From assembly GCF_021134715.1 (NCBI RefSeq), contig NC_060019.1, positions 11,298,001 to 11,362,000 of the forward strand: DNA of 64,000 nucleotides. Direction: 5' to 3'. Positions 1 through 64,000 of this stretch are shown here, one piece after another. Positions within the stretch are counted from its first letter, which is position 1; each line of letters opens with the position of its first letter. Under the pieces are notes generated by a model. The model saw only the letters and a list, made by a program, of their open reading frames with translations, was not told the origin of the DNA and ran no database searches. The translations under genes were made by a program, and so were the position numbers. The stretch comes from Daphnia pulex (lineage: Eukaryota; Arthropoda; Branchiopoda; Diplostraca; Daphniidae).

Positions 1-757
1 TTTGGAGAGGGGAAATGGCTTTATGGACACAAGTTAAACGTCTTTAGGTCTAGATCAAGGTCACGGCATTGGAAGACTATTTCCTGACGTTGTAAATGAT
101 TTAATACATTTCGCTCGCTGTCGAACAAAGGAAATCACGTGCTCCTCCATAGCTGATATCGAGTCAACTCTACTATAGCCCACGTGATATGCAAATCCAA
201 CCCCTAGCCAAAGCAGTCGGTACAAGTTTTAGACCTTTGAGCGGTTATTATATGATGGCTAGACTACTTTGTAATCGGCTGGATTTTCTTTCTTTGACGT
301 TTAGAAAAAAAGGGGGAGTGGAAGGGAGGTTCGATCGGCTTCTAGAAGAAAAAAAAAAGGACAACAAAACCCATGGCAACAGACGAAAAATGAAACCATC
401 CCAGACGGGGGACCTTTAAACTCTTGCTGATTGGTGAAATATTTTTTTACGAGGTCGCCAACCGGAAAGGAATGGAGACAAAAGACCGCAGGGTGAATTG
501 GGAAAAAAAAGATGAGATTGGCAAGATAGACAAGATAACTCTCGCCAATGAACATTTTTAACACACTCAGTTGGTTGGTAAACAAAATGAACATTTTTTA
601 GCCGGCCTTTTCAATATGTCTTGGCACTCTACTCGCCTTCCGTATAGCTTCAAACAGGCATCTATTCATAGCATTTTCGCCCTGGCACCAAAAGGACTAG
701 TTTGCCTCTGGTCCAAAACAGAGAAGAAGAAAAAAAACACTTGACTAAACAACTAAC
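1..757. other. Intron of the AdoMet decarboxylase gene; no exon seen
   Basis: This stretch follows the GTTAGT donor of the AMD1 exon on the minus strand. Several purine-rich runs (300-370, 480-520, 720-740) give short chance ORFs but none resembles a known protein. It is best read as a long first intron. Confidence 0.5.
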
Positions 758-885
758 CTGGGGACTTTGCGAAGATCGCAATGTTGGATAGCGCCATCTT
801 TCCGAGTGAACCAGACTTCCAAAAGCTTCTCCACGCCTTCGAAATAGTGTTCTTGATGGTGGTTTTCGTTATTATCCTTCTCCAT
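758..885 (-). CDS. AMD1: S-adenosylmethionine decarboxylase, first coding exon (partial gene)
   Basis: The exon reads MEKDNNENHHQEHYFEGVEK and continues LLEVWFTRKDG...CDLRKVPR. This matches the N-terminus of eukaryotic AdoMet decarboxylase, where the FFEGxEKLLEVWF block is diagnostic. The enzyme makes decarboxylated AdoMet, the aminopropyl donor for spermidine and spermine, and is cytosolic. The ATG at 885 is the first in-frame ATG next to the conserved block. The exon ends in phase 2 at a GTTAGT donor (757-752). No later exon (with the pro-enzyme Ser cleavage site) was found in 1-757, so the rest must lie beyond the left edge. Vertebrate AMD1 has a short inhibitory uORF (MAGDIS); no such peptide was seen upstream here. 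Identification is confident despite the short length. Confidence 0.85.
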
Positions 886-2106
886 AAGGGTAGCAGTATA
901 AGCTCCAGATGATAGATCAGAAGTGAAAATTTTTCTCTGCAATTTCTCTGATCACTGAGTTGTTTCCCCTCAAAAAGTTCAGTGATGGTGGTGGTTAAAA
1001 AAAAGAGCTGGTAAAGGGTTTGAGAGCGGTACAGAAATGTCTACTTCGCTAGGCCGTGCCGGTTAGACTGATTGTATGTCTGCTGAGGGGGTTGGTGAAA
1101 TAGAGAAACTTGCAAAAGGGGAGGAGCTTCCTGTCGCACCGCCAACCAATAGAGTGCGTACCTAGTCCAAGACCCGGCCATTTTGAATTGAAAGTATAGA
1201 AAAAAAAATCGGAAACAGGCCACAACTGCGGTGGCTATTTGTTCGCAGAAAATAACGAAATGCAAATCAGGGAATTTCCGTTGGATTTTCATGTTGCAAT
1301 CCATTGGGTTTCTTTCTCCCATTGACCACTTGTAAAAATTTCCATTTCGCCTGGATGTCACCACTTCCAGCGGTCGTTCATATTCATATGCAAATTTTTG
1401 GGAAACGATCGGGTGTCATCAATGAAAAAAAAACGAACTTTCGACTGTGTGATTTGATGACTAAAGGGCAATGTTTAACAGTCGTGGCGACTGTTTGATT
1501 CCCCGGGGATAAAATGTTTGACTCGGGTTTCTCATTTCAATATGACATGATATCGACAATCGCTAGTTTTGCCATCCCTGCTGATTCAGTGGTCAACTGT
1601 CTATTCATTCGTCTTTTTTACTTTCGTCTCTATCTTATCAATTCTGGTCAAAATCCACTTGAGTACCAAGCAAAGTTCATCAGCTGTCACGCGACACTCC
1701 AATGAACCGGTTTGCCTTTTTGTGGTAATCGGGAAAAATTCGCTTCCTGCTTTTATTACGGTTTAACGTTGTTGAAAAATAAGAATAACCAGGATTTAAA
1801 TCAACTCTTATATTGAGCCTCTTATCATCAATTGAGCAACCTTTTTAAGAGTGGAAATAGACATATATTTTTTGGCTCAGTTCAGTTTTACGACAGATGC
1901 AAATGCCGGTAGAGTATGTTGCACATAATTTGCCAAGGAACGTCATCATTTTCGATTTAGAACCACCTTTTTTCTTCTTACGGTTGAATTAGATACAGTT
2001 GACATTTGGAAAATTTCTTTAAAGCGTAGAGTCACGTTGACAAATGTATTTTTAAATCGTTTGCTTATTTTCTCCTTATCAAAATAGAATACATGGTTGG
2101 GTGGAA
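886..2106. other. Upstream/5'UTR region of AMD1; no gene seen
   Basis: AT-rich sequence with only short ORFs and no recognisable protein. The part just above 885 should hold the AMD1 leader and promoter. I found no clear TATA box, and the region ends abruptly at the repeat island at 2107. Confidence 0.4.
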
Positions 2107-2567
2107 TTTCCCGATAGGGATTTATCGGCAAACGACCCTGTCTCCTCCCACCCACCACCCCACCCCACCCGACCCCACTCTACCCACCTCCTACTCCGAC
2201 TGTGGGACGACGTCTCTTTCTTCTACGGCTCGATAGCTGTTTTCGGGGTTTTTTACTCGATTTCTCTCTGGGAGGTGGCGCTGTTCCTCTCGGAGAGATA
2301 GGGAAACTATTTTCGTTTGGGGGGTTCCATTGTTCTTTTATGCGATTTGTGGGGGTTTTCGTCACGGTATTCAAATTGCGACCATCTTGTAGAGGGGATG
2401 CTTTTACATTGCAACGTCGTGATCCCGCTTTGATTGAGATAAAGGGGTTGGTGTGATTTAAATGTAAAAAAGAATCGCTTATTTTTAGTTAGTTTTTCTC
2501 CCGACAGGTGGTTCTGACGCCAATCCATAATTCAAGGCCGACGAACTTCAACGCGGCCTTGGATTGG
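2107..2567 (-). repeat. 0.46-kb repeat unit, copy 1 (inverted relative to copies 2 and 3)
   Basis: It starts TTTCCCGATAGGG (2107-2119) followed by ATTTATCGGCAAACGACC, a C-rich tract of CCCCAC repeats, and ends in the imperfect palindrome CAAGGCCG...CGGCCTTG. The same unit recurs at 5308-5769 and 11885-12346. On the reverse strand all three copies keep a short open frame rich in Arg, Lys and Pro (PPPREKSSKKPRKQLSSRRR and similar), but this matches no family I know. Confidence 0.75.
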
Positions 2568-2703
2568 AATGCCGATCCCTTGCTTCGCGCGCGAGTTTCC
2601 CGATAGGGTGTTTTTTTCACGGGGTTTAGGTTTTTTTGGGGGAATTTGTCAATATTTCCACCAATCATCAATTTCTCATTTTTCCACCAATCAACAATTT
2701 CTC

Positions 2704-3283
2704 ATGAATCATTTTAATGGCATTAAAATAGATCATGAATGTGGAGAGAACCCTTATGATGCAGTGTCATTTGCTGTGAAATCGGCCCTTTATGCAACAT
2801 AAATTCCATCTATTAAAATATCAACCATGGATGGATATCAACATGAACTGGAGGTATTCAATAACACTCATACTCAGGCTCATCGTTGTCGAAAAGCACT
2901 TGGAGGAGGAATGCGGCAGGCGGGTATTTTGGCCGCAGCCGGAATTTTGTCACTTTCAAAGGGACCTACCAGGGTAGCTCAAGATCATATTTTCACCAAA
3001 CAATTGGTCAATTGGCTGTTACTGCGCAAGAGGTTGGAAAAAGCGTTGTGGAAGTTGATCGATATACCGTAGAGACGAATATGGTTATGCTAAAAGTCGA
3101 GCCCATATCAGGTGCTACCCCTAATTCAATTGTGAAAAGATTTGCTGAATCTACTGAAAAGGAAGTTCACGGGATCGGTCAAGATATTCGTTGGCTTGCT
3201 TACCCGATGACTGAAACGAACATCATAATTGTTGTTCACTGCAGTAACCCACCTGAAGACATCAATCTCGCTCAAGACAAATA
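2704..3283 (+). pseudogene. EXOSC7-threonine aldolase chimeric fragment, left arm
   Basis: The 5' part (to about 2853) encodes ECGENPYDAVSFAVKSALYA and MDGYQHELE, matching the RNase PH-like exosome subunit RRP42/EXOSC7. It then passes through an intron-like tail ending CTCAG into [20 protein letters not shown], the hallmark of PLP-dependent threonine aldolase. A later part gives ETNMVMLKVEPISGATPNS and runs to a stop at 3281-3283, the aldolase C-terminus. The PLP lysine block that should precede RCRKALGGG is absent, so no active enzyme can be made. This is a copied fragment, not the functional gene. Confidence 0.8.
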
Positions 3284-3811
3284 AGGGTATGTTTTTGATG
3301 AAATCAATCAAAGTAACGCTGTATAAGTAAACTGGAAGCTTCATAAGTGCTTTATTCCATGTAACGATCATTACAAACGTAGTATTAAGTGTAGATTGGG
3401 GAATTAGTGGAAGAGCTGTTCTTTTGTTTGTATCAGCCGTTACTCGTCTTCTATTCATGTGTAAAAAATGAATACATTGTTATTTACCATTTCGTAGTTG
3501 TCGTTATGAAATCATGCGTTTTATAGCGCCTTTTTTAAAACTACCTTAAGTCATGTCGCATATCTAATTAGGTTTTTTTCCCCCAAGAAGCCAAGCACTT
3601 CCACTAGTGGTTAGATATTATACATAAATACAAAGCTCGAGCTTCGAATTCAAGCAAAACGTAACACGGCGTACAAATGTAGGGAAATTTGATTAACTGC
3701 TTGGACGTGTTTATTTAATCTTTGCTAGTAAAAAAAAAGAGAGGCCAACACCCAAGCAATAAAAGTAAGCCAGCAGTTACACACGCACGTTACGATATTG
3801 ATTGGTTTCAA
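3284..3811. other. Spacer between convergent aldolase and eIF3d fragments, left arm
   Basis: AT-rich sequence without a recognisable gene. It is duplicated in the right arm (about 7248-7776). It probably contains the original 3' flanks of the two captured fragments. Confidence 0.5.
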
Positions 3812-4450
3812 ACCTTCTCCTTCTCCGAAAAATGCTTCATCGTCGCTCTCAAACGTGTTATCGGGCACCTTGTAAAGGCGGATGACGGGCTTGTTAGGAT
3901 ACTTCACCAACAAATATTTGCCATCCTCTTCCTTCATACACAAATCATTAATCCAACGGAGAATGCCCCAAGCATTGTCGATATTAAGGTTGATTTGCGA
4001 TGCGAAATCTGACAGGTGGAACTGCTGTGTTCCAAGGATTACACGACGCGATGTATCTCGTAAGTGCATACGTGAAACATATCTGAAGCAAACAATATTA
4101 GTTACAATAATGTTCGAAGGACAACAGGAGCCTTCACATACCCGAATTTAATCCAATCAGAGTTGGCGAGCAGAGCTTGCACAGTCCATTTTGCTAGCTT
4201 GCATGCATTATTCTTCAGCTCGTTGGCCTGAACAGCACCTCGCTGAGTGTCCAGTTTCTGGCGCCATTCGACTTCACCAGACAACTTGAAGTACAAAATT
4301 ATTTTAAAGACACAGTTTCATTACGAACAGTAAATATGCATACCCTTGAGTCCCATTCATTAAGAGCTTTGATGTTGATAAATTGGTTATCACCAGCCGA
4401 TCCAACGGTGACAGCGTCATGTTCGCAACGTGCCACCAGGACACCACCTC
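3812..4450 (-). pseudogene. eIF3d C-terminal exons, left arm copy
   Basis: Three exon-like blocks read on the minus strand. Block 4450-4344 gives [20 protein letters not shown] and ALNEWDSR. Block about 4285-4142 gives [20 protein letters not shown]. Block about 4087-3812 gives [20 protein letters not shown] and [20 protein letters not shown]. These are the C-terminal half of translation initiation factor 3 subunit d. Splice-like borders are kept (CAG before 4450, GTATGC after 4344). The N-terminal half is missing and is replaced by EXOSC7 sequence immediately upstream, so this cannot be an ordinary eIF3d gene. Confidence 0.85.
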
Positions 4451-4499
4451 CTGAAAACTTAGTATTAGACTATTTATTTCAAATTCAAAGTTTTAACCT

Positions 4500-5105
4500 A
4501 CAAACCTTCATCAAAGTCAGTACACAAGGAATGTTCTCTGTGTTTAGTCTCTTGGTATCATAAGGATCATCTGAGAGCTCCAGTTCATGTTGATATCCGT
4601 CCATGGTTGCTTTTTTAATAGATGGAATTTGTGTTGCATAAAGGGCCGATTTCTCAGCCAATGACACTGCATCATAAGGGTTCCCTCCACATTGATTCAT
4701 GATCTTTTTTAATACCATTAAAATGTTTCATGAGAAATTGTTGATTGGTGGAAATATCACATCAGCTATATCAATATGTCAACATACATGACCCAACATT
4801 GCTGTCGTGTCAATAAAGAAAGTTGACATAAATTAATTAAGTATCACCTGAAGCATAGGATCTTTGTAGGAATTTGCAAATTTCATTTTCCAGATGTTGA
4901 TGAGTTTGCAAGTCTCAGCCTTGCCGATCCACTGGCATTGGAAACTAATGTAGTTTCAAGAATTATAGGGTGATAATCCAGCATTGTTCTACCATCACAT
5001 CGTAAATCATCCATTGATATATCCAAAGTTGAATTTCGTTAAGTAAGGACAATTTTATTTCAATAAGAGACCAACAGAATTTAATTATTTATACCTGGAC
5101 TCCAT
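4500..5105 (-). pseudogene. EXOSC7 (RRP42) exon 1, exon 2 piece and internal exon, left arm
   Basis: From the ATG at 5105 (MES, then a GTATAA-type donor) the minus strand continues to an exon with DDLRCDGRTMLDYHPIILET and SNASGSARLRLAN near 5010-4905. It then jumps to an internal exon at about 4718-4515 with GGNPYDAVSLAEKSALYATQ and ELSDDPYDTKRLNTENIPCV. These match the RNase PH fold of exosome subunit RRP42/EXOSC7. Exons between the two blocks are missing. The internal exon is followed by a shortened EXOSC7 intron that runs straight into eIF3d sequence at 4450. Confidence 0.8.
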
Positions 5106-5307
5106 GATGAATGAATGCTTTACGGTATATAAAAAACCGTACGGCTATTGTACCAGCTTTACGTAGTAGGGAAAATAATTTACAATCAAAGGATTATACT
5201 ACCTACATTATTTAAAATTTGACTACATTTTGCTTTAAACTTGCCTTGATTCAGTTGATTTGATTGATTAGCAGCCAGCCTTGTTTTGTTTTTGTTTTGT
5301 TTTTGAA
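5106..5307 (-). promoter_or_regulatory. Copied EXOSC7 promoter-like region, left arm
   Basis: Reading the minus strand, a TATA-like TTTTTTATATACC lies about 25-35 bases before the ATG at 5105, preceded by CCGTACGG. The same arrangement occurs in the right arm (about 5947-5980) and before 11687. This suggests that promoter and start were copied together with exon 1. Activity is not shown by sequence. Confidence 0.45.
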
Positions 5308-5769
5308 TCCAATCCAAGGCCGCGTTGAAGTTCGACGGCCTTGAATTATGGATTGGCGCCAGAACCACCTGTCGGGAGAAAAACTAACTAAAAATAAGCG
5401 ATTATTTTTTACATTTAAATCACAACGACCCCATTATCTCAATCAAAGCGGGATCACGACGTTGCAATGTAAAAGCATCCCCTCTACAAGACGGTCGCAA
5501 TTTGAATACCGTGACGAAAACCACCGCAAATCGCATAAAAGAACACTGGAACCCCCCAAACGAAAATCGTTTCCCTATCTCTCCGAGAGGAACAGCGCCA
5601 CCTCCCAGAGAGAAATCGAGTAAAAAACCCCGAAAACAGCTATCGAGCCGTAGAAGAAAGAGACGTCGTCGCACAGTCGGAGTAGGAGGTGGGTAGAGTG
5701 GGGTCGGGTGGGGTGGGGTGGTGGGTGGGAGGAGACAGGGTCGTTTGCCGATAAATCCCTATCGGGAAA
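5308..5769 (+). repeat. 0.46-kb repeat unit, copy 2, centre of the palindrome
   Basis: It runs from the CAAGGCCG...CGGCCTTG imperfect palindrome near 5315 to CCCTATCGGGAAA at 5757-5769. It is inverted relative to copy 1 and in the same orientation as copy 3. Near the end, CCGATA-AATCCC-TATCGG forms a 6-bp stem with a 6-base loop. Confidence 0.75.
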
Positions 5770-5944
5770 TTCAAAAACAAAACAAGGCTGCTATTCAAAA
5801 ACAAAACAAGGCTGGCTGCTAATCAATCAACTGAATCAAGGCAAGTTTAAAGAAAAATGTATAGTCAAATTTTAAATAATGTAGGCTTATAATCCTTTGA
5901 TTGTAAATTATTTTCCCTACTACGTAAAGCTGGTACAATAGCAG

Positions 5945-6567
5945 TACGGTTTTTTATATACCGAAAAGCATTCAGTCATCATGGAGTCCAGGTATAATTA
6001 AATTCTGTTGGTCTCTTATTGAAATAAATTGTCCTTACTTAACGGATTCAAATTTGGAAATATTAAAGGATGATTTACGATGTGATGGTAGAACAATGCT
6101 GGATTATCACCCTATAATTCTTGAAACTACATTAGTTTCCAATGCCAGTGGATCGGCAAGGCTGAGACTTGCAAACTCATCAACATCTGGAAAATGAAAT
6201 TTGCAAATTCCTACAAAGATCCTATGCTTCAGGTGATACAATTAATTTATCTCAACTTTCTTTATTGACACGACAGCAATGTTGGGTCATGTATTTTGAC
6301 ATATTGACATAGCTGATGTGATATTACTACCGATCAACAATTTATCATAACATATTTTAATGGCATTAAAATAGATTCTTGAATGTGGAGTGAACCCTTA
6401 TGATGCACTGTCATTGGCTGAGAAATCGGCTCTTTATGCAACCCAAATTCCATTAAAATAGCAACCATGGACGGATATCAACATGAACTGGAGCTCTCAG
6501 ATGATCCTTATGATACCAAGAGACTAAACACAGAGAACATTCCTAGTGTACTGACTTTGATGAAGGT
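5945..6567 (+). pseudogene. EXOSC7 promoter-like region, exon 1 and internal exon, right arm
   Basis: A TATA-like TTTTTATATACC (from 5950) is followed by TTCAGT (5971-5976) and ATG at 5981, giving MES and a GTATAA donor. Next comes DDLRCDGRTMLDYHPI (about 6069 onward) and, after a gap, an internal exon at about 6375-6567 with ELSDDPYDTKRLNTENIPSV. This is the mirror copy of 4500-5105. A few codons of the internal exon are missing relative to the left-arm copy, so the arms have diverged slightly. Confidence 0.8.
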
Positions 6568-6620
6568 TTGTAGGTTAAAACATTAAATTTGAAATAAATA
6601 GTCTAATACTAAGTTTTCAG

Positions 6621-7247
6621 GAGGTGGTGTCCTGGTGGCACGTTGCGAACATGACGCTGTCACCGTTGGATCGGCTGGTGATAACCAATTTATCAACATC
6701 AAAGCTCTTAATGAATGGGACTCAAGGGTATGCATATTTACTGTTCGTAATGAAACTGTGTATTTAAAATGATTTTGTACTTCAAGTTGTCTGGTGAAGT
6801 CGAATGGCGCCAGAAACTGGACACTCAGCGAGGTGCTGTTCAGGCCAACGAGCTGAATAATGCATGCAAGCTAGCAAAATGGACTGTGCAAGCTCTGCTC
6901 GCCAACTCTGATTGGATTAAATTCGGGTATGTGGAGGCTCCTGTTGTCCTTTGAACATTATTGTAACTAATATTGTTTGCTTCAGATATGTTTCCCGTAT
7001 ACACATACGAGATACATCGCGTCGTGTAATCCTTGGAACACAGCAGTTCCACCCGTCAGATTTCGCATCACAAATCAACCTTAACATCGACAATGCTTGG
7101 GGCATTCTCCGTTGGATTAATGATTTGTGTATGAAGGAAGAGGATGGCAAATATTTGTTGGTGAACGATCCTAACAAGCCCGTCATCCGCCTTTACAAGG
7201 TGCCCGATAACACGTTTGAGAGCGACGATGAAGCATTTTTCGGAGAA
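6621..7247 (+). pseudogene. eIF3d C-terminal exons, right arm copy
   Basis: Blocks at about 6621-6727, 6784-6927 and 6985-7247 encode the same eIF3d segments as the left arm, for example [20 protein letters not shown] and [18 protein letters not shown]. Splice borders are retained (TTTTCAG before 6621). The copy follows the EXOSC7 fragment directly, so a transcript from the copied promoter would fuse the two. Confidence 0.85.
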
Positions 7248-7776
7248 GGTTTGAAACCAATCAATATCGTAACGTGCGTGTGTAACTGCTGGCTTGCTTT
7301 TTTTGCTTGGGTGTTGGCCTCTCTTTTTTTTTACTAGCAAAGATTAAATAAACACGTCCAAGCAGTTAATCAAATTTCCCTGCATTTGTACGCCGTGTTA
7401 CGTTTTGCTTGAATTCGTAGCTCGAGCTTTGTATTTATGTATAATATCTAACCACTAGTGGAAGTGCTTGGCTTCTTGGGGGAAAAAAACCTAATTAGAT
7501 ATGCGACATGACTTAAGGTAGTTTTAAAAAAGGCGCTATTAAACGCATGATTTCATAACGTCAACTACGAAATGGTAAATAACAATGTATTCATTTTTTA
7601 CACATGAATAGAAGACGAGTAACGGCTGATACAAACAAAAGAACAGCTCTTCCACCAATTCCCAAATCTACAACAATACTACGTTTGTAATTATCGTTAC
7701 ATGGAATAAAGCACTTATGAAGCTTCCAGTTTACTTATACAGCGTTACTTTGATTGATTTCATCAAAAACATACCC
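7248..7776. other. Spacer between convergent fragments, right arm
   Basis: Mirror copy of 3284-3811. AT-rich, no gene recognised. Confidence 0.5.
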
Positions 7777-8345
7777 TTATTTGTCTTGAGCGAGATTGAT
7801 GTCTTCAGGTGTGTTACTGCAGTGAACAACAATTATGATGTTCGTTTCAGTCATCGGGTAAGCAAGCCAACGAATATCTTGACCGATCCCGTGAACTTCC
7901 TTTTCAGTAGATTCAGCAAATCTTTTCACAATTGAATTAGGGGTAGCACCTGATATGGGCTCGACTTTTAGCATAACCATATTCGTCTCTACGATATCTC
8001 GATCAACTTCCACAACGCTTTTTCAAACCTCTTGCGCAGTAACAGCCAATTGTTTGGTGAAAATATGATCTTGAGCTACCCTGGTAGGTCCCTTTGTAAG
8101 TGACAAAATTCCGGCTGCGGCCAAAATACCCGCCTGCCGCATTCCTCCTCCAAGTGCTTTTCGACAACGATGAGCCTGAGTATGAGTGTTATTAAATACC
8201 TCCAGTTCATGTTGATATCCGTCCATGGTTGATATTTTAATAGATGGAATTTGTGTTGCATAAAGGGCCAATTTCTCAGCCAATGACACTGCATCATAAG
8301 GGTTCTCTCCACATTCATGATCTATTTTAATGCCATTAAAATGAT
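7777..8345 (-). pseudogene. EXOSC7-threonine aldolase chimeric fragment, right arm
   Basis: Minus-strand mirror of 2704-3283. EXOSC7 sequence ([29 protein letters not shown]) is followed by [20 protein letters not shown] and [20 protein letters not shown]. It ends with ETNMVMLKVEPISGATPNS through a stop at 7777-7779. The reading frame differs from the left arm near 8013-8025, and the PLP-lysine region is missing, so it is non-functional as an aldolase. Confidence 0.8.
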
Positions 8346-8491
8346 TCATGAGAAATTGTTGATTGGTGGAAAATGTTTCATGAGAAATTGTTGATTGGTG
8401 GAAATATTGCCAAATTCCCCCCAAAAAACCTAAACCCCGTGAAAAAAACACCCTATCGGGAAACTCGCGCGCGAAGCAAGGGATCGGCATT

Positions 8492-9049
8492 ATGTTGCGG
8501 TCAATAAGAACGGACTTTCCGATCGAATGGAAAAGCATATGGTTGTAAGTTATCAACTTTACCGCTAGATAGCAGAAGCTAGAAGTGCAAAAGAAATCGA
8601 ACGAGTTTGACTTCAAGATTTTTGTACTCCTTCGGTTCGTCCTACTTCTTAGTTCTTACATTGATTGAAGTTTGTAAGAATCTATATGAGAAAATTCACC
8701 GAATTTCAAATGACAAATTCTTGTCATTAAAAAATTATCGCAGTCGTCATAGTCGCCATGCGATCTTAATTTAATTATTGTTAATGAGATGTAAGATTTC
8801 AAGTTTTGCGGGTAATTGAGGTAAAAACAATGCCGATCCCTTGCTTCGCGCGCGAGTTTCCCGATAGGGTTTTTTTTTGCGGAGTTGGTGTCTTTTTAGC
8901 TTTGGGTTCGATGTTTTTGTTCGATTAATCGTTTTGTAGGGATAAAAAAAAGCCTCATAACAATATGAACGGGAAAAAAAATTGCTAACCGAAATGAATC
9001 CGCCCAAAAAATTAAAAACCTACGCGCGAGTTTGACTCGAAAGTATGGG
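8492..9049. other. AT-rich spacer with an isolated copy of the palindrome terminus
   Basis: No gene is visible. At 8829-8869 lies AATGCCGATCCCTTGC...TTTCCCGATAGGG, a third copy of the end sequence of the palindromic element. It is oriented like the left end, followed by a T-rich tract. It has no matching partner to its right in this window. Confidence 0.6.
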
Positions 9050-9600
9050 GTGACAACTTTCTTTATTGACACGACAGTCGACAGCAATGTTGGGTCTTGT
9101 ATGTTGACATATTGGTATAGCTGATGTGATATTTCCACCAATCAACAAATTCTCATGAAACATTTTAATGGCATTAAAATAGATTCTTGAATGTGGAGGG
9201 AACTCTTATGATGCAGTGTCATTGGCTGAGAAATCGGCTCTTTTTTTGCAACACAAATTCCATCTATTAAAATAGCAACCATGGACGGATATCAACCTGA
9301 TGTGGAGCTCTCAGATGATCCTTATGATACCAAGAGACTAAACACAGAGAACATTCCTTGTGTACTGACTTTGATGAAGGTTTTGTAGGTTAAAACTTTA
9401 AATTTGAAATAAATAGTCTAATACTAAGTTTTCACTTTCAGATTGGAAACCATTTCCTAGTAGTTCCAACACCAAAATGAAAATGCTGCAGCTTTTCTGG
9501 TATTAAAATGATTACTGCTGTTAGGAAAATTGACAGTTGTAAGACATCAGCTATGATATTCTTAAAGATGGAACTTTTAGAGAAATAACATTTAAGCGAT
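9050..9600 (+). pseudogene. EXOSC7 fragment retaining normal exon order
   Basis: An internal exon (about 9195-9380) encodes the ELSDDPYDTKRLNTENIPCV block. It is followed by an intron with the same sequence as in the palindrome arms, but here continuing to ACTTTCAG. It then enters a decayed exon resembling the RRP42 C-terminal region (ITAVRKIDSCKTSAMIFLKM, compare the RKVGKGS...IFEMME block of animal EXOSC7). In-frame stops show that it is dead. Unlike the arm copies it is not joined to eIF3d here. Confidence 0.65.
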
Positions 9601-10059
9601 TATATAAATCTTCCAAGAGTTCACCTTTACTTATCTCTTCGTAACCTAGGTTGACTATATAATTTCTTTACCATCGCCCCTTGTCTGAATTAAAGTGCTT
9701 TTGGTATAAAAAGAAACGGCAAATAAAGCGGCAACTCAAGCATTTCTTGTAAATAGGACAGGAGATTTTGCTTTTATAATTGTGGGCTATATAAGTTCAT
9801 GAATAGGTCAAAGCCGATACTTACTGATTCGGGTGGTTATCAAGTCATACTCGACGTATGACGTCATGACGTAACATCGAAATTACGTAAAATTACAGAA
9901 GTCTTGTTGCTTTTTTCAGTTAATTTCGAACCATTATTTATAGTATTTAAATTTATATAAATAACATATAAGGTTAATAACCACCCTAAACAAGATAAGA
10001 TTTTTGATAGATTAATTGAACGTTTATAGGATGAAATTACGGCTCTATTTCTCTTATCT

Positions 10060-10306
10060 ATGAAGGGAATTTTGACTAAAATTTTCGACCGCACACTTGG
10101 AGAAACTTCTGATGTAGTGACTAAAGAAATATCTAGTTTTCTTGTTAAGAGTGGTAATCATATATCACTGAGACCCGAATTTACACAGGCTCAACAAGTA
10201 AGTGGTATAGGACTAGAAAAAGCTAGGCATTTTGCTTTACTAAAGGCAAAACTTATTATAAATGGTTTAGAAGGCAAAGAAATAGTAGAAAAAGGACAAC
10301 TTCCAG
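10060..10306 (+). CDS. Unrecognised open segment, possible exon or relic
   Basis: An 80-codon open stretch ([20 protein letters not shown], then [20 protein letters not shown]) ends in CAG followed by GTAAGT at about 10306, a strong donor. I do not recognise the protein. Its location between EXOSC7 and cyclin G relics suggests another captured piece, but chance is possible. Confidence 0.25.
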
Positions 10307-10459
10307 GTAAGTCGTTGACGATGAGACGGATTGCTTTGGGCATAGCCATCGTAAGGTGCCATTGCCGAAGTGACCATTCTATACCCTCCTTCAACTAGTC
10401 ATCTTTGACCTAGAGGTAAAATATCAGCTTACAAAATTGGAATCAACAAACAAGCACAA

Positions 10460-11337
10460 CCACTAAATACCTGAACAAGTCGCTGAAGTTCTAGTAAAAC
10501 GTCTCTGATAATAACCTCGATGGCCGGCTGGTGACACTTCATTTCGACAAACAGTAGGACGAAAGCCAAAAGAGATGAGGGAAAGGCAGCATTATTTTGC
10601 GTCACAGCAAATGGTCTCCTGCTTGCATGAAAGAATAAGAAGGTCTTGCTGAAGAGTGGCAGGTAAAGTCGTCGAGAGAAGTGAGTGATACAGGTTGAGG
10701 AATGTTAAGGTCGTGACCGGTTCTTCTTGGGGTAGACAAGCTAACTTGGCTTCGACAATTTTTTCCATCCGGTTGATGTCTCCGGCGGTACATTTACATT
10801 AAGATATCGTTACCAGATATTGAGGTTCAGGAACAATCTATTAATTAAAATTTATTAGACAACCTGAATACTAGCCAATTAAAACTGTCAACATACCTAC
10901 AATGGACTCTGAATGGAAGATACCTCAATGTTGTTCTGTTTAATCGTCTCCATCCATTGGCAAGCTGCTAGATGGAAGGAGCTGATTGCTATGCATGAGA
11001 GGTGTTTAGGAGTGCTTTCATGCGGCTCATGAACCAGTCCATCATGTTGAGAGCATCCAGAAGAACTGCATAAGGAAGATCATACCAGACTTTCATGCAG
11101 CGAAGAACATGAGCAGCTTCATCCCTCATTGCACACATAATTTCACCGCTTTCCTAAAACACAAACAACAAATTACAAATTAGTTTGTATTCTCAATAGA
11201 AGAAGCATTACAGAATACTTACTCCTGTATTGCTGGCTGTTGAGTGTTGACAGAAGTTGAAGCTTTGGTTGGAATTTAGCTTCAAGGGCCATGGCTTGTC
11301 GTAGACTCTGCACCAGTGTTGATACATCAGGACTGGT
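10460..11337 (-). pseudogene. Cyclin G-like gene fragment
   Basis: Minus-strand blocks read SLRQAMALEAKFQPKLQLLS (about 11330-11225), then after an intron KLCAMRDEAAHVLRCMKVWY and LNMMDWFMSRMKALL (about 11155-11000). Further on are AGDINRMEKIVEAKLACLPQ and LTFLNLYHSLLSTTLPATL (about 10793-10615). These follow the order of a G-type cyclin: N-terminal segment, cyclin box, and the post-box DINRME region. Part of the cyclin box is missing between blocks, and at least one in-frame stop interrupts the C-terminal part. It is joined at about 11337 to EXOSC7 upstream sequence. Confidence 0.65.
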
Positions 11338-11884
11338 GGAAATATCACATCAGCTATATCAATATGTCAACATACAAGACCCAATGTTGCTGTCGTGTCA
11401 ATAAAGAAAGTTGAGATAAATTAATTGTATCACCTGAAGCATAGGATCTTTGTAGGAATTTGCAAATTTCATTTTCCAGATGTTGATGAGTTTGCAAGTC
11501 TCAGCCTTGCCGATCCACTGGCATTGGAAACTAATGTAGTTTCAAGAATTATAGGGTGGTAATCCAGCATTGTTCTACCATCACATCGTAAATCATCCTT
11601 TGATATATCCAAAGTTGAATTTCGTTAAGTAAGGACAATTTTATTTCAATAAGAGACCAACAGAATTTAATTATACCTGGACTCCATGATGAATGAATGC
11701 TTTTCGGTATATAAAAAACCGTACGGCTATTGTACCAGCTTTACGTAGTAGGGAAAATAATTTACAATCAAAGGATTATACTCCCTACATTATTTAAAAT
11801 TTGACTACATTTTGCTTTAAACTTGCCTTGGTTCAGTTGATTGATTAGCAGCCAGCCTTGTTTTGTTTTTGTTTTGTTTTTGAA
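11338..11884 (-). pseudogene. EXOSC7 exon 1 with 5' flank, third copy
   Basis: The sequence matches 4735-5307 in the same orientation. It has the ATG at 11687 (MES and donor), the DDLRCDGR...SGSARLRLAN exon near 11600-11490, the TATA-like element before the ATG, and the GTTTTG-rich tract adjoining the repeat unit. Downstream it runs into the cyclin G fragment rather than an EXOSC7 internal exon. Confidence 0.75.
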
Positions 11885-12346
11885 TCCAATCCAAGGCCGC
11901 GTTGAAGTTCGTCGGCCTTGAATTATGGATTGGCGTCAGAACCACCTGTCGGGAGAAAAACTAACTAAAAATAAGCGATTCTTTTTTACATTTAAATCAC
12001 ACCAACCCCTTTATCTCAATCAAAGCGGGATCACGACGTTGCAATGTAAAAGCATCCCCTCTACAAGATGGTCGCAATTTGAATACCGTGACGAAAACCC
12101 CCGCAAATCGCATAAAAGAACAATGGAACCCCCCAAACGAAAATCGTTTCCCTATCTCTCCGAGAGGAACAGCGCCACCTCCCAGAGAGAAATCGAGTGA
12201 AAAACCCCGAAAACAGCTATCGAGCCGTAGAAGAAAGAGACGTCGTCCCACAGTCGGAGTAGGAGGTGGGTAGAGTGGGGTCGGGTGGGGTGGGGTGGTG
12301 GGTGGGAGGAGACAGGGTCGTTTGCCGATAAATCCCTATCGGGAAA
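11885..12346 (+). repeat. 0.46-kb repeat unit, copy 3
   Basis: Same unit and orientation as 5308-5769, ending CCCTATCGGGAAA at 12334-12346. Here the hairpin CCGATA/TATCGG is followed by GAAACTAA. It marks the right border of the repeat island. Confidence 0.75.
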
Positions 12347-12809
12347 CTAAACAAGCACATAAACAGGTAAAGGTATTTTGATTAAATCTCTGATATAATA
12401 TTGCAATGACCGTTCGCTCTTTCAAAGAGAGAAATAAAAACACGCAAGAATACTTTTATTTTTCGAGTAGCTATAAAATATACAACTTGAATGTTTTTCT
12501 TATCTTTCATTTGAGTTGACTTGAAGTGCCACGAAATCCTTATTGAAAGCAATTGAAATTACTTTAACGGAATTTTTAAAAATTTAGTTTGAATTATTTT
12601 AATATAAATGATTGATTTATTGATAATTAAATAACATAGAAAACCTTTTAAAAATATAAAAATGATCCGCACATCTAAAATCTTTTTAGAAATATGGCGT
12701 TTTTCAGTAAAAAGTAGTGAAGCCTCTTCTAACTATTGTCGGTAGTCTTTCTTTTCAGAAGGAAGTTTCTATCGTCGTCCACTTAGCTGCTTGAGTCCAT
12801 CTCATCGCC
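12347..12809. other. Intergenic region upstream of RpL37
   Basis: AT-rich sequence without a gene. A pyrimidine-rich stretch (TCTTTCTTTTC, about 12747-12757) some 55 bases before the ATG could be the TOP-type transcription start usual for ribosomal protein genes. Confidence 0.45.
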
Positions 12810-13680
12810 ATGGTATGGTTCCGGGTTTCATTTATTTATCTCTCTTCATCCATTAGAAAACTTGTCCAAATCGTAATCTGTTTGAACTTTTAGTTCAATG
12901 TGACGTGTAATTGATTAATTGTAGAATCAACTGCTCTGTGTGAACTAGTGAAACTTGTAAATTTCTCGTGTTTCTTCAACACTTGACAGACCGGACTCGA
13001 TTGTGTGTTTTTGCCATTCCCGTCACTAAACCTTTTCTTTGTTAATGTATTACAGACGAAGGGTACCTCAAGCTTCGGAAAAAGGCACAACAAAACCCAC
13101 ACGTTGTGCAGACGTTGTGGTCGTTCTTCTTATCACATCCAAAAGTCGAGATGTGCTCAATGTGGCTATCCCGCTAAACGTCTGCGTCACTGTAAGTTAT
13201 TTTCTCTATTGTAAAGTAGCTAAGTCTAAAATGTTTCCCTGGTTTATTACAGTCAACTGGTCGGTTAAGGCCAAGAGGAGGAAGACCACTGGTACCGGCC
13301 GTATGCGTCATCTTAAGATCGTGCGGATCAAGTTCCGGTAAGCATACTCGAACTTAAGCATGTGTTGTTCACTGCACATTCTCATACCATGTTCAAATTT
13401 TTGTGACCATGGTATTTAACTTAAATGTGCAAAAGTAAATTGAGAGGTTTCGCTAACCCTTGAGTCTTATTATGACCAGTGTTTGATAGTAGCCTGTACT
13501 ACAGTTTTAAATTGAGTCTTCAAGTATCATGTATATTCTTCTTGTATACTGTTCTAACACAAGACCATTTTCCTGTTTAGCAATGGATTCCGTGAAGGAC
13601 CCAGGAAGATTGCCTTCCAAGCCCGCACTGGAGCCAAGCCCACTGTGGGAGCTAGCAAGACTTCTGCCCCAGCCAAATAA
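12810..13680 (+). CDS. RpL37: 60S ribosomal protein L37 (eL37)
   Basis: Four exons: 12810-12812 (ATG alone), 13056-13191, 13253-13337 and 13581-13680, giving about 107 residues. The product reads [20 protein letters not shown], then a CxxC...CxxC zinc ribbon ([20 protein letters not shown]), then [17 protein letters not shown] and GFREGPRK. This is the conserved eL37 pattern. It sits in the large ribosomal subunit and binds 28S/5.8S rRNA. All introns have GT-AG borders. The tail after GFREG is somewhat longer than in many animals. The first intron directly after the start codon is typical of ribosomal protein genes. Confidence 0.96.
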
Positions 13681-13988
13681 ATTAATTTGTGTTGGTTATA
13701 AAGAAAGGCTACTCAATACAATGGGATCCCAACATTCATTTGTACAATTACTTAATTCAAACCTTACATATTAAACATCCATCTCTAGTGGTAAAAAAAG
13801 TAAACAAATGAAATTGAAACTAGGTTATTTCTCAACTGTTGAAACTATACATAGTGTTGAAAAAATAGAAAAAAATTTCAAAAATTTGAAAGTAATTCTA
13901 ATAAGGTTTTATTTTACACAATCACGTCATGGATACAAACACCCAATTTGACTTGAGATTTGCCATTCGCAACCAAAATATTCATATT

Positions 13989-16900
13989 TCAAGAAGTGGA
14001 AGTATCGAGGCTTGTAGGACCATTATTAGATGGTGCCGCAAGTACATGAACTTGTTGTGCCTTGCTCCAATTATAAACTTGTCCTGCGCTGAACGGCTCC
14101 AATCGAGGAAGTGAAGCTGCAGCAAGATCGGGTTTTCGATTACCATCTGTGACGACGTGAGGATAACTTCAAAAATAAATTCTTTCACTAAATTATACCT
14201 TTCGTACCTTTGGGTTTTTGTTCGGCCGGAATGTACCTCGACAATCTAACAGCCGGAAGAGGTAGAAAGCCGCAAACCAGTGGCATCACATCCAGCGTAA
14301 CGGAATGTTTCGATGATCCTTCCATAGAAAATACACCTATTCAAAGAGATTTTAATCATCTAAATTATTTAAGTCAGATTATTGATTTTTAGTGTACCTG
14401 CAGTCCGTCCACAGACAGCCCATAGCGCCTGATCAGCTAGAACTTCATACATGAGTGCTGCTGACGAAGCATGTTGTAATACATCACTTACTGTCAATGT
14501 CATGTGACAGAGTGATCCAGCTCGAAGGAAATCATTTCCTTTTACTGGTTCAACACGTGAACGGACCGTAAACAGGGTCTTCATAGGAAAAAAAGAAGCA
14601 AATTAGTAAGTAAAATCCACACGTTAATAAACTATTTGCTTACAGCGTAGTCGGTAATGTCAAAATTGAAAGAGAATTTTTTCCAATCTACGCTACCATC
14701 GAGACGATAATCGACCGAGAACTCGGCCTTTAATAATGGCATTTCATACTGAACAGGAGCACCACACAACTCCCACAGATAATTTGCTGGTTGCTCTTGA
14801 GATATTTTCTGCAGATAGAAACAATTATGTCATCTCATATTTTCAGGATAAAATAAATAACTAAGGAATAAGGTAATACTAGTGATTGAGAGCTGCCGTT
14901 GAGATTCTTCCACTCCAATTTAGAAAGAGCCGAATTTTTGTACGTCGAATCAGGTAGAAGTACATTCGGATTTTGAAACTCAAAGGCCCGGCTCGATGGA
15001 GTCAAACCTGCAATTAGACCAGATTAGTCGACCTTAAAAAATGGCATGTTTGCCGCACTTGTTACCTTGAACATGGATATTGACAAACTTTTTGGTGTAG
15101 GCAGTGTGAAGCTTGTACTGAACGGTAAAAGGAGCGTATACGTTCAGAGGCAGATCCAATAGAGGTGGAGTTTTAGAAAGCCACGGACAATGAACCGACA
15201 ACTAAAAACAAATCAGAAAATGTTCCAACATGAAACGGAGTGAAATTTAATAATTGAAGTTACTTTATGTTCGACAAAAGTCGCTTCTTTGGATGAGGTG
15301 AAGCCGAGATCTGCCATAATCTTTAACGGAAACGTGACAGTTTCAAAAGCGGCTATAGGACGCAAGACCAGGTCAACTTCACGCTGAAAAGGAGTGTCAG
15401 TGTTGGGCAAATGAATCGTCAGTCCCCGTGATGAACACAGTCGAAGAGTTTTCTCCTAAAACATAAAAATCACGATTGCAAATTTGAACAGTAAAAAGTG
15501 CGATGATGATGAAATATATACATTTTGAAAAGCCGTGCTTCCAGTTCGAATCACCAATTCAACTTCTTGTTCAGTTCCAGCCAAAAGATCATCGCGAGAT
15601 TTGATGACCGTAACAGATGGCATCACCTCAACAACAGTAAGGCTGAGTTTAGGGCAATTTATACTGTGTATGAACTCTAGCTTTTGGCTAGAAGCCACAA
15701 ACTGGCTAACAACATAAGTGCCTTCATGATCAGCCTAATAAAAACAAAATTCTAAGTTAATTTAGATCAAGGAAACATTGATTGATTAATAATGACCTTC
15801 ATCGTCAGCGTTAGTTTGTTGACTCCAGGTAAGATCGTCACATCTTGAACACTGAGTTTATGCGTGAATTCTTCCTTGGTTACGGACAGTTCCGTTGGAA
15901 GAAGTCCATGGCTCACTTTACGCCTAGAAATGTTGGAATTAAATTATTGACTTGCAAAACAAAACGATAAGGGCACTATAAACGAAGTAACTTACCCTAG
16001 GAGCTGTTGAGCACTAGGACATACCAGTGCGACCGAGCTCAGACTGCCATCTTGCTTAAGATGAAGTTGCTCCTTGATCGGTATATAATCATTTGACGAA
16101 GGATTTTTTGTTCTAGCCGATACATAGCTGTTCGGTTTTTCACTCGCAACTGGTTCAATGGGTTTATCTGTCACCGATTTCTTCCCACCGGATTTTGACA
16201 ACTTGCTGCCATCAGTTGCAGCACTCTTAACCGCTTTGACTGTTACGGTAACCTCACTGCAATTTACAGGACCCGGAAAGTGACTAATCACTTCCACGTT
16301 TGCACTGACTGTTGAATCGCACAAAACCGAACAAGGCTCATCCAAACTTGTATCGAAATCTACACGCATATCGACTAAATCAATCATGCAAGAACAATTG
16401 ATCGATCGATATTCGTCTACAGAAAACCGGAAAAAAGATTTTATACTTTAGGAAAAAAAAACTTTATTAAATTCAAAAGTAAAACCAACCTTGAGCGGAT
16501 TGAAGCAAATGATTGAAGTACTTCATACGCGTCTCTGAATTCAAGCCGGTATAGGCTGCAATATTCGCAGATGCTTCAATAAACCTGAACCAGTGATTTC
16601 AATATTAGTAGTAACATACTAACTAGTGTATCCTAATCAATAAAATGTACCTGACTCGGTCTCCTATTTTCAGAAAGACTTCGGCAAGCTCAATGTGGGT
16701 ATCAATTTTCAGAAGAGGCCAATTCTCCTCTTGATATCCTCGCAGTAAATCCAGTAAAAAACTTACTGACTTTTGAGGTTGATCGAGCTGAAGGTAAAAA
16801 CGAGATAAATCTCGGCCAATCAAGCGAGCGGATCGCAGTCGACCGCAATGCTTAAAGGTCCCCATTGCCAATTCACTCAATTCCTAATTCCAAGTGTAAA

Positions 16901-18734
16901 CGAGTTTTAATATATTTCCCATCAAAAGCCTAAAAGAATAAAATTTAGAAATACCAAATAGTGCCTGGTAAAGGCTTGGCTAGAAGAAAGAGCCTCTTTT
17001 AGCTTGTCAACCGGAGTGGGACGGACGGCTGATTCATCCCCGAAATCTGTGATGCCCGATGAAAGAGTAACAACGCAATGCAATTCAGCACTGCCCACAG
17101 AAGCGCCCGGAAGCAGACCACATTTACGCCCCAATTCGTATAGCTTATCTTTAGCCATATTCCAAAGAAGTGCAAAAGACTCCATGGACGCGCCAGAAGC
17201 TCCTACATGAGATTGACAAGTAGATAAAACCTGTAGACATGTCAGCAGAATCCAAGTTGGGATTGCACCGTCGACCGTACTGACGTTGAGTAATTTCAGT
17301 TCATACATATAGCTCTGGACATAAGACAGACACCGCCGAGCAACCTAAGATAGAAAAGAAATGTCACAACTTTTGATCGATTAAAGTAGACCAAAAAAAG
17401 AAATGAAATACCTCGGCTGGTTTGGAAGAAATAAGTAAAAGTGCTGACTGCCTAGCAAACAGATAATTACGAAAGTCGATAACAGACATGTTATGATCTT
17501 GAATTTTCTGACGTAATTCAAGATTAAAAGGGGTTTTCGGATTGAGACAGACTCCGGACCAGTTATTGGGAGTTGCCTGAAATGCCAGAAGCCAGTCAGG
17601 TGCATCTATTTTACAAAACAAAGTTTAGGATGACACAAATTTTAACAGAAACAAAACATAGTAACTTAATAAAATCAAGGTTAACTAACCACCAACAGCA
17701 GAATTAAGGACAAATTGGGTGAACAGAGCGTCCAGTTCATCATACTGCACCAAAGCTTCATCGTAGAGCCCCAACATTTCAAATGCGAATGCAAGTTCTT
17801 CCTAAATTTTGAATGATAAAATTATTTTGAGTCGAGTACTGTGGTTTAAGTTTACTAAATTCATACCTGCAGTAAGAAATAATTACAAAAGTTCCAATTC
17901 AGTTCGTTGCGCCGTTCTCGTTGGGTGCGCACCGTTTCTTCAAACTTCGAAAGCGTCCGACTAAATGCTGCCATTAACGCCTGTCTCAATCGGAAAAGAA
18001 AGGTTTGCCAAGATTCTGAAGACTTTGTTTCTCCCTTCACTGGATCAACAACTGATAGACATCTAAATTTAAAAAAAAAGAAAATTAAATGTTGAACAAA
18101 ATAAATAGCACTTGGAAATAATTGCTCACCTTTCAGTTGTTTTCCCTCCAAAGTCATTTTTGACCTTGTCTAACACAGTGGTTCTAGGAAGAATTTTATT
18201 GCTCTTTTTGGAATCAGAAGTTTCTACTAAAATAATAAGCCAGTCTGAACATTCCACTTGTTTTACTTGGGTGAACCAAGCTTGAATATTTTCTCGCACA
18301 CTAGCTTTGTATGTATCAACATCCTGTAAGAACCAAATACAATTTAGAGCTGCTCGCTTAAAAAAAGTAAAAACAATGACTTAATACTTACTGGACATTC
18401 AACCCAATATGTATGAAGGACTTGGCTTCCTGAAAGCTTTTTTAAACCTTTTGGTAGTTCTTTAGAAACATCATTGTCAATCTTGAAGGGCTGAAAAGAA
18501 GCACTTAAAGTGACTGCTCTTGGTGGGCGCCCATAAGATCTTTTCCATTCTACTGTTTCTTGAGGTAAACCTTGTGATGTAGCTGATTCCAATGTGCTGA
18601 AGAGCTGAGTATCTCCAGAATCTTATCATTACAATCATGTTCAAAGTTATTTTTAGAAAGTGATGTGTTTAAAAAAAAGGTTATGTTGACCTACAAGTAA
18701 TAACTGGTTGTGTTTTAGAAGACATCCTGCACAT
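13989..18734 (-). CDS. TRAPPC10: TRAPP complex subunit 10
   Basis: A many-exon gene. The start exon encodes MSSKTQPVITC (ATG at 18734 or 18725, with an upstream in-frame stop). It is followed by PQETVEWKRSYGRPPRAVTL (18625-18392) and the trafficking domain through EMLGLYDEALVQYDELDALF (17802-17692). Next come LLAFQATPNNWSG...RNYLFARQSALLL (17607-17412) and PVDKLKEALSSSQAFTRHYL. The beta-sandwich-rich C-terminal half includes SALMYEVLADQALWAVCGR-like sequence and PLVCGFLPLPAVRL, ending DTSTS and a stop at 13989. The blocks match vertebrate TRAPPC10 (TMEM1) along the whole length. TRAPPC10 belongs to TRAPP II, the tethering and Rab-GEF complex of the late Golgi. No disruption was seen. Confidence 0.93.
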
Positions 18735-21197
18735 GACAGGTTAGCAGTACTGACTGTAGAGGATTCTAGAACACAATAAAAGTGTTGCAGAGATTCATTT
18801 CATCTGTCGCACCAATAAATTCAAGCATAAGTGTTGTCATCAACATCGTATATATCTTTCAGTCGATCGTACCGTTCTCGCCTATCCAACTATCGAAGTA
18901 GTGATCATTGCAATTTGTTGTTGTTCGATCAAATAATGGAGCTTGTTAGATGAATCAAACTTTAATGCCCGGATATGGGCCGAAAGAGAAGTAAAGAAAC
19001 TAAATAAACATACGCGTCCTGATCTTGATAGATCAAAATATTTGTGAAATATGAGGAAAACTAAAGAGGAGTGACTAGGTGTTCCGTCTGCTAGTTTTTA
19101 TTTCCGCGTTGCCAAATTGTCTAAGTGCGCAAGTTACAAAATTAGGAATCTAAATTTCGCCTTTTTCGATTTTATGGAAAACTTTGTTAAACTAAAAACT
19201 ATGTTAACTTTAAAAATACTAATTTTAATTAGCAGACCAATTTTAATAGCTACAAAAGGTCAAATGAAAAGAGATTTTGATTAATGGTTTCCAGTTCCAC
19301 AAGGTCTTGTAAAGTCATTCAAAATTGGAAGATGAATGAGATTTTTCAGTTTTCAAGATCGTATATTTGTAATAAGTAAAGGGTCGGCTTGATTGATATC
19401 CCTTCTATACGCATGAAAGAACTTAATTTTGAAATATTATCGGCCCCCTCGGAAGTCTCTAATATATCCTAAATACATTACATAATAGATGCGTTAATGA
19501 ACACAGGGAATCACGACTCTCAAAGTCGCAATGAATCACATCCATGACGAAACTGTGCGACAGGACCGCGTTCGTGAGCTGATTACTACAGGGCTGTAAG
19601 TAGTACGTGCATAATTGCATATTGTACAGCGGTCGGTTGGTATCTGCCAACGAAAGGAAGCACGTAATAAAACCGAGAGGCATCATGCGAGCCATATATA
19701 CGGACAGCCCCGGATTGAATCAATAAAATATGGCTGTACATAATACTTCCTTCCTCTTGTTAGTGGCATTTTTTTTTTAAAGAAAAGGCAAATTAATTGA
19801 ATTAATTTTGCCTCTCGAAATACGTTTAGTTTTTAAAAAGGTAATTAAAAACAAAAATAAATGGTTAGAACATGTGTGTCGAGCTTTTATTCAAATCAAA
19901 TCCATTCGGTTCATTTTCCAAGGAGAAAGGGGAAAGAGGGCTTCATATATAAAAATATAAGCTGTTTCCCCGTTCACATTCGGCAGCTGTGTTTTTGTTC
20001 GCAAATACGTCGGCTACGGCTTTCATCTAGACCCAGAATTTAACCATGGCACTCCCTCTTATATAATATTTAACTTTTTTGTTTGTTTTTTTGTCTTGCT
20101 CGTAATCAGTTTGAAATGTTTTTGAAACAGGAAAACAGTGCGCTGTTATTATTGTTAAAGTAAAACTGTAATGATGGTGACCATTAATTAGCCTGCTTTC
20201 TCTTTCACAAACGAATGATTCTTTCGCGGGAATGTATATAAAGATCAATACACAAACATGTGTGGAAGGACAGAAGCGGGCGATTGAAAAGATAAAAATC
20301 GGCGGACGATGACAAAAGAGGGGATTTGGAAACCAAAAACAAAAATAAGTAAGAAAACTGGAGAATCAAGAGAGAGAAAGAATAAATCAAAGAGGACGGT
20401 TGTGATTGGCGAATTGGCCAAAAAAGCTTCAAGCTGCCGGATTGAACACACACAAAACGGAGAAGAAACTAAAAAATAAATTTGCTGGCTTAAAGTTAAA
20501 AAAAAAAGTAATTGCAGATCTTCGTACGTGAAGAAAAAAATTCAGATCGATTGCGCAACCTCGTGTTATCGAGATCGCAAATAGTCAAAAATTTTTGTTT
20601 TTGGCTCTTTTGTGCATTTTTATGTTGTTTGAGGAGGATGATGTAGTAGCTAGTGGAAGGGTGTGTGGAGGAGTTAAGAAAGGGAAACAGGGTTATCGTC
20701 CAAAGAAGAAGCAGGAGAGAAGCATGTATCGGCACTAGACACATGTAGAGTGGGGGGTCATGACTCCATGTAGGCACCTGTCAACAACTCACTCCCCCTT
20801 TCAACACACTAGCAATTCGACGACGACAGCGTAGTTTTCTTCCGGTCGCACGCGCACATAATTTGATATGACAATCAAGTAAGAAGTCAATTATAACGAA
20901 AGAAAGTTGGGGGGAGACTCAAAAACAAATGAAAAAAAAAAGTTGAAAAGAAAAAAAATTGTGTGGAGAAAAAGTTGGCGGAAAGCTCATAACAAAGCAT
21001 CGGCATTGCACAATGTACACAAGAGAAGAAATGATGAGATTGCGGTCCACAAAAATAATTATGTTAGCCTTTAGTTTTTCTGGGAGGCTGACGGAATAAT
21101 AATAATTTAAAAAAGAGAAAAAAAATCAAGGGTGGAGGGAACGGTTAATCTTTTTGTTGTAAAGTGTGAAGGAGAGGAAAAAAAATTTGGTTTTTTC
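18735..21197. other. Intergenic region between TRAPPC10 and neuroglian
   Basis: It holds the TRAPPC10 promoter side (left) and the 3'UTR of neuroglian (right). The motif GCGTTGCCAAAT at 19106-19117 (reverse ATTTGGCAACGC) may mark the TRAPPC10 promoter. A run TATATAAAAATATAAG lies near 19945-19960. A 78-codon minus-strand ORF at 19459-19695 has no recognisable features and is probably chance. Confidence 0.4.
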
Positions 21198-21291
21198 TAA
21201 ACAATAGTTGCCACACTAGCTGTCGTCAAGGGGGTCGGCAGTTTGCTTTGACCGTATTGTCCAATAAACGAACCACTTTCAGCAAATTCAC
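21198..21291 (-). other. Nrg: Alternative last coding exon A of neuroglian
   Basis: After acceptor TTCCAG the exon reads GEFAESGSFIGQYGQSKLP and ends ASVATIV with a stop at 21200-21198. It is in frame with the donor after EYGEGEA (about 21892). It is the distal of two FIGQY exons. Confidence 0.85.
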
Positions 21292-24200
21292 CTGGAAAAA
21301 ACAAAAACGATGGTTAGAATTTGAGCGTTGAATTAAATTTCAGGACGATAGAAAAAGGTTCAATGACAAAAATCGAACTCTACTGATCCGACGAGTGATT
21401 ACAAGTGTCATTACCTGGCAACATAACAGAACTATACAGTCGGCTACGTTGAAAGAAGAGGCAGTTTTATTTATTCTCTATTTTTATTTTAGACAAGAGT
21501 GGCGAAAGCCGATGATCCGTCTCCACGTTTCTTGCCGTATTGGCCGATAAAAGAGCCGTCCTCATTCATGCCTTCTACAATGTTTAAAAATAAATAAAAA
21601 ACAGAAAAAACAAACGGACAAAACAGAAATGAATAATCAGGCAAACTTAAAAGTGTCACAGAAATATCAAACAAGTCGTGCACAACACTGAAAAACAATC
21701 CTATTGACGTGAACCACACCCTCAACTGTTTGAGCTTTTAAAAAGACTCCACCCTTACAAATCCAATAAACTTATTGATCCAGATCGTGTTTGGCGCACA
21801 CAAGTGTAGACAAACGTAAACACAAAGAAAAATTACGACATAAAACAAACTAAAAGGATCGAAATTTAAGATCATTTACCTGCTTCTCCTTCTCCGTATT
21901 CGGCCATGGAGTCATTATCCTCGCTCTCGGGCGGCATTTTGGCTCCGCTGCTCAAAGAGGCTTTGCTGGGCGCCCGGCTGCTACCAACTCTAAATATATA
22001 CACATATCAAAAGGGAGAGTCAAGACTGGGGAAATGGGCCGATTAAATTTGCATGCTCGGTACACAACGTACGGTTGCGAGTATTCGTGGAATCCGGCGT
22101 CCTCGTTGAAATCCTTGCGACCGTGAGTGGCTTCTCTCTCGTGGACAGCGTACTTTCCACCTCGGTTGCGTTTAATGATGCAAACCAGGACCAGGACCAA
22201 GAGTAATAATGCAAGGGCCAGCATCATGCCGATAAACCATCCCGTCGATGCCACAGCAGAAGCTCCTTGAATGTACGGTCCATCTGAGCGTTGAATCAAT
22301 CAGAAATGTTTAAATAATTGTGTGTGAACAGATTTTGGGTTATTTAAACACTTACCAGCATACATCTCGACCTCTTCTGGGTCGCTTTCGGTGAAGTAGT
22401 CACCGTCGACGACGACTGCGCAAATTTCGTAGAGTTGATTGGGCTCCAGTCCGCGTAAAATGATAAAGTTCTCGTCGAATTCATCTTCGCTCTTGATGTA
22501 GATGGTCTCTCCTTTGCGTCGGTACTGGACGAAGAAATGGGAGCCAGGCTGACCGTCGACATTCGGATGCCAGACGACTTTGATGGCCGGCATTCCGTTG
22601 TCCAACGTCACCTGGTTCCACGTGAATTGCGGCTTGTCGGGCGGATAGGCATTTCCGTTGCGCGTGTTTCGTTCAATGTAGTAACTGTTGGAAAAAGAGC
22701 GAAATTTAAATCTCATTTCACGGTGCGTACAATTTTAGAATGTTTCAATAACTTACTCATCTCCTTCGCCGGCAATGGTCATGGCTTTGATGTGGAGGCG
22801 GTATTTAGTGTTGGGCTCGAGACCAGCCAATTTGGCTCGGGTCTGAGTCGGATCCCGAATGGGCGGTTCCCTTTCGATCTGGGGTCCGATTTTGGTGCCT
22901 TCCACTTTTTCGTAAAAGATTTTGTAGCCTCGCAAATTGCCGTTGGGCTCTTCTGGCTGCTTCCAGATCAAGTAGAAAGCCGAAGAGCCTAGAGGGGCGG
23001 CTTCAAAGTAGTCCACTGGTCCAGGTCCTGGTAAAAAAAGCAGAGTAGTGTAAAGCGCAACAATAGTGACATAATGATAAGAAAAAAGCCAAACGAGGTT
23101 AAAATATGACTACATACTTCCTTCTGGAGTCTTGAAGGAGAGAACGTCGCTGGCCGGTCCTCGGTAAGCCGAATTGATGACTCGAACGCGAACGAGATTG
23201 ACAGTGTGCGGGACAAACTTGTTGACGAACGCCTTTGAAGCGTTGCTAATCATTTCACGTGCCCGAATTTCTCCTTCCTTTTCTGTCCAAGTCTCAATCT
23301 TGTAGCCTTTGAAGTGTCCTGAATACGGGAGCCAATGACGCACAAGAAATCCATTCCGTCAGGTCAAAGATGGCAAGAAAAATAAGTGAGAGGAGTGAAT
23401 TGATTTTACCTTGGACAGAGTCCGGATTGACGGGATTCCAGGAAAGGATCGCGCTTCTTTCATCGATAATTTGATTCAAAGTGAAGTTGGACGGCGCCTC
23501 CAGCGGAACGTCCTCTCCGGAATAGCCAGTCACTTCTTGAGCTGCCACATTGGCCTCGCCAATCTGATTAAAGGCCACCACTGGACCGTGACAAAATCAT
23601 TGATGAGGCAACACTCTGAATTAAAATTTTGGATCTCAGTTTCTTTTCTTTTACCTTTGATGCGATAGCGTTTAAAAGTGGGTTGATTGGGGATGAGAAT
23701 GGACGACTGTCTCCAGTCGGAAATCATTTCAATGTTCCAATCTTCGCCGGGAATGTCGCGGCGCCAATACACTCGGTAGTGGAAGTTACGCCCGTTGTGC
23801 TCGATCTCGGGCATGGGGTTCCACGTGACGACCAAATTGGTGGGCGACGTGCCGCGTCCCTCCACGTTATCCGGGTTCTTGTTGGGCACGTCAGGAGGCG
23901 TCGTGCACATGGAAGAGTGATCCGATGGAAGCGACGGGCCAATCTTATTACGGGCAATGACGCGGAAAGTGTAATTGGACCAAGGGCTCATCTCAACTTT
24001 GAAGCGCGTCTCGGTGGCCGGCACGTTCTCAAATGACACTTCCCAGCTGTCCGGCGTGAAACTCGTGTTAAATTGTATCGTGTAGGTCAAGATAGGGGCT
24101 CGATTATCGCCGGAAGGCGTCCATTCTATGGCTGCATCGCGGTTGTTGCACTGGATGCCCACCATTCTCGGCCGGTTGGGGACGTCTGTCGAGTGAAAAT

Positions 24201-27200
24201 GTTGGACATGTCGTGACGGAATGATAAACTACCGCATCGAGTAGGGGAGGGGGGGGGGGCCTTTTTTTACCTTGAACGATGAGAGTGGCCTTGTCTTCTG
24301 CCAAGTCGAGGATAGTTTTGGCACGGCATGTGTAGTCGCCAGTGTCCAGCTCGGTCGTCTTGGTGATGGTCAGCGACGAGTCCTGCGATTGGACGAACCG
24401 CGGCTCCTGCTCGAAATCGATCAATTGATCGGCGTGCAGCCACTCGATCGTCAAGTTGAGCGACGAGTCGGCAACGGCATTGCAACGGAAAGTGGCCGTC
24501 TGTCCAGCAGCCACTTCGTAGTCTTCGGGTCCATCCCTGATGACAGTTCGCTCTACAAAGAGAAATTGCCCGAGAAGAGAGAAATTAAGACCAAACCAAC
24601 AACCAAAATTTTCATTCAATCGAACCTTTGACGATGAGAGTTCCGTTGGCGTTGGCTGATCCGAATTTGTTGGTGGCGTGACAAGAATACACCCCAGCAT
24701 CAGTGAAGGTCACATCCCTACAAATTCAATTCAAAAGAAATGGACGTGAATTTTTCAATGGAAAACGTGCGGATCGACACGCAACAAGCCCCGCATGGCA
24801 TCCATTTTCCCAACAATGGCCTAGCCCTGGCAGCTGTCGGAGCGGAAGCGGAAAGAGTGGGTGCATGCGGTTGGAAAGAGCTAGGGGGAGGAAGCCCGTC
24901 AAAAGCAGCTGTCACAATAGATTTCGCTATCACATTTTTGTTTTATCTTTTTCTTAAACAAAAAAGAGAGAAACCGACAATCATTTGATCAAAAGACGCT
25001 ACCTAATTTCCAGATCTCCGCTGTCCATGACACGGTAGCGTCCACCAGTCAGTTCCAATCCGTCGCGAATCCACTTGACGAGCGGCTTGGGCGAGCCGAA
25101 AACTTTACAGGTGAGATTGACGGCCGATCCGTCGACGGTGGCCGTGTCGTCGGGGGCGTCCTCAATGTCGGGCGCCAAGGCCAAAACGTTGAGGTACACA
25201 TCCTTGTAGACGTAACCGATACTGTTGGTGGCGTTGCAGCCGTAGTTGCCCGTGTCGCTCTTCTGCAGCCGCTCAATGACAATGCGGTTAGGGAAGACCT
25301 TCCGGCGCGGATTGACGGACGCCTCTTCGATGGGTTTGCCGTTGTGGATCCATTTGATCTCGGGGGCCGGCGAGCCGTTGGCCTCGCATCGGAATTCGGC
25401 CAGCTCGTCTTCGGCGCCCACGTACACTTCCGGCTCGACGGTAAAGTAAGGAGCCGCCAAGACCTGGAGGCTGATGGAATAAGACTTGGCCAGTCCGACG
25501 CCGTTGCTGGCCTCGCATTCGTAGTTGCCAGCGTCCTCAGAATCGACACTTTTGATGATCAACGTCTTGCCGTAGGAGGAGTAAGTGGTACGGCCGGCGG
25601 GCAGAGCGGCGCCTTCCTTGGTCCAGCGGATCTGTGGGAGAGGAGTGCCGCCGAAGACGCACCACAACTCGATACTCTTGCCACGATGGGCCACGGCGTT
25701 TTTACGCGACACGTACTGCGAGACGGGTTCGTGGCGATTCTGAGCCGCAGCGCTGCCAGTCGCGATGACGTCCAGGTAAACTTTGTTGCCCAGTTTGTAT
25801 TCGTTTCTGCATTTCAACAAAAGAAAAGATGGAAAAGTTAAATTAGTATTTTAAATTTAATGATCCGTTCCAGTTATCACCCTCCAGTCAGCCGGAAATG
25901 TGTGCCCATCATGAAGCCCACCCGAAACCTGAAGGAAACGTGATACGCGGTCACCTGCACGAGGGGATAACTACAACCACCAAGACGCGTTCGCATCTCA
26001 GATCCCATCACATTGGCGCCCGACTGTAATAACACACTCGGCCATTTTTTCTTTATGAAATTATTTTCTCTTTTTTCTCCTTTCCACCCCACCACCCACT
26101 TTTTATTTTTTCCCAGCTATTCCGGGGAAGGTCATCCGACGGACCGTGTTCAAATCGATTGCCCACGGTACCGTAGATGTGGCGGTTTTCCATCTATATT
26201 TCCTTTTTATTACTGGACTGTTTTTGTTGTTGAAGTACTGGGCCCCTAATTATGTTTAATTTGGCGGGCGGACGTACCGGAAAAGAGAGGTGGCTGAGCA
26301 GGCGTAGACAAAGTCATCGCTGGTGTCTTCGCGTGTGACGTTGGAGAACCAGAGCGTGCCCTCCGGATCGACCGTCATCCTGGACGAGTTGATGCTGCGC
26401 AGGGCTCCGTTGCTGTTCTGCATCATCCAGTAGACGGAGGGTTTGGGCCAGCCGTCGGGCGGCTGGCAGCGCAAACTGAATGGCGAGCCCTCCTGGGCCG
26501 AAACGGTCATGGGCGGCTCGTCTTTGAACGAATTGAGATCCGATTTTCGGACAAAAACCGAATTCGATGTCGCCGTTCCCCACTCGTTGGATGCGAAACA
26601 TTGATATTGCCCTGCAGGAGAAATCAACATTTGAATTAAAAAGACAAATTAAAATCAAATCAAAATAAATTCCAGACTGACCGATATCTTCATCTCGGGG
26701 CGTGGTGATGACCAGCGTCCCTCTTCCGGGCTGCTGAGAGATTCGGTCGTCGTAGGACTGCCACAGGAAATCAAAACCGTTCTTGACCCATCGGTATCTA
26801 TTAGACCCCAGCGAAAAAATAAGAAAAACAAAATAACAGTCAGTGACTGCAGGGAACAGCCGGTTGACAAGGGATGAGGGGCGAGGCCGGCTTTTTTTCT
26901 TTCGGCCGTGATGGATCGTGACCCGATGGTCCGACGATCCATCACCAGTCGCTAATGGTACTATTCAATTAACTGGAGTAGAGGGGAGGAGGAGGAGTAG
27001 GAAGCGGAGCTCTCTCTTGGTATTTAAGGTTAGGACTATATCCACGTACTTTGGGGCGGGTTCGCCTTCCGCTTCGCATTCGATGATAAACGGTTTGTCG
27101 TTCTCGTCGATCCTCTGCGCCACTTGGAATAGGAGTTCGTCCGAAGGCGGTTGTTTGACAACTTGCGGCGGTGATTGAACTGTTCAAAGCAACAACCAGA

Positions 27201-27533
27201 GAAGAAAAACAGAAAATCAATTTCAATTCCCCCACCGAAAGAAAAAACCAACGGAAGTTGTCAGTTGATTGGATAGACACTCTTGCGGCCAGCCGACTAT
27301 ATAGCGAGTCAGACTTTCGTGACAATTCAGCCGAGCCCTCCAGTCATCCATATATGAAGAAGCGTGTCAGTTCGCTGACGACCGACCGACATTTTATCTA
27401 TTCCGTTTTTATTTTTTCCTTTTAATTTGGTCGGTATCCATCAGGTAATTTACTTACCCATCGCTGTTGTTGTCGAAGCCATGTAGAAGAGAACCATTAG
27501 CAGGCCGGAAGTCCCGAGCCGCGGGCCGGCCAT
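21198..27533 (-). CDS. Nrg: Neuroglian, L1-family cell adhesion molecule
   Basis: Signal peptide MAGPRLGTSGLLMVLFYMAS at 27533-27460. Six Ig domains follow (exons about 27178-27050, 26800-26690, 26610-26280, 25808-25010, 24720-24630, 24553-24270) with the usual paired Cys and YxC motifs. Then come five fibronectin III repeats (about 24185-22360), a transmembrane helix (GWFIGMMLALALLLLVLVLV, about 22246-22185) and a cytoplasmic tail with KRNRGGKYAVHEREATHGRK and FHEYSQP. Two alternative last exons each encode FIGQY, the ankyrin-binding motif of L1 proteins. The order and number of domains match Drosophila neuroglian. It is a plasma-membrane homophilic adhesion receptor of neurons and epithelia. 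Splice borders look intact throughout. Confidence 0.95.
21489..21574 (-). other. Nrg: Alternative last coding exon B of neuroglian
   Basis: After acceptor TTGTAG the exon completes a Glu codon and reads GMNEDGSFIGQYGKKRGDG, then SSAFATLV and a stop at 21491-21489. It fits the same donor and phase as exon A, so the two are mutually exclusive ends. This mirrors the long and short cytoplasmic forms known for Drosophila neuroglian. Confidence 0.85.
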
Positions 27534-35447
<7,914 letters not shown>

Positions 35448-36255
35448 GCATTGCTCGATTTTCGATGATAAAGTAGGTTGTGAATTTCTAGTTCATCGTT
35501 ATGTTTTCTTTTGTGTGTTTACTTTTTAGGCATGGATTATAGTTTTGAAATGAAATAATTCCCTTCTTCAAAAACCAAACAGTGCATCATTCTGCAGCCT
35601 GAATTTAAAAAGAAATTCTCGTTTGACAGTCTATTTTCCCTTGATCCATGAACACTATACAAAATTTTCAATTTTCTTGTTCCACCACTGCATTATCACA
35701 ATTGCAATGTAATAGTAGTTTAAACTACATCCCGGTGATTTTGCTTGTAACGTTTAATGCAAGATTTATGTTAGGTTTAATTAATAATTGCTGCACTTCG
35801 TTGAATTTAATCATTCAATTCATCGTAAATCTACTGGTTAATCCATCTATTTATGAAATATGTTAGCGGAATTCAAAATATCCTACATTCTTTCTTATTC
35901 TTCAAGCGTGAATATACTGATCTGTAATGACGCAAATATAAATCTTCAGAATTAAAAAAAACCTCTTGGTCATTAATTCATACAATTAATCGTGCTCACA
36001 AAGTATCTATCTTTTATGAGATATGAAAATGATTTCGTGTATTGACTTGTTCCCTCGTCTAAACAATTTGTGCGCGTAATACTCCACGTAACTGTGTAAT
36101 ACTACTAACACAACTAAATAAGAAAACAGAAATTATATATTCGCAGATCATCGTTTGGAATGTTTTTTTTACCACTGTAACGATCGTTTCCAATTACTAG
36201 ACACCGCAAATCGCGTAAATGGTAATAATAAAACTAAGGTGCAACTAAGATTAGT
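35448..36255. other. Convergent 3' intergenic region
   Basis: AT-rich sequence between the stops of HDHD5 and the DUF547 gene, likely both 3'UTRs. No gene is seen. Confidence 0.5.
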
Positions 36256-37593
36256 TCACTTAGCGTTGATCAGCCAATTGTACTCATCGTGAACTACTTT
36301 GAAGCGGCCAGATTCAATAAGTTCAATGATCGTCTCCTTTCGAGAATCTGGTATGTATTGGCTAATCCACCTAGATTATTTTTCAGGGAATTTAAGAAAA
36401 ACAAACAAATATTGAAGTTTAAGAAAAAAATTTACTTAATGATCTTCAATCTTACCGGAGAATATCTTTGTCGTTAGATCCGAAGTCAGCACCATACCTA
36501 ATAATTTATTAGTAATAAAAATGTTAAAATTAAACCTTAAGAACAAATATACATAGTATGTTATGAGGCATATAAATTAGAAATGAATAAGGACTTACCA
36601 CAGCAAAAGTTTTGATAGATGAATTGTGTTATTCTCAATCTGAACAGTTTCTGAAAGAAAATTTGTGGCAGAATTGCTCAATGCTGCCTCCAGATTATCT
36701 TCATTATATACACCAATAGCAGGACATGACTATAACATTATGGAACACTAGTTAGATATTAATACAAACATTTTTAATTAGGAAACTGTTACCTTGCCCC
36801 CACAATTCAAAACAAAATGTATTCGGGGATCTAATTCTTTCAAGCTGAACTGAACGCGGGGGTCATCATCTTTAAAAGGTTTACTGAGTGCTGAAGGATG
36901 TCTTGTGTTGGCTAGAATGTTAAAACAAACAGATAAAGATTTTAAACACATATATGTATAGGGAATTTTTTTTACCGCGTAATATGCCGTGTTCAATGTC
37001 ATCCAAAGAGAAAACAAGCCCACTAATTTTGTATGCTGAATGTTTCCAGAAATTAGTAACTTCTAATAAAGAACTGGGCAAAGGCTCAACCTTAGAAAGA
37101 GCATGAATTGTTAGTGTGTTGTATATGTCTTTAAATAGAAAAAAAAATGGTTTTTAGTGAAGATGTATGTTCATAACTTGGTATAAGGGGGGAAATACTT
37201 ATGAAGAATGCTTTTCTTTGAACAGGACTTAAATCAGCTAATTCTAGATCAGCAAGTTGTTCTGATTGGGCTTGAAATTCTTTGAACAAATTATCATTCC
37301 TCAGTTCTGCGTAATCAACTGATTTTCCATCTTCAGACAAATATTTTCCTTTCAACCTAAACAATGTCAAAATGATAATAGATATAATGAGTCAAAATTG
37401 AAATAACAATAAAACCATACTTCAGTATCATTCGCTGCAATGAAGCAGCTACCTCTTTGGCGGAGCTGTGTTGAATCACTTCTCCACTTGGTACATTCAG
37501 AACATTCATTTCATGGCTCATCGATAGATTCATCATGAAAAATCGGTATGCATCAGATGATAATGAACGTAATCGTAGAAAAGAATTCCCCAT
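36256..37593 (-). CDS. DUF547-domain protein
   Basis: The start exon from 37593 encodes MGNSFLRLRSLSSDAYRFFM and later VLNVPSGEVIQHSSAKEVAA. Next exons give LKGKYLSEDGKSVDYAELRN, LADLSPVQRKAFFI...YNTLTIHALSKVEPLP, FSLDDIEHGILRANTRHPSA, DPRIHFVLNCGGKSCPA and WLINAK with a stop at 36256. The DIEHGILR...DPRxHFALxCG pattern is the signature of DUF547, a widespread domain without an assigned activity. In some animals it is fused to glutaredoxin or DEP modules; none is seen here. An upstream ORF (37830-37650) might be a leader exon, but its frame does not join cleanly, so I start at 37593. Confidence 0.75.
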
Positions 37594-40500
37594 TATTGAT
37601 CTGTTGTTTGCAAACGTCAGATGGCGTGTGTCTCATAACCCTAATAAAAAAAATGCAATGAAATTCAATTTCATAATCATGCCATAATGTTCATAGTAAA
37701 ACTTACATTTGAGATCGAATTTTGGTTGCTTCACGTGCGGCGATTGCTCTGATTCTCCATTACAAATCTCCTCTATAAAAACCAATGTGAATAGCACCCA
37801 AGAGCACCTGAAAATGACGGGAACTTTCATTCAGTTTCATTTTTGAATTCCAATGTTTTGAATGTTCCAACTTCCAACTCTATTTTTTTCTTTTTTCACT
37901 CAAGTAGTTCCTTTGTCCAACACAACAAAACTTATGAATTTGACCGCCAGGTGGCAGAGACGTGTCGACTAAATTTTCGACTTAATCCCGTGGACTTTTC
38001 GTTCGTAAAATTATTCTAGTAGCCAATAACGACCATATCTTTATTATTCGACTATTTTTTTTTATCACGAATATATCCGATGAATTGGTAATGTTGCTTC
38101 AAAGTCTTCAAATAAGAAGGATTTCGTTGCGCCGTAAAATAAAAAATGCAGCTCGAATATTTTATGTAGGTTTCTCGGCGAATTGGCAACGTGTTGTAGG
38201 CGTCATGATACATGGATTGTCAAGGGGCTGGGGAGCGTACGTACCGAGAGAGAAACGAGTTGATCATCATTGGGTTGGTTTTGTGCGTCTTGATATTTTG
38301 ACGTGTGTTACACCTAGACACTGCATCTCCGTTTCTTCACAATTAACCAAGTGACCGGACACTTGGTTTCAACGAGTCTCTAAAACATCAGATCGACGGA
38401 ATCTCATTAGAATCCTCGTGTATTTCCCGCCGTGTGTACAGCCCAAGTTACAATATCCACACAAGCTGGGCGAGGTCACGGCTGTGTTGGATATTATTAT
38501 TTCGCAGTTTTCACCTGTTTTCTCCATAGTTGAATGTAAAAAGTGGTGATCGACAGTGACGGTTTATTCTTGCCATCTTTTGCTCACTTGCCTTCCATTT
38601 GTGGATGGTAGACACGGATACTTGTCACAATCCCCGAGCAACACCAACAACAGCCTCCTTGGCTGGAATGGGGAAGCAAATCCAGCTCTAATGCTAATAC
38701 CAGGCACTCAAGTAAGCTTCAGTTTTTATTCATTATTCCTGCTTCTGCATCAACAGACAACCCAAATCGGTAACTTTTAGTACTAACCATGCATTACGTA
38801 GACAACCACTCTATTCCTGGAACCAAATGTTGGACATTACTTTGGTTACTGTACTTTATCGCTCCCTCTCACTCAAAAACCTTTTGGTGTCTGCTTGTGC
38901 TTTTCATCTTTTACGAGTAATGGCAAAAGCTCACTAATGCAAGTTGGCAGACAAATGCATTTGTTTTTTGAAGTTTTGAGTTTTAAAAGTTCTACATCAG
39001 CAAGTTGATTGAGTTTTCATCTATCTTTTCCCTATAGATTTCTTAGAGATCAGGGTTCACTCTATAGTCGGCGGTGTGTGTGTGAGGGGGGGGGAATAGG
39101 TGGAAGGGCGACTGCTCGGGAGCAGATCAATAAAACATTACAGGACGTCGCCTTCCCGTTTCTTTTCTTCCTTCCCTCTTGTCCCCCCTATGTATCATGG
39201 ACTAACATATAAACGGGCATGTGTGTCTCCAGAAATTGACAGTTGGCATGCCAGGTCCGTACACACGTACACTCTGCGGTCGATTGGGTTACTTTTAGAC
39301 ATTGGTACATACACTCCATTTGTGCCTTTTTCCCCCCTCCAAAAAGGAGCAAAAGGATCCCTCAGGAGCGCACTATCGACAAGGTCTGCATCGAACTAAA
39401 AGTGCTGGTACAATCGTGTGGCATCCTCATCTCGTTACTAAACCATTGTCCGCCGCACCAAGTCTCTTGTGGATTACTTTGGCATTTTGTAGTTGAGATC
39501 TGCCTTGCCTCCGCTTTTATTTGCACCATATGGCGTCGGTTGCAGCAGGCGATCTGAATCCCGACACCTCGACGACAGAGAGAGAGAGATATGGCCGGCC
39601 TCCTCATTCATGGGCCAGGTGTTGCACGATCCCCCCTTTTCACACAAGCTCCCCGTTTGAGTTCTCTTTTTTTCCTTCACAACAGTAACCCGACGGTGTT
39701 TTTACGGGCTGAACGTGACAGAATCACCCTGTTCCGCTGCTCCTAACTCAACTCAACTCCAACTCCATTAAAAAAGTAGTAGGCGAGCAAGAAATGGGTC
39801 TTTTGTAAGGGGTTATAAACTTGTCGATTGGATTGCAGTTGGCTCGTTACCCCCGCCGAGTCTTTGGCTTCTACCCCCGCGTGACCACCCTACAGCCGAC
39901 ACAAGTTGATCGATACCAAGATGGATGTTACATGCCTCTTTTTTCTTTTCTTGACCCTTCATCTCATTATTCGCAACGGAAAAGAGTCATATATATGGAT
40001 CTTTTTTTCTTTCTTTCCTTTCCGTAGAGGCACAATTGGTCGGCAACTACTGAGAGACCTCCCTTTTCTCTTCGTTATGTAGACGTAACGGATAAAATAA
40101 ATCGGTCCAACAAACATGAGGGGGAGAAAATGACTCGGGAGTCAGTCCCTCGAGTGCGCCAGGGCCGGCCCATTCTTCGGTTGTTGTAGCTCTCTTTCTT
40201 GATATCCGATCAGTGCGAAAATTGTTTTTCCCCTTTTTGTGTTTTTGTCGCGTTACTTTTTCTTTCACTTGTCTTTTCTTTATACGGACCGGAATAATCA
40301 GACGATCAAACAGTCGGGGTGGAAACGATCGTTGGAGCCTCCGTCGCGAATAAGCTGACCTTAGTTTGTTTATTGAACCAGGGGGGAGCTTGTGTCGTCG
40401 CTTCCTGTACGGAGACAATTTGTTTCAGTGTCCCTGCGTACGGCTACCTTCTGCGACTGTTGATTTGTTGTTGTCGAGGATATAGTATCCCCTCGTTCCC

Positions 40501-41824
40501 AAAGGTTTCGGGTAGTCCGTCGAGGGCGTTCACCATCACCCTCGAATGCGACACTAGCGTGACTGTTCCCCCCCTTCTCTCTGTCATATACCCTCCATAC
40601 GAGGAGGAGGCAATTGAGAAGCTTCAATCAGTCGGTTCTCCTAGCCAATAGCTCTACTTGTCCGTCTAACGTTCATTAGGCGGCCAGTAGTAATGTGTTT
40701 ATCTCTTAGTGCACGTATTATTGATTTTCAAACTAAAACCAAATACTTTTACCCTAGGTTTAATGTTAGCCTTGTGGAAGACTCTCTAGCACACCAGGGG
40801 TTTTAGAAAGACGTAAACAACTTCATAACGGCAAATTACAGTTGGACATTATGACATCGACGCAGCCGGCCTCGACTAGCGAATCCTTCCTGTAGGTTTC
40901 ATCCACACCGGAAAGAGAAGACCAACACATCGTTGCGACTGATGATGTTGATGGTCTTCCTCCCTTTTTTCTTTCTCTTGCCTTTTACTAACTGCACTTC
41001 ATCTCTTTATGTTTCTTTCTCACCATTCACCTTGATCGACTGTACGCCTAAAAAAACCTTAAAAACCGGGCTTCTCCTTTTCCCGCTTGGACGCGACGGC
41101 CGACGCTGTGTGCTTTGCCCCCCTGTGCATTCAAAAAAAAATCACTTTGGGTTTGCTACACACCACTTGTATAGTTTTGTCGAACGCCAAGTGGTCGACA
41201 GTCACGAAGAGCGCACCCATTCCAAGACGGAAACCTTTACACGGTATTATTCCTTTACCCTTATGCCTTGAGCTTTGCATGGTATTCCTAGATGTACAGT
41301 TCGATGTTTCTCCTTGTTTGGGTTCGTGGTCCGATTCTTTGATCCTATCAGTTCCGATAAAATCGGGTAGTAAAAAAAAAAAAAAAAAATGAATAAATAA
41401 CCCAAAACTAAAATGTGCTTACTACTAAAATATGTATGATGATCGGATTTCCTAGTGGAGGAATGAAAGGCTTGTCTGGTGGTGGTGGTGGTGGTCGGAT
41501 GACCAAGTCATTGGAAACCTAGCCACTCCCCCCAACTGGCTTCTGAGCGACGAATGTAACCGAGAGAAGCTGGTATTGTGTGCCAGTGAAAATGCTGAAC
41601 AATGTGAACACTTGAACCGGCGCAAGAGTCTAGTCAAAAGAGAGCTGAATCACGATGACTGCCTGTGTTAATGTCTACACGACATTTTGAACATGAATTC
41701 AAGATATTTACTTATTTTCTTTCTCTCTCTCCTTTTTTTTTTTTAAAATTTCTTTTTCCGGTACGATTGTCAAAACAGACGAGTATACTTTCCAGCCGAC
41801 GGTAACCAAGGAAACGCCAACGTC
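37594..41824. other. Upstream region of the DUF547 gene and 5' region of the catenin gene
   Basis: A minus-strand ORF with a hydrophobic start (MKVPVIFRCSWVLFTLVFIE) spans 37830-37650 and ends at a GTAAGT donor, but splicing to 37593 meets a stop in frame. A CTCF-like motif lies at 37943-37958. AATTGGCAACGTG at 38181-38193 resembles promoter motifs elsewhere in the window. An open stretch 38556-38715 (RHGYLSQSPSNTNNSLLGWN) ends at a CAA/GTAAGC donor and may be a noncoding or alternative 5' exon of the catenin gene. Nothing else is recognised. Confidence 0.4.
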
Positions 41825-44800
41825 ATGCCTCAGTACACGTAAGTTCAAAGGTTGCCATGGCAGCCTGTATTATTTTTTTAAGCATAGCATTTTCACGCTA
41901 AGTCATTTTATAACATTATTTTTCGTCAAATTGTTTCGTGATTCGAATTTTTTCAATCTTTTTTGAAAGCTTTTGATAAAATTTAAGCTCTAATCGAAAA
42001 TTATTAAAATTTATAGCTCCTCTTAGGCTGAACGAATTTTGTAAATCGATCCAAGACTTTTTCTGTTTGTTCTCCTCAACATCACTTACCACGTAATAAG
42101 TTGAAAGTTTAGACTCTACTTTGGTTTAGCGTAAGACCTGAAGTTCGCCAAGTCTCAAAAGGACGGTAGCGAAGGAGGGATCTCACGTTTCAGGAGGAGA
42201 AATTGCTTATTCCAAATCAGGAGCGCGTGAAAGCCCCTGCTGAAGATGGCGAATTATGTATGGGAATGTTATGATCATAAACTATTTAAGAGGAAAGAGA
42301 CTATTTGATTTACAATGGAGAAAGCGAACAGCCACTGCAGGAGATGCGCAGGCATATTGGAACTCTACCGGATTGATATCCAAGTTGCCTGGATCAATAA
42401 AGAGTTCTCTCTCGGGTTCTCTTTTTCTTTTGCTTGATGAAAAATTTTTTTTGTTTGACATTGTCATCGATTTATTAAAATCGATGTTTATTGAAACAGA
42501 TTGGGAGCCGATCCGACGGGAACGTACGGACATACGACGTATTCCAGCAGCAATGGCGTACTGGCCGGTCACGTGGATGCACCGACATCGTCTCCCGGCA
42601 TTCCAGCTAACGCAACTTTAGTCTCACGCACTAAACAGCAGCTCACCACCCAGCAAGTACGTATTTTTCCACCTAACTAAAGTTTCTGTTTCTCCATAAC
42701 GACATAGTTTCGAATACCGATTCCACTGGAGTTGGAGGGTCAACAAACCCTTGAACTAAAACAGCCAGGCTGCATAATGAATTGCCCATAAGATATATTG
42801 CGAAACAGCTGGATGGCAAATTGCAATTGGATTGTAAAATTAACTTCGATGATTAGGGCAACCCATCAAAATGCCACCATGCCGTTATGTACCGGTTTTT
42901 ATCGCGAATGGATCGAAATCCAATAAAGTGATGGATTAGCTCTTCTCGTTTTCGCTAAAAACTAAATATTCAACTACTACTTAAAACCTTTCAAAAGACC
43001 TTTTCGGCGGAATCTTTCATCTCAATCTAAACGCAGTGGAAAACAAAAAAAGAGCAGACGCTCACGAACGAGTCGCTCAAGTGTCACCGTCTTATCAGCC
43101 GTCGGCCCTTTCAATTCCCCATAGTATACGTGTGTGTTTGGAACTGCACACAAGTGAGAGCTTGTTCAAACAAGGGAGATCTTGGTAGATAACCGGCAAA
43201 TCCCTGTTGTATCTTTATTATCTTCAAGATAATTTTCTCTTGTGCGTTGGCTGCAATCAATTTGTTTGCCCGGCGATAAAAGCCTGGACGGCATCAACAG
43301 CAATGGATGATAACACAATTTTATTTGTACTTGCAATAGGTAACGACGGTGACGCAGCTAGTCCGCGAAGTGCAGCACATTGGCCCAGACGGCCAACCAG
43401 TTCTGGTCGATCCTTACAATCCATACGGCGAATATACGGGCCAGCCACACTCTACGGGCACTTACGGACGTAACGGATCATCGTCTTCATCCATTGGCGT
43501 TGCCGGCATTCCAGTTGCCGGGCAGCCACAACGTTTTGCTAACTACGAACACATCGCCGAGGGAGCCGATTACCGCACACACAGTCCGGCCGGCTACGGA
43601 CGGACGGCCAACTACGCCGATTACGAACCGTATCCCCATTTAGCCGGCCCTCGTGGAGGTGGTAGCGTAGTTGTCGGTCCACCACCTGACTACGCTTACC
43701 AGACGGCACAGCCGCCTGGACTTTATCGTGACTATCCTGACATGGATCCAGGCAATGCGGGCGCACTGGCCAGTGGTGTACCTATTTACGGCGATCGGCC
43801 ACCCACGCCACCATCTCCCAGCGAGCAGTCTGAATCGCCATTGCCACATCATTCACGAGGTGAGTAATTCCCTCCTCCGTTTCCGGTTCTCACCTAATTC
43901 TCTTTGACATATTCCCACTCTCCGCATTCCTGGCCAGGTTATCCACAATTATTGATCCATTTTTGTTTTCACTGGTTAGTCGACCGAGATCGGAAATGAA
44001 TTTACTGGTAGCTTGGGTCGACCTACCTTCTGTGCCAGCAAAGCGGAATCTTGGACATTTGCCCATTTCCTTTCGAGCGATCTTTGGCATCGTGGTGGAC
44101 TAGTAAGGAGGGTGAATGCATCATCCATCGGCGACCTTTTTGTACAGTGCGGAAACCCTGGCCTTTGACATGTTCAATCCTTGCCGCATAGAAACAGGAT
44201 ACAGGTTTGTCCAGTCGGGACGAAAACGCTAGGGACACGGAAACAAAAGAGGAACCATATTGAGCTCGACGGCCGTCGGTCCTAGCGAAAATCAGGAGAG
44301 GTAATAGGGGTGGGAGATAGGAAGAGCGAAACAGAGAGACAGACAGAGAAGAGAAGAGAGAGAACATAGATGGAAGAGGCGGGCCTGCAGCGTAGGTTTG
44401 TGAATAGCTGCTCGGTGTGGCTGGCTGCTGGTGCGGACACGCTATTTTTAAAGCATCCGCACCCAAAGCTGAATATCTATTCCGTCTTTTCTCTCATTTC
44501 CCCACCATCCGTGAATTCAACTAGTGTGTAAAGTGGCCAAGAGAGAGGCAGAGAAGCGATGCCTCAGTTCGATGCTGGTCGATGGCCGGATCTGTTGGAT
44601 CTTTCGCGATCGGCCATGTTTAAATCGCACGTTTACATCGAGTTGGGATGGGGCGACGACGGATACCAAAGCTACCTCCCGCCGTGCCATCCGCATTGTG
44701 CGACCGTTATTCCCCAACTCCTTTTGTTCAAAATTTTGTCCTTCATATTTTATTTTACACATGGAGGCATAATTCTCTCTCTCTCTATTTGTGTTGCGTA

Positions 44801-47800
44801 GATTATTCCAGACAAGGCTTACCTTATCCGCCGTCAGGATACGCAGAAATGGACAACGCTGTTCCACCAGATCGTTACGGTAATTATTCTTTCCCCCCCC
44901 CCTCTTTTCCCCTATGTGTGTGTTTCTCTCTTTTAAGTCCATAAAGGCAGAAAAGAAACTAAAGAGAAGGGGCATGTTTGTGTTGTTTGGTCTTGGTTGG
45001 CCGAGCACGGTAGGACGCGGTAACTCGTCCCACAGGTCTCCTACTTTTCTTTTGTTTGTTTATGTGTACGTGCGATGACATAGTTAGCAGCATGCAAACG
45101 AAACGAACAAACAGATAACCAAAAAAAGAAGAAAAAAAAGTCATTGTCACCTCGTTCTTTCCCTCCCGGTCCGGAAGAGAATTTTCGGGCCGTTACGACT
45201 CTAGATGGGCGTTCGTTCTGCTAGTCGATTCTCGCATGCCTTTTTAGAGTGCAACGTCAATATCAGATGGCCATTAAGAAAAGATGGAAGTCGTCGGCTT
45301 CAGTTACTTTTGCTTCCGTACATTTCCAAGTCCATTGTTCTCATGTGTCTCGTGTGTTAGTTAATTGCATGTTGTCACTTTGTTTGCTTTCAATTATCAT
45401 TGGTATTTTGTTTCATTATTTTATTTTGTTCCCCCGTCGCTGCTGCGTATGCTTGCATGCTTTGTGTTTGTAGCAGCTCATTCACCCTACGGTCGAGCCG
45501 CTTACGCCAATGTCAACGGTTTGGATCCGGGCTCAGCTGCCGGCCCCGGCACGGGATCCGGTTACCGTTTACATCAAGACGATCAGGACGATCAACAAAT
45601 GCAGTATCAACAACAACAAGACTTTGGCATGAGTTCGGCTGGTCATAGTCCGACGAGGAGGCTGGCTCCTCCTCCGCCATCCCGATCGAGTGGCGTTGAG
45701 GGTACCTATCAACCTCGCCCACCGCCACCCGTTCCGGCAGAAGCCATGGCCAGTCTCAATATCGGGCTCGATAAAAGTGGTCGGTTGAACTCGTTTTCCT
45801 ACCTTTCTTTCTCTTTTATTTTGCTATTTTCGTATTGAGTAGCTTCGTTTTTCTAGCTTCGTATTTTTGTCCGTATTATAAATTTAAGGCTTGGACTGTC
45901 TAGTCTACCGGTTAGTACAAATTTAGCAGTATGATGGGAAGCCATAAGTAGACAACCAGCATGAATGAAATCGAATGTTTAGACAAATTTGATGGATACA
46001 ACTGTCAGTGTCACATGACACTCATGTCATGTTTTTTTTTCTCCACCATGTTTCTACAATTTATTCTAAACTGATGCACCTCTTTCAACCAGGTGTGAGA
46101 TGGCGTGATCCGGACTTGCATGAAGTGATTGCCTTCCTCAACAATCCTAATGCCGTGGTGAAGGCCAATGCAGCTGCATATTTACAACATCTCTGCTACA
46201 ACAGCGATCCTGTCAAGCAACAGACTAGGCTCCTGGGTGGAATCCCTCTACTCGTCGGCCTCATCTCCTCCGAACAACCCGACGTCCACCGTAACGCTTG
46301 CGGAGCGCTCAGGTGACTGACCATTCAACTGTCACGCTGTTGTTGTTGCATACTGATTATTAATCTCTGCTTGTTTGGCTGAAATAGAAACTTGTCTTAC
46401 GGGCGGCAAAATGACGAGAATAAGAGGGCATTGCATAAAGCCGGCGGAATTCCCGCTTTGGTGCGGTTGCTAACACGAAGACCCGATTCCGACGTCCAAG
46501 AACTTGTGACGGGCGTCTTGTGGAATCTTTCTTCGTGCGAGGTACGTACGATAAAAAGAAAAATGCAATTCCACCCGTTAGATTCGCCTGTAATTATTAA
46601 TGATAACGCAATAGGAGCTGAAGCGAATCATTCTAGACGAGGCACTATCCGTTTTGGTGGCCCAAGTAATCATCCCCCACTCTGGATGGGACCGCAAAAA
46701 ACCGGGTCCCACCCATTGGACGGCGCTGTTGCGGAACGGGTCCGGCATCCTACGGTACAGAAAACTCTTGTGTGGGTGGAAAAATTCTCGGCGTTTCGTC
46801 TAACCGTTTCTCTCATTGGCTCTCAGGAATGTCAGCTCTGCGGGAATCGAGGCCCGTCAGGCACTCCGACTCAAGGATGGGGTAGTGGAGGCTCTGTTGT
46901 ACCTAGTTCGAGGAGCCATCGACCAGAACCACATGGACAACAAGAGTGTGGAGAATGTCATTTGCGTTCTGCGCAACCTTTCCTATCGATGCGAAGAGGT
47001 GGTTAATCCCAACTATGACAAGCAGCCGCCGAATGCGGGAGGTGCAGCGGGAGGCAGCGGAGGACAAACCAGGGCCACAGCTCAACACTCTGGTGAGCTC
47101 CTTGCGTTGTTGTCTAATCCGGAATGTCGTTCATCATTCTAATGATATCTTGTCAGGTGAGAACCAAGGCTGCTTCGGAGCTAGCCGGAAGAAGAAAGAC
47201 GGTAGCGGGGCAAGTGGGGCGTTGTTGCCATCTCCTTCATCACCCTCGACAAATAGCGGCGCCAATGCGACCGCCAACAGCGGCTCCAGCGGGAATTTGC
47301 CTCAACGATCTGATCCACCGAAAGGCATGGAACTGTTGTGGCAACCAGATATCGTGCAGCCGTACCTGGCTCTGCTTTCCAATTGCTCCAATCCAGAGAC
47401 GTTAGAAGCTGCGGCTGGTGCCATTCAAAATCTGGCCGCCTGTTACTGGCAACCGTCGATCGACATCCGCGCTGCCGTCCGCAAAGAGAAAGGACTGCCC
47501 GTTTTAGTGGAGCTGCTGCGAATGGAAGTCGATCGAGTCGTGTGCGCCGTGGCCACAGCCCTGCGAAATTTGGCACTTGATCAGCGCAACAAGGAGCTTA
47601 TAGGTACCATCTATATTTGATGCTATTCTGATCCTCGTCTCACTTTTTATTTATTTTTTATTTTTAAGGTAAATACGCCATGCGAGATTTAGTTCAAAAG
47701 CTACCTTCTTCGACGCCCCCACCTGCCAACACCAAAAACCAGCAAGGGATTCAGCAGCAACACGATTTGGGCGGTGCTTCAGACGAAACCATTGCCGCTG

Positions 47801-48793
47801 TTCTGGCCACTCTCAACGAAGTCATAAAAAAGAACGCCGAATTTGCCCGCTCGTTATTGGACGAAAGTGGTGTCGACCGATTGGTATCCATCACGCGGCA
47901 GAAGCAGCGCTACTCTTCGCGGGTTGTCAAATTTGCTTCTCAAGTATTGGCAGCCCTGTGGACACATCAGGAGCTGCGCGATGCCTACAAGAAATCGGGA
48001 TGGAAGGTTTGTCTTTTGTTGGATTTGTTTTGCGATGCTGTGCTGGCTGTGATCTCTCAATGCCTGTGTGATTTGATAGGAGTCGGACTTTGTGAGCCGG
48101 AACAGCAGCACTGTGTCTGGTAGCGGAAGCAACAGTGGTGGAGCAGGAGGAGGGATGTCGGGCGGAGGCGGCGCTTCGTCTCCTAGTCATTCGGCCGCCA
48201 ACTCAACGTTGAATAGGCCGATGTCCAGTCAGGGAGGCACACGTTATGAGGACAAAACCCTATCGCTTCAGCGATCCAACAATGCTTCCGGTATCTCCAA
48301 CCCGAACAACAATGGACAAGCCAACCGACAACAATCTTATCGGGTAAAAGATTAGTTTTTGCAGTGCTCCGGCTTCACTATCGACTACCTCCCTGTGCAT
48401 TTCATTTTATGGTGACTTGTTTCTCTTTCCTCAAGGCGGATGATGTCCCATTGGCCGACATGCAATACGCAGAAGGATCAACTCACGCCCCACCCACTGG
48501 AGGCGTGCGAATATTCCCACCTGGAACCGTAAGCTTATTTTTTTTGTCACTGACCGGAAATATGCATTTTTTGGTTATTTATTATTATTACACGTATTCT
48601 TTTATTTTTTTTTTAACAGAAACCCGGTGAGCCAGTGTACGCCCAAGTGAATCGAGACAAAAAAAGGAGTCGACAGTACGAAGGTGGTTCCGGTCAGGAT
48701 ATGGGATTGACCGGAACTTACGACGAGGCGCCCTCTCTGTCTCGCCTCAACATGGACCCTCACGGGCAGGGAGCTGGGGACTCATGGGTCTGA
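41825..48793 (+). CDS. p120ctn: p120/delta-catenin family armadillo protein
   Basis: The start exon 41825-41838 (MPQYT) splices to [20 protein letters not shown] (about 42503-42655), then [20 protein letters not shown] (43339-43861). Tyr/Pro-rich exons follow (44805-44881, 45475-45780). Armadillo repeats start at 46093 ([20 protein letters not shown]) and run through 46387-46540, about 46613-46755, 46827-47091, 47156-47603 and 47669-48006. Examples are [34 protein letters not shown] and [15 protein letters not shown] basic/Ser-rich tail ends GDSWV and a stop at 48791-48793. The domain order fits the p120 subfamily, which binds the cadherin juxtamembrane tail and stabilises adherens junctions. 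No N-terminal coiled coil was seen, so 5' exons may be missing. Confidence 0.92.
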
Positions 48794-51131
48794 GCACCTA
48801 CTCTGCGCATGTGGAAATAAAAAATGGACGAGTAGGCCTTGGGTCTCACTCATTCGTTTCCCAGTTACACACACAACCATCCGCTCACGTTTCCTTCGGT
48901 TGAAACAGTCGGAAAGTTAATTCACGCCCCTCTTATCTCTCTCGCGTGACGAAAAAAAAAAGTAATCCATGGAACACATTTTTTCTCTCTCTCTCTCTCT
49001 TCCATGGAAAACCAATCGAGAAGATACGGCGGCTAATAATAATTATTATTGATTGAAATAATTTTATTTGTTTTTTTCCCTCTTCACTTTTTGTCGGCCC
49101 TCCATCTTTTCCGCTCGGTCACATGCAGATACCATATAGACATTTCTTTCTTTTTGTAGGTACAAGTTATTTGTTCCAGCCCTCTTCTATTTTAAGGTCA
49201 GATATTGTGCCTTTTTTCGACCCCAGCTCCATTCCGCTCTTTCTTCTGTGGCAGGTTTCTTTTTTTTTTTTAGTTGTTTCGGATGTAAAGGTATCTCTCA
49301 GTTCGGATTCGTTCTTTCGTCTCCACACGATTATTATATCCCTCTTCCCTTTTTATACATAACATTTTCGATTGAACAAACCAAATCAGACAAAAACAAA
49401 CAAACGAGAAATAATTGATTGGAACGATTTTGGTGTACCGCCTGCTTTCACATAGATCAGAGGCGCTTCAATTTTTTTGTATAAAAAAGAAGTAAACACT
49501 TAAATCCCTTACTCAAATTGAAAAAAAAAAGGAGAATTGAAATGGCGAAAAGTTGCGATAATTATTTACCGTCTTCATAAAAAACAAGTAAATATTAGAA
49601 ACTACTACTATGTGTTACCTCGCTTCCTCTTTCCACAGCTTTTCTGTGCACGACATTCCACGAAAACACAAAAAGACACGTTCACCAACGCCAGCAGTCA
49701 CTTGTACTTCTCTTCTACGTTGTTAAAATTGGTCAACAACAAAAATGTTTCTCTTATTCCCAAATGTCGGCAGGATTCAATCTCCCTTCCGCCATTCTTC
49801 GTTCGTGAGACTGTTGTGTCTTTTTCTTTTTCCTTGTTTGAGCGCATAGGAAGAAAGAAAATGATTTATTGTCATCATTGCGCTTCCTATCTTATCATCC
49901 TTGTGTTTCATCAATTATTTGTTTTTTTTTTTTTTTTTTTTTTTTTTGGTGTCGTGTTCAGAAAAAAACATACCAATGTGCAGGCCAATACATAGTTAAT
50001 GGTGTAGTTTCTTTTTATTCGTCGTTGACGACCTACAGTAATTCGATTTTATTGGACGTGACAAAACTAAATTTATTTTTATGATAATCCGATTCTTTCC
50101 TGCGCGCGCATCGTTTCGTCTAGGACTGTGAATGTTTTGATTTCTGTTTTTTATTTAAAAAAAAAAATGTCAAAATAACGGTATTATGATTCAGATTTCA
50201 GTTTTACAACAATTAATATAACCTTTCTTTTTTTTTATCTAATAGCTGTCAGAAGCAAAGGCATTCTACAAAACCAACCTAAAAACTAACGCCATCTTTG
50301 TAGCTTCGAGCTTGCCTTGCGTAGCTCAAACTCTCCAATGCAAAGGGTGCCCGGGGTTCACTCCAGTGAGTTTTCCTGGTGTGCTTCATGATTCGGGTAA
50401 CAGTAATCAACCTTCATGCAACCCACGCCCCTCCCAAATCCTTTGAGTGGGCACGAGAATGAAGACAGCCGGAGACGTGCCTATCCGAAGAAATCGATAA
50501 TGCTCAACTTTCGACAATTTCGTGTCCAAGCTCCAAGGTATTTTTAAATCATTTTTCATACATGTCAAAAGCAAAATGTAATATTAAAATTAGTATAATT
50601 AGCGCTACTGGCAGTACTTTCAAATAGCACGCGAATATCTCATAGATTACATGAAGTGCGCAAGAAAATACGAGCCAAACTTCAAGAAATAATCTCGCAC
50701 AATTACTGTCCATGCATGGTGAGTGTTAAGTTGTAGAGAGTTGTATTGCAGAGCGTTAAGTTGTATTGATGTGATATTGAAGCCGTACTCCAGTAATTTT
50801 GTGTTTACATGACGGTGTTTTTTTTATTCACGATCCGTAAAATTAATGTTGAAACAGAATTAATAATCCGTCTGAAAGTATTAAAATTTTGTCTTAGGAA
50901 GCTTTCATTCACCATTAATGCTGCTTTTTCTTTGAATTATTCCACCCCCCCCCCTCCAACTGCATCGAGTCACACATTTTCCAAAGGTGCCAGACAACAT
51001 GAGACGTTCATTTACGTTTAATTTTATTTGTTATATTCGTTTTCAATGTTTCAAGCAATTTTTCCAAAAACAAAATTTTCATCAGTCAACCATTTCATTA
51101 TTAGATCAACTTTCTCGGTATGACCAGTGAT
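48794..51131. other. 3'UTR of the catenin gene and convergent intergenic region
   Basis: AT-rich sequence with a TC microsatellite near 48980-49000 and a T run of over 20 at about 49920-49947. A segment at 50246-50540 differs in composition: it follows a strong polypyrimidine tract and TAG acceptor and ends before GTATTT. I could not match its translation or RNA to anything. No other gene is seen. Confidence 0.4.
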
Positions 51132-52096
51132 TTAATTAGGAGGCGGCAAAGCGATCTCATCCTCACTCATGAGGGGTTTGAAAAATGATGGAAACCAGTA
51201 CATTTTTTCGGAGGATTGCTCGTCAACCCATGCCACACCATCACGCAAAAGTTCATTAAGGATTTGCAGACAGCGAACGTCGTCCCAATTCAACGTTGAT
51301 CTGTTTAAAAGATAATAATTAAAAAACTGAAGTCATGGTAGGAATACAAAATATAGAAATGAAGGCGTTAAGGTTAAAAACGCCGCTTAAGGTAATAGAT
51401 TATCTAGCCAGGCTTACTTTAATGCTTTGACAGAAGTGAATGATTGAGCTTCTGCTGCTTTGAGGACTTCAGTGTGGTCAGCACTCAATTCACCTGGAAT
51501 GGATCTTATGAGAATATCTGAAGTATCTTGGGTACCTTTGAGGGATACTATAGAGAATCCCGGTCCCAACACTTTCAGTTTCTTGATTGCTCTTATAATG
51601 TCATCACTATGAAAAGAAATATCACACTATTAAAACAAAGTTGCAGATAAGGGAAATTGAAAATATATTACTTTGAAATTTCTTGATGGTGTTGGGCTTT
51701 TCCTCTAGCTTTGATTAATCTCTGACGCAACTCACCCAAAGTAATCAAACCCCCATTTCTTGGTGAAGTAGCTAGGCACACTTCAATAACTTGAACTGCA
51801 ATTTCATAATAAAAGTCTCCAACCCCTAACAACTCAGACCAAAATCCCTTGCTTGAAGCGAGTGGGTCTACACCTATTGATGCACACATATCTTGGAATT
51901 GCTTCCTGAAGGCAGGATTTTTCTTAATTTCATTTCTATGCTTGCTTGCAAATGTTTCCAAGTTAGTTCGAAATTTTTCCATTTGATTTGTCATTTGTTC
52001 AAAAACATTATCTTGCAGTTCTGTGGCTTTACCTCTAAATCGTTCTTGCTCGACCCTTTGTTTATGAATTGCACCGATTCCTGGTCGTTTCCTCAT
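51132..52096 (-). CDS. Snf8: ESCRT-II subunit SNF8/VPS22
   Basis: The first exon (52096 to about 51672) encodes [20 protein letters not shown], then [20 protein letters not shown] and [20 protein letters not shown]. Later exons give [40 protein letters not shown] and WVDEQ...YWFPSFF, ending at 51132. This is the EAP30/SNF8 family: an N-terminal coiled coil followed by two winged-helix domains. With VPS25 and VPS36 it forms ESCRT-II, which sorts ubiquitinated cargo into multivesicular bodies. Length (about 250 residues) and all key blocks agree with animal orthologues. Confidence 0.96.
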
Positions 52097-52192
52097 TTCA
52101 ATTTGATTTTGTCAATAAACAATGTCAATGTTATTCTGTCACACTAAAAGAGTGCAAGGTAAAATAAAAAAATATTCTGAATTATATGTTAT

Positions 52193-52393
52193 TTAACAAC
52201 TCAGTAACTCACATAAGATATTAAGATGACAGCTTTCTGGTTTACTGTTTTTGTTTATTTTTTCTGTTTTTTCTGCTGTGATGCTGTCTGCTATTTTTGC
52301 TGGATCTGAAAACAATTGACTGGCGTTGGATTCATTGTTTGCTGCTGAACGCACCCTGCCGAAAAATTTAAAAACGGCGGCTTGCCCCGCCAT
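52193..52393 (-). CDS. Small unrecognised ORF divergent from PLK4
   Basis: MAGQAAVFKFFGRVRSAANN and onward, 66 codons, starting 137 bases from the PLK4 start on the opposite strand. The last codons overlap a GTGAGT, so the true protein may be spliced onward, for example toward SNF8 or another exon. The basic, Ala/Phe-rich start could be a mitochondrial leader. The function is unknown. The shared upstream region suggests a bidirectional promoter. Confidence 0.45.
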   Translation of the reverse strand: MAGQAAVFKFFGRVRSAANNESNASQLFSDPAKIADSITAEKTEKINKNSKPESCHLNILCELLSC

Positions 52394-52530
52394 TGTATTA
52401 GCTACAGTGCATTTTGTGGTGACGGTTATGTGTGTTTACTTTCCTTCCAAGTTCTAAGTGCATTTTATTTTTATACAACTTAGTTAAACATTTTTTGGAT
52501 ACACACATTCCATGATTTCGGAGTTTAACA

Positions 52531-55500
52531 ATGGCGTACTTTGGAAACTCAATAGAGGTAAAATTATATGCATGTTGAAAATACTGAATGTTAGTCAAAC
52601 AAACAATTTTTCGTTTAAGGATTATGAACTGTATGAACAAATTGGCAAAGGAGGTTTTGCCTCCGTTCATCGTGCCATTTGCAAAGCAAACGGAATCCCA
52701 GTTGCGATCAAAATGGTATGTTCAATGATACAGTATTATTTCAAATTCTTGAAACTATCTCGAAATTCTTGATTAACCTGACAGATAAACAAGAAGTTGA
52801 TGCAAGCTGCTAATATGACAGAGAGAGTCAGACAAGAAGTGGCTATCCATTCCAGACTTAGCCACCCATCAATTCTTCAACTCCATGCTTTTATTGAAGA
52901 CAGTGATTTTGTTTACTTAGTTTTGGACTTGTGTGAAAATGGTGAATTCCAACGCTATCTAAAATCTCTGGGCCATCCGTTAAATGAAGATGAGACACGT
53001 GAAGTTATGAGTCAGCTATTGGAAGGCTTGCTTTATCTCCATTCACATCACATCCTTCACAGGGATCTTTCATTAGCTAATCTACTTTTAACAAGAGACA
53101 TGAAAATTGTAAGTGACTTTTATTTAGCATCATAACTAGTTTCAAATACAACTTTGTTGACAGAAAATTGCAGACTTCGGGCTTGCCACTCAACTTAATC
53201 ATCCAGATCAGAAACACATGACTATGTGTGGAACTCCAAACTACATATCTCCAGAGGTAATTAACATTTTGCACTGATGATGTTATTCACTCATTTCATG
53301 TTCATATTTAAAATGCATATTTAATTTAGGTTGCTACACGTAGTTCACATGGATTTGAAGCAGATGTTTGGGGTCTCGGATGTTTATTGTATACCCTTTT
53401 GGTGGGACGCCCCCCTTTTGACACTGATGCCGTGAAATCGACTTTGACACGAGTTGTAATGGCTGACTATAAGGTAGATTATTTGTATTTCAGCAACTCG
53501 AATATCTTTTTAAAAAATAATCTATTGTAGTTGCCAGTGACATTGTCTGCGGAGGCCAAAGATTTGATTCAGCGACTATTGAAGAAGAATCCTAAAGAGA
53601 GGCCAACTTTGATGGAAGTCATGAAACATCCTTTTATGAACAAACGTAGCCATAACGATATTGATAGTGGTCTTTTCACAATGTCAACTGTACCCTCAAT
53701 AATGACTCCGTCCATAAAATCCCAAACACCTATGCTACCGAAGCTCCGTCGGTGTAACAGTAATCGAGAAATGAATACCGGTCCAATTTTAGCTTTGCCT
53801 AAACCTACATCTAATAGCAGCAAACACTCGTAAGGAAAATTAATCTTTTTTACTTAAGTTGCCGTTCTTGTAATTATCTTAATTTTCTTGTTTTGTTTTA
53901 TCCCAGAGCTCATTCATTACCCGACAGCCGAACGCATACAGAAAGTAGGAATCGTCGTGTTCAGTCATGGGGTGAACCTTGCATGGGAACACCCCTACCT
54001 GTTGCGACCAGCAGTGAGAGGCAATGTGACAATCAGTGCGGAAGACATAATTGTCATCACAACCCTTGTCAACTAAGTTTAAACAATCGAAGCACCCACT
54101 GCAGCCATCATTCTCCATGTCAGAGCTTTTGTTCGCATGGAGCCAGTTGCCAGTGTCACGCTGCTAAGCCACCAACGCCGAATCCTGTTAATCCATCGAA
54201 TAGGAGTCATTGTCTCAACAAGCCAACTCCGCCGCTATCAACTGCCCGCTTGAAAGCTAGCCGACAACGAACAAAGAACGCCATATGTTCCATTCTAGAG
54301 CAGGGCGAAGTTTGTCTCGAATTTATCCGAAAAGTAAAGGAAACGGAACGCATTGTGGATGTTTGTCGAATCTCAGGCGATGGAATGAGAGTAAGTAGTG
54401 ATTTTTCGTCATTTTTTGTTCTTACATTTTAATTACTTACATCATTTGCCTTCTTATTTTATTAGATCGTCCTTTATCAGCCTAACAGTGGTAAAGGTGT
54501 GGCTGTAGCTGATGTTCCTCCTCCTTTACCGTCAAAAGGAGCAGACGCAATTTACTCTTACGAGAGTCTCCCTTCTGAGTATTGGAAAAAGTATACGTAT
54601 GCTTCTAGGTTAGTTCTCTAAAGTTACCTTTTCCTATCTGGTTGAAATCTAACAGTGTATTGTTATTTACCTAGGTTTGTTAATCTGTCTAAAGCAAAGA
54701 CCCCCAAAGTAACTATATTTACTACTCGAGCAAAGTGCATTTTAATGGAAAATGGACCTAATGCTGATTTCGAAGCGCTCTTCTACTCTGGATGGAAAAT
54801 GGCCCGTTCATTGAACAGTCTTCAGATAACAGAGCCGAACGGTCTCATGTCGACGCTGACATTAAAGAACGATGATGAACCACATCTGGATCGTGAGATT
54901 ACGAGAGATTTGTGGAATCATTTGAAGGAGTGTTATGCTCACTGCGAACGGATTGAGGCGTCTGTCAATCAGTTGGCTTCACTTCCAGTTGCCAACGGTT
55001 CTCTTCAATTTTTCCCACTTACAATAGGACGAAAACCGATCTCTCCAAGCTCCACCAAACTGTCGCTTAGCAATAAGGAAAATCGAATGACGGAACCTGT
55101 TCTTAGTGGTTTGAAATCCTTTGATGGATCTGTTCGTAGTGCCGCCAATAGTTCCTGCAAGAGCTCGTCACTTCGACGGTTAGATCAGCATAACCCAGAT
55201 AATATTACTAAAGCGATTGATGTCCCCGGCATCGGTCGGGTCTTCCAAAAGAATTCGGGTAAGAATTACTAAAAGCGTCATTTTACACAAAAACTGATAA
55301 TGAATGTGTACTTTTTCTCAATAGGTCAAGTGGAAATACTTTTCGACGATGGTTCACGTATGGGCATTGCTCCAAATTCAACCACGGTTGCTTTTAGTCA
55401 GTCCGAGCATATCCGTGCTGAGGTATTCAACACCAAAGAAGTTTTGCCAGACAGGGTACGCCAAAAACTTTCTTTGGTACCTCGAGCTGTTGAACAGCTA

Positions 55501-55551
55501 GTAAAATGCAATCAAGATCCACCACCATTGAAGTACGGAATTCTTCGGTAG
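52531..55551 (+). CDS. PLK4: Polo-like kinase 4 (SAK), centriole duplication kinase
   Basis: Exon 1 (52531-52557) reads MAYFGNSIE and joins [19 protein letters not shown] (52620-52715), the glycine loop. The kinase domain continues with the VAIKM lysine, [11 protein letters not shown] catalytic loop (exon 52785-53108), ADFGLATQL (53164-53255), GTPNYISPE, and ends near [17 protein letters not shown] motif follows. The cryptic polo boxes are in the exons from 53907 on ([30 protein letters not shown]-type sequence, [20 protein letters not shown]). The C-terminal polo box ([20 protein letters not shown]) ends at the stop 55549-55551. The HRDLxLxN loop, without the usual lysine, is normal for PLK4. 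It acts at centrosomes, phosphorylating STIL/Ana2. The linker contains an unusual Cys/His-rich stretch. Confidence 0.96.
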
Positions 55552-56182
55552 CACAAGTCTAGCTTACTGTGTGTACGGTTTGTGTATATTCTTTCTTCCT
55601 TGAAGCCTTGGTTTGAAATTCAATTGTTGTGTGACACTGTACTTACTGCCATTTTAAAACTTTGATCTGAATTTGCATACATGTTGATGTATTTTTGAAC
55701 GCCAATCGTACGGTAAACGTAGCGACCAGCTGAAAGGATCCACTTTCAGGATTTAAAAAATATAATGATTTAATAAAGTTTTCGTTATGTAACGAAGAAA
55801 TCCGCCGTCCATTTGACTACGGCCTTCTAATGTGGCGAGCCCCAGGTATGAAAATGTTTCTCTTAGTACTAACTGTTATTGTCTGCTTCCACGAGTTGTT
55901 GTGTGACTAAAGTGAGGCGAAAACTTGTGGCATGCCGCGGTGATCGTTGACGATTGTTTACACAGTGATTTGTTGTTTATAGTTATCTCAGCAAGAAGTA
56001 GTGAGAATCAGTCGATCTAAAAAAAAGAAAATTGGTTTGTGATGATGAATCTCTGAATTTGCTGTGTTGATGAAGAAGCTTCTACTTCTACGAGTGTTGT
56101 TTCTCAAACTAGTGAAGTAAGTATAACACGCTTGTAATGTTGTATTTCGAAAGGTTTCTCTTATTATTTGGCAGTTGCACGC
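55552..56182. other. Intergenic region between PLK4 and an orphan gene
   Basis: PLK4 3'UTR with AATAAA-like TTAATAAAG at about 55770, then 5' sequence of the next gene. A possible leader exon ending at CTAGTGAA/GTAAGT lies near 56115. No other gene is seen. Confidence 0.5.
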
Positions 56183-56733
56183 ATGTTTTCACCGACCATC
56201 GAACAGGACCCGCACGACACGTTGGAAAATCACGTCGCTCGTTCCATGGTGTTGAACTTTATGGCGACCAACAAGATCCTAGGGCGACAGTAGGAACACA
56301 TTTAATTTTAGACTTTTAATACGTCGGGTTTTTTAAAAACATTTTGATTTGCGTGGACTTTTTTAGTTTAAGTTTTAGAAGGTCTGCCGATAATTTTAAG
56401 CTGCTAACCTCCGCCGCCAAATTTCTGGGTAAACCAGACGAATTGAAAGAGGTAAATTGTTCATTGAGTTGGGCATCTAATTGGTTTGAAAAATACCAAT
56501 TCCGCTTTTCTTTATGTGAACTCTTCACGAAAAAGATGTCTCGGATTTTGTCCGACCTGGAAAATGAAGACAAGAAACTCAATCGCGCTTTCATGGACGG
56601 GATTCTGGAGGGTATCCACAACAATATTCGCTGGGCTGAGAAGTATTTGGAACAAGTCTATTTGGTTATCGAATCTCGGATAATGACAGGTCGTACGACA
56701 AATTCACTCGCCAAGACAAATTGCATTCCCTAA
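56183..56733 (+). CDS. Unrecognised 157-residue helical protein
   Basis: Two exons, 56183-56289 and 56367-56733. It starts MFSPTIEQDPHDTLENHVAR, then MATNKILGRHLSFRRSADNF, KFLGKPDELKEVNCSLSWAS, LSDLENEDKKLNRAFMDGIL and WAEKYLEQVYLVIESRI. It looks all-alpha, with no signal peptide or membrane segment. I do not recognise the family. The start is chosen because this frame joins the second exon without a stop. A longer form beginning in an upstream exon near 56070-56115 is possible in another phase. Gene status is supported by the clean splice and 120-codon open second exon. Confidence 0.6.
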
Positions 56734-56954
56734 GCTTTTTTGCTGACTTGTCCTGATTTCTCCATCTTTTTTTATTTTCATAGTTTTTACCGTTTGTTGA
56801 ATAAATATGAAAATATTTGGGGACTACTCTGCATTTTTAATTGATTATAATCGTACCATAGATGAAGACTGTGTTTGTTTATCTTTGAATTCGTGTAAAC
56901 GGTGTAATCGTGTTTAGAAAACATATTTCATTTGGCTGTCGATTTTCATAAAAT

Positions 56955-57080
56955 GGCAACTCTGCTTGACAGTTTCCCCGAAAGTACGACTCTGCTCGCT
57001 TGTTCCCCAGGGCCAAAATGTCAGAAATTTCGTTCGTTCACCTTGATCCTTAGTTATACAAGTTGGTCATGGGATTTTAT
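56955..57080 (+). repeat. Left copy of a diverged inverted repeat
   Basis: AAATGGCAACTCTGCTTGAC, then CCCCGAAAGTACG, ATGTCAGAAATTTCGTTCG, TTCACCTTGATCCTTAG and TCATGGGAT. Each block has an inverted counterpart at 60135-60298, about 3.1 kb away. Identity is partial with small indels. Confidence 0.65.
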
Positions 57081-57552
57081 TTCTACGTGTGCTAAAGAGT
57101 GAAAGAAACTGAATCGGTAATTGCGAAAATGCCGTTTCTCAATAAGTTTTCTCTTGTTTCTCGGTTGCCCACCTCCACCTGGGCTGTACCTGTCGGTACC
57201 TGTACGTTGGTCACTTCACGTGTCAAGATTTGGATTTTTCTTCATTTAAACAGGTAAGAGCTTGTGAACCCAAAGAAATAAATTTAATGTAACCAGTCAC
57301 TGTTGGAAAAGATAACCAGTGGCATTCTACAAATTACGACTGACGGATTGTGTAAGAAAGATCATGTGAGGACAAGAAACTTCCAGCAGAGCTATAGATG
57401 ACTCTATCTCTATAGATACACACGAGCCAGAATTGTAACACTCCAGGTCTGAAAAGAAGAAAAAAAAACGCATTTGATTTCAGATTTCCTGTTATAAGTA
57501 ACTCTTTTCTTCCCTCATGTAGGTGAAATTGAGCTCTTTGAAATTGGACAAC

Positions 57553-57957
57553 CATGCCAAGGATAAATACCTCTTTTTCCTGTACCAGCTGTAGGCCTAC
57601 ATTTTGTAAGAAACACTTCAGAACTATTCAGGTAAATATGTTCAACTTTCTAACTGTGAGACTATACAGACATAGTTAGTCGGTGACTATCTCTTTACTT
57701 ATTTGTTTTAGAATTTTCAGTTTTCTACCTTGTAAATGCTTGCTAGCTGTAGGTTCTTTTGCAACTTTTATTCTGAAGGATTGTGTTTGCATAGTTTACT
57801 TTGACTTCTGACATTTTTATTTTTGTAATTTAAGACATTGTTTCCTTGATAGTTGATAGTAATTGAGTTTTTTTTTAATAAATAGGATTATCAGTCTGGG
57901 AAAAGTATGAGCTTCTTTGTTGCTGCCCAACATACACATGGATTTGATGCAGCAAGC
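57553..57957 (+). pseudogene. Small spliced Cys-rich ORF, possibly a piggyBac C-terminal relic
   Basis: Reading MPRINTSFSCTSCRPTFCKK and HFRTIQ to a CAG/GTAAAT donor (about 57630), then after an ATAG acceptor (57884) DYQSGKSMSFFVAAQHTHGF and a stop. The TSFxCxxC...FCxxHF spacing resembles the cysteine-rich C-terminus of piggyBac-type transposases. No transposase core was found nearby, so this is a weak call. Confidence 0.2.
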
Positions 57958-58603
57958 TGAGGGCTTTAACTCTTGTAAATAACGTAAAGTGACATTTATT
58001 CATCTAGATTAATTCATTTCATTTTGGTTATAGGTTTAATGTTTTATGTTCGCGTAGTTGCTGTCCGATGTGGCACGTTGTTGAAGCCTCTGCTGGTGAA
58101 AGATCTTTTTACATCAAGTTCAATTGGCCGTTCCTTGGTGCTGATGTTGTGTTACCGAAGTTGCATCATATTTTGTTAAATTGTCATCGTGACTATTGCA
58201 GTTTACCGTTTATAATTTCAGAAGCAACAAACATGGGATGTTCATATTAAATAAATAATAAACATGTTTTTGGGGTTGGGAAAGGAAAATGGTGGATGTT
58301 GGAGGGGGAGGGAGGATATTTCAAGTTTGGATAAAAAATCAGTTAATCTATAACCCTACAAACGTATCCCTACCAATTAATCTCCAAACCCCACAAACAT
58401 CATTCCAATCCTTCAAACCCCGAAAACATACACCTACCAACCCTTAGATCTATACCCTTAACCCTAAAACCAATGTTAAACCTTAACCATGTAATATCTG
58501 TAATAAATAAAAAAAATACACTATATGTACCAATTTTTATTTTCTTTTTAAAATGTTCAAAAAATTCAATAAACAGAGCGTCCGGTTCAAGACGTTTTTC
58601 TTC

Positions 58604-59042
58604 TGTACGAGTTAAACGCAACCCGCCACCACCGCTGCGGCAATGAGACAAAAAGCGATGGTTTAGTTTAGCGGAAATCTGCTGCAAAAATCAAGTTACA
58701 AAATTTTCAAACTCAGACTTCTGTCGAATTTTGCATCTAGTCTACTGGTGCAAAAAGCGATCCTATGTGTTTGGTAGTTATGAAGATGGTTGTTTAGAAA
58801 ACAAACAATGGTGAGTTTTTTTGGCTACTCAGAACACCCCAGCATTGTTTGTTTTTTAAACAACCATTTTCTTAACTGCCAAACACATGGAATCGCGATT
58901 TGCGCTAATAGACTAGATGCAAAATTCTACGCGAGTTGTTGAATTAGAAAAATTTGTAACTTGACTGACGGAGATTTGCGCAAATAATAAACCATGGCTA
59001 TTTGTTTCATTGGGTAGTGGGTTGCTTTGTTTAACTCGCACA
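58604..59042. repeat. Long hairpin (foldback) element
   Basis: Left arm 58604-58810 and right arm 58843-59042 are inverted copies separated by a 32-base loop. Matched blocks include ACGAGTTAAAC, AATCAAGTTAC, AATTTTGCATCTAGTCTA, TGTTTGGCAGTTA-type sequence and AACAAACAATG at the loop edge. The inner ~85 bp pair best. It has no coding capacity, and fits a miniature inverted-repeat element or a hairpin RNA source. No clear target duplication was seen. Confidence 0.8.
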
Positions 59043-59290
59043 TGCTGTTATAGGACATGTCTACGGCCCCCAGAGATATTTATCTGGACCGAGAAGAAGA
59101 GAGAAGTACGAGGCAAGTTTTTCCGGGGAGATGTAGTCATACTAGGCTTCCGGGTTAGACTCATGACCCTCCAAAAGTTTTCATCGGATCATGCGCCTTC
59201 CAAGTCCCCGTTCGACCAGAGCCCTCCCCTCCTCCTGGTTTCACAGCGGGTGAGTGACCACCGGCGGGCGTTGGTTAGTGGTTAGTTAGG
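59043..59290. other. GC-richer segment of unknown nature next to the hairpin
   Basis: Base composition changes sharply to GC-rich (CCCCTCCTCCTGG, CCACCGGCGGGCG) for about 250 bases and then reverts. Open frames exist on the plus strand but match nothing I know. It could be part of another unrecognised repeat. Confidence 0.35.
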
Positions 59291-60134
59291 GAAACGGGGC
59301 CACAGAAAAGAAGGGAGCCCAGATATGCACTTGTAATTGAATCTAACAACTACACAATGTATCAGTCTTGAATTGCAGCATTCTCTCGTCAGTTTACAAC
59401 AGTTGATGTCATCAGTAGCGAAAGAGTTACCCTGTAAAAGCAGAATGAACATTTATTTGGATGATATTAAAATTCAAACAAGGTTGTTGAAACAGAAAGC
59501 AGTACCTCAAATCAAGAGAACCCATGTAAGGAAGTTAACAGGGAGATTCAAGGGTAGCAGCCATCGGGTTAGAAAACAAGGAATCTTGTTGACTGTATAG
59601 TCCTTGTCCTTTTTCTTCAAACGACATGCCAATTTAGAAACCTGTACTATGTGAATGCCTCCTTCCTTCTCATCAAATCTGTCAATCCTGTCATGCCAAT
59701 GTGTTAGAATCCTGTAATGAAGAACCTGTCAATAAAAAACAATAAGTCACCTTGTTTATAGTTTGTGTTATCAATGTGCTTGACGTTTATGATCTCGAAA
59801 TAATTAAACAGTTACTAGTGTACACTCAAAATTGGGCATGGCTGGGATTCATGATCTAGCAAGTCTAAAAGATGAGATACAGCAATACTCTATTAATAAA
59901 GCTAGTAATGGTTGTTACCTGTTTAATTTTGATGGCACATTCAGTAGAATACCATGATTTTGAACAAAATGGTTGACAGAAGTAAGCTGCACAACCCTTT
60001 CAACACGTTTTCTCCTCTAAGTTGATGAGAAACATTAAGTTTATCCAACATATACACCGAATAGAACACATCACCGACAATTTACAGACGAAATCACTCG
60101 AATAGGGAATTTTCGAAGAAAAATTAGCTTAACT

Positions 60135-60298
60135 TTTGACAGCAAACCGCCATGATCCCATAACTGACTTGATCTAACGATCAAGGTGAATGAACCGATG
60201 AACGAAAATTCTGACGTTTTGACACAGACGGGTTTTGGGGAGCACGAGCAGACGTATATACTTTCGGGGACACTAAGAAGCGGCGTTGCCATTTGATG
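60135..60298 (-). repeat. Right copy of a diverged inverted repeat
   Basis: On the minus strand it reads CAAATGGCAACGCCGC, GTCCCCGAAAGTATA, GTCAGAATTTTCGTTC, TTCACCTTGATCGTTAG and TTATGGGATCATGG, matching 56955-57080. The blocks in between were not recognisable as genes. Confidence 0.65.
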
Positions 60299-61393
60299 CA
60301 ACTCAATAACAATATGCAACCGCCTAATAAAATATGTTTTCAAAATTCGTGTCTGTCATGGTGTAATTAAGTCTTTACTTTTACACAATGTTCCTACAGT
60401 AGAACTCCATTGAATTTTAAATATTGATTATTGTATGAGACCAAGTGTGATGCTGTTTTTAAGAAAACACAATTGGTATTTTAATTTGAACTAAACCTTA
60501 ACGAAAAAGCTATTTTTAGATTTAATATAATGTAATTTTTTTGTTTTCCAAACTCATGCTATTTTTAATTTAAATTGGAAAAAATCACAAAAAGCCCTTC
60601 TTTCTAACGCAATTAGCTGACAATTCTAATTATATTTCTATTCATGGCCTTATCACACACAACCTCTACATACAGTTTGAATTAAGGAGGTGGTGTAAGA
60701 CACAAAAAAATAAGGATTGGAAAAATCAATTGAAATTGAAGAAAAACTTGCTACGACTCAAACTGAAATAGGAAAGAGAAAATAAGAAACAAGTTGGCTA
60801 TGCTGATCGATAAAAAAGTTGCGCACTTTTCATAACAGATTGAGACCGTAATCGGATTTTTACTTGCCTTTACTGATATTTGATAAAATTCGGGCCATCA
60901 GAAAAACACAAGAAAATGCAGTATCATACAAAATTAGGCGATGGGGGAAAGGTAGGCATTTAATAAACCACGCTCGTAAAAAAAAAATTCACGATAACAT
61001 ACCCAGCTGTTCGGCAACTCTTTTTTTGGTGGTTACTAATAAGGGCGGAAACGTCGATTATTGTGGTACTCCCCTTTCTCATTCCTCTTGTTTCAAATAG
61101 TGCCTTTGTCCCAAACAATCAAGATTCCGATGGACAAATGCCTTGCTTCAGATAAATTTTCTTTCAACTCTTTGAAAAAATAAACAAACAATTTGGAATG
61201 CTAAAGAGAAAAAGAAACTGCCACGTAGGTCTGTTACAATGATTTGACATCCAACTGATCTTCGAGTTTTACTACGGCCGTCATGAATTTTAGTATATGC
61301 GGTGTAAAACCGTTCAAACGGGCGGTAGAGAATAGAGATGGGGTAAGCCGTATAAACATGGGAAATTAGATGGTGAAGCGCCCTATGATTCTT

Positions 61394-63022
61394 TCACGCA
61401 TCTTCTGTGGGAACATCTTCAGCAAAAGAATCTTCTCTTGGAGCGTCTTCAAGAGGAGCACCTTTTAAGGGAGCATTTTCTGGGGAGGAATCTACTGGTG
61501 AAGCTTCTTCACTGACGGGTGTTGGGATTTTCTCAAACGCTTGAACCTGATCATTCTCACCGTTGGTCGGTGTTGTCACTGGTACTGGCGCCATTTGCAG
61601 TGATTTACGTATTCTATCTCCTTTTCGCCACAAGGTGATTTCCTAATTAAGAAAGAATTTACAGTTAAGTAAGAGAAAGAACTGATGGTTAAAGTAATGT
61701 ATTTAACCTGTTGTTTGAAATAGCGGCGCTCCTCTTCGTCAACGAGAACTAGATTGAGGTAATAACGCACAGAGAATTTTTTGTTTATGTCTCGCATGGT
61801 CGGTGTAAGATCGTAACCAGCCAAAAAGACTCGAATGGGTATGCTTTCGCCTCGTACAGGTGATCCATCCATAATTTCATATTTTGCAATGGTTTCATTT
61901 TCATTGAAGACATTAGGTCCAGAACCTGTAGTCTCCCTTCGAATGATAGCGATTTCCATGTGCCGAATCTTGATTCTCACCAGAAGGAAGTAGATTTTAC
62001 CCACTATTACATCTTTCAAATGGTACCTACAAAATTTTACAAATACAAAACAAAACAATTCATGTTAAATAGGAGAGCCAAAAGCACATTATTTTTTTTT
62101 TTTTATCATACTTAGACTTGTTGTATTCAAACTCAATATGTAAGGAATCCTCTATGCCAACTTCCATTTTGATACTGCTGTTCATTTCTGGATAAGAACT
62201 TAGAGTGTGCACTGCCAAGTCTAGTTCTTTGACCAAATCTGTTAATCTTCTAACAACTGTCACTCTCAGGAAGTATCTGTTAAAATATACTTAACAATGT
62301 TAATGTTTTTCAATTAAGTTCTCAGAATTATTACCTGAGCTTGACATTAGTCCCAGTGTAGACTTCATAAGGTTTCTCTACTTGGTTGAAATCAAAATCA
62401 TAACTAGTGTTATGATGAAGTTCACCAGGACGAGCCAATTCTTTAACTAATGAAGTAAACTCATGATGATTCCCTCTGTCATAATAAAGCTCAATCTGTC
62501 CAAGGAATTCTATCTTGATGCCTTGATGTTCTAATTTGTAGCCTGGTCGCTTGAGTGTAATATTAACCTGCAAATAAAAGCAATAATTAAAATCTGTGCA
62601 CTGAAAATTTGCAATAGACATGGATTTACCTTTCCTGACAGGCTTTCTCCATCAAAAAATAAAAACAGCCTCTCTTTTTTCCCATCTTCGGTTTTAACTT
62701 CTGCAGTCCTTCTAGTTGCAGCTCCATCTAGAATAATGTCGATCTCTGCACTTTGTCCAAACCCAAAGAAGCTCTAAACACATACAATTTCCATTAGATC
62801 AGACAAAAATTTATTAAATCTATTGATACTACAACTGCATACTAAAATCAGAGGGAAAGCAAATGCTTAACACCAATTCAGTAAACAATTTCTAAATCGC
62901 GTATCAAGCCATTCAGTTAACAACCAAGTGTCAATACAAAAGAAAAATGCAAAACTATAACAGGACAATTTTCTTTTGTTTCTTAATAATGCCTGGTTAC
63001 ATTTCTATAAAAAACATACCAT
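61394..63022 (-). CDS. Vps26: Retromer subunit VPS26
   Basis: The first coding exon is the ATG alone (63022-63020, then GTATGT). Then 62773-62631 gives SFFGFGQSAEIDIILDGA and EDGKKERLFLFFDGESLSGK. Next are VNITLKRPGYKLEHQGIKIE and SLVKELARPGELHHNTSYDF, the TVVRRLTDLVKELDLAVHTL exon, HLKDVIVGKIYFLLVRIKIR and YDLTPTMRDINKKFSVRYYL. The last exon has FKQQEITLWRKGDR and an acidic tail with repeated P-x-E-D-A blocks, stopping at 61394. The arrestin-like fold and length fit VPS26A/B. It works with VPS35 and VPS29 in endosome-to-Golgi and recycling transport. All borders look intact. Confidence 0.96.
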
Positions 63023-63668
63023 TTCTCCTCATATAGCTCCGGTCACAAATATATAACAGGCGTTTTCCGGACTGGAGAGAATCCCAAGTTTACTCTTGTC
63101 GTCTACACAAGTATCTGTCGACTACAACAAAAAAAAATTATGTAGGAGGCGTTGCCATTTGGTATTGGTTATCCTATCCGAACTTTGAAGTGCAAACTGC
63201 AAACACACATTTTGTAGAATTTTTTTTTTTATGAAACATAATATGAATGAAATATTGGTGATAAAAAAAGTTGGTTATTTTAAGCCATTCACGGTGTGGT
63301 ACATATTTATTTTTACAAAGTCATGAACAATCAACACTACATTGATGCGCCATTTGTTTTGGCTACGCGTATCCACTGAGTTTCGACAACTTTTGCAAAT
63401 TCTAAAGCGAAAAACAACATAAATACACACGGACAAACCAATTTTTTAATTAAATTTCACTTTTATCATGGCGTTAGATGGCAAAAGTTACCGTATGACA
63501 AGATAACGACCATACTTCCCGCAAAATCAGATATTTTAGTAACAGCAAACATTAATTTTTTTCTTCTCTACAATTACTTTCTCATTCACGGCAAAACACG
63601 AAGAAGGCAAAACATTTCATCAGCTAAAACAAAAAAAAAGGCAAGACCTGGTAAGTTTTATTCACTTG
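63023..63668. other. Intergenic region upstream of VPS26
   Basis: It contains the VPS26 leader and promoter. GCGTTGCCATTTGG at 63149-63162 (reverse CCAAATGGCAACGC) lies about 130 bases before the start codon. The rest is AT-rich and should include the 3'UTR of the next minus-strand gene. Confidence 0.5.
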
Positions 63669-64000
63669 TTAAGACTGTTTGCACGCGGACAATTTTCTAA
63701 TCCTAAAAGTTCCTCGCCAACGGTCTCTCCGTCGCGACCTTCGCGAATCGGTCGATGAAGCTCCAACTGCCGCAGCTACTGTCCCAGGACTAGAGGGAGC
63801 ACTCCGGCTGTTTTGTTGCTGCATATGCTGTTGCAATTCTTGTTGTAATCTTTGAGCTAATGTTCAAAATAAACCGTATTAGGTCTGACACGTAAGCTTC
63901 AAGGTACTAAACAAGCTAGCAATTGATTACCTGTTAAGTCATGTTCTGTGAAGTAGTGGGAATCACTACAATCATCTTCATCTGAATTGTTTCCATGATG
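63669..64000 (-). CDS. Unrecognised gene, last two exons (partial at right edge)
   Basis: The exon entering at the window edge (64000-63931) reads HHGNNSDEDDCSDSHYFTEH and DLT, ending at a CAG/GTAATC donor. The last exon (63856-63669) continues AQRLQQELQQHMQQQNSRSA, then SSTDSRRSRRRDRWRGTFRI and RKLSACKQS with a stop. Splice phase is consistent. The acidic, Gln-rich and Arg-rich composition suggests a disordered C-terminus. I do not recognise the protein. Confidence 0.6.

Follow-up and report, generated by a model that had tools for sequence, protein, structure and literature searches.

A 5.9-kb inverted repeat in the Daphnia pulex genome, very probably formed by the head-on nesting of two gene-carrying mobile elements

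The inverted repeat and its neighbourhood

The window considered here is a stretch of 64,000 nucleotides of Daphnia pulex DNA, positions 11298001-11362000 of contig 3 in a searched genome of 133.2 Mb and 13 contigs. Near its start lies a long inverted repeat, and self-comparison places the two arms where an earlier, sequence-only reading had put them:

2568-5294, + strand: left arm of the inverted repeat
5796-8491, - strand: right arm of the inverted repeat

The arms are separated by 501 bases, and 2568-5294 pairs with 8491-5796 at 95.7% identity (gaps included) over 2,736 aligned columns, a similarity far beyond chance. Aligned separately, the arms match at 2,616 columns and mismatch at 71; 15 gap events account for a further 48 columns, and the longest stretch free of any difference is 181 bases. 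The palindrome had been described as near-perfect; the comparison upholds the inverted repeat itself, and at this level of identity the arms are similar rather than near-identical. The bounds that had been given to it, 2568 to 8491, do hold the palindrome, but the unit is larger, as 2107-2568, an inverted-orientation repeat of the centre (5308-5769), belongs to it too; a third relative at 8829-12349 lies outside those bounds altogether. A literature search at the level of titles and abstracts found no published mention of this locus.

The region is most readily divided into three members of a single element family, two of one type (type II, copies A and B) and one of another (type I):

2107-2568, + strand: 5′ end of copy B, apparently severed from the rest of B by copy A (5′-segment comparison, empty site)
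2569-5771, - strand: copy A, a complete type II element bounded on both sides by ends of the family (99.6-99.7% to copies L009 and L010)
5772-8491, + strand: rest of copy B, with its 3′ end at about 8490; identity to L012, the copy on contig 7, is 99.8%
8829-12349, - strand: third family member, a type I element of 3.5 kb

Captured host genes

Both arms had been said to hold pieces of three host genes, EXOSC7, eIF3d and threonine aldolase, and alignment to native loci, with names taken from Pfam and PDB matches, bears this out:

2861-4451, + strand: captured piece in A, with the 3′ end of threonine aldolase (+) and the 3′ end of eIF3d (-); 95.8% to the native locus L014 over 1,592 columns, named by Pfam
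6620-8192, - strand: the same captured piece in B; 96.2% to L014 over 1,583 columns
4452-5121, - strand: EXOSC7 exons and introns in A; three pieces, 87.9-94.6% to the native locus L051
2678-2853, + strand: second, inverted EXOSC7 piece in A; 88.1% over 177 columns
5965-6619, + strand: EXOSC7 exons and introns in B, by alignment to the native locus
8200-8372, - strand: second EXOSC7 piece in B, by alignment to the native locus

At their native locus on contig 7, threonine aldolase (forward) and eIF3d (reverse), both named by Pfam and PDB matches, are convergent neighbours, and further exon-like frames of both genes, read from translations, extend beyond the captured part. The captured piece of 1.58 kb runs unbroken through the 3′ ends of the two genes, with their introns and the sequence between the genes, and is now present in seven element copies. 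Because it is continuous over both 3′ ends and has kept its introns, and because 39 changes are common to all seven copies, the threonine aldolase and eIF3d cargo was apparently acquired in one DNA-level capture and not in two. The three gene names thus stand, but their sources are two, with threonine aldolase and eIF3d forming one continuous piece. A chimeric protein was considered at the junction between EXOSC7 and eIF3d in B, which was read by translating both sides in three frames, unspliced.

The native EXOSC7 locus (L051) lies on contig 4 and was recognised by PDB matches to RRP42. EXOSC7 pieces occur in all three elements of the window at 88-96% identity to it, and since these values lie mostly between 88 and 92%, the EXOSC7 capture looks older than that of threonine aldolase and eIF3d, so that the family would have taken up its cargo in that order. 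The type I element carries the following pieces:

9055-9532, + strand: EXOSC7 piece; 88.7% over 450 columns, plus a 21-base piece at 95%
11331-11703, - strand: EXOSC7 pieces; 88.3-96.0%
10294-11333, - strand: captured piece of a cyclin gene; 91.9% to the source locus L056 over 1,046 columns

The middle of the type I element differs from that of type II and has 22 matches in the genome, among them the one at contig 3:10634990, from which it was probably taken. Of two L056 frames searched, one matches Pfam Cyclin_N (2.1e-6) and the other has no match, and a PDB search with this cyclin source returned nothing; none of the eight frames scanned from the type I middle itself gave a Pfam match at the curated cut-off. 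The source gene may be cyclin G.

A dispersed family with recognisable ends

Searched against the genome, the left arm's first half has at least 57 matches, 40 of 59 first-look candidates having been scored. The eIF3d part has eight (8 candidates scored), of which seven lie in elements and one is native, at contig 7:3616609. Type II copies, whether complete, truncated or rearranged, occur on contigs 3 (two), 4, 6 (two), 7 and 8; the one at L013 carries an internal inversion.

The members of the family share their termini, which in the window stand as follows:

2107-2119, + strand: 13-base subterminal repeat at the 5′ end of B; also at 5757-5769 and 12334-12346, - strand
2583-2608, - strand: 3′ subterminal repeat and palindrome of A; also at 8451-8476, + strand (B), and 8844-8869, - strand (type I)

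Read from its 465-base side, the element opens with the 13-base subterminal repeat, part of which recurs inverted just downstream; in the aligned 5′ ends this inverted repeat, nested in the 5′ subterminal repeat, amounts to six bases with a six-base spacing. The same 13 bases recur before the 3′ end, starting about 40 and stopping about 27 bases from the terminus, and are followed by a perfect 10-base palindrome about 16 bases from it. A pattern search of the genome recovered 48 3′ ends within 3 mismatches (26 of them exact) and 29 5′ ends (26 exact), and reversed-pattern controls for the two ends gave no matches. Among the 28 closest 3′ ends, four pairs lie within 6 kb of each other where 0.034 would be expected under uniform placing, and two of the four are inside this window.

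Origin of the palindrome

We consider it very probable that the palindrome consists of two copies of this dispersed, non-autonomous family, nested head-on. Copy A has its 3′ end at about 2569 and its 5′ end at about 5769, and the body of B extends to 5772, where the 5′ end of A stands. Where the window carries A, the contig-7 sister of B (L012) has no interruption, and so provides an empty site; comparison of the filled site with it, the one site of this kind, revealed no target duplication. B would thus have been in place first, and A, a member of the other sublineage in the opposite orientation, would have entered the 5′ region of B between what are now positions 2568 and 5772, leaving its target unduplicated. 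The 5.9-kb inverted repeat would exist because A and B are the same kind of element in opposite orientations.

The assignment of 2107-2568 to B has good but not overwhelming support, which rests on few sites. Of the 27 family 5′ segments compared, only this one and the B-like copy in L012 carry two particular alleles (23 of the segments are distinct; two hits represent one locus twice, and one segment is gapped at both allele sites). The nearest relative is that same B-like copy, with 2 mismatches in 451 gap-free positions plus one 11-base deletion, followed by four type I segments with 3 mismatches in 462 (two of the four being one locus). Gapped BLAST ranks them otherwise, placing the type I element of the window at 99.4% and the B-like copy in L012 at 97.2%, while a second, short copy beside the latter reaches 98.3%. 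Type I copies are almost as close as the contig-7 sister, and the stretch may conceivably have been converted with a type I copy.

The relationships of the captured piece speak most directly to how the arms came to resemble each other. Copy A differs from four other copies by 3-7 mismatches in about 1,590 positions and B differs from the contig-7 copy L012 by 1 in 1,573, yet A and B differ from each other by 28 in 1,573. In a tree of the captured segment, the copies that group with A lie on contigs 4, 6 and 8 and the one that groups with B on contig 7, and the two groups, {A, L009, L010, L011, L013} and {B, L012}, both have 100/99 support. When two-state, gap-free sites of the 1.58-kb piece are considered, 39 derived sites are found in all seven element copies, 13 in the group of A and 10 in the group of B, and none is private to A and B.

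It is against these observations that other origins of the palindrome have to be weighed. Two arms of 2.7 kb that are 95.7% alike and near each other could suggest an in-place inverted duplication of a single chimeric locus, or a palindrome maintained by gene conversion, and the sequence-only reading had taken arm identity to imply recent origin or ongoing conversion. Such an origin is extremely improbable: the nearest relative of each arm's captured piece is on another contig, no derived two-state site is private to both arms, the severed 5′ end of B lies outside A, and an empty site exists elsewhere. The tree and the absence of sites private to A and B leave no sign of duplication in place and no trace of conversion between the arms, and this speaks against a reading of the likeness as anything other than common family membership. 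The same reading had also allowed for an assembly artefact, which could take the form of a false inversion or of collapsed haplotypes, and inverted repeats are indeed prone to misassembly. However, 71 positions and 15 gaps set the arms apart, and the arms fall into different sublineages, each grouping with copies on other contigs and none of their derived sites being private to the pair, and the insertion junction is clean and has an empty counterpart, so that an artefact is very unlikely. Overall, the head-on nesting of two family members accounts for the locus, which illustrates how a striking palindrome can arise by ordinary transposition, through insertion of one element into another of its own family in the opposite orientation.

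The palindrome as a source of small RNAs

A further suggestion had been that read-through RNA from the palindrome could give rise to small RNAs matching the captured genes. On paper this is possible: the two arms have 1,590 21-mers in common, and 648 of these are found unchanged at the native threonine aldolase/eIF3d locus and 36 at that of EXOSC7, so that a read-through transcript could pair with itself and match the native loci, although these counts include introns and intergenic bases. That the palindrome is a hairpin-RNA locus whose small RNAs are directed at the three captured genes nevertheless seems very doubtful, since a chance insertion explains the layout without selection and no head-on pair was found at the five other type II loci (L009-L013, in 10-kb stretches). 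Still less credible is the stronger proposal that a transcribed head-on pair feeds a small-RNA pathway that tunes the three genes; if true, a chance nesting of transposons would have been turned into a young three-gene regulator. Transposition seems to have left the palindrome as a by-product, and none of the observations suggests a hairpin regulator.

Class of element

The structure of the ends (subterminal repeats, a nested inverted repeat, a 3′ palindrome and no target duplication) is the reason for considering the family Helentron-like. In their sequence features its members resemble non-autonomous, rolling-circle-type, Helentron-associated elements of the DINE-1 kind, with membership left open, and they would move by a rolling-circle mechanism using an enzyme supplied in trans. 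Several properties of the ends count against this likeness. In DNA folding, the 3′ end performs no better than shuffles (z +0.92) and the 5′ end only slightly better (z -1.36). A T flanks the 3′ end in 12 of 25 distinct cases and the 5′ end in 3 of 27, the terminal Ts being assignable neither to element nor to host.

What is seen of an enzyme source also weighs against the class, as only one of the 48 family-like 3′ ends has any of the 52 Helitron_like_N matches within 10 kb. At the locus L054, broken Rep/PIF1 frames (PIF1 E 1.3e-13) stand upstream of a family 3′ end; Helitron_like_N is below its cut-off in the piece scanned, and no endonuclease family appeared in the eight L054 pieces scanned. 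Five relatives of the L054 helicase have no such 3′ end in the stretches examined, which may stop short. L054 stands as a broken candidate for the autonomous partner, and its link to the same end is not repeated in the five relatives.

A rival account keeps the nesting but ascribes it to a cut-and-paste element of the Pack type. Such elements, Pack-MULEs among them, are non-autonomous DNA elements that carry chimeric host gene fragments with introns, and they have terminal inverted repeats and fixed-length target duplications. The identical 13-base repeat at both ends and the gene fragments carried with their introns would suit such an element, but the ends are asymmetric, since the repeat stands at the 5′ end yet is set in by about 27 bases from the 3′ end, and the single site tested shows no target duplication. 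On these two grounds the cut-and-paste alternative was set aside as unlikely.

Comparison with known systems

The family offers a clean case of one DNA-level capture across two convergent genes in an animal family of rolling-circle type, and a case in which one genome holds the native locus, shared changes consistent with a single origin, and two sublineages that are spreading. With Pack-MULE and Pack-type elements it shares chimeric host fragments with introns, whereas their terminal inverted repeats and target duplication (here one site) are not seen. In the same species, the HeliDaph Helitrons have been described with non-autonomous families and tandem arrays, and the term "gene fragment" is absent from the main text of that paper (PMC2884549). 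The likeness to HeliDaph is one of description, a Helitron group with non-autonomous families in the same host (PMC2884549).

The closest parallel is with the Helentron-associated HINE and DINE-1-like elements. As characterised in PMC4067079, HINEs have palindromic subterminal repeats of 12-15 bases at both ends and no target duplication; an inverted repeat with its 5′ side lying inside the 5′ subterminal repeat; and, measured from the 3′ terminus, a subterminal repeat at 38-60 bases and a 5-10-base palindrome at 8-35 bases. They are further marked by TT flanks or insertion into T-rich targets, and by an autonomous partner that has the same ends and encodes Rep, helicase and endonuclease. The family described here shares with them a 13-base subterminal repeat at both ends and near the 5′ terminus, the nested inverted repeat at the 5′ end and the lack of a target duplication (here at one site); it also has a palindrome close to its 3′ terminus, where the DNA folds no better than shuffles. 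It differs in having no strict TT flank and in that no endonuclease-bearing partner was found. Gene-fragment capture is also shared: according to the same source, captures by Helentrons were found less often than in the Helitrons of maize or bats, and a Culex Helentron carries two histone genes in eight copies (PMC4067079). In contrast, the elements described here hold pieces of four host genes within one family, and one of these pieces spans two convergent genes.

Copies of the family and their arrangement

The first 462 bases are identical in three copies of the type I element, the 3.5-kb kind that carries the cyclin piece. These copies lie at window 11885-12346 on contig 3, in the stretch L040 on contig 7 and in the stretches L020/L052 on contig 11, and their identity suggests that they have moved recently. 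Type I copies can also stand side by side, as in L020, where two of them (contig 11:737080-740620 and 740667 onwards) are arranged head to tail with about 40 bases between them. At L040 (contig 7, about 7321924-7321950), a second short copy of the 5′ terminus precedes that terminus in tandem.

Type II copies, the kind that forms the palindrome arms, have peculiarities of their own. In the stretch L013 (contig 6:6635501-6645500, at about 2918-5967), the captured threonine aldolase/eIF3d segment is inverted relative to the ends of the element. In L010 (contig 8, about 616100-619300), the host flanks form a 12-base inverted repeat around the type II copy; the layout, observed in this copy alone, looks as if a hairpin loop had been the target of insertion.

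Other features of the window

One further self-complementary stretch is perhaps a fold-back element:

58641-59012, imperfect reverse complement of itself, 372 bases, 77.8%

The frames at 23530-25850, 46383-47620 and 54646-55272 match immunoglobulin/fibronectin domains, armadillo repeats and a PLK4 polo box, and judged by these matches they are ordinary genes.

Variant 3′ ends and a possible autonomous partner

The genome-wide pattern search placed family 3′ ends with two or three differences at 20 places, most of which share one common variant sequence, and none of the 52 Helitron_like_N matches comes closer than 30 kb to these places. In the stretch L054 (contig 8:4287001-4297000), broken frames for a Helitron-type Rep and a PIF1 helicase are directed towards a family 3′ end, and these frames are possibly a remnant of an autonomous partner.
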